From: Microcaldota archaeon
GTDB taxonomy: Archaea > Micrarchaeota > Micrarchaeia > Micrarchaeales > Micrarchaeaceae
Length of the DNA: 45,709 bases
Assembly: GCA_021806095.1 (NCBI GenBank)
Contig: JAJZYD010000003.1
Coordinates: forward strand, 1-45,709
Direction: 5' to 3'
The notes below the pieces were generated by a model that saw nothing but the letters and a program-made list of their open reading frames with translations, was not told where the DNA came from and did no database searches. Both the position numbers and the translations under genes were made by a program. Below are positions 1 through 45,709 of the stretch, in pieces; positions within the stretch are counted from its first letter, which is position 1; each line of letters opens with the position of its first letter.

Positions 1-2
1 CA

Positions 3-287
3 AAAGAGTTTGGGGTAAAGATAACAAAAATATCTGAGAAAGATACATCAAAGACATGTGCACTGTGCGGTCAAGAGACAAACGGAAGAGTGCACAGAGG
101 ATTGTATAGATGTAAACTATACGACAAGCAGTTTAACGCAGATGCAAATGGTGCGTTGAACATAATGAAAAGGTATCTCCAAATTCCATTGCAGCAAGGC
201 AGTGGAATAGGAGTAGTGGGTGTCCTGGCACACCCTGCGGTATATCGTTGGAATGAGCACAGATGGTGCAATGATGCCAACGATTGA
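3..287 (+). CDS. tnpB: TnpB-type transposase/RNA-guided nuclease, C-terminal part only (5' end outside window)
   Basis: Open frame from base 3: KEFGVKITKISEKDTSKTCALCGQETNGRVHRGLYRCKLYDKQFNADANGALNIMKRY, the typical TnpB C-terminal zinc finger (CxxC...C) plus DANGALNI motif. The ORF track starts only at an internal Met (90). Confidence 0.85.
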   Translation, partial: KEFGVKITKISEKDTSKTCALCGQETNGRVHRGLYRCKLYDKQFNADANGALNIMKRYLQIPLQQGSGIGVVGVLAHPAVYRWNEHRWCNDAND

Positions 288-342
288 AACGAACCTTGAA
301 ACCGTGAGGAACCCCACAGAATTTATTCGTGGGAGGATGTCA
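200..342 (+). mobile_element. IS200/IS605-type right end with omegaRNA (reRNA)-like 3' segment
   Basis: Sequence after tnpB ends in CCCAC-a-GAATTTATTC-GTGGGAGGATGTCA, a hairpin followed by a GGGAGGATGTCA terminus. The same block recurs at 16133-16372. 5' limit approximate. Confidence 0.6.
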
Positions 343-629
343 GGGAATGATTAGCAGAAAACCAACGATTACAATTATGAATGAATCCAAAAGTTTTGTT
401 ATTTGTTTTTATAGAAAATTTTTATTTTTTATATATTAGAAACACAAACAAGATAAGATCTGAGTTTTGAAAAAATAATTTTAAAGATATTTATTACTCT
501 TATTTTTATTATTAAGATTCTGCTTCTAAAGTATAGATTTATATAATTTTATTGATAAATTTATTATTTAAACATATTTTCTGTTTATGCAATTTTATAA
601 TATAGTTATAATCATAATAATCTGATATC

Positions 630-2924
630 ATGCTTAAAAAATTGGAGCTTAAAAACTGGAAGACGCACAAACAGAGCGAATTCGAATTTCAAAAAGGAGT
701 GAATGTCATAATTGGAATAATGGGCGCCGGCAAGAGTTCAGTGCTTGATGCTATTTCATTTGCGCTCTTTGGCACATTCCCCCAATTGAGCAGCAAAAGA
801 ACCTCATTGCACGGCTTGATAACAAACAGACCAGAAAAGGCTGACGAAGCAGAAGTATCTCTCTCCTTTATTGTTGATAATGATGAATATAAAGTAACAA
901 GAAGGATAACAGAGAAGGGAAGCACAGCCAAATTAGAGAAAAATAGCATGCTTATGCAAACACAGGCCACGAAAGTTACTGATGAAATATCAGAATTATT
1001 AAAAATAGATTATGATACCTTCTCGCGCGTCATCTATTCAGAGCAAAACGGTCTTGATTATTTCTTAGACCTTACAAAAGGTGATAGAAAGCACGAAATT
1101 GACCATATGCTCGGCCTTGACTCGTTTGCCACTGCCGAAGAAAACTCAACAACGCTTATTAACACAATAAGAACTTCTATAAAATATATTGAGGACAGCA
1201 TATCAAAAATTGATGAAAAGGAATTAAATGAATCATTTGAAAAACTTAATGTAGAACAAAAGGGCACAAAAAAAGAGCTTGAATATGTCTTAAAAAAAGA
1301 AAAAGAAATTGCTGAAGAATTAAATATTAAAAAGAAGGAAATTGAAAAACTTAAAATAGCATTGAATGAAAAGCACAAACTCAATGATGAAATCTCAAAA
1401 CTGCAGGGAACTATCAATACATTAAGCAATGAAGTTAATCTACTAAAATCAAAAAATTTAAATAAAAATATTTTTTCAAAAGAATATACAAAAATAAAAG
1501 AGGATATTCTAAAAATAAAGTTACATGAATCTAAAATTAGAAAAGAAAAAGATGAAACCTCAAATAAAATAGGTGAACTTAATTCAAAAATATCTATAAA
1601 CAAGAAAAAACTTGAAGAAAAGAAAATGCTTGATGCAATGCTTAATAAATTTAATATCAATGACCTAGAAAAGAAACTTGAAAATGATAAAAATGATCTT
1701 AACAAATCATCAAGCCTCATTGATTCTTCGTTAATTAAAATAAAAGAACTTGAAGAATCAATAAAGGAACTTAAAGGTGCTGGAGGAAAATGCCCTGTAT
1801 GTGAAAGGCCGCTTGATGATGAACATAAATCAAAAATTCTTAATGAAAAGGAAAATATGAAAAAAGAACTTAATGAATATATTGAGAAAAATAAACAGAT
1901 TGTAAAAGAAAAAAACATAAACATTAAAAATCTTGATAAACATTTAAACGAATTAAATTATGCAAAAAAGAAATTATCTGAATATATTAATGTTGATAAA
2001 TTAATAATAGAAGATGAAGATGTACTTGACAAACTTAAACATTATAAAGAAACACTTGAAATTGATGATAAAAATATTAATTTAGAATTGGATAAACTCA
2101 ATGAAACAAAGCAAAATTTAGAATCAAAACTAAAAGATGCTGAAAGACTTGAACAATATGAAGAAGACTTAAACAAAAAGAAAATGATGATTGAAGAAAA
2201 TATTACAAAACTTAAAAGTATTGAAGTTGATGATAATAAAATTTATGCATTACAAAATTCAATAACAAAAGAATCGGAAATTGCAGCAGAAATACATACA
2301 AAAATAGAGAGTAATAAAAAATATCTCAAAAATATAGAACTTCAAATAGAAGAAAAGCAAAAACAGATACAGATACTAAATGAACAGAAAGCCTCTTTGA
2401 AGAAAAGGCAGGATATGATAGTCGGATTAAATAAATTTAAAACATCTCTTATTGATACTGAAGCTTTGCTTAGAGGAAAACTAGTTTCATCGATAAATGA
2501 GCTCATGTTGCAGTTATGGTCAAGAATTTATCCTTATCAAGATTATTCTGCACTAAGACTTACAGCAGAGAAAGATGATTATTTACTTGAAATAAATACC
2601 AGTATTAATAATGAATGGCTGCAAGTTGATGGAATTGCAAGTGGAGGAGAGCGCAGTATAGCATGCTTAATATTAAGGATTGCACTTGCAATGATTATAG
2701 TACCGAATCTTAGATGGATTATACTTGATGAACCAACACACAATATAGACAGCAATGGAATATCAAAGATTATAGATGTATTTGGAAATGAACTTCCTAA
2801 TATAGTTGAACAGGTGTTTATTATAACACATGATGATTTACTAAAACAGATAAATTTAGCCAAGATATATATGCTTGACAGAGATAAAAGCAAGTCAGCA
2901 CATACAAGCGTTATAACTTTATAA
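630..2924 (+). CDS. rad50: Rad50-like SMC-family DNA repair ATPase
   Basis: Walker A GIMGAGKSSVLDAISFALFG, long coiled coil with CPVC zinc hook, C-terminal SGGERSIACLILRIALAM signature and ILDEPTHNID Walker B. Confidence 0.9.
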   Translation: MLKKLELKNWKTHKQSEFEFQKGVNVIIGIMGAGKSSVLDAISFALFGTFPQLSSKRTSLHGLITNRPEKADEAEVSLSFIVDNDEYKVTRRITEKGSTAKLEKNSMLMQTQATKVTDEISELLKIDYDTFSRVIYSEQNGLDYFLDLTKGDRKHEIDHMLGLDSFATAEENSTTLINTIRTSIKYIEDSISKIDEKELNESFEKLNVEQKGTKKELEYVLKKEKEIAEELNIKKKEIEKLKIALNEKHKLNDEISKLQGTINTLSNEVNLLKSKNLNKNIFSKEYTKIKEDILKIKLHESKIRKEKDETSNKIGELNSKISINKKKLEEKKMLDAMLNKFNINDLEKKLENDKNDLNKSSSLIDSSLIKIKELEESIKELKGAGGKCPVCERPLDDEHKSKILNEKENMKKELNEYIEKNKQIVKEKNINIKNLDKHLNELNYAKKKLSEYINVDKLIIEDEDVLDKLKHYKETLEIDDKNINLELDKLNETKQNLESKLKDAERLEQYEEDLNKKKMMIEENITKLKSIEVDDNKIYALQNSITKESEIAAEIHTKIESNKKYLKNIELQIEEKQKQIQILNEQKASLKKRQDMIVGLNKFKTSLIDTEALLRGKLVSSINELMLQLWSRIYPYQDYSALRLTAEKDDYLLEINTSINNEWLQVDGIASGGERSIACLILRIALAMIIVPNLRWIILDEPTHNIDSNGISKIIDVFGNELPNIVEQVFIITHDDLLKQINLAKIYMLDRDKSKSAHTSVITL

Positions 2925-3061
2925 GTATTATTCATTAATTGACAAGGAAAAGCAATAGCGGAAGAAAGCAAAAATATATAATTGTATATGATATTAATTA
3001 TTATAGTATTTCTTTTTAATGCTTATTTTTAGATTGATGAAATATAGTGAAAGGTGAATTA

Positions 3062-3238
3062 ATGGAAGATATTGTTTATACAAAGTTTGAAAAAGCAAGA
3101 ATTATAGGTGCAAGAGCTTTGCAACTTGCTTATGGTGCGCCACCTCTTGTTAAAATTCCCAAAGGAATGATAAATCCTTTAGATCTTGCTGAAATTGAAT
3201 TTGAAAAGAGAGTAATACCAATAACTATTTTAAAATAA
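3062..3238 (+). CDS. rpoK: DNA-directed RNA polymerase subunit K (Rpb6-like)
   Basis: TKFEKARIIGARALQLAYGAPPLVKIPKGMINPLDLAEIEFEKRVIPITI matches the RpoK/Rpb6 core. ATG 3062 preceded by AAGGTGA. Confidence 0.9.
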   Translation: MEDIVYTKFEKARIIGARALQLAYGAPPLVKIPKGMINPLDLAEIEFEKRVIPITILK

Positions 3239-3325
3239 GTTTGGTATTTTGGGGAAAATTGATTTTATATAAGAGGCATTTTCTACAAAATCCCAAAAAG
3301 GTCTAAGGCTATATTTCTATCTGAT

Positions 3326-3377
3326 TTTAGGAACAGAACTGCGACTTTAGGAGTAGGGTGTGGACTATTTGAGCAGA
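3326..3377 (+). repeat. Iteron-like repeat cluster A (3 units, 20-bp spacing)
   Basis: TTTAGGAACAGA (3326), TTTAGGAGTAGG (3346), TATTTGAGCAGA (3366). Shares exact GACTTTAGGAG with 42041. Confidence 0.45.
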
Positions 3378-3615
3378 GCCCCTTAAAATGATAGATATAA
3401 ATATCAAATCATACATAATATATATTGTTACATTATTGAAGTAAATCAATGTATATGCAATAGTGTAGATGACATAAAATCAATAATTAGTGTATATGTA
3501 GTGTAATATTATGTAGAATTATGTAGAAATTACCTTAATAAGTATAATAGGTGATTAACAAATTATACATATAAATTATGTGAATATTGGGTATGATTAA
3601 AAAATATGATAGTAT

Positions 3616-3707
3616 AATAGTGGCACTGAAGCAATAGTTATATATATTTTAAATGAGAATAAATGATCGCGCAGCATTATGCGATGTTATAACTGTTGGC
3701 CACTATT
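3616..3707. other. Long inverted repeat / possible structured RNA upstream of tfe
   Basis: AATAGTGGC (3616-3624) pairs with GCCACTATT (3699-3707). Inner CAATAGTTATA pairs with TATAACTGTTG, one position compatible with G-U. Confidence 0.45.
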
Positions 3708-3768
3708 TGTTATTTATATTATATTTATGTTAATTATGTTATATTGTTAAAAGGTGTTTATCTTGGCA

Positions 3769-4587
3769 ATGAAAAAAATCAAAAAAAATAAAAAAACTAT
3801 AAAAAGAAAAACTTCTAAGAAATTTAATATTAAAAATAAATCACCGATGAAAGTAAATCCAAACAAAATAAAAAAGCATAAGAAATTATTGAAATTGCAC
3901 AGATCAAACAAAAAATTGAAATCAACAAAAAAATCAAAAATGGAGAAAAGAGATTTAAGCAAGTTAGATAGGGGTTATAGAGCACTTTATAAGAGAGTTA
4001 ATATTATTGAATCTATAAAAAAGGAAATAAAGCAAAATGCAAAATTAAAAAAACATCCACCTTTATCTTCATTTAGTGCTGCAGAAGTAAATAATGCAAT
4101 ATCAATGATAAAGAATAATAGCGACGCTACAGAATATTTGAAAAAAAATGTAAGTAATTTAACACTTGAAGTACTATCAATGTTATCAGAACCTATGATA
4201 GATGATAAAATTGCAGAATCTTTAAATATTAAAATAAATGCAGTGAGAAGAATATTAAACATTCTACAGAATTATGGAATAACCAATTATTATATAGCAA
4301 AGAATGCTAATGGTTGGCTTTCATTTGCATGGTATATAAATGCAGATAAAGTGCCTGGATTTATAGAGAGTATAACTACACACGAAAATAAAAAAGTAGA
4401 AATTGATGAAAGCTGTAATGATTACTTCATATGCTCAGATTGCTATAAAAATACAAGAATGATATATCCTTTTGATGTAGCTTATGAAAATGCATTTAAA
4501 TGCAATATATGTAACAGCAAACTAACACAGATAGACAGGTCAGAAGTTGAAAATATGATGAATAGTGAAATAGAAAGCAAGGCTTAA
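3769..4587 (+). CDS. tfe: Transcription factor E (TFE-alpha) with lysine-rich N-terminal extension
   Basis: Winged-helix region followed by zinc ribbon YFICSDCYKNTRMIYPFDVAYENAFKCNICNSKLTQID. ATG 3769 chosen inside ORF 3754-4587. Confidence 0.8.
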   Translation: MKKIKKNKKTIKRKTSKKFNIKNKSPMKVNPNKIKKHKKLLKLHRSNKKLKSTKKSKMEKRDLSKLDRGYRALYKRVNIIESIKKEIKQNAKLKKHPPLSSFSAAEVNNAISMIKNNSDATEYLKKNVSNLTLEVLSMLSEPMIDDKIAESLNIKINAVRRILNILQNYGITNYYIAKNANGWLSFAWYINADKVPGFIESITTHENKKVEIDESCNDYFICSDCYKNTRMIYPFDVAYENAFKCNICNSKLTQIDRSEVENMMNSEIESKA

Positions 4588-4721
4588 CTTATATTTTTCT
4601 ATTTTTATTTTAAGTATCCCTATCATATTTTTATATTTTAGCTTTATATATTAGATTAAATATTAGAAATAGTATCTTTAAATAACTATATTTAATAAAT
4701 TTTAAAATAATAAAAATACAC

Positions 4722-4796
4722 AGCGAGGTAGGGTAGTCTGGAGTGCCCGCTGGGCTCATAACCCGGAGACCGATGGTTCAAATCCATCCCTCGCTA
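4722..4796 (+). tRNA. tRNA-Met (CAT), initiator type
   Basis: Cloverleaf: acceptor AGCGAGG/CCTCGCT (A1:U72), anticodon stem with three G:C pairs (TGGG-CTCATAA-CCCG), T-arm GATGGTTCAAATCCATC. CCA not encoded. Confidence 0.93.
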
Positions 4797-4942
4797 CTTC
4801 TTTTCTAAATCTTTTATTTAAACTTATGTACATTTTAGATTTATCTACTGACTAAAGTTAGAGCTCTCTAATATAAATATTATAAAAATAGAAAAAAGAA
4901 ACAATAAATATATGATAAAATATAATGATAGATTAGAAGAAA

Positions 4943-6865
4943 TTATATGTTAGCATATATATACTTTAAGCCAATATCTTCTATAATATCAACCACATCG
5001 ACAGCTTTATCCGTCGCAGATTCAAACCATTCATAAATTTCCTTGTATTCAATCATTGATTTTGCATCCATTTTTGACGCATGCTCAAGCGATATGCGCA
5101 ATAGGATGTCTGCTTCATTCTCAAATTCGGATACCTCTATGTGTACACTTTCTATATTCTTTATATTATTCTGCATTTCTATTCTATTGAGCACATTGAG
5201 CCCTTTATCGATCTGATTAACGCACTGTTCAATTAAAGTAGAAAACTCTTTCATATATTTATCAGGTTTCTTAATATTATAAATTAGAATACGTGATACA
5301 ATCAGTTCCTCAATATCAACAATATCATCCAATCTTTTTGCAAGGTGCGATATATCCCCATATATGGTTGGATTTATGTTTGTAGAAGTTATACTATCAA
5401 AAATTTTTCTAACAATAAGATCTGCTTTATGTTCTTCACTTTTGACATTTTCAAATAATATTTTATAATTTATATTGTCTTCTGAAAATGAATCTTTAAT
5501 AATTTTTGTTGTATTTTTAGCATGCTCTAATAATGCCCTTAAATCTTTTGAAAGTGTATCATTGATAAGATGCAATTCAAACTCTCTTGACGTTGCTTCT
5601 AATGACTTTTGCTTTGTTTCAGGAAGTAGAATTAATGATTCTATTGCACCGAATAATGCAACAGCACCCAGAATTGCTAGAAGAGAAAAGCTACCCACTT
5701 CTTCTAAAAGGAATGGAAAAATAAGCACAGATATTGCTGCACCAAACTTGCCAATAGTTGCAGCAATTCCATGACCTCTTGATCTAAATTCTGTTGGATA
5801 TAATTCAACAGGATATACATATGTTGTTGTATTTGGACCATAATTTGTAAAGAAAAATGACAACCCATATATTGCAAAGAACAGCATTGGAAGCACACTC
5901 AACATTGCACTTCCAAAAACCGCAATAATCAGAAAGCATAGAGCTACCGCTAGGAATCCTATAACCTGCATTGATTTTCTACCCTGCTTATCTATAAGTG
6001 CAACTGCAACCCAATAACCAGGAACGGCAAATAAAAGCAAAAGAATTGCCGTTGTTTCTATAGATGATAATACACCAGAAACACCTAAAATAGTTGTAAG
6101 ATAAGGCGTGAATATACCTGTACCATAATATGTCACATCAATAAGGAACCAAGATAGAGTTGTACCTAATAAAATATTTTTTCTCTTAGTCGCAACTTTC
6201 ATAAATTTTTCGTGCTTTTTGTCATTATTTACATTACTCTTAAGCATTTCTTTGTACCAAGGCGTTTCATCAAGCTTTTTTCTGAATGGTATGGTAAGAA
6301 GAGCGGGAATTGCACCGAACGCAAGCAAAATCCTCCAAGCTAATGCATATGGTATCCCTCCATAAATAAGCGCAACTGCCAATATAATTCCAACTATTAT
6401 TCCAAAGCCCTGCATTGCAAATGTTGATGCAATTAACGCACCTCTATTTGACTTGTTTGAATATTCTGCAACTATCGTTGAACTAAGAGGGTAATCACCA
6501 CCTATTGCTATACCTAACACAAAACGCCATATAATTAAATCAATAATTCCAAATGCTAGTGAAGAGCCTATCGCAGCAATTGCAAGCAATGATACAGTAA
6601 TCCAATATACTCTCTTGCGCCCAAATTTGTCACCAAAGTAGCCAAATAAAGAGGGCCCGAGCACGGCCCCAAATAGGGCTGCACTTGCAAGCATTCCAAG
6701 TGAAAATATGTTTGTAGAAAATACGTTTTTTATTAAAATTAGAATAACACCGATTATAAAAAGATCATAAGCATCAGTAAAGAAACTTATTCCTGAGATA
6801 AGCATTATCTTTATATGGTGCTTGCTTATCTTTGCATCCTCTATTCTTGCAATATTATCATTCAA
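4943..6865 (-). CDS. MFS transporter (phosphate/organic-cation-type) fused to C-terminal PhoU-like/DUF47-like domain
   Basis: N-terminal 12-TM MFS with GYFGDKFGRKRVY, GGDYPLSSTIVAEYSNKSNRG and PVELYPTEFRSRGHG. Residues ~430-640 are all-helical with EEHKADLIVRKIFDSI...LAKRLDDIVDIEE...EFENEADILLR...YEWFESATDKAVDVVDIIEDI. Confidence 0.8.
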   Translation of the reverse strand: MNDNIARIEDAKISKHHIKIMLISGISFFTDAYDLFIIGVILILIKNVFSTNIFSLGMLASAALFGAVLGPSLFGYFGDKFGRKRVYWITVSLLAIAAIGSSLAFGIIDLIIWRFVLGIAIGGDYPLSSTIVAEYSNKSNRGALIASTFAMQGFGIIVGIILAVALIYGGIPYALAWRILLAFGAIPALLTIPFRKKLDETPWYKEMLKSNVNNDKKHEKFMKVATKRKNILLGTTLSWFLIDVTYYGTGIFTPYLTTILGVSGVLSSIETTAILLLLFAVPGYWVAVALIDKQGRKSMQVIGFLAVALCFLIIAVFGSAMLSVLPMLFFAIYGLSFFFTNYGPNTTTYVYPVELYPTEFRSRGHGIAATIGKFGAAISVLIFPFLLEEVGSFSLLAILGAVALFGAIESLILLPETKQKSLEATSREFELHLINDTLSKDLRALLEHAKNTTKIIKDSFSEDNINYKILFENVKSEEHKADLIVRKIFDSITSTNINPTIYGDISHLAKRLDDIVDIEELIVSRILIYNIKKPDKYMKEFSTLIEQCVNQIDKGLNVLNRIEMQNNIKNIESVHIEVSEFENEADILLRISLEHASKMDAKSMIEYKEIYEWFESATDKAVDVVDIIEDIGLKYIYANI

Positions 6866-7076
6866 AAAATCAACTTCTACCTAATATTTAAATAATAACA
6901 TATGACATTTAATTTCGCAAAGTCAAAATAAATTAAATAAAAGATTATAAAAATATAGTTATTTATAGATTATAAAAGAAGGTTGCAAAATCGCAGATTT
7001 TCTTAAATAAATTGTTAAAATTAAACTCCTTTAAATATCTGAAATTTCACTATATTAATTGTTATAGATGTATATG

Positions 7077-7138
7077 CCGGCTAGAAAACAAATAAACATT
7101 TTTTATGTTTATATCCCACCCACCAATTTTCTAGCTGG
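7077..7138. other. Nested inverted repeat / hairpin
   Basis: CCGGCTAGAAAA (7077-7088) vs TTTTCTAGCTGG (7127-7138), one G-U-compatible position, enclosing perfect ATAAACAT-TTTTT-ATGTTTAT (7092-7112). Confidence 0.45.
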
Positions 7139-7377
7139 TTGAGCATCTAATAAATACTAAAATATTAATTTGGTTGTTAATATGGTTATTAGAACAGATA
7201 ATAAAATAAGTGAAATAAGTGAATTATTAAGAAAAGGCACACAGAAATGAGAAAATAACCCTTCTTAGCTTTATTACAAATAATTTAAGTAAATTACTTT
7301 TTTTAAAGAATATATGTCAGATGTCGTTAACCTATAAAAATATTTATTTGTTGGCAGCTTAATATTAATAGGACAAA

Positions 7378-7824
7378 ATGCTCAAGATTATAAATAAAAA
7401 AGGAATAATTAGAGACATGCTAATGAATGATGCCTCATTTAGTAATAACTCGTATATAAATAAAGAAATAGATGAAAAAGAAAGAGTTTTGCTGCTAAGA
7501 AAAACAGGCTCAGAAATAACACTTTCTGGCTTTTATGTTGCTGGCGCTGCTGAGGTTATAAATGTTTTTTGGTCTATTCAATCAACTGCACTTACTACAA
7601 ATATTATAAATATCTCAAAAAGTGTAGGTATTATATTGATGATGGCTGGTGCGACAATAAGCAGCTATGCTGAGCATATAGATGCACAGTCAAATCCAGA
7701 AAATACCAATTTTATTTTACATTTAATATTACGTGGCGTAAAAAATAATATTTTGTATATTTATAATGACTTCAAAAAAATGTCAATTAATGTAAAAAAT
7801 TGCTATGATTATTTGAGAAAATAA
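7378..7824 (+). CDS. Hypothetical protein with hydrophobic segments
   Basis: 148-aa ORF with LSGFYVAGAAEVINVFW and VGIILMMAGATISSYA hydrophobic stretches. Confidence 0.5.
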   Translation: MLKIINKKGIIRDMLMNDASFSNNSYINKEIDEKERVLLLRKTGSEITLSGFYVAGAAEVINVFWSIQSTALTTNIINISKSVGIILMMAGATISSYAEHIDAQSNPENTNFILHLILRGVKNNILYIYNDFKKMSINVKNCYDYLRK

Positions 7825-7994
7825 TAAAGTGTGATAAACAATTTAATTTATAATTAATTTAATGCTATGTTCTTTTCCTAAAAAAAGGCATTGTAGTTTT
7901 ATTCAATAATTTATAATTTTATATTTGAATTACAATACCTTAAAAAAATAAAACTATATAAATTTATATGCATATATTTAGATAAGATGATTCT

Positions 7995-8330
7995 ATGAAA
8001 GAAGAAGAAATTGAAAAGCTTACTGCAGATTATCAATCGCTTGTTGAACAATTACAGACACTTTCTGCACAAAAAGAACACTTTTCTATGCAGAAGGAAG
8101 AGCAGAATGAAGCACTTAAGGAGCTTGAACTTGCTAAAGGTAAAATATATATGGCACTTGGTGGTGTACTCATAGAAGCAAGCAAAGATGAAGCAATAAA
8201 AAAGCTTAAAGAAAAGCAGGATTCTGTTGAGATGAGGCTTTCATTAATAAGCAGGCAGCATGAAGAGCTTTCAAAAAAGGAAAAGGAAATGAGGGAGAAA
8301 ATTAATGAGGCAATTCATGAAAAGGTATAA
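7995..8330 (+). CDS. pfdB: Prefoldin subunit beta
   Basis: 111-aa coiled coil-hairpin-coiled coil with LAKGKIYMALGGVLIEASKDEAIKKLKEKQDSVEMRLSLISRQ. Confidence 0.85.
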   Translation: MKEEEIEKLTADYQSLVEQLQTLSAQKEHFSMQKEEQNEALKELELAKGKIYMALGGVLIEASKDEAIKKLKEKQDSVEMRLSLISRQHEELSKKEKEMREKINEAIHEKV

Positions 8331-8356
8331 CAAACAGTAGATAATAAAGTGTATTA

Positions 8357-9346
8357 ATGGAAATAATTAGTTTTGATGCGCTTGAATTTATAGTTAAAGA
8401 AGCAGAAAGAAAAGGTAAAAAAGTGCTCATAACCTTTCATTCAATAGGTGACTCTGATTCTGTAGCAAGCGCACTTGCATTAAAGAACTTGTTTAATAAT
8501 ACAGTAGTTGCAACACCAGATGCTATAACAGCAAATGCAATAAGAATGCTTAAAGCTGTTGATATTGATTACAATATAATAACAAATAAATTTGAAGATG
8601 CTGACATAATATTTCTTGTTGATGTAAATAATTTTGAGGATTGTGGAAATTTTAGATATAATTTAGAAAATTTTAAGAAAGATATTGTTATAATAGATCA
8701 TCATGCACTCCATCAGATAAATAATGCAAATGTTTCTGTATTTAATGATGAAAAATTTAATTCAACTTCAAGTATAATATATGAATTAATAAAAAGACTT
8801 AAATTTCCATTGAATAAAAGCCTTGGATATATACTGCTTTATGGTATAGTTTCTGATTCTGCAGACCTTAAAAATACATTCCCAGATACATTTATACAGA
8901 TTGGTGAACTTTTGAAATTTGCTAGTGTTAATTACAATGAATTATTGTCAAAGATAGAACCGGCAATAGAGCCAAAATCTAGGGAAGCAACACTTGAAGA
9001 TATTTGCACTGCTGAAAAAATAATAATTAATGATCTTTTATTTATTTATGGAAAGGCACATTCACATGCAAATGTTTCTGCTGATGTTGCATTGAAAAGC
9101 GGTGCTGATTTGGTATTATTTTATTCATTAAACACTGCCGGAATCTCTTTTTCGGCAAGGTTGGTTGGGACGTTTGATAAAAAGTATGGAATACATTTAG
9201 GAAAAATAATGAAAGAACTTGCACCAATAATAGATGGAAGCGGTGGAGGCCACCCATGTGCTGCAGGAGCTTATGGTCCGTTAGTAAACGCTGAAATTGC
9301 ATTTAAAGAAGCATTTATTAAGAAGATTAAAGATATGGTTATATAA
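8357..9346 (+). CDS. DHH-family phosphoesterase (RecJ/NrnA-like)
   Basis: ITFHSIGDSDSVASALALK, IIDHHALHQ (DHH motif), C-terminal GSGGGHPCAAGA (DHHA1). Confidence 0.88.
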   Translation: MEIISFDALEFIVKEAERKGKKVLITFHSIGDSDSVASALALKNLFNNTVVATPDAITANAIRMLKAVDIDYNIITNKFEDADIIFLVDVNNFEDCGNFRYNLENFKKDIVIIDHHALHQINNANVSVFNDEKFNSTSSIIYELIKRLKFPLNKSLGYILLYGIVSDSADLKNTFPDTFIQIGELLKFASVNYNELLSKIEPAIEPKSREATLEDICTAEKIIINDLLFIYGKAHSHANVSADVALKSGADLVLFYSLNTAGISFSARLVGTFDKKYGIHLGKIMKELAPIIDGSGGGHPCAAGAYGPLVNAEIAFKEAFIKKIKDMVI

Positions 9347-9435
9347 TAATTCTTTCATTTTTATGAATTTTAGAATAGAGGAACTTTTCAATAAAATATA
9401 AATATCTAAACAATAGAAAAATATTAAGTGATTTG

Positions 9436-9564
9436 ATGTGCATGCTGTTCAGAGATATACAAGATAAACAAGACAACACACCCAAAAATAAAAACATTGG
9501 AAGTATTGTAGAATATTTAAATTCATACAGTCTTAAAATTTTGAGAGATAATACACCACTTTAA
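9436..9564 (+). CDS. Possible small protein (42 aa)
   Basis: ATG..TAA: MCMLFRDIQDKQDNTPKNKNIGSIVEYLNSYSLKILRDNTPL. Not in the ORF track; too short to be sure. Confidence 0.2.
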   Translation: MCMLFRDIQDKQDNTPKNKNIGSIVEYLNSYSLKILRDNTPL

Positions 9565-9644
9565 AATTAGGTGATATTTTCTTTTTTTATTTTTTATTTA
9601 TTTCTAATTTTGTAAATAGAAGAATTTTCAAAATTAATATTATA

Positions 9645-10052
9645 TTATTCTTCGTTATTTCTTATTATTTCTTTTATATCTTTTGTTAAAGTTATGATTT
9701 TAGTAATTTCTTTCTTTTCATCAACAGTTAAACCTTCTTCTTTATTAATTAAATTTTGCTCTATTGTTTTTAAAAGTTTGAGCCATTCATCAGCTTCTTC
9801 TTTAATATATTTTATTACTTCTTTGTTTGTAGTGAAAAGATCTAGAAGTTTTATAAGTTCTTTGTTGTCATTTATCTCTTCGTTTGAATCTAACTTTTTT
9901 TGAATATTTGATCTAAGTGCTCTTATCTCTTCATCGTTTACTTCTTTATTTTTTTGCGTGAGCGCTTCTGTTGTTTTAGTCAATGCTAATAATGAATTAT
10001 GAAGAGTAGCTATTAATTTACCTATAGTGTTGCTTTTTAATCCGTCCAACAT
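9645..10052 (-). CDS. Hypothetical helical/coiled-coil protein
   Basis: 135-aa ORF rich in K/E/N/L, typical of genome composition. Confidence 0.5.
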   Translation of the reverse strand: MLDGLKSNTIGKLIATLHNSLLALTKTTEALTQKNKEVNDEEIRALRSNIQKKLDSNEEINDNKELIKLLDLFTTNKEVIKYIKEEADEWLKLLKTIEQNLINKEEGLTVDEKKEITKIITLTKDIKEIIRNNEE

Positions 10053-10101
10053 TCAATCCCTTATATTAATTATACTCTAAAGTTATATATTATCAATATA
10101 T

Positions 10102-10866
10102 TTAAAATTTTTGTTTATCTTTTAATTTGAGCCTGCTGACAATTCCTAAATAATCGCCGTTTATACTGTATACTTTTGCTGTTTTATAATTAAAAAGCCT
10201 TCCAACAAATAAACGTTCATCTTTTATTTTATTTATTGGCATTCCAGTGATAAGATTATTAAATGCAGGAAAAATAATAAGCTTTATTGATTTGTTGAAT
10301 ATGTTGTATTTTTCCCTAGCTTTATCAACATTGAGCTTTGCCATAATCCATGCTTTTTGTGTATATCTATTATCATGCTCGTCTACAAGCTCAATAGAAA
10401 TATGATTATGACCTGCTAAAATCATGTCAGCCAACATGGCTTCATTACTCGGCATTTTATGACCGTGAATAAATGCAATTTTATCTATTATAAGCTCGTC
10501 AATGATTTTTGTTTGTGTGATTTCTTCCAAATAAATATCATGATTTCCAGAGATTATTGTTATGTTATAATCTTTTAATCTATAAAAGAATTTTTTTATT
10601 TCTGCCTTTTCTGTGTTGCTTGGGCGCAATATTGATTCTTTTATATCACCAAGTATAATAATGTTGTTAATTTCGAACTCTTTTAATATTTTTATTATTC
10701 TTTCTGTCATCAATTCTGCTGAATTATAAAGTTTAATGTTTTTTTTAATTAATTTTTCTTCTATACCTATATGCAGGTCACTTATTACAAGATAATTTTC
10801 ATTTCTTACATTTACAATAGCTGCTTCTTCTCCATAAACGAATTTTAATGATTCTATATTTTCCAT
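10102..10866 (-). CDS. Metallophosphoesterase (ICC-like, archaeal)
   Basis: ISDLHIGIEE, ILGDIKES, ISGNHDIY, IHGHKMP, AGHNHISIE: complete calcineurin-like motif series. Confidence 0.85.
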   Translation of the reverse strand: MENIESLKFVYGEEAAIVNVRNENYLVISDLHIGIEEKLIKKNIKLYNSAELMTERIIKILKEFEINNIIILGDIKESILRPSNTEKAEIKKFFYRLKDYNITIISGNHDIYLEEITQTKIIDELIIDKIAFIHGHKMPSNEAMLADMILAGHNHISIELVDEHDNRYTQKAWIMAKLNVDKAREKYNIFNKSIKLIIFPAFNNLITGMPINKIKDERLFVGRLFNYKTAKVYSINGDYLGIVSRLKLKDKQKF

Positions 10867-10919
10867 AAAGCCACAAATTTAGTTTTATACTTATTTCATT
10901 AGTATTTTAATATACCAAG

Positions 10920-11040
10920 ACCCCACACTTCCACTATTCATGCAAATTTATATATATATTAATATATTAATTAAATAGACATATTATATTATTTTTTTGT
11001 TAAATTTCAAAACAACAAAATATTAACGGAAGTGTGGGGT
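10920..11040. promoter_or_regulatory. 13-bp perfect inverted repeat in divergent intergenic region
   Basis: ACCCCACACTTCC (10920-10932) and GGAAGTGTGGGGT (11028-11040). Confidence 0.5.
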
Positions 11041-11043
11041 TAT

Positions 11044-11538
11044 ATGGCATTTACATATGAAGAATTGTGGCAAATCGTCCAAAATGAAAAACAATCAAAC
11101 AATCTTCAACCATTAAACAAAAACATTTATAATGAAATCAAAAATTTTCTAAACAAATTCAAAACAGAAGAGAAAACAGAAGAAAACGAAATCTTAATAA
11201 AAAATACATTAAAGCTTCTGGATGATTTATATGAAAAAAGAAAGCAAAAAATAATCATTTATCTTGCATATAAAAAATCATTACCACAGCCCCCTATTGA
11301 AATAGAGCAAGAATTTTACAATAAACTAAACAAAATAACATCAGAAAACAAAATCATCAATATTTTATCAAACAACAAAAATCTAACACTAAAAACTATT
11401 AAAGATATTACTATAGAAATAAGATTACCGTCAGGAAAAGTTTTCGGACCTGTAAGCAAAGACACTGTTATAAACAACGAAACCGATGAAGAAGATGTCA
11501 GATATCTAATCACAAGTTCGATATGCCAGTTATTATAA
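11044..11538 (+). CDS. Hypothetical protein
   Basis: ORF 11032-11538; ATG 11044 (MAFTYEELWQIV) is a more likely start. Confidence 0.5.
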   Translation: MAFTYEELWQIVQNEKQSNNLQPLNKNIYNEIKNFLNKFKTEEKTEENEILIKNTLKLLDDLYEKRKQKIIIYLAYKKSLPQPPIEIEQEFYNKLNKITSENKIINILSNNKNLTLKTIKDITIEIRLPSGKVFGPVSKDTVINNETDEEDVRYLITSSICQLL

Positions 11539-11767
11539 TTCAATAATTCTTATTTCATTTTATTAAATTTGTTCTTGATATCACAACATTGATTTTTATA
11601 TATATTATGCGAAGGGTTCATATTTATTGCTTATTAATTTTTATTAATTAGTTTTAGATCAGCGGATTTCATTTATATAAATATCTATATGTTTATTAAA
11701 TATCTAATTTTCTGATAAAACCTTTTTAAAGCTTTTTTTCATATCTTTAAAGGGCGATGGTGATTTT

Positions 11768-14125
11768 ATGGATTCAAACTTAAACGAAACCAACGAAGAT
11801 ATATCAAATACAGGAGAAGATAAAAATTCAAATAATGCAAATTTTAACCCTAATCCTAAAAAAGTAGCAAAAAGAACAGGTGAAATAGAAGATTTCAACA
11901 ATGAAAAAATCAAAAATGCGATATATGCCGCTTTTAATGAAGTTTATCCGTTTAAAACAAACACCGAGAATAATGATGCAGCTGTTGCTATTACACAAAA
12001 TATTATCTCTGAACTAAAACTACTAAACAAAGAGGTAATAGAAATAGAGAAAATACAAGATATTATTGAAATGGTTCTAATGAAATCAGACCCTGCTGTT
12101 GCAAAATCATTTATATTATATAGGCAAAAACATACCGCACAAAGAGCATTCAGGGCTTCGCTTGGCATTCCACATGATAATTTAAAGCTCCCCTTAAATA
12201 GTTTAATTGTATTGGCTGCAAGATATTTGCTTAAGAGTAATGACGGCAAAATTATAGAATCGCCAAACCAGCTTTTTGAGAGGGTAGCAAAATCAGTTGC
12301 AAGTGCAGAAAAAAAATATGGTAAAAGCGATACAGAAATAAAAGATTTAGAAAAGAAGTTTTATGATATTATATCAACTTTCAAATTTATGCCAAATTCT
12401 CCTACACTTATGAATGCCGGCACAGCAAATGGGCAGTTAAGTGCATGTTTTGTCCTGCCTATTGGAGATTCTTTACCTGAAATCTATGATACACTAAAAT
12501 ATGCGGCTTTGATACAACAAAGTGGTGGTGGCACTGGATTTGCCTTCTCAAGAATAAGGCCTTTTGGAGATAATGTTCGTTCAACATCTGGAATTGCAAG
12601 TGGTCCAATTTCATTCATGAAGGTTTTTAATGTATCTACAGAAACTATAAAACAAGGTGGCAAAAGAAGGGGAGCAAATATGGGTATATTAAGAATAGAT
12701 CATCCTAATATACTTGATTTTATAGTATTAAAAGAGAGTGAAGGTGTAATGCAGAATTTCAATATATCTGTTGCGGTAACAGACACATTTATGAAAGCAT
12801 TGAAAAACAATACTGATTATAATTTAATAAATCCAAGAAATGCCCAAGTTGTAGGACGATTGAATGCTCGCGCAGTATGGAATCTTATTATAACAATGGC
12901 CTGGAAAACAGGTGATCCTGGAATTGTATTTATTGATAGAATTAATGCAAGCTATTCAAATCCTGTTCCTAAATATGGCCCTATAGAATCAACGAATCCT
13001 TGTGGGGAGCAGCCATTGTATCCTTATGATTCGTGCAACCTAGGTTCAATAAATCTTGCAAAGATGGTGAAAAGAACAGATCATCATTTTGAAGTTGACT
13101 GGGATGAACTTAGAAGAGTAGTGCACCTTGCAATCAGAGTTCTTGATAATATTATAGAAGTCAATAAATATCCAATACCAGAAATTGACAAAATGAGCAA
13201 AGCAATAAGAAGAGTTGGCTTGGGTATTATGGGTTGGGCAGATATGCTAATAAAGCTAGGCATTAGATATGACAGCAATGAGGCCTTGATGCTCGCAGAA
13301 AATGTAATGAAGTTCATCAATGATAATGCAAGAAAGGCAAGTGAAGAGCTCGCTGTTGAGCGTGGTCCATTTCCGGACTTTAATGATAGTATATGGGCAA
13401 GGCTTGGATTTCCCCCATTAAGAAATTCAACTGTAACGACGCTCGCACCAACAGGCTCAATAAGCATCATTGCGGGCGGATCATCACAAGGAATAGAACC
13501 AATATTTTCTGTAGTGTATTTAAGAAATGTGCGCGAGTCCCTTGGATCAAGCCTGTTAGAGATCAATAATGAGTTTGAAGCGCTTGCTATAGAAAATAAC
13601 TTCTATTCAGAGGAGTTAATGCAGAAGCTTGCTGGGATGACATCAATACAAGAAGTTGAAGAAATTCCTCTTAATATTAGAAAGCTTTTTGTAACTGCAC
13701 ATGATATTTCACCAGAATGGCATGTTAAGATGCAGGCGGCATTCCAGAAATATACAGATAGCGCCGTTTCAAAAACAATAAATTTCCCAAATTGGGCAAC
13801 ACCACAAGATATAGAGAAAGCATATAATTTAGCATGGGAACTAAATTGCAAGGGCATTACAGTATACAGAGATGCATCAAAGAGTATACAGGTTTTGCAA
13901 ACTGTAAAATCACAACAGCCAAGATTGCATGAGGTGAAAGCAGCCCATAATAATGTTAAAGATGTAGAAGGTTTGAGCATGCAGGCAGTCAAGGAATCTG
14001 CATCATCATATACTTTTACCGTTTCGAACGCGCCGGAATGTTCAGAGTGCGGAACAATGATGATTGCAGGATCAGGATGTTTTACTTGCCCAAAATGCGG
14101 CTACAGCCTTTGCGATTCAAGCTAA
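11768..14125 (+). CDS. nrdJ: Adenosylcobalamin-dependent (class II) ribonucleoside-diphosphate reductase
   Basis: ATP-cone-like N-terminus (KKVAKRTGEIEDFNNEKIKNAIYAAF), FMPNSPTLMNAGTANGQLSACFVLP, NPCGEQPLYPYDSCNLGSINLAKM, C-terminal CSECGTMM..CFTCPKCGYSLC. Confidence 0.9.
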   Translation: MDSNLNETNEDISNTGEDKNSNNANFNPNPKKVAKRTGEIEDFNNEKIKNAIYAAFNEVYPFKTNTENNDAAVAITQNIISELKLLNKEVIEIEKIQDIIEMVLMKSDPAVAKSFILYRQKHTAQRAFRASLGIPHDNLKLPLNSLIVLAARYLLKSNDGKIIESPNQLFERVAKSVASAEKKYGKSDTEIKDLEKKFYDIISTFKFMPNSPTLMNAGTANGQLSACFVLPIGDSLPEIYDTLKYAALIQQSGGGTGFAFSRIRPFGDNVRSTSGIASGPISFMKVFNVSTETIKQGGKRRGANMGILRIDHPNILDFIVLKESEGVMQNFNISVAVTDTFMKALKNNTDYNLINPRNAQVVGRLNARAVWNLIITMAWKTGDPGIVFIDRINASYSNPVPKYGPIESTNPCGEQPLYPYDSCNLGSINLAKMVKRTDHHFEVDWDELRRVVHLAIRVLDNIIEVNKYPIPEIDKMSKAIRRVGLGIMGWADMLIKLGIRYDSNEALMLAENVMKFINDNARKASEELAVERGPFPDFNDSIWARLGFPPLRNSTVTTLAPTGSISIIAGGSSQGIEPIFSVVYLRNVRESLGSSLLEINNEFEALAIENNFYSEELMQKLAGMTSIQEVEEIPLNIRKLFVTAHDISPEWHVKMQAAFQKYTDSAVSKTINFPNWATPQDIEKAYNLAWELNCKGITVYRDASKSIQVLQTVKSQQPRLHEVKAAHNNVKDVEGLSMQAVKESASSYTFTVSNAPECSECGTMMIAGSGCFTCPKCGYSLCDSS

Positions 14126-14785
14126 CATCCATTGCAAATACCATACATATTCAAGCAATGCTGGTATTGCTACTTTTTCGATAAGTTTTCCGAATTGTTG
14201 TATTTAGTTGATAGATGAATGGCTATGCCTAGTCAATATGCTATGAATAGAAATTATAATAAATTATAAATGAATAAAGAATAAATTATTGGAAAAATGA
14301 GTAGCAGAATTTCTATTAAGATTACAAAATATCAAATAATAAAAAAACTAAAATAAAAATCAATTAATAAAAAATAGAAATATATGAAATATTTATGTTT
14401 ATAATAGCAGACATAAAAAAACACCAACAGAAAAATGCCCGAAAAGATGTAATTAATGACTCTGATTTAGTAAAAGAAGAAGAAAAGTTAGGAGAAAAGG
14501 TAAAAGGAATTGTTATAGAGCATTTAATTGTTATTAAACCTGTTGTCGGAGAGGGCTGTGGGGCGCAAGTAAAAATTATTTTCCTAATAGAAGAGGTTGT
14601 GCAGCACACCTTTGCACATTACTGCAGTGTCAATTATATCTTCTAATCTCTGCCATACCCTCCATTCGTTACAATGTTTATCTGCAGAGAGCCCACTCTC
14701 ATTTTTCCCACATATAATACCTATTCAGAAAATAAAATGAATTCAAGTCAAATACAAAGATTTATTAATTTTTATTTATCACATA

Positions 14786-14917
14786 ATGATAAATTACTTT
14801 GCGGATAGAGTGGAAGAGCTTAAGGAACTAAATTATACATACAAGCATAGACGATCCCATTTAGCAATAGTCTATGGCAGACGGAGAATAGCTGACAGGA
14901 AAAATATTATGGTCTGA
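14786..14917 (+). pseudogene. Remnant of archaeal ATPase (N-terminal Walker A region only)
   Basis: MINYFADRVEELKELNYTYKHRRSHLAIVYGRRRIADRKNIMV*: resembles the 'F.DRe.EL..L......l.VVYGRRR.GKT' start of archaeal ATPases, with the Walker A lost. Confidence 0.5.
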
Positions 14918-15326
14918 CACTATCACAAGCATCATTAAACTCCTTTATAAGATCGTCCCATGCCTTTAAATAAATTTCATGCTCCTGCTTGTCAACGCTT
15001 GAATAAAGCCACTGCTTGAATATATTATCATTAAGGTTTATATTTGCAACTTCAATAATATCAAAAGGAGTTATTGTCTTCCAACCATTGTTCTTTGCTT
15101 CGTAATATTCATTTTTTTCTTCTTCACTTAACTTAATAAATGGTTTATTAGATGAAATTGTTTTATAAGTCTGCCATGAGTGTCCTGATGCAAACGAGGC
15201 AATTATAATAGCTTTAGTTATAGTAATAAAATCCTCCTTTAACAATTCATGATTTTTACTCTGTGCAATCTTTTTTATCTTATTTGACAATACATCAAAT
15301 TTTGTTAAATTATATTTGATCGGCAA
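14907..15326 (-). CDS. Hypothetical protein
   Basis: 139-aa ORF, no family recognised. Confidence 0.5.
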   Translation of the reverse strand: MPIKYNLTKFDVLSNKIKKIAQSKNHELLKEDFITITKAIIIASFASGHSWQTYKTISSNKPFIKLSEEEKNEYYEAKNNGWKTITPFDIIEVANINLNDNIFKQWLYSSVDKQEHEIYLKAWDDLIKEFNDACDSVRP

Positions 15327-15460
15327 ATAATCAACCCAATTCTTTATACCTTAATTATATATTTAAACAAAAAAATATATAAGCATATACTTTTATAAAT
15401 TATTAAAGAAATAAAGATTAAAAATTTAAAGTTGAATCAATAAATAAAACAGGCGATCAA

Positions 15461-15874
15461 ATGGGAATTTTAAATTTATTCGGAAGAAACAATAAAGGAC
15501 AAAATCCTGAAAAAACACCAATATATCAAATCTTTACTGAGTGGGTGCCGTATAAACTATATGCTAATAAAAAAAGCTCATCAAAGCTTAATATAAAAAT
15601 AAAGAATATGACAAATGATGCTGCATTGACATCTATCTTTATAAGTTTGCCGAATCAGCTTTCATTTGATAATATGGGTTTGGAGAAAGATAAAATAATG
15701 AAATTAGGAGAGATTCAGCCACACGAAGAGAAAAATGCAAGCATAGATGTAATGACTAATTTAAATTCAGAATCCGGTGAATATACAATAGTACTTACAG
15801 CAACATCTCATTATAGGGATTATGATCATGTGGTAAACTCAATTAAAAAGAGTACAACCGTCCAAGTTGTATAA
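15461..15874 (+). CDS. Hypothetical protein, beta-rich (Ig/NEW3-like)
   Basis: SSKLNIKIKNMTNDAALTSIFISLPNQLSF...GEIQPHEEKNASIDVMTNLNSESGEYTIVLTATSHY reads as an Ig-fold-like module. Confidence 0.5.
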   Translation: MGILNLFGRNNKGQNPEKTPIYQIFTEWVPYKLYANKKSSSKLNIKIKNMTNDAALTSIFISLPNQLSFDNMGLEKDKIMKLGEIQPHEEKNASIDVMTNLNSESGEYTIVLTATSHYRDYDHVVNSIKKSTTVQVV

Positions 15875-16132
15875 TAAAAAATACCTTTCTATTATTCTTA
15901 TTCCAATATTTTGTTGAATAATATAAAAAATAATCATATTATTCATCTAACATGAATAGAAAAGGAGAAAAAGATCTAAAGCTTTTCAGTGAAATGGCTT
16001 TGTAGTTTTATTATTACAAAATGAATAGCAGAAAGCCCATCTTTCAAGAGTTGGATGAATGCGAAATGTAAATATTTATTAATTGTAACTAAGTATGTTG
16101 TATAGCAGTAAAATAAATGAAATTAATGCAGT

Positions 16133-16372
16133 GATTGTATAGACGCAAACTATACAATAAATAGTTCAACGCAGATGCAAATGGTGCGTTGAACATAATG
16201 AAAAGGTATATTCAAATTCCATTGCAGCAAGGCAGTGGAAGAGTAGTGGGTGTCCTGGCACACTCTGTGGTATATCATTGGAACGAGCACAGATGGTGCA
16301 ATGATGCCAACGATTGAAACGAACCTTGAAACCGTGAGGAACTCCACAAAATTCAGTCGTGGGAGGATGTCA
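16133..16372 (+). pseudogene. TnpB 3' remnant with omegaRNA-like right end (tnpB ORF destroyed)
   Basis: ~240 bp closely matching 100-342, ending in the same CGTGGGAGGATGTCA, with frame-breaking indels and no upstream tnpB. Confidence 0.75.
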
Positions 16373-16410
16373 AAAGTTATACTATAGTTATATACAACAT
16401 ACAAATAATC

Positions 16411-16440
16411 ATATAATTATATAATTTCGTATAATTATAT
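16411..16440. promoter_or_regulatory. 11-bp inverted repeat in AT-rich region upstream of AAA ATPase
   Basis: ATATAATTATA (16411-16421) and TATAATTATAT (16430-16440), followed by TATACT-ATTT-AGTATA. Confidence 0.35.
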
Positions 16441-16514
16441 ATAATAGATGCAAAGATATATAAATATACTATTTAGTATAATTATAATTAATTATATAAC
16501 TATTGGTGTAACGT

Positions 16515-17810
16515 ATGGATGGAAATATTTGGGAGTTGTATGGAATTAATTCAAATCCATTTACTACAGACCCACTCTTAATAAAAGGTGGAATATTAAG
16601 AATTGAATGTTTTGTAGGTAGAGACAAGGAGCTACTTGAATTAAATAGAAAATTTCATTCAAGTGGAAATAGTAGAATACTTATAATAGGAGATGTTGGT
16701 GTAGGAAAGACCTCTTTTGTAAATTATGCTCGATTCAATGCAATAAAAGAAGGTTATTTTACACCTATACCAGAAATAGCAGTATTACATGACTGGGATG
16801 CTTTACAGTTTGTTATGAATACTTTATATTCTATCTACATAACCATAAAAAACTTTGATAATTATGTTGGTATTATATCAAAAGGTCAGTACAAAAAATT
16901 GGAAAGTCTTTTTGAAATAAATTCAAAATCAGGTTACAGTTTAGGATTAGATATTGCTGGTTTTGGCGGAAGTTATAGTCAGTCGAGAGTCGCACCAACA
17001 TTCGTGTTGTATAAGACTATTGTAGATTTAACAAAAGAAATTATAAATGAAATTTATAACAAAAAACAAAAAGAATTAATAATTCATTATAACAATCTTG
17101 AACGCATAGATTCAAATGATCTTGTAAGATTATTTGGGGACTTACGTGATTTCTTCCAAACACCACATGTACATTTTATTTTTGTTGGAAATTTAATGAC
17201 TAATAATGCAATACAAGGAATTTCACAGGTATCTTCTATCTTTTCTGAACCTATAATCCTTAGAAATATGAGTTATGATGAAGTGAAAGAGGTAATTGAC
17301 ATTAGATTGAATAAACTAAAAATAGAAGGCGTAAAACAAATAAAACCTTTTAATGATTCTGCTCTTAAAATGTTATTTGGATTGTATAATGGAAATATTC
17401 GGCATATATTGAATAGTTTAGATAAAGCAGTTACCTCATCAGTTAGAAATATACCAATAGTTCTCGATGATAATGATGTTGCAAGAATACTAAGCAACCA
17501 AATAGAAGAGACATACTTAAAGAATATAAAACCACGTGCAAGAGATGTTTTACTAAAAATAGTCGAGAGTGAAGAAATAACAAATAAAGGAATATCTAAT
17601 GCACTTAAAATGCCGAGACCACAAGTGTCTATATATTTAAGTGACCTAAAGAATAGTGGATGTATAGTATTGAGAAGGCAGGATGGTAAAGATAAATTTT
17701 GGACTTCAGCACCTCATTTTAAATGGTTGTTATTGAAAAAACCTCAATTATCAAAAGATTTAAATCAAAAACTATTAAGCACAGCAAAAGGATTTGTTGA
17801 TTTAGTCTGA
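16515..17810 (+). CDS. AAA+/STAND-like ATPase with C-terminal winged-helix domain
   Basis: NPFTTDPL..CFVGRDKELLEL, Walker A IGDVGVGKTSF, C-terminal ITNKGISNALKMPRPQVSIYLSDLKNSGCIVLRRQDGKDKFW (wHTH). Confidence 0.75.
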   Translation: MDGNIWELYGINSNPFTTDPLLIKGGILRIECFVGRDKELLELNRKFHSSGNSRILIIGDVGVGKTSFVNYARFNAIKEGYFTPIPEIAVLHDWDALQFVMNTLYSIYITIKNFDNYVGIISKGQYKKLESLFEINSKSGYSLGLDIAGFGGSYSQSRVAPTFVLYKTIVDLTKEIINEIYNKKQKELIIHYNNLERIDSNDLVRLFGDLRDFFQTPHVHFIFVGNLMTNNAIQGISQVSSIFSEPIILRNMSYDEVKEVIDIRLNKLKIEGVKQIKPFNDSALKMLFGLYNGNIRHILNSLDKAVTSSVRNIPIVLDDNDVARILSNQIEETYLKNIKPRARDVLLKIVESEEITNKGISNALKMPRPQVSIYLSDLKNSGCIVLRRQDGKDKFWTSAPHFKWLLLKKPQLSKDLNQKLLSTAKGFVDLV

Positions 17811-17811
17811 T

Positions 17812-17907
17812 TTTATCAACAAAATTTGACTTTTTCAACAAATTCAATTATTTTATGAATAAGAATATTGTGGGACCATGGCTAAACAAAAATACTTTAT
17901 AAAGAAA
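17812..17907 (+). repeat. Iteron-like repeat cluster B
   Basis: TTTATCAACAAA (17812), TTTTTCAACAAA (17831), TTTATGAATAAG (17852), TTTATAAAGAAA (17896). Includes a 22-bp exact match (17821-17842) to 27356-27377. Confidence 0.45.
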
Positions 17908-18031
17908 TTTATTCTAAAAGTAAAGTATAAAATAAATAGTTGAAATTATATTTCGTTGTTTGTCCAATAAAAAATCAAAAAAACATAAGATTATTAAATT
18001 TGTTTTTCCAAATCATTATATGGTGATAGAA

Positions 18032-18079
18032 ATGTTCGGACCTGATGAAGATCCCGGAATACCTTCATATACTTACTGA
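18032..18079 (+). CDS. Possible 15-aa microprotein
   Basis: GGTGAT SD-like then ATG..TGA: MFGPDEDPGIPSYTY (alternative ATG at 18020 gives 19 aa). Confidence 0.25.
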   Translation: MFGPDEDPGIPSYTY

Positions 18080-18163
18080 AAGTATTAATTATTAATTCTG
18101 AATCGCCTAAAATTTATGGAAAGTTCAAATAAAGGAATCTATTTATTTTATTTTTTCTAAAAG

Positions 18164-18484
18164 TTATTTATCTTTAGATTCTACTAATTCTTCAATGCTA
18201 TTGTCTTTCAAGAAAGAATCAACTTTTATGATTAGATCAGCGAGCTGAGTGCCTTTTTCAGTAAGCTTTATTTCTTTGATTCTTCCGTGCCTTTCATCAC
18301 TTACAATTCCAAGCTTTGTGCACCTATTAATAAAATTAATTGTATGAACATAGGTTATTTCACAATTTTTTGAAATGTTTGATATTGTACTGCCTTGAGG
18401 AATTGTTCTCATATACATAAGTACTTTGGCTTGTTTGTCTTTTAATATTAGTTTTTTAAACCTTATGAAATCACCACACAACAA
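18164..18484 (-). CDS. Winged-helix transcriptional regulator (MarR-like)
   Basis: KQAKVLMYMRTIPQGSTISNISKNCEITYVHTINFINRCTKLGIVSDERHGRIKEIKLTEKGTQLADLI. Confidence 0.65.
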   Translation of the reverse strand: MLCGDFIRFKKLILKDKQAKVLMYMRTIPQGSTISNISKNCEITYVHTINFINRCTKLGIVSDERHGRIKEIKLTEKGTQLADLIIKVDSFLKDNSIEELVESKDK

Positions 18485-18884
18485 GATCTGTCAAATTATC
18501 CGTCAAGTATTTGATTAGTTTAATTTTATTTTGTTTTTCAGATTTATATATCTTTCTTATTGTTTTATAAATAATTTTCTTTATCTTAAAAATTATATAA
18601 TTATAATATATAAACCTTTATTTATTGAATTGACACATAATTTATATTTTAATAATATATTATGATATTTATTATATAATTGCTTTAAAATAAAAATGGA
18701 TTATAGATTAATATATTTATATAACAGTACAATAATAAAAATAATTTACAATCGACATTTAAATATTTATTAATTTATTTTATTGAAAGGATACATTTAT
18801 TATTTTATAAATATAAATCAAATATAAATTAACAAAGTAGAACAAAATCATAAGATTATTAAATTTAAATTTTGTATTGTGAGA

Positions 18885-21677
18885 ATGATGTCATCAAAGC
18901 AACCTAATAATCCAATAATAGTAAAGAGCGTAGTATCAAGCTCACATACAGCTCAACAAAATGCTCAGGCGCCAGCCGCTAAAAGCAAACGGTCAAAGCC
19001 CCTCGGCTACTACAGCATCAAAGACCGGATTATAGACATTATCTCAAGACAGAGCTTCATTGACGCACTGCTCATTTCAGTTGCATTCACATCAATGTTC
19101 TTTGTGCTTCCTTTCTATCCTTTATATGCATTTATCATTCTGCTAATTGTAGTTTTCGCCGCAACGCTCATACACCCTTTCTTAGGTTTGATTGTATATA
19201 TTGCGGTTATATTTCCAATGTTTATGTATCAAGTGCCCGTGCTTGCATGGCTCTTTATCATGGTTGCTACTGCAATCCTTGTTATAGGCTATATGCATTA
19301 TAGAACAATCCTATTCATCTTCATTATATTCTCGCTTGCTTTCTCACCCCTCGGCTATCTTTTCATTATTCCTATATTCCTATATTCTGTGCTGGTGCTC
19401 AGCAATAAGAGGGCTATTATAGCAATGCTCACTGCGGTATTTGCCATTATAATATTTTCAGCCATATCGGGAATATCAAATGCCGCTTACATATTATATA
19501 ATACAAGCCAGGCTCATACCTATATCAGTAATGGGTTTGGCAGCATTGTGCTTTTGGATGCTCCATCAAAACCTATAATAAATAATATATTTGCCGGGTT
19601 TGCAAGCGCTGCGGGCAGCTTCAGCAGTGGCAGCGTAATTGCGGCAGTTCCCAATTCATTCGGAGCTGTTGCATTGTCAACACTTGTAGGCTCTTTTGGT
19701 TATATTGTTGAGATACTTGTATTGATATTAGCAATAATGCTTATTGATTGGTATGCAGCAAACAGCAAATCAAAACTAAATGGAACTCTTGCGGCTGCAT
19801 TTGGCGTTATTTATCCAGCATTTTATATAATGGTAGCATATAACAATCCAATTTATTCCAGTATTCCACTTGTATTTCCTTTTGTAAGTTATCTGTTAGG
19901 CATACTTGTTATATTTGTATTTGAGTACAGCGGCATTGAAATTGTTAAGGTCAAGGAAGTAAAGAAGCAGGATATAAGAATGAAATTTGGAGAGGCATTT
20001 GAAGACTTGTCAGTGGGCAGCACTTCTGAAATATTTGAAAATATAGGGAATTATGAGCAGACAAAGAAAGAGCTGAAGGAAGCAATAATGCTGCCGCTTG
20101 AAGAGAAGGGAATTTCAAGAGCTTATAATATAAAACCTTCAAAAGGAGTTCTGCTTTTTGGGCCTCCTGGAACTGGGAAAACACTACTTATGAGGGCGCT
20201 TTCAAATGAACTTCATGCAGGATTCTATTATGTCAAAGCATCTGATTTAATTTCCGCTTATCCTGGCGAATCTGAAAAGAAGATTAATAAAATATTCTCA
20301 ATTGCAAGGAAGAATGCGCCTTGTATATTATTTATTGATGAAATTGACAATGTTGCAACAAGCCGTGAACAGGAAGCGGATGAAATAAGAAGGCATGCGC
20401 TGTCACAATTTCTTATTGAGATGGATGGATTCAAAGTTGTCAATAAAGTTGTTGTTGTAGGTGCAACAAACAGGCCGGACATGCTTGATTCTGCAATACT
20501 GCGTCCAGGAAGATTTGACAAACTCATTTATGTGCCTATTCCAGATGCGGCTGGAAGAAAGGAAATATTTGAAAAATATTTAAGAAATTTACCAATAAGC
20601 GACAATATTAATTTAGACGAGATTGCAGCAAAATCTGATAGATATTCCGGCGCAGATATAAAAGCGGTTGTTGAATCAATTGCACAGAGCGTTGCAAGCG
20701 ATGCGTTGCTGCACCATAAAGTTTTATCGATAACACAGAATGATATTTTATCTGCGATTGCTGCAACTAAGCCTTCTACTTCACTTGCCCAGATTGACAA
20801 ATATTTGCAGTTCAAGCTTGATTATGAAAGGAGCATGCATCACGAGCTTAGGAAAGTTGAAAAGGATGTGATGCTTGATGATGTTATTGGATTAGAAGAT
20901 GCAAAGAAAGCAATAAGAGAGGCGATTGAGATTCCATTGCTGCATCCGACATTGATGAAGAAATATGGCATTAAGCCAATAAACGGGTTGCTCCTTTTTG
21001 GGCCTCCTGGAAATGGTAAGACAATGCTTATGAGGGCAGTCAAGAATGAATTTGAAGGATTGACAATGATTGAGATAAGCGGTGCAGAACTATCTGAGCA
21101 AGGCATTGAGCGTGCAAATGCAACAATCAAAGAAACATTTAACAGAGCGCAGGAAAATGCACCGTCTATCATATTTATTGATGAAATTGATAGTATATTT
21201 TCAAAAAGAGAAGGTGCATCAGAAATAATGATACAAATAACATCCCAGCTCCTTGAAGAAATTGATGGGATAAGAAAAACAAATAATATTGTTGTTGTAG
21301 GTGCAACAAACAGGCCGGACATGCTTGATTCTGCAATACTGCGTCCAGGAAGATTTGACAAACTCATTTATGTAGAGCCGCCAAATGTTTCTAACAGGTC
21401 TTCATTATTTAGAAAATATTTGCAAGATGTTCCTATAATTCCAAATATTGATTACGATAAACTTGCAGCAATGTCTGAAGGTTTTACCGGCGCCGATATA
21501 TCAAATGTATGCAGAGAAGCAAAGACGGAAGCAATGGAGCACGAAATAAGCACCGGTACTGAAACTCCGATAACTATAGAGAATATAATTTCAATAATAC
21601 AGAATACGAAACCCTCTGCGCCTATTGACCTAATCAAGAGATATATAACATTTATAAGCAGATATGGAAGAGTATAA
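18885..21677 (+). CDS. Membrane-anchored tandem AAA+ ATPase (Cdc48/VAT-like AAA modules)
   Basis: N-terminal ~300 aa hydrophobic multi-TM, then two AAA modules (GPPGTGKT / GPPGNGKT, FIDEID twice, GATNRPDMLDSAILRPGRFD twice). ORF track start 18879 (GTG); ATG 18885/18888 also possible. Confidence 0.85.
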   Translation: MMSSKQPNNPIIVKSVVSSSHTAQQNAQAPAAKSKRSKPLGYYSIKDRIIDIISRQSFIDALLISVAFTSMFFVLPFYPLYAFIILLIVVFAATLIHPFLGLIVYIAVIFPMFMYQVPVLAWLFIMVATAILVIGYMHYRTILFIFIIFSLAFSPLGYLFIIPIFLYSVLVLSNKRAIIAMLTAVFAIIIFSAISGISNAAYILYNTSQAHTYISNGFGSIVLLDAPSKPIINNIFAGFASAAGSFSSGSVIAAVPNSFGAVALSTLVGSFGYIVEILVLILAIMLIDWYAANSKSKLNGTLAAAFGVIYPAFYIMVAYNNPIYSSIPLVFPFVSYLLGILVIFVFEYSGIEIVKVKEVKKQDIRMKFGEAFEDLSVGSTSEIFENIGNYEQTKKELKEAIMLPLEEKGISRAYNIKPSKGVLLFGPPGTGKTLLMRALSNELHAGFYYVKASDLISAYPGESEKKINKIFSIARKNAPCILFIDEIDNVATSREQEADEIRRHALSQFLIEMDGFKVVNKVVVVGATNRPDMLDSAILRPGRFDKLIYVPIPDAAGRKEIFEKYLRNLPISDNINLDEIAAKSDRYSGADIKAVVESIAQSVASDALLHHKVLSITQNDILSAIAATKPSTSLAQIDKYLQFKLDYERSMHHELRKVEKDVMLDDVIGLEDAKKAIREAIEIPLLHPTLMKKYGIKPINGLLLFGPPGNGKTMLMRAVKNEFEGLTMIEISGAELSEQGIERANATIKETFNRAQENAPSIIFIDEIDSIFSKREGASEIMIQITSQLLEEIDGIRKTNNIVVVGATNRPDMLDSAILRPGRFDKLIYVEPPNVSNRSSLFRKYLQDVPIIPNIDYDKLAAMSEGFTGADISNVCREAKTEAMEHEISTGTETPITIENIISIIQNTKPSAPIDLIKRYITFISRYGRV
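20449..20533 (+). repeat. 85-bp intragenic direct repeat, copy 1
   Basis: TTGTTGTTGTAGGTGCAACAAACAGGCCGGACATGCTTGATTCTGC...AACTCATTTATGT, identical to 21289-21373. Confidence 0.9.
21289..21373 (+). repeat. 85-bp intragenic direct repeat, copy 2
   Basis: Identical to 20449-20533; offset 840 bp (280 codons). Confidence 0.9.
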
Positions 21678-21765
21678 AAAGCAAAGAATGCTGTATAAAA
21701 GGTTTTAAATATATTGATAGAGTAAATATATTGTAAAAAGATTATAATATATTTGTATACATATT

Positions 21766-22404
21766 TTGTACATATATTTTGGTGGTATAATAAACAACAT
21801 AATAAAATCAGAGCATGCGGTAAAAATTCTAATGGCAGCATTTCTATTATTTTTGTATATTCCATTTGCTTTTTCAGCGGGGCTTGGTTGGGTTTTAAAT
21901 GGTAATATAATTTCAGCATCAACATGCCTGCCAGTTCCAAATGCTAATATAAGTTCTGCTTATAACAGCAACGCTTCAAATATATCATCAGCATCAGGAG
22001 CATATTTGCTTGTGCTTGGAACTGGGAATTGGACTATTTTTGTAAAGGCGAGCGGTTACTATTCTGAGCAGTACGCAACTCCTTTTATTACAAATGGAGG
22101 ATTAACACATTATTTTGCACTCCTTCCTATAAATAGCAAGGTAAGCAACTGCTGGAAAAATATTTCAAATATAACAGGGCCATCATTTTCAACACCACAA
22201 AATATTTCTAATGTATCAGTACCGCCACAAGTAACAAATAAATCAAAAAATATAACCAGCGCTAACAGTATAAGCAACAAAACATCAAGCACCAACAATA
22301 ATTTAATAATGATAGTTGTTATAATAATTATAATAGCAATAATATTATTTATGAAAAAAAGGCACAAAAAAGAATCAATAGAAAGCAATTCACCTGCACA
22401 ATAA
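21766..22404 (+). CDS. Secreted/membrane protein with carboxypeptidase-regulatory-like domain and C-terminal TM anchor
   Basis: N-terminal hydrophobic segment, PVPNANISSAYNSN..SASGAYLLVLGTGNWTIFVKASGYYSE, then TM LIMIVVIIIIIAIILFMKKRHKK. Confidence 0.65.
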   Translation: MYIYFGGIINNIIKSEHAVKILMAAFLLFLYIPFAFSAGLGWVLNGNIISASTCLPVPNANISSAYNSNASNISSASGAYLLVLGTGNWTIFVKASGYYSEQYATPFITNGGLTHYFALLPINSKVSNCWKNISNITGPSFSTPQNISNVSVPPQVTNKSKNITSANSISNKTSSTNNNLIMIVVIIIIIAIILFMKKRHKKESIESNSPAQ

Positions 22405-22507
22405 AAATAGGTAGATAATTTTTGTGAATCATAGAGAATTTATTATAATTCTAAAAATAAAATATAACAACAAAATAAAATTATATAATTATAATATATA
22501 TACATTA

Positions 22508-22534
22508 TATAATATATTAAAAAAATATATTATA
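22508..22534. promoter_or_regulatory. 11-bp AT-only inverted repeat upstream of the Lon-like gene
   Basis: TATAATATATT (22508-22518) / AATATATTATA (22524-22534). Confidence 0.25.
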
Positions 22535-22598
22535 ATATATTTCAGGTTTATTTCTGGTTTGGTTGCATTATCATATTTATTTGAATGGGGATTCAATG

Positions 22599-24578
22599 AA
22601 AGATGAAAAAATAAACAAAAATAAAAAATTTAAAGCAAAGTATAATTTTAATTTAACAATGCTTTTCTTGGCTATAATAGCAATGTTTATAATTGTCATT
22701 CTGCCAATAAGTTCATCACAGATATATACATCATCAATATATGCGCCTGCCGTAATTATAAGCAATAATACAGGTATATTAACAATAATTTCGCTGAATG
22801 TTAGCAAAGGCAACGGATCTGTTTCAATAAGCGGCCCTTATAAAGTTGGAAATTCAACATTAACAAGTGCAACAGAAGGTGCAAAATATGCAGCGAAATA
22901 TTTGAATTTAAATTTTTCAAAATATAATTTTTCATATTATATAAAAAGTGATAATGCCAATGTATCAGGCCCAAGCGCAGGGGCGGCATTTACTCTTCTT
23001 GCAATTTCTGCATTAACCAACAAACCATTAAACCATAATTTTACTATAACAGGCACAATATCAAACAGCGGTGCAATAGGTCAGATTGGAGGTGCATTTG
23101 ATAAAATTAGCGCAGCCAAATCATATAATCTCTCATTTGTTTTAGTGCCAAATGCATCAAGTGATGATATGCTGTATTATCTTGCCCAATCAGCATTTAA
23201 TATTCCAATAATAGAAGTGTCAAATATAAATCAAGCTTATCAGTATGCATTTGGGAATTTAACTAAAGCAGAGCTCAAAGCAGATTCAACAAAGCTCAGC
23301 TTATACACAAAGCTCAATACAAATATAGGAAGCGCACCATACCAGTGCACAGGCTCATGCAACTACAGTGCATTCTCACAGCTTGTCAATTATACATTCA
23401 ACATGACAAATGAAAGCATAGATGCGCTTGCATCAAATCCAAACTTCAGCAATGAAACTTCGCAATTAAGAAGCTCAATGGTCCAGAATGTCAGGCTTGC
23501 AAGAAATGGTTATCTATATTTATCAGCTGATCTTGCATTCCTAAATTTTATTGATTCAAATTATTTTAACAGCTATAATGCTACAAAATCATCTGGCTTA
23601 TCAGAGCTTCAATCAATAAATAACTACTGCAATTCATTTTCCATTCCACAGCTCAATACAAACAACTATGAGTTTGTTATTGGAGGTGAATTAAGGCAGC
23701 AATGGGGTGAGGAAACAATCGCAACACTTTTGGGCAACTACAACCAAACTGATTTAACAACTGATGGAGTTCTTGAAAATTTGCAATTAGCCGGAACCGC
23801 ATATGCTTGGTGCAATGCCGCAAATGAGATGTACAATCTTGCAAGCTCGATGAATGGAAGTGCAATAAAGCCCAATGCAAATCTATCAATAATAGCAGAA
23901 TCAAGAATAGAGAGAGCCGCACCTTATGGAAACAGCACATATATGATTGGCGCAAGGAATGCCTATGCAGTGCAGAATTATCCACTTGCAATTTTTGAGG
24001 CAGATTATGCATATACAATGTCATCGGCAGCCCAATATGCAAATGCAAATCCAAGCAATGCAATCAGCAGAACTTTTGCATTGTCTGCAAATGCAACATA
24101 TGGAATATGGCCTACTGAATTTGCAGATGAATCATATTTTTATGCAAAAGAGGCTCAATTATCTTCAAGCAATTATAGCACTATGCTTGGCTTTGCTGTT
24201 AATGGTTATATTACCGCTGTTCTAGCATCAACGTTGAGCAATGATACAAAGATAATGATGCAGAATATGGTCCCTGGAAGCTTTGTTCAAAGCATTAATA
24301 TAACAAAGCCTGCTACAGTAATAACACCAACACTCAATCAAAGCGCAATCAATAACAGCCTTACAGCAATATCAACGTCGATGCGTTTGATGTTTGTTGA
24401 GCTGAGCGGTGAGATTAGTGAGGTATATGCAATTCTTGTTATCTTTGCTGTCATATCAGTAGTATTCCTAATATTAATCATATATCTGTTAATGAAAATA
24501 AATGCAAAACTAGACAAGCTCAAAAACAAAGAGATAAAGAGCATTGAAAAATCAAGTAAGCCAATTCATAAAAGATAA
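22599..24578 (+). CDS. Membrane-anchored S16 (Lon-type) serine protease lacking AAA domain
   Basis: SDNANVSGPSAGAAFTLLAISALTNKPL...TGTISNSGAIGQIGGAFDKISAAKSYNLSFVLVPNAS (Lon Ser/Lys dyad contexts), with N- and C-terminal TM segments. ORF track start 22563; ATG 22596/22599 region (MKDEKINKNKK) likelier. Confidence 0.8.
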   Translation, partial: KDEKINKNKKFKAKYNFNLTMLFLAIIAMFIIVILPISSSQIYTSSIYAPAVIISNNTGILTIISLNVSKGNGSVSISGPYKVGNSTLTSATEGAKYAAKYLNLNFSKYNFSYYIKSDNANVSGPSAGAAFTLLAISALTNKPLNHNFTITGTISNSGAIGQIGGAFDKISAAKSYNLSFVLVPNASSDDMLYYLAQSAFNIPIIEVSNINQAYQYAFGNLTKAELKADSTKLSLYTKLNTNIGSAPYQCTGSCNYSAFSQLVNYTFNMTNESIDALASNPNFSNETSQLRSSMVQNVRLARNGYLYLSADLAFLNFIDSNYFNSYNATKSSGLSELQSINNYCNSFSIPQLNTNNYEFVIGGELRQQWGEETIATLLGNYNQTDLTTDGVLENLQLAGTAYAWCNAANEMYNLASSMNGSAIKPNANLSIIAESRIERAAPYGNSTYMIGARNAYAVQNYPLAIFEADYAYTMSSAAQYANANPSNAISRTFALSANATYGIWPTEFADESYFYAKEAQLSSSNYSTMLGFAVNGYITAVLASTLSNDTKIMMQNMVPGSFVQSINITKPATVITPTLNQSAINNSLTAISTSMRLMFVELSGEISEVYAILVIFAVISVVFLILIIYLLMKINAKLDKLKNKEIKSIEKSSKPIHKR

Positions 24579-24595
24579 TTTTATTTTTTTATTTT

Positions 24596-25018
24596 TTATT
24601 TATTTTTTTCATACTTTTTAAATTTTTTTAATAGCTCTCCTTTTTCTCCTTCACTTATTTTCTTGCGCATTTTATATCCTTTGATATGAGGGTCTGCTGC
24701 CCTCTCTTCATATAAAGGCAGAATATGCACATGGAAATGTAATATCTCCTCTTCATCTCCTATATTTGTTATAACTTTTATGCTTTTTGGCTTAAAAATA
24801 TTATTCACTTCAAGAGTAAATCTTTTTATAATTGGTGCCATATGAGATAATAATTTTGATGGTGCATCAGTCATATCTTTATAATGCCTCTTTGATACTA
24901 CCAAAAGATGGCCTCGTCTTACAGGATATTGATTTAGAGCAACGTAGCATTGCTTGTCTTCATAAAGTATTCCCTGCTCTGCAATTTTTTTTATATTGCA
25001 AAATATACATTCATCCAT
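24596..25018 (-). CDS. HIT-family hydrolase
   Basis: CIFCNIKKIAEQGILYED...VSKRHYKDM...ILHFHVHILPLY (HxHxH). Confidence 0.88.
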   Translation of the reverse strand: MDECIFCNIKKIAEQGILYEDKQCYVALNQYPVRRGHLLVVSKRHYKDMTDAPSKLLSHMAPIIKRFTLEVNNIFKPKSIKVITNIGDEEEILHFHVHILPLYEERAADPHIKGYKMRKKISEGEKGELLKKFKKYEKNK

Positions 25019-25036
25019 AAAATCCTTCCTATTTTT

Positions 25037-25528
25037 TTATTTCAGTTTGTATCCAATCTTTCTTACAAAATTACGCCTAATTGCTTTGTCCTTATTATTT
25101 TCTATATCAACAACATCCTCGCCATCAATTACTCCTAACACTGCGGATTTATTATTTGATTTTGCAATTATAACTTCAACATTATTTGCAGTTGCACAGA
25201 AAATTTCTGAAACTTCCACAACAGTTTTTATAGCATTAGATACATTTATGGGAAAAGCATTCTTAAATAATATTATAAAAGTATGACCAGCACCTATTTT
25301 CAAGGCATTTTTCTCTGCAAGTTTTCTGAGCTCATCATCATTGCCTTCGCTCCTTACCAGCTTACCTCCGCTTGCTTCGTTAAATGCAATTCCAAATTTT
25401 ATATTGGGAGATGCATTCATTAAAGCTTCATATAAATCCTCTGCCGTTTTTATAAAGCCTGCATGGCCTAAAATAAGCTGCATATCACTACTCTTTTCTA
25501 TTTTAACAGAATCAAGCATAATTACCAT
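25037..25528 (-). CDS. Adenosine-specific kinase family protein
   Basis: FGIAFNEASGGKLVRSEGNDDELRKLAEKNALKIGAGHTFIILFKNAFPINVSNAIKTVVEV..IFCATANNVEVIIA matches the archaeal adenosine-specific kinase family. Confidence 0.8.
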   Translation of the reverse strand: MVIMLDSVKIEKSSDMQLILGHAGFIKTAEDLYEALMNASPNIKFGIAFNEASGGKLVRSEGNDDELRKLAEKNALKIGAGHTFIILFKNAFPINVSNAIKTVVEVSEIFCATANNVEVIIAKSNNKSAVLGVIDGEDVVDIENNKDKAIRRNFVRKIGYKLK

Positions 25529-25816
25529 AACTACACCTAATATATTTATTTTTATTAATTTAGTTTGTTACAAAAATATTAAACAATATACTTAATAAAG
25601 CTTTCAAAAAATAATATATTATCATACTCTTTGCTAAGCTCTAAATAAAATATATGTTGATATTTTTTTCATCTGAAGGATAGGGTGTTCCTCTTATACT
25701 TCGTTTCATCTTTCCTTCCTAATATATATAATAAAAACACAAATATTAATTTATTGTTTTTAATTATTAAATACTAAATTATGTTTTTACTATATTCCAA
25801 ATTTCAAAAAATTAGT

Positions 25817-26377
25817 TTATATTCCAAAAAGTTTTTTAAATTTATTAATAATCTTATTTTTTTCATTATTGACATCTTTATTGATAGGGGATGGTGTCTG
25901 ATTTTGATCATCGTTATTGGTATATAAAAGTATTTGATTTTTAGGTTCCTGTGGTAGTTTAGTAGTTAAAGGCTCTAATATTTTTATTTTAGATGTAGGA
26001 TAAGTTGGTTTTTCAGATGGCGGTATTGGTTTTTGACCTATAATACTATCATTTCTCATACTAACTTCTTTTTGCCATTTGTCTAAAATAATACTTTTTA
26101 TATTATTTATAATATGTATATCTGTTTTTATAATTTCTATACTTATATCGAGATCGTCTTCTGAACTATTATTTAATTTCTCTTTTTCTTTTACAATTTC
26201 ATCATTAATTTTATTTAATTTATTTTTAATCTCTTTAATGTTTTCATTATCATTAAGATTTTTAAGAAGTGCATATGTAATATCTAGCTTTATTTCTATT
26301 ATATCGATATATTTTTTTGTTTCTTCAAATTTATTTTGCTTAATATTTCTGATAAAATCACTAATATTTTTATTCAT
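25817..26377 (-). CDS. Hypothetical coiled-coil protein
   Basis: 186-aa ORF; helical N-terminus and Pro-rich linker (KPIPPSEKPTYPTSK). Confidence 0.5.
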   Translation of the reverse strand: MNKNISDFIRNIKQNKFEETKKYIDIIEIKLDITYALLKNLNDNENIKEIKNKLNKINDEIVKEKEKLNNSSEDDLDISIEIIKTDIHIINNIKSIILDKWQKEVSMRNDSIIGQKPIPPSEKPTYPTSKIKILEPLTTKLPQEPKNQILLYTNNDDQNQTPSPINKDVNNEKNKIINKFKKLFGI

Positions 26378-26445
26378 TCAAACACTTTTATATTATTTTT
26401 ATAAATATGATAAAAAAATAATTATATTTTCAGATATTTATATTT

Positions 26446-26518
26446 AACTTCCCGAGCGAGAAGTCCCAAACAAACGGAAGTGGCAGAAGCCCCTTCCGCA
26501 AGGGAGGGGTAGTTCACC
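26446..26518 (+). mobile_element. Solo IS200/IS605-like right end / omegaRNA-like relic (second class)
   Basis: ACTTC-CCGAGCGA-GAAGT ... AGAAGCCCCTTCC-GCAA-GGGAGGGGTAGTTCAC: GNRA-capped terminal hairpin plus TAGTTCAC end typical of IS605-type right ends. No tnpB adjacent. Confidence 0.55.
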
Positions 26519-26661
26519 AGTTGAAATTCTCAAATAAATTAAATGTATAATTATATATCTAAAAAATCAAGAAAGCAAAGTGTGTTTTATTTCTGTAGAA
26601 TATTATTTAGACTATCATCTTTAAGAATTTTTATTATAATGTAATATATATTGGTGCTGGT

Positions 26662-27276
26662 ATGGTTATAAAAGCTATAATATTTGATGTTGGTGGCGTA
26701 ATTATTGATTTTTCAGAAAAAATGTATATAAACTGGTTGAGTAAAAAAGAAAAGATAGATAAAATAGAATTGACAAATTTTCTAAACAATTATATTAATA
26801 AAATGGAATCTGGAAGTCTATTATTAAAAGATGTTGGTAAAGCATTTACAAAAAAATTTCATAAACCAGAAAGTAGTTTTAGATGGATTGAAGGATTTAG
26901 AGAAAATGCAAAAGCCAATGAAGAAGTTGTAAATCTAATGAAATCACTTTCAAATAAATATGATATAGGCATAATAACAAATGTGTCATATAGCAGATAT
27001 AAAGAATTCAGAAAAATATTATTTGATAAATTGGTAAAAGAAATAAATATAAAAACAATTGTTGCTTCATGTTATGTTAAGACTGTAAAGCCAGATGAAA
27101 AAATTTATGAAATTGCTCTAAAGCGACTGGAAGTGCAGCCAGATGAGGCAGTTTTCATTGATAATCTAAAAGAAAATGTAGAAGGTGCAGCAAAGGTTGG
27201 CATTCATGCTATACAATATACAGATTACGAGAAATTGTTAGAAGATCTAGTCAAATTAGATGTGGAGTTGCCTTAA
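26662..27276 (+). CDS. HAD-superfamily hydrolase
   Basis: IIFDVGGVIIDFSE, GIITNVSYSRYKEF, KTVKPDEKIYEIALKRLEVQPDEAVFIDNLKENVEGAAKVGIHAIQY. Confidence 0.85.
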   Translation: MVIKAIIFDVGGVIIDFSEKMYINWLSKKEKIDKIELTNFLNNYINKMESGSLLLKDVGKAFTKKFHKPESSFRWIEGFRENAKANEEVVNLMKSLSNKYDIGIITNVSYSRYKEFRKILFDKLVKEINIKTIVASCYVKTVKPDEKIYEIALKRLEVQPDEAVFIDNLKENVEGAAKVGIHAIQYTDYEKLLEDLVKLDVELP

Positions 27277-27355
27277 AAGAGGATAAAAATATCAACAATA
27301 TTGATAATTGAATAAATCATAGAAATTAATGGCGTTGAAATGTTTCATGTAATTA

Positions 27356-27377
27356 AAAATTTGACTTTTTCAACAAA
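27356..27377 (+). repeat. Dispersed repeat copy C
   Basis: AAAATTTGACTTTTTCAACAAA, exact 22-bp match to 17821-17842. Confidence 0.7.
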
Positions 27378-28338
27378 GCCGTTCTTGAAGATGCTTTTTA
27401 AATGCTGGCTGATTGCTAATCTGTTGAAGGATAATTTCTGAACTTTTTATTTCTTTAGCAGCAAATTCATTTATTGCTCTTTTAATTCCATCATTAGGTA
27501 AAATGTTTTCAGTTAGCTCGGGTACAAATATAGGCCTTCTCTGATTATATGCAATCTTTGCTTGCTGAAATCCCCCACCAGTAGCACTAGCGGCAATAAG
27601 ATAAAGAAAATTCGCCAACCCTGAAGTAATTCTATTTCTTTGTACATAGGATATTTTTGTACCGGTGAAAGAGGGAGTATTTTCACTAATTAATAAACCA
27701 TTATTTTTTACAATCTCATCAAATAAATTTTTATTCTCCGGTGGATATGGGTGTAATATACCTGCTCCAAGTACTATAATGGCTTGTTTATTTTCTGAAT
27801 CCAACACACCTTCATAAGCTGCTGTATCTATCCCTAATGCACCACCACTAATAATTGTAATATTATTATTGCTTAAAATTTTTGCTTCTTCATATGCTTT
27901 TGTTTTTGCTTTGATCGAAGGTTCCCTAGTACCAACAATTGCTATTTTAGGCATATTAGGTTGTAATAAATTAAGATTCCCTTTTACATAAAGAGTCAAT
28001 GGTGGATTTGGTATAATTTTTAATTTTTGTGGATAACGGCTATCTAAAAGCGGAATTATATTTATATCATTCATTTTGCAGACTTCTATCAACTGATAAA
28101 AATTATCATTATTGGCATTTTTTAGTTTTTCGAAATTACTTATCATATCTTTTGTCATTAAACCTGATTGAAATAAATCGCTATTACTTAGATTAAAGAT
28201 TTTCTCTAAATCATTAAAATAATAATTTAAAAGTTTTATTATTCTTGCTGGTCCGAAACCATTTCTTATTAAAGTTAATTTAAACCACATTATCAAATTT
28301 TCAACAGATAAATTGTTACTTTGCATAAAATCATACAT
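27370..28338 (-). CDS. dprA: DNA-processing protein A (DprA/Smf)
   Basis: YPQKLKIIPNPPLTLYVKGN, IAIVGTREPS, IISGGALGIDTAAYEGVL, VLGAGILHPYPPENKNLFDEIV..GLLISE, YVQRNRITSGLA, GGGFQQAKIAYNQRRPIFVPE. Confidence 0.88.
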   Translation of the reverse strand: MYDFMQSNNLSVENLIMWFKLTLIRNGFGPARIIKLLNYYFNDLEKIFNLSNSDLFQSGLMTKDMISNFEKLKNANNDNFYQLIEVCKMNDINIIPLLDSRYPQKLKIIPNPPLTLYVKGNLNLLQPNMPKIAIVGTREPSIKAKTKAYEEAKILSNNNITIISGGALGIDTAAYEGVLDSENKQAIIVLGAGILHPYPPENKNLFDEIVKNNGLLISENTPSFTGTKISYVQRNRITSGLANFLYLIAASATGGGFQQAKIAYNQRRPIFVPELTENILPNDGIKRAINEFAAKEIKSSEIILQQISNQPAFKKHLQERLC

Positions 28339-28363
28339 TATAATGTATTTTTTACATTATAAT
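28337..28363. promoter_or_regulatory. 11-bp perfect inverted repeat in dprA promoter region
   Basis: ATTATAATGTA (28337-28347) / TACATTATAAT (28353-28363), near the dprA start and adjacent to CTTTAATAATCTTTT (reverse complement of a promoter-like motif). Confidence 0.45.
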
Positions 28364-28433
28364 ATGAAAGGAATCTTTAATAATCTTTTGTAACAATTAA
28401 TAATGTGAGTGGCAAATCTCATACGCTTTAGCG

Positions 28434-29177
28434 ATGGGGGAATATAATATAAAGGTGTTAAATATTATGACTAGCATACCTGAGGGGTATGAATATACCT
28501 GGTATAGAAGTATTAAGTGCAAGTTATGTGGTGATTGGATACCAATATTTAGTTTGGGTCATTATAAAAGTAAACTAGAAGGATCAGATGAATTCTCCAA
28601 AAAAATAATGTTTGTACATCTTTATGGTGATAATAAATTTATCCCTTATTTTTTTGAAAGACTTTGTACAACTTATAAAGAATGGTTTGAGCCAGATAAA
28701 TTTGCATTTGATTATATTTGTGTTATACCTTCTCATAAAAAAGATCAGATTAATGCAAATCTCAAATATTTAGCAGAAGAATTTGGAAAGTTTATTAATG
28801 TAAATTACACTCCTTTGCTCCTTCGTAATAGAGAAGTATCAGAACAACATAAAATAAACAAAATAGAAGAGCGTTTAGAAAATGCAAAAGAGTCCATCAG
28901 TGTTAATGGAAATGTAAAAGACAAGACCATTTTGGTTTTGGACAATATTACTACTACGGGAATAACAATAATGGTAGCTCATGAAGCACTTAAACAAGCT
29001 GGTGCTAAAGAAACAATATTTATTGTATTAGGATTAAGCTCTCACTTTGGAATTTATAATGATTTTGATCTTAATCCCAATCTCAAGTTTAGAGCTAGAG
29101 GTATAATTGAAAAGTTTCATTCAAACAAGTTAAGTAAAGAAGAAAGAGATAAACATAAATCAAAAATAAATAGATAA
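28434..29177 (+). CDS. ComF-like phosphoribosyltransferase
   Basis: N-terminal CKLCG, FDYICVIPSHKKDQINANLKYLAEEFGKFI, LRNREVSEQHKINKIEERLENAKESI, PRPP loop TILVLDNITTTGITIMVAHEALKQAGA. Confidence 0.8.
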   Translation: MGEYNIKVLNIMTSIPEGYEYTWYRSIKCKLCGDWIPIFSLGHYKSKLEGSDEFSKKIMFVHLYGDNKFIPYFFERLCTTYKEWFEPDKFAFDYICVIPSHKKDQINANLKYLAEEFGKFINVNYTPLLLRNREVSEQHKINKIEERLENAKESISVNGNVKDKTILVLDNITTTGITIMVAHEALKQAGAKETIFIVLGLSSHFGIYNDFDLNPNLKFRARGIIEKFHSNKLSKEERDKHKSKINR

Positions 29178-29195
29178 ATAATAATAAAAGATACT

Positions 29196-30050
29196 ATGAA
29201 TTTTATTAATAATATATTAGAAAAATTAATTGCGGGAAGATGGATTGCTGGATCTAATATAGATGATGTATTAGAAGAAGCAAAAGCAATAAACAAACAT
29301 AATATTTCTGCCATATTGAATTATTTAGGAGAAGATATAACTGATGAAAATAAAATAGCAGAAACAATCAATGTCTATAAAGATTTAATAGACAAAATTT
29401 ATGAAAAGAGGATAAATGCTGACATTTCCATCAAGCCGACACAGATAGGCGCTAGAATAAACAATACTTTCCTTGAAAAGAACTACTTATATTTAATTAA
29501 ATATGCCAATTCTAAGAATGTATTTGTATGGTTAGATATGGAGGACCACGATGTAGTTGATTCAACAATCAAATTATATAAAAAGGGTTTGAAGTATACT
29601 AACAATATTGGCATATGTATTCAATCAAACCTAAAGCGCAGTATAAATGATCTAAACCATCTTCCTAGAAATTCAATAATAAGGATTGTTAAAGGTGCTT
29701 ACGCAGTAGATGATAAAATAGGTTACAACAGCAAAGCAAAAGTTAATAATAATTATAAGTTGCTGATAAAATATTTGTTTGAAAACATGGGAAGATTTGT
29801 AGTTGCAACTCATGACATTAAAATGATTGAATATGCAAAATCATTAAATAAGAAGTACAAGAAAAATGTTTCATATGCTTTCCTGAAGGGAATAATGAAT
29901 GAATATGCAAAAGAGCTTGCAAATAGTAAAAAAGTTTCAATGTATGTTCCTTTTGGAGACCAATGGATCCAGTATTCATATAGAAGAATGAGAGAAGCAG
30001 GCCATATTTCTTTGATACTTAAATCCCTAATGCGTAACCAAAAAATATAG
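29196..30050 (+). CDS. Proline dehydrogenase
   Basis: AGRWIAG, SIKPTQIG, VWLDMED, RIVKGAYA, FVVATHD, YVPFGDQWIQYSYRRMREA. Confidence 0.85.
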   Translation: MNFINNILEKLIAGRWIAGSNIDDVLEEAKAINKHNISAILNYLGEDITDENKIAETINVYKDLIDKIYEKRINADISIKPTQIGARINNTFLEKNYLYLIKYANSKNVFVWLDMEDHDVVDSTIKLYKKGLKYTNNIGICIQSNLKRSINDLNHLPRNSIIRIVKGAYAVDDKIGYNSKAKVNNNYKLLIKYLFENMGRFVVATHDIKMIEYAKSLNKKYKKNVSYAFLKGIMNEYAKELANSKKVSMYVPFGDQWIQYSYRRMREAGHISLILKSLMRNQKI

Positions 30051-30201
30051 TATTCACACTAATTTGAATTATATATTATCAATATATTATTTATAATTAT
30101 ATATATTAATTATCTATATTCATGATAATATTGAAAAATAAAGATTATTAAATAATAAACTAAAAATCTATAATTTATATTAAGAGGTATGAGTGAATTT
30201 T

Positions 30202-31644
30202 ATGTTTGAAAAGATAGAAACAAAAGGCATTACAACAAAAAAAACAAATCTTGGAGAATGGTATTCGGAAGTATTGACAAAATCAGAATTTATTGATTAC
30301 AGTGATGTTTCTGGATGTTATATATTGAGGCCAGCTGCAAATTTTGTTTGGGAGACTATAAAGGAAGCTACTGATAAAGAGTTTAAAAAACTTGGAATTC
30401 AAGATGTATATTTTCCATTATTTATACCAGAAAAGTATTTAAAAAAAGAAGAGGAGAATTTCGAACATTTTAAAACAGAAGTTGCATGGGTTACTCATGG
30501 TGGGAATAGCAAACTTGATGAAAGGCTTGCAGTGAGGCCGACATCAGAAACAATAATGTATGTGAGCTATTCAAAATGGATCAGATCCTGGAGAGATCTG
30601 CCACTTAGATACAACCAGTGGAATAATGTTGTTAGGTGGGAATTCAAGCATCCAATGCCTTTTATACGAGGGCGCGAGTTCCTTTGGAATGAAGGCCATG
30701 ATGCCTTCGCAACAGAAGAAGAGGCAAGCGCTGAACGTGATAATGTTCTTGGCATCTATCAAAAGATTCTAAAAGATTATCTTGCCTTGCCTTATATTGC
30801 AGGAAGAAAGAGTGAAGAAGAAAAATTTGCAGGTGCTGTTGCAAGCTATAGCCTTGAAATGTTAATGCCTGATAGATTTGCAATACAAGGGCCTGCTTTC
30901 CACTATGACGGCACAAATTTTGCTAAAAGTTTTGATATAAAATTCCTTGACAAAGATGAACAAACAAAATATGTTTATCAAAATACATACGCGATATCAA
31001 CACGTGTAATTGGCATAATGGTTGCAAATCATAGTGATGAAAAAGGTTTAGTGATACCACCAAAGCTTGCTTTGATCCAAATTGTTATTGTTCCAATAAT
31101 GGGAAAGGATGATGAAATTGTACTCAAAAAAGCAAAAGAACTGAAAGAAAAATTGAGCAATTATTACAGAGTGAAATTAGATGATAGAAAAGGATATACA
31201 CCAGGATATAAATTCAATGAATGGGAGCTAAAAGGAGTTCCAATAAGAATAGAAATAGGTCCAAAGGATATAAAGAACAATTCAGTTGTTGTTGTAAGAA
31301 GAGATAATATCAAAAAATATAATATAATAATAGATAATTTATCAGATACAATAAAAGAGTTGATAAATGAAATACATGATAATTTGTATAAAAAAGCTGA
31401 GCAGTTCTTGAATGAACATATTACTGTTGTTTTAAATTATGATGAATTTAAAAAAGTGCTTGCAGACAAGCTAGGCTTTATACATGCCCCATGGTGTGGG
31501 GATGCAAAATGTGAAAATAGTATAAAAGAAGAGACAGGGGCAAAAATTACAAATATACCTTTTGACCAAAGTAAATTGAATGGAAAGTGCATATATTGCG
31601 GTAAAGACGCAAAATATATGGCAAACTTCGCAAAGAGTTATTGA
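30202..31644 (+). CDS. proS: Prolyl-tRNA synthetase (archaeal/eukaryal type)
   Basis: GEWYSEVLTKSEFIDYSDVSGCYILRP, RPTSETIMY, EFLWNEGHDAFAT, C-terminal APWCGD..C..CIYCGKDAKYMANFAKSY. ORF track start 30193; ATG 30202 also possible. Confidence 0.92.
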   Translation: MFEKIETKGITTKKTNLGEWYSEVLTKSEFIDYSDVSGCYILRPAANFVWETIKEATDKEFKKLGIQDVYFPLFIPEKYLKKEEENFEHFKTEVAWVTHGGNSKLDERLAVRPTSETIMYVSYSKWIRSWRDLPLRYNQWNNVVRWEFKHPMPFIRGREFLWNEGHDAFATEEEASAERDNVLGIYQKILKDYLALPYIAGRKSEEEKFAGAVASYSLEMLMPDRFAIQGPAFHYDGTNFAKSFDIKFLDKDEQTKYVYQNTYAISTRVIGIMVANHSDEKGLVIPPKLALIQIVIVPIMGKDDEIVLKKAKELKEKLSNYYRVKLDDRKGYTPGYKFNEWELKGVPIRIEIGPKDIKNNSVVVVRRDNIKKYNIIIDNLSDTIKELINEIHDNLYKKAEQFLNEHITVVLNYDEFKKVLADKLGFIHAPWCGDAKCENSIKEETGAKITNIPFDQSKLNGKCIYCGKDAKYMANFAKSY

Positions 31645-31652
31645 GTGGTTTG

Positions 31653-32000
31653 ATGGAGGAAATCGACAATGATATAAAGAGAATAAGCTATGATGAATTC
31701 TCAAAGATTGATTTGAGGGTTGCTAAGGTTATTGATGTTGAGGAAGTTGAGAATTCAAAGAAGCTCTACAAGCTCACTTTAGATGCTGGAGAAGCTAAAA
31801 GAATAATTATTGCAGGAATACAAAAATATTATACAAAGGAAGAGCTTATTAACCGCAATATAATAATTGTAGCAAACCTCGAGCCAAAAATGCTGGCAGG
31901 ACTGACATCAAATGGCATGCTCCTAGCGGCATCAGATGACGATAAGGTTATATTGCTTACAACAATGTCAGATGCAAAGCCAGGCTCAAAAATAGGCTAA
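31653..32000 (+). CDS. tRNA-binding (EMAP/MetRS-beta-like) domain protein
   Basis: FSKIDLRVAKVIDVEEVENSKKLYKLTLDAGEAKRIIIAGIQKYYTKEEL..IIIVANLEPKMLAGLTSNGMLLAA. ATG 31653 within ORF 31641-32000. Confidence 0.85.
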   Translation: MEEIDNDIKRISYDEFSKIDLRVAKVIDVEEVENSKKLYKLTLDAGEAKRIIIAGIQKYYTKEELINRNIIIVANLEPKMLAGLTSNGMLLAASDDDKVILLTTMSDAKPGSKIG

Positions 32001-32131
32001 TTATCATTTGTCAATCTAAATAATAAAATATAATTTTATATTTGTGCAGATTTTTATATTTAATATTATACTCAATAAAAAAATAAATAGTGAAATTTTA
32101 AAAAAGTTAAAAATTATAATATAATTATTAT

Positions 32132-33790
32132 TTATTTTAATCTTTCAAGCGCTTCAATCTGCTCTTTTCTTAATTTAGAAAATATTAATTCTGGCTTTAT
32201 GTTTTCTGATAATTTTATACTGTTTGAATCAACATTAAGTGCATCAAGCGTTGGTTCTTTATCAATTCCAAAATATAATAATATTTTCATACTGGTATTT
32301 GGCGTAAAAGGGTACAAGAGTATTGCAAGTTTATATATCAGCAGAAGTTCCGTTTTAATAATTTTAGAAAATTCTTTTGCTGAATCTGAATCGGGATTAT
32401 TAGCTGCATCTTTTACAAGTACCCATGGTTGATGCTTGCTCATTATATTATTGCCAAGCTCTGCAAGTTCTATTGCAACTCTAAGCGCTTCTCTGAGCTC
32501 TATTGATTCAAATCTAAGCACATATTCTGCTTCTAGCCTTTCTATTTCTTCTCTATATAGTTTGCTATCAACTTCTCTTATAATATTTGTATTTTTTGTT
32601 GCAATTATAAGTATTCTATTGATGAGATTGCCTATTTTATCATTCATTATTTTATTGACAATCTCTTCAAATCCCTCAATTGAAAATTCACTATCAGCTG
32701 TTTCAGGATAAATATACATAAGTACAAATCTCCAATAATCTGCATCAGCTATTTCAAGTGCAGTTTTGATGTTTAAACCAACACCTTCACTCTTTGAGAA
32801 TTTGACTCCTTTTGATGTGAGAAATTCAGAAGCTCTTATTGTTTTTGGGAGTACAAAACCTATTTTTGAGCCCATCAAGATGGCAGGCCACATCGTTGTG
32901 TGGAATTCTAGATTGTCCTTGCCCATGAACTGCACAAGCCGCACATTTTTGTCAAGCCAATAATCCTTCCATCTTTTGGAATCCCACTCTTTTGTTATTC
33001 CTATATAGCTTATAAGGGCATCAAACCATACATAAAATACATAATCTTCATAGCCTTTTAGCGGCACAGGGAAGCCCCATTTCATCATACGTGTTATATC
33101 TCTTGGATGCAAGCCCTCATTGATAAAGCTTAATGATTTATTGATTGCGTTCTTTGTCCAATTGTTTGGGGATTCTCTATTGATAAATGCACTGAGCTCA
33201 AGCTCAAACTTATCAAGCTCAAAAGCAAGATTCTTCTCCTCAATAAATGAAATGTCGCTTTTGCCACATATAACACAAACTGGATTTATAAGCTCTTGAG
33301 CTGTTAGAAGCTTATTGCAATCATTGCATTGATCGCCCCTTGCATGGCCTCCACAATAAGGACACGTTCCTTCTATAAAACGTTCGGTAATAAATCGCTT
33401 ATCAATATTGCAATATGGTTGTATACTTTTGACTTCTTTGATAAAATTATTTTTATAGAGTGCATTAAATATTTCATATACAGTTTCCTTATTTTCTTTT
33501 GTATGGGTCTTCCCATATTTTGTAAATGTAAATTCAAATTTGTCAAATAATCTCTTGATCTCTTCATGCATATCATCAGCTAATCTTTCGGGTTCAATAC
33601 CTTTTTTTAATGCATCAAGTTCTATTGGTGTTCCATGTTGGTCAGAGCCACAGATATAAATAGCATCATCGCCATTCATTCTTAAGTATTTATAATATAC
33701 ATCTGCAGGAAGAAATGAACCTATTGTATTACCTAAATGTGGTATTGAATAGGCATATGGAAGCGCTGCAGTAACAATAATTTTGCTCAT
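32132..33790 (-). CDS. metG: Methionyl-tRNA synthetase (catalytic)
   Basis: TAALPYAYSIPHLGNTIGSFLPADVYYKYLR, CPYCGG..CNDCNK zinc knuckle, KGVKFSKSEGVGLN (KFSKS). Confidence 0.93.
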   Translation of the reverse strand: MSKIIVTAALPYAYSIPHLGNTIGSFLPADVYYKYLRMNGDDAIYICGSDQHGTPIELDALKKGIEPERLADDMHEEIKRLFDKFEFTFTKYGKTHTKENKETVYEIFNALYKNNFIKEVKSIQPYCNIDKRFITERFIEGTCPYCGGHARGDQCNDCNKLLTAQELINPVCVICGKSDISFIEEKNLAFELDKFELELSAFINRESPNNWTKNAINKSLSFINEGLHPRDITRMMKWGFPVPLKGYEDYVFYVWFDALISYIGITKEWDSKRWKDYWLDKNVRLVQFMGKDNLEFHTTMWPAILMGSKIGFVLPKTIRASEFLTSKGVKFSKSEGVGLNIKTALEIADADYWRFVLMYIYPETADSEFSIEGFEEIVNKIMNDKIGNLINRILIIATKNTNIIREVDSKLYREEIERLEAEYVLRFESIELREALRVAIELAELGNNIMSKHQPWVLVKDAANNPDSDSAKEFSKIIKTELLLIYKLAILLYPFTPNTSMKILLYFGIDKEPTLDALNVDSNSIKLSENIKPELIFSKLRKEQIEALERLK

Positions 33791-33901
33791 CTTATTACCT
33801 AAATATTGATATAAATATATAATAAATAATTATTTAATATTATTTTTATCTTTTTTTATTTGTTTTGTATATTCTATAACTTTATAATAAAGTCAATGAA
33901 C

Positions 33902-34456
33902 TTATTTACGCTTAAATACCAGCCCGTAGTGATTTATTCCTGGTATAAATTCTTTTTCAAGCTTGAAGTCCTTGAAAAATCCAATATAATCCTCTTTGCT
34001 CATCCTTATGCTCATTGGAGGGCCAAATGATGTTTCTTTTTTCTCCCAGTCTACTATTATGACACTGCCTGCATGCTTTAATATCCTTAATGCTTCTTCG
34101 TAGACTTTCTCTCTTTCCCTCATGTCATGGAAGGAATTAGCAAACAATACAGCATCTACAGTATTTGAAGGTATTGATGTATGCGATGCATCCTCATTTA
34201 ATACTATTGTATTATCATTATCTATCCTCTTTTTCAATTCTTTAATTGCTTCTTTATTTGAATCTACGCAATAAAGTTTTTCAGCATAATTTTGCAAATA
34301 TTTACAATAAAATCCGCTGCCACACCCAAGCTCTGCTATGATTTTTGCATTTCCAAGTGCATCTAACATGAATTGATCCGGCTTTTCATTTTGCTCTCTT
34401 GATGCTCCATCATACATATGGAATCTATACATTCCTATATTATCTTTTTCCTCCAC
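33902..34456 (-). CDS. Class I SAM-dependent methyltransferase
   Basis: IAELGCGSGFYCKYL, LYCVDSNKEAIKELK, DAVLFANSFHDM. Confidence 0.82.
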   Translation of the reverse strand: MEEKDNIGMYRFHMYDGASREQNEKPDQFMLDALGNAKIIAELGCGSGFYCKYLQNYAEKLYCVDSNKEAIKELKKRIDNDNTIVLNEDASHTSIPSNTVDAVLFANSFHDMREREKVYEEALRILKHAGSVIIVDWEKKETSFGPPMSIRMSKEDYIGFFKDFKLEKEFIPGINHYGLVFKRK

Positions 34457-34577
34457 ATAATCACATTATTTATTAAAATATTAAATGTAAAATTCTTTAT
34501 ATTTTTATTATAAATAACATTTTGATTTTTAACTTCCCAAAGGAAAGGAAAAGAAAAAAAAAGGTAAAAAATAAAAA

Positions 34578-35141
34578 TTATTGATCAAAGCTCACTTTTA
34601 CATCCTGCTTTTCTTCTTCTGCTACATTAAACATTTGCTTTGCATTATAGTGCATGAATGAAGCAACTATATCTGATGGGAATTGCTGTATTTTAATGTT
34701 GAAATTATTTACAGAATTATTGTATAATTCTCTCTGATCTGCAAGTTGATTTTCTATGTCAGTTATGCTTTGTTGGAGCTGCATTACATTATTATCTGCT
34801 TTAAGGTCTGGATAATTTTCCATAACCGCAAACAATGTTTTCAGAGCACCAGTAATCTGATTAGAAGTATCCATCTTTGCCTGTATATTATTTTGAGGAA
34901 CAGTTTCCCATGCGCTTCTGAGCTTTGTTATATTTGTCATCACTCCCTTTTCATATTTCATATAGCCGCTTACACTATCAATAAGTTTGCCAAGCATATC
35001 ATGTCTCTTCTGTAGTAAAACATCAATATTTTTCCAATTTTTATTTACATCATTATTCAATACTACTAAGGAGTTGTATATTAAAACAAATGCAGCTACT
35101 ATGATAAGAATAATGACCCCTATTATTATTTCCAGTAACAT
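34578..35141 (-). CDS. lemA: LemA family protein
   Basis: N-terminal TM; YNSLVVLNNDVNKNWKNIDVLLQKRHDMLGKLIDSV; DIENQLADQRELYNNSVNNFNIKIQQFPSDIVA. Confidence 0.88.
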   Translation of the reverse strand: MLLEIIIGVIILIIVAAFVLIYNSLVVLNNDVNKNWKNIDVLLQKRHDMLGKLIDSVSGYMKYEKGVMTNITKLRSAWETVPQNNIQAKMDTSNQITGALKTLFAVMENYPDLKADNNVMQLQQSITDIENQLADQRELYNNSVNNFNIKIQQFPSDIVASFMHYNAKQMFNVAEEEKQDVKVSFDQ

Positions 35142-35358
35142 ATTACCACTTTTTTATAAATATAAATATATTTCAAGTATTTATTATAGATAAATATTTA
35201 AAATACTTTGTTATTAGTTATAATATATGTTAACTATAACCGTCAAAATTCTAAAACTAATAAAGGATATAATAAAAGGATTGTAATATAATAATAAAAT
35301 ATATAATAATTTGAATATAAAATAAATAAATTGATGAAAGATAATAGGGTAAGATTAT

Positions 35359-36426
35359 ATGGATTATTTGCTTGTTTGCTCAAATTGTGGTATCAATTAT
35401 AAAAGTGATTATAAAAAACAGATATGCAATTCATGTAATGGATTATTAGCTGTGAAATATAAACAAAATATAAACAATAGGCTGATTAAAAATAATGAAA
35501 TTCATTCATTCTGGGATTTTGAGGAGCTGCTTCCGAAGTCAAATTATAAACATTATGAATTGGGAAATACAAAGCTCATAAAAACAGATGAAAAGAATCT
35601 TTACTTCAAGTTGGAGATAGAAAATCCAACAAGATCATTTAAAGATAGAGGCTCAGTAATAGAGGTTGCAAAGGCTGTTGAGTATGGCTATGACAAAATT
35701 GCATGCGCTTCTACTGGCAATATGGCTTATTCAATAGCATACTATGCAAAACTTTATGGAATAAAATCAAAAATATTCATAAGCAACAATGCTAACAAGG
35801 ATAAAGTAAAATATATAAGAGAAACACACGATGCAGATATAACTAAAGTTGATGGCGATTTTAATATGGCTTTAAAAATAGCTGAGCAGTATGCTGAGCG
35901 TGAGCATGCATTTCTAGCTGGCGATTACTGTTATAGAATGGAAGGGCAGCGTACAATAGCATATGAACTTGCAAGGCAGATTGAAGATGTAAGCAATATA
36001 ATTATACCTGTTGGAAATGCAACATTATTAAGTGGGGTATTAAAAGCAGAAAAAGAGATGTTTGATGCAAAGATTATAAAGAAAATGCCTAAAATAATAG
36101 GCGTTGAGGCAGAGCGATGTGCACCGCTTTATAAAGCATTCATGAATAGCAGCAAAGTAATATATGAAAAACCCAATACAAAGGCTGATGCAATAGCTGT
36201 GGGTTATCCAACTTTTGGAGAGCAGAGCATTGAACTTCTTAAGCAATACAAGGGATTGTTTGTTGCTGTAAGTGATCAGGAAATGATTAAAGAGCAGAAT
36301 GAATTCTATAATAATTATGGATTAATTGCAGAGATGGCGGGGGTAGCTGCAATTGCCGCATTCAAAAAGTTAAAGAAGAAACTTAAAGGCAAAAGTATTG
36401 CAATAATAAGCGGAGGAAATATATAA
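35359..36426 (+). CDS. thrC: Threonine synthase-like PLP enzyme
   Basis: N-terminal zinc ribbon CSNCG..CNSC, ENPTRSFKDRGS (PLP lysine), ACASTGNMAYSIAYYA, IIPVGNATLLSGV. Confidence 0.85.
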   Translation: MDYLLVCSNCGINYKSDYKKQICNSCNGLLAVKYKQNINNRLIKNNEIHSFWDFEELLPKSNYKHYELGNTKLIKTDEKNLYFKLEIENPTRSFKDRGSVIEVAKAVEYGYDKIACASTGNMAYSIAYYAKLYGIKSKIFISNNANKDKVKYIRETHDADITKVDGDFNMALKIAEQYAEREHAFLAGDYCYRMEGQRTIAYELARQIEDVSNIIIPVGNATLLSGVLKAEKEMFDAKIIKKMPKIIGVEAERCAPLYKAFMNSSKVIYEKPNTKADAIAVGYPTFGEQSIELLKQYKGLFVAVSDQEMIKEQNEFYNNYGLIAEMAGVAAIAAFKKLKKKLKGKSIAIISGGNI

Positions 36427-36448
36427 AATAAATTTAGATGTTTTTTAT

Positions 36449-37108
36449 ATGGAGGCCAAAAAAATTTTTAATGAAGTATATAAGATTGATGGCAAAATAG
36501 CTACGCTTAATTTAGTAAGGGGCAAAAAAGTATATAACGAAGTGCTTGTAGATATAAATGGTATTGAATACAGGCTTTGGAACCCCTATCGGAGCAAGCT
36601 TTCAGCAGCTATCTTAAAAGGGCTAAAGACATTCGCAATAAAGAAAGGATCATACGTGCTTTATTTAGGAGCATCAACAGGAACAACATCAAGCCACGTC
36701 AGCGACATTGTTGGCATTGACGGCAGAATTTATGCAGTCGAAATATCTGAAAGGAGCATGCGCGATTTGATTAAACTCTGTGAGATTAGGAATAATATGC
36801 TTCCTATCCTTGAGGATGCAAGCCATCCTGATAGATATGCAGAAGTCATAAACACGTGCGATATAATTTATCAAGATGTGTCTGCAAAGAACCAGGTAGA
36901 AATATTAAGAAACAATTCAAGATTCTTAAAGAAAGGAGGCATTGCCTATTTTATTATAAAATCACAAAGCATAGATATTTCAAGGCCTCCTGAAAAAATA
37001 TTTGAAGAATCTTTGCAAAGCTTGTCAGACATATTTGATGTTGTTGAGAAGTTGACACTTGAACCATATGATAATATGCACATGTTTGCTGTGCTTAAAA
37101 AACGATGA
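36449..37108 (+). CDS. flpA: Fibrillarin-like rRNA/tRNA 2'-O-methyltransferase
   Basis: YRLWNPYRSKLSAAILKG, YLGASTGTTSSHVSDIVG, YAVEISERSMRDL, IYQDVSAKNQVEIL. Confidence 0.93.
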   Translation: MEAKKIFNEVYKIDGKIATLNLVRGKKVYNEVLVDINGIEYRLWNPYRSKLSAAILKGLKTFAIKKGSYVLYLGASTGTTSSHVSDIVGIDGRIYAVEISERSMRDLIKLCEIRNNMLPILEDASHPDRYAEVINTCDIIYQDVSAKNQVEILRNNSRFLKKGGIAYFIIKSQSIDISRPPEKIFEESLQSLSDIFDVVEKLTLEPYDNMHMFAVLKKR

Positions 37109-37917
37109 TTATTGTGAATGATTTAAAAAATATAAATAAAATAATAAAGAAGTTAATTAGCAATTCAACATTGAATACACTTAATATAAATAATCATGAG
37201 GAGTGTGCGTACTGCGGCACAGAAAATATTATTTCAAATAGCATATGGATCTGCACTAATTGCAAGTGCATAAACAGCTCGCTTTCAAAAAAATTGATAA
37301 TGTCTGATCCTGCATTGTTGAAAACAATTTCAGAGATATATGAATTAAGGAAAAGCGAAATGTATGATGATGCGATAGCAAAATATGACGCAATTAAAAA
37401 CTATACTGATGTAAGATTCGCTTATGCTGAAGCTCGCTTATGTAGATATGCATCTGACAAAATACTTGAACAGGTTGATTATAACAGGAAGGATTTTATG
37501 GAGGAGAATGCAGAGCTGAAATCAAAAGCATCTGCATACGAATCAAAAGCGAAGCATCTTTTCTACAAAGTTATTTATGCTGTCCAGAATGCGCAGAATC
37601 CAACTCAAGAAATGCTGTTCATGCGGGCCATGGCTGAGCTTGAGCTCAAAAGATTCAAGGATGTTAAAGCAACACTCACATTGTTTGATTCATCCGCTCC
37701 AAATCCAATGGCTGATTACACCAAGGTGTTGTTTGATATTGAAATAAAAGATTACGAAAACGCTTTGGATAATGCATCCAAGATTATATCCAGCAACATA
37801 TTCAAAGAGAATGCTTTTTATTATGCTGCCATAATTCTAATAAAATTAAATAAAATAAACGAAGCAAAGAAGATTTTGAAAGCGTTATCAAAGTTCAATC
37901 TAAAAATTCTACAATAG
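37105..37917 (+). CDS. Zinc-ribbon protein with TPR-like helical region
   Basis: CAYCGTENIISNSIWICTNCKC then helical repeats (AYAEARLCRYASDK...). Start overlaps the flpA stop. Confidence 0.6.
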   Translation: MIIVNDLKNINKIIKKLISNSTLNTLNINNHEECAYCGTENIISNSIWICTNCKCINSSLSKKLIMSDPALLKTISEIYELRKSEMYDDAIAKYDAIKNYTDVRFAYAEARLCRYASDKILEQVDYNRKDFMEENAELKSKASAYESKAKHLFYKVIYAVQNAQNPTQEMLFMRAMAELELKRFKDVKATLTLFDSSAPNPMADYTKVLFDIEIKDYENALDNASKIISSNIFKENAFYYAAIILIKLNKINEAKKILKALSKFNLKILQ

Positions 37918-37941
37918 GAAGTTGTTTTTTAATTTTATAAT

Positions 37942-37973
37942 TTTATAAACACGTAACGGAATTTATAAACAAA
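37942..37973 (+). repeat. Iteron-like repeat cluster D (left flank of R-M island)
   Basis: TTTATAAACACG (37942) and TTTATAAACAAA (37962), 20-bp spacing. Confidence 0.5.
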
Positions 37974-38053
37974 ACGGGTTTTAACAATGTTCAGACCCTT
38001 CATTTGTTTGTTGTTCATGTAGTCGCTGCTTATATATATTATTTCATATTACA

Positions 38054-38069
38054 TTATGTATATACATAA
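38054..38069. promoter_or_regulatory. 16-bp perfect palindrome upstream of the AbrB-like gene
   Basis: TTATGTATATACATAA. Confidence 0.5.
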
Positions 38070-38149
38070 AAAAGGTATACTTTATCAAATGATATTATGG
38101 TAATATAGTAAGCTTTAAATACTTTTTCAAAGTATATCTATCTGATAAG

Positions 38150-38437
38150 ATGTCACGTAAGAAGATGAATATACGCCAGCAGCAAATCGGGCGTATGCAA
38201 ATGAGGATAAAATATACGAAGTTGCCAGAGGACGTCAAGAAGGCGATAGTATCAATGCCTTATATAGTAGAAGAAACAGTAAAACTCACATGGGATGGAA
38301 GGCAATTTATATTAAGGATACCTAAGGAAATTGCAGAGGAAGCAGGAATAACTGCTGAAAATCAGATCAAATTTAAATTTATTAAATTCCCTCCAGAATC
38401 TAATGAAAAATCCAAACTTGAAATAAGTGTATTATAA
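38150..38437 (+). CDS. AbrB/SpoVT-like small DNA-binding protein
   Basis: VKLTWDGRQFILRIPKEIAEEAGITAENQIKFKF resembles a swapped-hairpin AbrB domain. Confidence 0.6.
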   Translation: MSRKKMNIRQQQIGRMQMRIKYTKLPEDVKKAIVSMPYIVEETVKLTWDGRQFILRIPKEIAEEAGITAENQIKFKFIKFPPESNEKSKLEISVL

Positions 38438-38643
38438 TGGAAGAATATAGTTCATTAGAAAGGAAGATTATGTCAATACTCTATTCTGCAGGAAAACCAC
38501 TGCCTACAGAAAGGATAGCAAAGCAGTTAGATATATCAAGGATAACCGCAAAGAAGTATCTTATAGGTTTAGAAAAATATAAGAAAGTGGAAAGCAAGAA
38601 AGAAGGAAGAGCGGTGTATTGGTGGTTAAGCCTAAAGAAGTGA
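38437..38643 (+). CDS. Small winged-helix regulator
   Basis: SLERKIMSILYSAGKPLPTERIAKQLDISRITAKKYLIGLEKYKKVESKKEGRAVYWWL. Start overlaps the previous stop (TAATG). Confidence 0.7.
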   Translation: MEEYSSLERKIMSILYSAGKPLPTERIAKQLDISRITAKKYLIGLEKYKKVESKKEGRAVYWWLSLKK

Positions 38644-38674
38644 GGTGTTCAAATGGATAAAAAGTATATTATAG

Positions 38675-38698
38675 TAAAGTATATAAGATTATACTTTA
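38675..38698. promoter_or_regulatory. Inverted repeat, candidate operator
   Basis: TAAAGTATA-TAAGAT-TATACTTTA, 9-bp arms, 6-bp spacer. Confidence 0.5.
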
Positions 38699-38717
38699 AT
38701 AATACTATTAAAAATGC

Positions 38718-38825
38718 ATGGCTAACGCTATACAAATAGGCCGATTGTTTCTAGGTGTGAGTAGTAAATTAAGAACTTATTTGTTAGCTGCTGCTGTGCA
38801 TATTTTTGGTGCTTTGTATGGATAA
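38718..38825 (+). CDS. Possible 35-aa leader peptide overlapping methyltransferase start
   Basis: MANAIQIGRLFLGVSSKLRTYLLAAAVHIFGALYG*; stop overlaps the methyltransferase ATG (ATGGATAA). Confidence 0.35.
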   Translation: MANAIQIGRLFLGVSSKLRTYLLAAAVHIFGALYG

Positions 38826-39684
38826 TTGGTATAACAATGTATATTATAAAGATGCAAGAAATATGTCAGAGATACCTGACAACTCTGTGCATCTAATCAT
38901 TACGTCGCCACCTTACTTCAACATAAAGGATTATGCTAAGGATGGCTATCAAAACAAGAAAATAGCAAGCAAGACAAATGGACAGATTGGGGATATTGAC
39001 AATTATAATGACTACATAAAGGAACTATCTAATGTATGGAAAGAGTGCGAGAGAGTTCTCACACCAAACGGCAAGCTGGCAATAAATGTCCCATTAATGC
39101 CCATACTGAAAGATAAAATGAATACGCATCACAATAGACACATCTTTGACATAAATGCAAGCATAGAGACCTCAATTTTGCAAAACAACAAAAAGTTATA
39201 TCTGTTTGACTTGTTTATTTGGAATAGAAAGAACCCAACAAAGAAGCTTATGTTTGGGTCTTATCCGTATCCGAGAAATTTCTATGCACAAAACACAATA
39301 GAATTTATAACTATATATGTGAAGGAAGGTAAGCCACTAAACAATGTATCAGAAAAAATAAAAGAAGCAAGCAAACTGACTGAAAGCGAATGGGTAGAAT
39401 ATACCAAACAAGTATGGGATATTGCCATACCCAACAAGGCAGACCTTGCCTTTGGAAAGCATTGTGCGATTATGCCAGAGGAGATAGTTAGAAGGTGCGT
39501 AAGGCTATTCAGTTTTGAGGGGGATGTAGTATTAGACCCATTCGTAGGCTCTGGCACTACATTGAAAGTGGCAAAAGAATTGAATAGGCATTATGTAGGC
39601 TATGAGTTATCAAAAGCATACAAGTCAGTTATAGACAAGAAGCTTGCCACGCAGAACAAGCTTGTATCTTTTGTATATGAATAG
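38818..39684 (+). CDS. DNA methyltransferase, beta class, likely N4-cytosine (TSPPY)
   Basis: IITSPPYFNIKDYAKDGYQ (motif IV) near N-terminus and VLDPFVGSGTTLKVAKELNRHYVGYELS (motif I) near C-terminus. ATG 38818 within ORF 38806-39684. Confidence 0.85.
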   Translation: MDNWYNNVYYKDARNMSEIPDNSVHLIITSPPYFNIKDYAKDGYQNKKIASKTNGQIGDIDNYNDYIKELSNVWKECERVLTPNGKLAINVPLMPILKDKMNTHHNRHIFDINASIETSILQNNKKLYLFDLFIWNRKNPTKKLMFGSYPYPRNFYAQNTIEFITIYVKEGKPLNNVSEKIKEASKLTESEWVEYTKQVWDIAIPNKADLAFGKHCAIMPEEIVRRCVRLFSFEGDVVLDPFVGSGTTLKVAKELNRHYVGYELSKAYKSVIDKKLATQNKLVSFVYE

Positions 39685-40487
39685 TGATAATAATGTTAAA
39701 ACTAAACAAGATTTACAATATGGACTGCTTTGAATTTTTAGAAAAGATTGATAATGGAATAATTGATTTGGTCGTAATAGACCCACCTTATAATATGAAT
39801 AAAGGTAAGTGGGACAAATTTGCATCTCAGGATGCGTTTTTTAATTTTACTTACAAGTGGATAGATGCTGTAATACCAAAGCTAAAGGATACTGGAAGCT
39901 TCTATGTATTCAACACACCATTCAATTCTGCTTACATACTGCAATATTTGATAGGTAAAGGTCTTGTCTTTCAGAATTGGATAACGTGGGATAAAAGAGA
40001 TGGCTTTTCGGCTACTAAAAAGAGATACACTAATGGTCAAGAGACAATTCTATTCTTTACAAAAAGCAAGGAACATATCTTTAATGCTGATAAGATAAGA
40101 GTGCCTTATGAATCAGAGGACAGAATCAAGCACGCAAAGGTAAAAGGCATACTAAAGAATGGAGAACGATGGTATCCTAATCCTAAAGGTAGATTATGTG
40201 GTGAGGTATGGCACATAACAAGCGAAAGACTAAAAAATAAAGTTAATGGTAAAACGCCTAAACTACCACACGCAACAACAAAGCCTTTGGAATTGATAGA
40301 GAGGATAGTCAATGCAAGCAGTAATAAAGAAGATTTGGTTTTGGACTGCTTTATGGGAAGTGGCACAACTGCAATAGCTTGTAAGGAATTAGGAAGGAAC
40401 TTTATTGGATGCGACAGCAATAAGGGCTATGTCGATATAGCAAGAAAACACTTGCATGAGATAGAGAAACAGAAAAAATTAACATAA
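39684..40487 (+). CDS. DNA methyltransferase, beta class, likely N6-adenine (DPPY)
   Basis: LVVIDPPYNMNKGKWDKF near N-terminus and VLDCFMGSGTTAIACKELGRNFIGCDSN near C-terminus. ATG 39692 (MLKLNK) also possible. Confidence 0.85.
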   Translation: MIIMLKLNKIYNMDCFEFLEKIDNGIIDLVVIDPPYNMNKGKWDKFASQDAFFNFTYKWIDAVIPKLKDTGSFYVFNTPFNSAYILQYLIGKGLVFQNWITWDKRDGFSATKKRYTNGQETILFFTKSKEHIFNADKIRVPYESEDRIKHAKVKGILKNGERWYPNPKGRLCGEVWHITSERLKNKVNGKTPKLPHATTKPLELIERIVNASSNKEDLVLDCFMGSGTTAIACKELGRNFIGCDSNKGYVDIARKHLHEIEKQKKLT

Positions 40488-40522
40488 GAAAGGTTTAAAT
40501 AAATTAACTGCTTTTTACTAAC

Positions 40523-41926
40523 ATGCAATTAGTGGAGAACGATAAAGTCAAGCTAAAGGATGTAGTATCAAACCTTATCAAACATAGCACAGAGATAAGA
40601 CTTGCCATAGCTTTTATCAGGAAGTCAGGTGTAGATGCCATAAGTAGCGACCTCCAAGCCTTCAAGAACAGAGGAGGCAAACTCAAACTTATATTCGGAG
40701 AGGACTTTAATCTAACTGATAGTTCCGCTTTGGACTATCTTTTAGGTCAAGGGGCAGAGATGAAAGTGTATCTGTCAAGAAAAGGTGTATATCACCCTAA
40801 GATTTGGATGTTCAAACTTACTGACAAATGGGTCATAGTAATAGGCTCATCAAATCTAAGTAAGGATGCACTTACCAACAATATAGAAGCAAGTCTTGTA
40901 TTTGAAGGAATAGATTCTGATGTGGATGTTCAAACTTGCCTTTTTGCCTATGATGTCCTTTGGAAATCTGACCGCTGTTTTCCAATAGGTACTGAATACA
41001 TAAAGAACTACAAAAACGAGACCAAAAAGTACTTCAAAAGACGCATCTCAATAAACACTACTGGAACTATCAATTCAGTGCAGTCTTATAACACTCTAAA
41101 AGATGTAATTAAAAGCTGGATTGACATACCAGAAAGTGACAAGTTTGAAAAGAACTCTATTTGGAGGGGCTGGTATTTTCTACCTAATCAGACAGCGATA
41201 ACGGATGATTACCTAAGCAAGCTTCAAAAGATACTGGTATTTATCAAGAGTCATAAACAATACGGAACTACTGGCTATCTTGATATACCTTCAAACACCA
41301 CTGGAGAGCAAATTTGCAAGGACATACAAACCTATGCTGGCATAACATTCAAGAGAAAGAGCCTTAAACTATCAGCAAGAGACCTATTTGTAAGACAACA
41401 AAAGAACTATTTGGAGAAATTGGGATTTATAACAGAAGAGCAGACAAAGATAAGGCTAACAGACTTAGGAGACAAATTTTCTACTGTGAATATGGCTGGT
41501 ATGAAAGCAATATATGAAGATATCCTTGTTGAATATAAGTGGTATGAGATACGCCCATTCTTGTTTATCCTCAGATTATTGCTGGCACTGCAAGATAACA
41601 CTATGTTGTATGATGAGTTTAGCTTCTTTGTAATCCACACAAAGCACGATACTGAGTTTGATGTAGTATATGATTCAATTATGACATATAGATTACTTCC
41701 ACCATCAGACAAGACAAACTTAACACGAGAAGTAAATACATATCTCCAAAGTTCAAAGGGAACAGGTGCTAAAATGGTAATTGAGGATTATAACCTTAAA
41801 CTTGACTTCTTTTTGAAGGATATAAGTGTTTTTGACTATTTGGACTATAATAACACTACTGGAACGCTTAAACTTACAGATATAGCTAAAGCACAGAAAA
41901 TATTGATTGATTCAGACTATCCATAG
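40523..41926 (+). CDS. PLD-family nuclease, probable restriction endonuclease
   Basis: Single HKD-like motif YHPKIWMFKLTDKWVIVIGSSNLSKDALTNNIEASLVFEG in N-terminal third; ~280-aa C-terminal part; downstream of two DNA methyltransferases. Confidence 0.72.
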   Translation: MQLVENDKVKLKDVVSNLIKHSTEIRLAIAFIRKSGVDAISSDLQAFKNRGGKLKLIFGEDFNLTDSSALDYLLGQGAEMKVYLSRKGVYHPKIWMFKLTDKWVIVIGSSNLSKDALTNNIEASLVFEGIDSDVDVQTCLFAYDVLWKSDRCFPIGTEYIKNYKNETKKYFKRRISINTTGTINSVQSYNTLKDVIKSWIDIPESDKFEKNSIWRGWYFLPNQTAITDDYLSKLQKILVFIKSHKQYGTTGYLDIPSNTTGEQICKDIQTYAGITFKRKSLKLSARDLFVRQQKNYLEKLGFITEEQTKIRLTDLGDKFSTVNMAGMKAIYEDILVEYKWYEIRPFLFILRLLLALQDNTMLYDEFSFFVIHTKHDTEFDVVYDSIMTYRLLPPSDKTNLTREVNTYLQSSKGTGAKMVIEDYNLKLDFFLKDISVFDYLDYNNTTGTLKLTDIAKAQKILIDSDYP

Positions 41927-41928
41927 AA

Positions 41929-42113
41929 TTTATAAACAAAGAGAGGAATTTATAAACAAAAGGCATTTTATAAACAACGCCCTCACGTGCGGCTTCGCTC
42001 CTTTAGTCCTTGAATTTGACTACTTTAGGAGCAACATTCAGACTTTAGGAGCATAATTGACTTTATGAGCAAAGTCCTCTCGTGTTAAAAGCTTAAATAC
42101 TACTTTATCAACA
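41929..42113 (+). repeat. Iteron-like repeat cluster E (right flank of R-M island)
   Basis: TTTATAAACAAA (41929), TTTATAAACAAA (41949), TTTATAAACAAC (41967), TTTAGGAGCAAC (42024), TTTAGGAGCATA (42044), TTTATGAGCAAA (42062), TTTATCAACAAA (42104); most steps 18-20 bp or multiples. Confidence 0.6.
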
Positions 42114-42164
42114 AAGGCATTAAAACCGAAAGGTATATATATCTGAACATTCACAATATTAAAG

Positions 42165-42305
42165 ATGAATAAAATGAGCAATGGAAACAAAAACGCGCTA
42201 ATTGATCTGTCCTCACTGAGTAGTGAACAAAAACTAATTATTGCGATAATTGGTATTGTTGCTGTGATATTGTTTGCGATTGCCTTAAATAATGGCTGGA
42301 TTTAA
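42165..42305 (+). CDS. Small single-TM membrane protein (46 aa)
   Basis: MNKMSNGNKNALIDLSSLSSEQKLIIAIIGIVAVILFAIALNNGWI*. Not in ORF track (below length cutoff). Confidence 0.5.
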   Translation: MNKMSNGNKNALIDLSSLSSEQKLIIAIIGIVAVILFAIALNNGWI

Positions 42306-42473
42306 GCATATTCACAAGGTTTTTACAAAGATGTAGTTTAGGCATATACATTCTTTCCATTCTTTACAATATTTTTGCGATAATTATATTAGGGTGGGGA
42401 GTTTATACATACATCATACTTTAACCTTATAACCACCTCAAACCATAAAAGCACTTTCAGCGATAAAATAACC

Positions 42474-42714
42474 ATGAACAGGGTGGACAAGAAGTACCAC
42501 CGAGACTTTGACTTCCAGCACTACCACAAGTTCGTGTCGCCACTGTCGCAGATCATCGTGGGCATGATAACGCCCACCATAATGTTCCTCATCTTTTACG
42601 GCCTTGCCCTATACACCTGGCATTTTCACGATGTGGCGAAGGTATTTATCATACCTCTTTGAGTTCTGTCTAGCGGTGGTATTCCTGCGCTACATAAGGT
42701 ATAAGGTGCCCTAG
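42474..42714 (+). pseudogene. GC-rich membrane-protein gene with apparent frameshift
   Basis: Frame 1: MNRVDKKYHRDFDFQHYHKFVSPLSQIIVGMITPTIMFLIFYGLALYTWHFHDVAKVFI; continuing in the +1 frame from 42652: YLFEFCLAVVFLRYIRYKVP* (stop 42712-42714). GC content visibly above surroundings. Confidence 0.5.
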
Positions 42715-42917
42715 CATAGGGGCATGATGCGGATATCTGCGGTAGTAAGCATGAACTGACAGTATTTCAAGAGCAGCATAGCAGTCTTATATTTTATTCT
42801 TTAATCTGTAGTTATATTGGTAATTAAACAACACAGAATCTAAAGCACAAATAATAAATATCTGAATAAACTTATGACTTCTTATCGAAAAGAAATCTAT
42901 GATTAATAAGTGTGTAA

Positions 42918-45497
42918 ATGGTCAGTATTAATAGAACACCTAGAGAATCCATTATCAATTCATACTCAGAACGTAATGGTTTTGTAGATTTAAATAATCT
43001 ATCAAAAGATAAAAACTTTCATACATTCAATGAACTAATAAACGATGCAGACAAATTAAAATATTCAAGAGAAGATGCCATACATTTAATTAATAATCTT
43101 ATATTAATGTTAAAAGACACTGGCAAAGTTCCAATACTTATCAATTCAATTTCTGATTTTGAATCACCAACTCATAATTATATTAAGAATTTAATAGAAA
43201 TAAGCAAGAATATAAATAATAAATTTCTAAATATATTATATGATTTTAATAATGTTGAATTTTCAAGATATATTAATATATTTAAAATAATTAAAAATGA
43301 AAGTGATAATGCAGATAATTTTAATGTTTACAAATCAATTATAGAAGATCCTAATAAGTTAAAAAAGATAAAACTTCTATTTAACAATGATTTTGATGCA
43401 ATTATAGGAAATCTTAATAAAATTGCACCAGAAGATGCATCAACTATTATTCTAAATTCAATTAATATTTTAAATTCAGATAGCTATTACCAAACTGCTA
43501 TTGATTATCTTAGTGCTTCTAAATTTCAAACACCTAATATAAAATTTTTATTAGAAATTAAAACAATAGAAGCAATAAAATATTTGTTTGACAATGATAT
43601 TATTGATATAAGTGATGAAAATATTTTAAAAGTAGCATGCATGTTTCATTATTGTGGTAATAGTTTTATTAAATTTATAAAATATTTAAATAAAACTAGC
43701 AGTCCCTTTGGCATGAAAAAATTTTTTAATTCTATAAGCATTAATTTTGACAAGGATGAAGAAGATATATTAAAATATATAATAAAAAAACAGGAAGAAT
43801 TAGGAAAAAAATTCGATGATATCAGTGAAGTAGTAGGGAGTATTATAGTAATAGCTAAAGTAATGATGAATATTGGTTATATAAAACAAGGCGATTATAA
43901 GGAAATAGATTACTTAATTTTGGAAGGAAATAGGCAAAATTTGTTGATTTTTGAGAAAAATATTCTCTTTTTAGATATTAAGAAGATTAAAGAAAGCAAA
44001 GCATTTGAATATATAAAATTACACAAAGATAAAAATATAACTGTTAAAGATAGAATCGATTTATTAAATAAATTGAGTTTGTTATTTAGATTATCAAAGG
44101 AGAGTGTAATTGATGATGAAAGTGTCAATAAATTAATTGAAAATTTAAATGCAGCAATCATTACATATAAGACTAATAATAAAATTAAAGAGTTATCATT
44201 AAATAATCTAATTGACAAAATGTCCGAATATGCTCCAAATGCTTCTAAATATATCAAAGAACATATAAATGCACTTGGCTCTATTTTTATTAATGATAAT
44301 GTATTAAATGAATTGAAAAACCTAATTTCACAGTATTTGACAATTAAATTAAATTTCAATAATAGTGATATAAAAATCAATATAGATAATATATATGCAG
44401 TTTATGTTGAAAATGTTAAAAAGAAAGGAAAAAAGATAAATTCAAATCCTAAATATGAAAAAAAATTTCTAAGGGATTTTAAAAGATACAACGATCTAGC
44501 TGAAATCAACATTGAAAACACAACAATTAAAAGAATTATAACTGATTTAAATATCAATAAATTAATATTATCCAAACTGACAGGAATAGATGAAAGTAAA
44601 ATATTTACAGATAAGTTGTCAAAAGAATTTATAAATGTAATCGAAGGTTACATCAATGGTTCATTATACAATGAACTAATATTTGATAATAAAACAATAT
44701 CAAATATAAAATATAATAGGCAGATTCTGCGTGAATTAATAATAAAATACTATCAAGGTGGCAATGCTGCAGCAATAGATTATATTATGGGATTTGAAGA
44801 AAGCAAAGATATAATTGAAAATATGAAACAGAGAGGTACAAATATAGATGCAATAAATAATTTGAAATTATATTACAAAATTTCTGCTCCAATCAAATTT
44901 AATGTGGGGGATAAAAATATTTTTAAAAATAAAAAAGAGAACATAATATTTTACAACGAAACAGATATAATAAATAAATTAAATTCTGGAGTTTATAATA
45001 AAACATGTTTAAACATAATTAATGGAGAAAATTCGTTTGGTGCAATTGCATATGCTGTAGATATTAATAATTTTATAATATACATAGCAAAAGACGATGA
45101 GGATAAAAAAATATTTGGCAGATTGTCTTTAATAGAAAGTGATAAAGGTTTTATCTTAAATTCAGATATTTATTTGAATAATGATTATAAAAGATGTATA
45201 GATATAGATATTATAATAGATTTTCTGGAAAAGTTTTCAGAAATTTCAGGAAGAACATTAATAATACCTGATAAAATAGTTTTAAAATCAGAATTCTTTA
45301 GTTATGATTCATTAAAAAAAGCAAATAAAACATTAGGAATAAGAGCTGATTTGAATTGCAGAATTGATAAAGCAATATCCTCTATTATTTATTCTAGTAT
45401 TTTTGGAGATTTTTTTGGAAAGACCAAAAATCTAACTAATTTATCTAATTTTAATAAGCGAATAGAGGGATATATTATAAAACCAAAGCAAGATTAA
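42918..45497 (+). CDS. Large protein of unknown function (859 aa)
   Basis: Long uninterrupted ORF, helical N/I/K-rich, with a distinct C-terminal segment TCLNIINGENSFGAIAYAVDINNFIIYIAKDDEDKKIFGRLSLIES. Confidence 0.8.
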   Translation: MVSINRTPRESIINSYSERNGFVDLNNLSKDKNFHTFNELINDADKLKYSREDAIHLINNLILMLKDTGKVPILINSISDFESPTHNYIKNLIEISKNINNKFLNILYDFNNVEFSRYINIFKIIKNESDNADNFNVYKSIIEDPNKLKKIKLLFNNDFDAIIGNLNKIAPEDASTIILNSINILNSDSYYQTAIDYLSASKFQTPNIKFLLEIKTIEAIKYLFDNDIIDISDENILKVACMFHYCGNSFIKFIKYLNKTSSPFGMKKFFNSISINFDKDEEDILKYIIKKQEELGKKFDDISEVVGSIIVIAKVMMNIGYIKQGDYKEIDYLILEGNRQNLLIFEKNILFLDIKKIKESKAFEYIKLHKDKNITVKDRIDLLNKLSLLFRLSKESVIDDESVNKLIENLNAAIITYKTNNKIKELSLNNLIDKMSEYAPNASKYIKEHINALGSIFINDNVLNELKNLISQYLTIKLNFNNSDIKINIDNIYAVYVENVKKKGKKINSNPKYEKKFLRDFKRYNDLAEINIENTTIKRIITDLNINKLILSKLTGIDESKIFTDKLSKEFINVIEGYINGSLYNELIFDNKTISNIKYNRQILRELIIKYYQGGNAAAIDYIMGFEESKDIIENMKQRGTNIDAINNLKLYYKISAPIKFNVGDKNIFKNKKENIIFYNETDIINKLNSGVYNKTCLNIINGENSFGAIAYAVDINNFIIYIAKDDEDKKIFGRLSLIESDKGFILNSDIYLNNDYKRCIDIDIIIDFLEKFSEISGRTLIIPDKIVLKSEFFSYDSLKKANKTLGIRADLNCRIDKAISSIIYSSIFGDFFGKTKNLTNLSNFNKRIEGYIIKPKQD

Positions 45498-45709
45498 AAT
45501 ATAAAATTTATATTCTTATAATATAGAATAGTTACTTTTCATTTTTCTAGTATAATATAATTGTTATACCATATGTGCATTATTTAAAAAGTGCATTTAT
45601 AAATATTGTTAAATAAATAATGTATTAAAGATGGTTTTGTGAAAAGTAATACTTCAATTTTAGATATATTTCATATAAAGATAGAGCTTCACTGGACATT
45701 CATAATGCT

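Follow-up and report, generated by a model that had tools for sequence, protein, structure and literature searches.

Which kind of restriction-modification (R-M) system is encoded by a pair of DNA methyltransferase (MTase) genes followed by a gene for a PLD nuclease in this archaeon? A first reading, made from the sequence only, pointed to systems of the BfiI or NgoFVII type, but other Type IIS systems have to be compared. MboII and HpyAII are Type IIS R-M systems that recognise GAAGA and cut at 8/7; BfiI and BmrI are PLD Type IIS endonucleases with the site ACTGGG; the N.BspD6I/AlwI family comprises Type IIS/IIT enzymes with a PD-(D/E)XK nuclease. To our knowledge, all GAAGA endonucleases characterised so far depend on metal; that of HpyAII is of the HNH type. 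From our analysis of a stretch of 45,709 nt (hereafter, the window), we consider it probable that the cassette is a GAAGA-type Type IIS R-M system with a PLD/BspD6I-type endonuclease, whose predicted site is 5'-GAAGA-3'/5'-TCTTC-3'.

Results

All genes of the cassette (region 37921-41926) are intact and lie on the plus strand, in the order two small regulators, M2-like MTase, M1-like MTase, PLD endonuclease (Table 1). The sequence-only reading had announced two beta-class MTases (TSPPY and DPPY) followed by a protein with a single PLD motif, and the reading frames and Pfam matches agree with it; the frames also confirm the two small regulator genes that it placed 5' of the MTases.

Table 1. 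Coordinates of the cassette features in the window
Feature	Position	Strand	Basis
42-nt imperfect direct repeat, left copy	37942..37983	.	repeat comparison, shuffles
95-aa AbrB/MazE-like (swapped-hairpin-like) putative regulator	38150..38437	+	weak Pfam MazE match, below cut-off
68-aa winged-HTH putative regulator	38437..38643	+	Pfam HTH_11 1.8e-6, above cut-off
M2-like beta-class MTase, TSPPY	38818..39684	+	Pfam; homology; M2.HpyAII role (PMC7494987)
M1-like beta-class MTase, DPPY	39693..40487	+	PDB 1g60 match; alignment
archaeal TATA-like element TTTAAATA, 29 nt before the endonuclease ATG	40494..40501	+	consensus match only
467-aa predicted Type IIS endonuclease	40523..41926	+	Pfam, BfiI alignment, profile comparison, structure model
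42-nt imperfect direct repeat, right copy	41929..41970	.	repeat comparison, shuffles

Both MTases belong to the beta class because motif IV precedes motif I: TSPPY lies 5' of DPFVGSGTT in the M2-like enzyme (Pfam N6_N4_Mtase, 4e-48), and DPPY lies 5' of DCFMGSGTT in the M1-like one (same family, 1e-65). The M2-like frame can be read from TTG 38806 (38806-39684), with homology starting after ATG 38818, the probable start; in the M1-like frame (39684-40487) the probable start is ATG 39693. The M1-like protein is a full-length homologue of M1.MboII (PDB 1g60; 65% identity, E 1.4e-120), and the M2-like protein, 60-74% identical to the M2 genes adjoining M1 relatives in other loci, is of the TSPPY family paired with M1 in these relatives. 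We assign the pair to the Type IIS family of MboII and HpyAII (GAAGA), which is represented in 36 bacterial loci (L009-L044, the relatives compared below). The earlier claim of a Type IIS-like cassette with two MTases and a PLD nuclease is upheld, but not the claim that BfiI or NgoFVII is the closest system; MboII/HpyAII is nearer.

M2.HpyAII turns the first C of TCTTC into m4C (PMC7494987), and by homology the M2-like enzyme is predicted to be an N4-cytosine MTase for the same base; the M1-like enzyme is a predicted N6-adenine MTase for the last A of GAAGA. The earlier proposal of m6A on one strand and m4C on the other is therefore supported as a prediction, by analogy with HpyAII. The two enzymes would act on opposite strands, so that each strand of the asymmetric site would have its own protecting enzyme.

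The predicted endonuclease consists of a PLD nuclease domain (about residues 1-165) and a BspD6I/MboII-type DNA-recognition domain (about residues 210-430). Its single HxK...GSSN motif (Pfam PLDc_2, 1.7e-10) is of the BfiI family: H105, K107, N125 and E136 of BfiI align with H91, K93, N111 and E122 at unchanged spacing, and these catalytic residues are kept in the PLD proteins of loci L009 and L013. A structure model of the PLD protein, of moderate confidence (pLDDT 77, pTM 0.53, with only three full-length members in the underlying alignment), matches SauUSI, BfiI, NgoAVII R and NucT; a recognition-domain fragment, L078, was left out before modelling because its addition misaligned the PLD alignment. 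As in BfiI, the single PLD motif would lead one to expect a homodimer that cleaves without metal through one active site.

The C-terminus is of another kind. An hhalign comparison with the N-terminus of the HNH endonucleases of the family (HNH-R) gave E 5.5e-8 and a score of 58, whereas none of 100 column-permuted decoys scored above 25.8. The N-terminal part of the PLD proteins (PLD-R) found no match in HNH-R; in reciprocal hmmsearch each of the two families retrieves the other among 1008 ORFs. Structure models of the PLD protein (Foldseek probability 1.00, E 1.5e-4) and of an HNH MboII-type endonuclease both match N.BspD6I (6qnz). Pfam RE_AlwI matches the PLD protein at 1.8e-4, below the curated cut-off and over profile positions 2-119 of 441 only. 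The recognition domain is accordingly of the MboII type and of the BspD6I type (AlwI/BspD6I family), and no PD-(D/E)XK nuclease follows it, the protein ending shortly past this domain. A BfiI-like B3 domain was rejected on the same N.BspD6I and MboII-type matches. What the sequence-only reading had called a BfiI/NgoFVII-type enzyme therefore has the catalytic domain in common with BfiI but a recognition domain of the BspD6I/AlwI/MboII type, and the structural comparison with BfiI that it suggested divides in the same way, with the PLD part matching BfiI and the C-terminus N.BspD6I. An AlwI-like domain (L082, E 7.7e-8) and the HNH MboII-type domain (E 5.5e-8) are about equally close to this recognition domain, so that specificity has to be deduced from the gene slot and the MTases instead of the domain itself.

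In the bacterial relatives the gene directly after the M2-M1 pair usually encodes an endonuclease of about 410 aa with a C-terminal HNH; the residue spacing of the Helicobacter saguini enzyme (L039) equals that of H328, H329, N350 and H359 of HpyAII, which have been mutagenised (PMC7494987). L009, L013 and the window have a PLD protein of 467-477 aa in this third-gene slot instead, and no HNH motif was found in any of these proteins. Despite the 60% identity between the PLD proteins of L009 and L013, L013 pairs in the MTase tree with the HNH-bearing L011 at 97-99%, and monophyly of the MTases linked to PLD genes is rejected by the AU test (p 0.0008 for M1+M2, 0.02 for M1, 0.008 for M2). Since these MTases do not form one clade, the nuclease gene has probably been swapped among MTase pairs, which suggests that the cutting domain was exchanged while the kind of DNA-reading domain was kept. 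The PLD-R form is rare: besides the window's own, no full-length relative was found in 301 genomes of the host phylum, none besides that of L013's own genome in 380 genomes of its phylum, and none in 237 genomes of the phylum of L035, a locus whose PLD gene is truncated. The viral contigs scanned yielded no PLD relatives, and in plasmids and phages tblastn matched only the PLD domain of proteins that were of the helicase type or of other kinds.

The repeats that the sequence-only reading saw around the cassette are confirmed (81% identity), the right copy beginning 3 nt past the endonuclease stop codon; when the two flanks were dinucleotide-shuffled 1000 times, such similarity never arose, and the core pattern of the repeats occurs at only these two sites in the whole assembly. 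In agreement with the island claim of that reading, the R-M genes are missing from 13 congeners. No transposase or integrase was recognised within the cassette, and the locus sits at a synteny break, not a clean insertion.

The two regulator genes form a conserved module that also precedes different MTase genes in three archaeal relatives (G258, G120 and G156), and we infer a regulatory role for their products. A TATA-like TTTAAATA box lies 36 nt upstream of the ATG of the 95-aa regulator; the one before the endonuclease gene is possibly a separate promoter, only suggestive because in a TATA-box scan just 7 of 33 window genes had a consensus box at the distance where one is expected.

Discussion

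Recognition of GAAGA with 8/7 downstream cleavage is a prediction from MTase homology. One may argue that the R-M system is real, with its PLD and BspD6I-type domains, but reads another site, such as a related asymmetric sequence or an extended one. The recognition domain is indeed about as close to the AlwI-like domain as to the MboII-type one, specificity may shift within an MTase family, and GAAGA is not avoided within the window (148 observed, 145 expected). Yet the M1-like enzyme keeps 65% identity to M1.MboII over its full length, and the presence of PLD genes beside phylogenetically separate MTases of one family is easiest to understand if the site is common to all; we thus find a different site unlikely, though deserving some weight.

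We attach very little probability to a true BfiI/NgoFVII-type system, in which the PLD nuclease would be joined to a B3-like DNA-binding domain with its own asymmetric site. BfiI is the second-best PDB sequence match and the HKNE residues are common, but only its PLD domain (chain residues 43-146) is matched; the C-terminus instead matches domains of the BspD6I/AlwI/MboII type, and both MTases are MboII-type enzymes. It is highly improbable, too, that the PLD protein serves in defence on its own (as a Type IV, DISARM DrmC-like or other nuclease) and just happens to adjoin an orphan MTase pair. Its best PADLOC matches are SauUSI-type mREase_IV, PbeA and DrmC, but these span the PLD domain only; moreover, the same slot is occupied in three unrelated genomes and the MboII-type endonuclease has a homologous recognition domain. 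A SauUSI-type Type IV enzyme was rejected (467 aa, with no PLD and helicase on one chain), as was DISARM, whose partners are absent.

Like MboII and HpyAII, the window has M2 and M1 MTases and a homologous recognition domain, its genes stand in the order M2-M1-R that most bacterial relatives show, and its direct repeats recall those of 80 bp reported around HpyAII (PMC7494987); unlike them, its endonuclease carries a PLD domain at the N-terminus and lacks an HNH at the C-terminus, the host is an archaeon and an AbrB-like/winged-HTH pair stands 5' of the cassette. With BfiI and BmrI the endonuclease has in common the single-motif PLD domain, the same H-K-N-E and spacing, and the order of nuclease then recognition domain, whereas that domain is BspD6I/MboII-like, not B3-like, and the MTases differ in type. 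The recognition-domain fold and the weak RE_AlwI match link it to N.BspD6I/AlwI, whose nuclease is a C-terminal PD-(D/E)XK instead of an N-terminal PLD. SauUSI and the PLD-wH Type IV enzymes (PMC11037411) likewise have a PLD nuclease domain, but no helicase or m6A-sensing arrangement was found in the window, which has its own cognate MTases.

We propose that the endonuclease would read the same GAAGA site as the MTases through its C-terminal domain and cut outside it, at a distance, by its N-terminal PLD domain. Over evolution, such an enzyme would have taken the place of the usual HNH endonuclease beside GAAGA-type MTase pairs; in the host archaeon, the cassette would stand behind a putative two-protein controller, between direct repeats. 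To a wider proposal we give about even chances: that the BspD6I-type recognition domain serves as an interchangeable aiming module, which evolution has joined to nuclease folds of three unrelated kinds (PD-(D/E)XK in AlwI/BspD6I; HNH in MboII/HpyAII-type enzymes; PLD, fused in the window and a separate subunit in L082), and that PLD genes displaced HNH ones beside GAAGA MTases on more than one occasion. An ultra-small archaeon would then possess an MboII isoschizomer that works without metal, governed by a two-protein archaeal R-M controller of a kind not described before.

With the MTases and recognition-domain family apparently kept and the cutting chemistry changed, the enzyme would exemplify domain exchange cleanly and open the evolution of Type IIS enzymes to direct tests. 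If true, it would provide an EDTA-resistant enzyme with MboII-like specificity, and the conserved regulator pair offers a first handle on how DNA-MTase cassettes may be controlled in these small archaea.

Results and discussion

The window system is well supported as an MboII-type two-methyltransferase cassette combined with a PLD endonuclease that carries a BspD6I/MboII-type recognition domain. The sequence-only reading had proposed a Type IIS-like two-methyltransferase system with a PLD nuclease; the cassette and the PLD endonuclease stand (all three genes are intact and lie where it had placed them), but the closest kin are MboII/HpyAII, not BfiI/NgoFVII.

Coordinates of the cassette, its surroundings and related loci
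Feature	Location	Description
Regulator pair	window 38150-38643	95-aa AbrB/MazE-like and 68-aa winged-HTH genes
M2-like methyltransferase (M2)	window 38806-39684	Pfam N6_N4_Mtase 4e-48; TSPPY
M1-like methyltransferase (M1)	window 39684-40487	Pfam N6_N4_Mtase 1e-65; DPPY
PLD protein	window 40523-41926	PLDc_2 1.7e-10; one HxK...GSSN motif
Tandem units	window 42022-42076	3-4 ACTTTAGGAGCAA-like units, spacing 18-20 nt, just past right flanking repeat
AT-rich open reading frame	window 42918-45497	859 aa; about 21% GC; no Pfam match
Possible intermediate with both nucleases	L035:5407-8637	M2, M1, HNH endonuclease, partial PLD gene
Fusion in MboII-type system	L030:6202-8220	M1 fused to HNH endonuclease, 672 aa
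Fusion in MboII-type system	L044:5350-7041	M2 fused to M1, 563 aa
Split operon	L082:4532-7222 (= L078)	AlwI-like recognition protein (274 aa, Pfam RE_AlwI 1e-24), PLD nuclease (308 aa), methyltransferase
Regulator pair	L132:7432-7951	
Regulator pair	L140:7028-7548	
Regulator pair	L141:1574-2127	

The methyltransferase pair

Both methyltransferases are beta class, as had been claimed, since TSPPY and DPPY each precede the glycine motif; internal ATGs at 38818 (M2) and 39693 (M1) are the likelier starts, because homology sets in just after them. M1 is 65% identical along its length to M1.MboII (PDB 1g60; E 1.4e-120). Scanning an M1 alignment against 84,980 genomes gave 60 loci, among which L009-L044 carry M1 at 53-72% identity, nearly always adjoined by M2 (60-74%; L015 has no M2 above 50% identity, and L043 is in pieces). 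In HpyAII, the Helicobacter pylori isoschizomer, GAAGA is methylated by M1 at its last A, and TCTTC by M2 at N4 of its first C (PMC7494987). Homology to these enzymes thus predicts that one strand carries m6A and the other m4C, the same chemistry that the sequence-only reading had reached, and GAAGA would be the putative target.

Genomic setting and regulators

The host is an archaeon (fibrillarin is encoded upstream; assembly 782 kb, 92% complete). In agreement with the proposed island, the PLD protein is absent from all 13 congeners, which yielded only partial matches to M1 and none of comparable quality. In most of them the glutamyl-tRNA synthetase gene adjoins the homologue of window 37105-37917, and in the host it lies on another contig beside a different neighbour, so the cassette sits at a synteny break. 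The suspected flanking repeats are a 42-nt direct repeat (81%) bracketing the cassette and found nowhere else in the assembly, reminiscent of the 80 bp direct repeats that permit loss and regain of HpyAII (PMC7494987); no transposase or integrase was recognised at the cassette.

Two small regulator genes do precede it. The same pair stands beside a different Type II system in one archaeon of the host's phylum, G258 (RAMA-domain methyltransferase, endonuclease family PDLC03497), and directly upstream of another methyltransferase-like gene in each of two more (G120, G156); G291 has a further weak pair, with no methyltransferase found within the 5 kb seen. Four archaea of this phylum, the host included, keep the pair directly upstream of DNA methyltransferase genes of unrelated kinds. 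Given this recurrence, it is probably a two-protein controller module of DNA-methyltransferase cassettes, a role it would also play in the window.

The endonuclease and its recognition domain

The claim of a BfiI/NgoFVII-type enzyme holds for the catalytic residues; the C-terminal domain is of BspD6I/MboII type and the methyltransferases of MboII type. H91, K93, N111 and E122, all present in the PLD proteins of L009 and L013, align without intervening gaps with BfiI H105, K107, N125 and E136, a numbering that agrees with counting along the alignment. The AlphaFold2 model (pLDDT 77, pTM 0.53) matches SauUSI, BfiI, the NgoAVII R protein and NucT in its PLD part. The HKNE residues of BfiI are catalytic (PMC4392985), and the enzyme is a metal-free homodimer with one shared active site (PMC4081073); by analogy, the single PLD motif would imply the same arrangement here, and we infer metal independence and cleavage at a distance from the site.

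In most of L009-L044, the gene directly after M1 encodes a protein of ~410 aa whose C-terminal part bears an HNH motif; all three tested match Type II restriction enzyme family PDLC03506 in PADLOC, and in Helicobacter saguini (L039) the HNH spacing is that of the mutagenised H328, H329, N350 and H359 of HpyAII. (The class of MboII itself is disputed, PD-(D/E)XK in PMC7494987 versus HNH in PMC4392985; the relatives collected here bear HNH.) Profile-profile comparison matches the C-terminal part of the PLD protein to the N-terminal part of the HNH enzymes (full length E 5.5e-7; domains alone E 5.5e-8, score 58.3, against at most 25.8 for 100 column-permuted decoys and 17.1 for the reversed profile). 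The PLD domain itself yields no match, and single-direction HMM searches among 1008 ORFs concur (E about 1e-5 either way). Both models find N.BspD6I with probability 1.00 (HNH enzyme, pLDDT 88, top match, E 3e-3; PLD protein, E 1.5e-4), and secondary-structure order is the same throughout the recognition domain. The AlwI-like protein of L082 is about as near to this domain as the HNH enzymes are (E 7.7e-8), therefore the domain tells the family and not the target sequence; the L082 set is a possible two-subunit restriction system.

Probable exchange of the nuclease

A PLD protein of 467-477 aa fills the HNH slot in the window, L009 (a Bacillota MAG) and L013 (Komeilibacteria), with 33-36% identity between the window and the other two and 60% between those. 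In L035 a PLD gene starts directly past the HNH stop codon and ends at the contig edge. In trees of M1, M2 and M1+M2, the L013 methyltransferases cluster with those of the HNH system L011 (support 97-99%, M1 and M1+M2), and L010 and L012, likewise HNH systems, are close to those of the window and of L009. A grouping of the three PLD-linked rows, defined by the neighbouring nuclease independently of the trees, is rejected (AU p 0.0008 combined, 0.02 M1, 0.008 M2). Since L009 and L013 have closely related PLD proteins and the PLD-linked methyltransferases do not form one clade, the endonuclease gene and the methyltransferase pair have different histories, the simplest reading being that a PLD gene took the place of the HNH gene.
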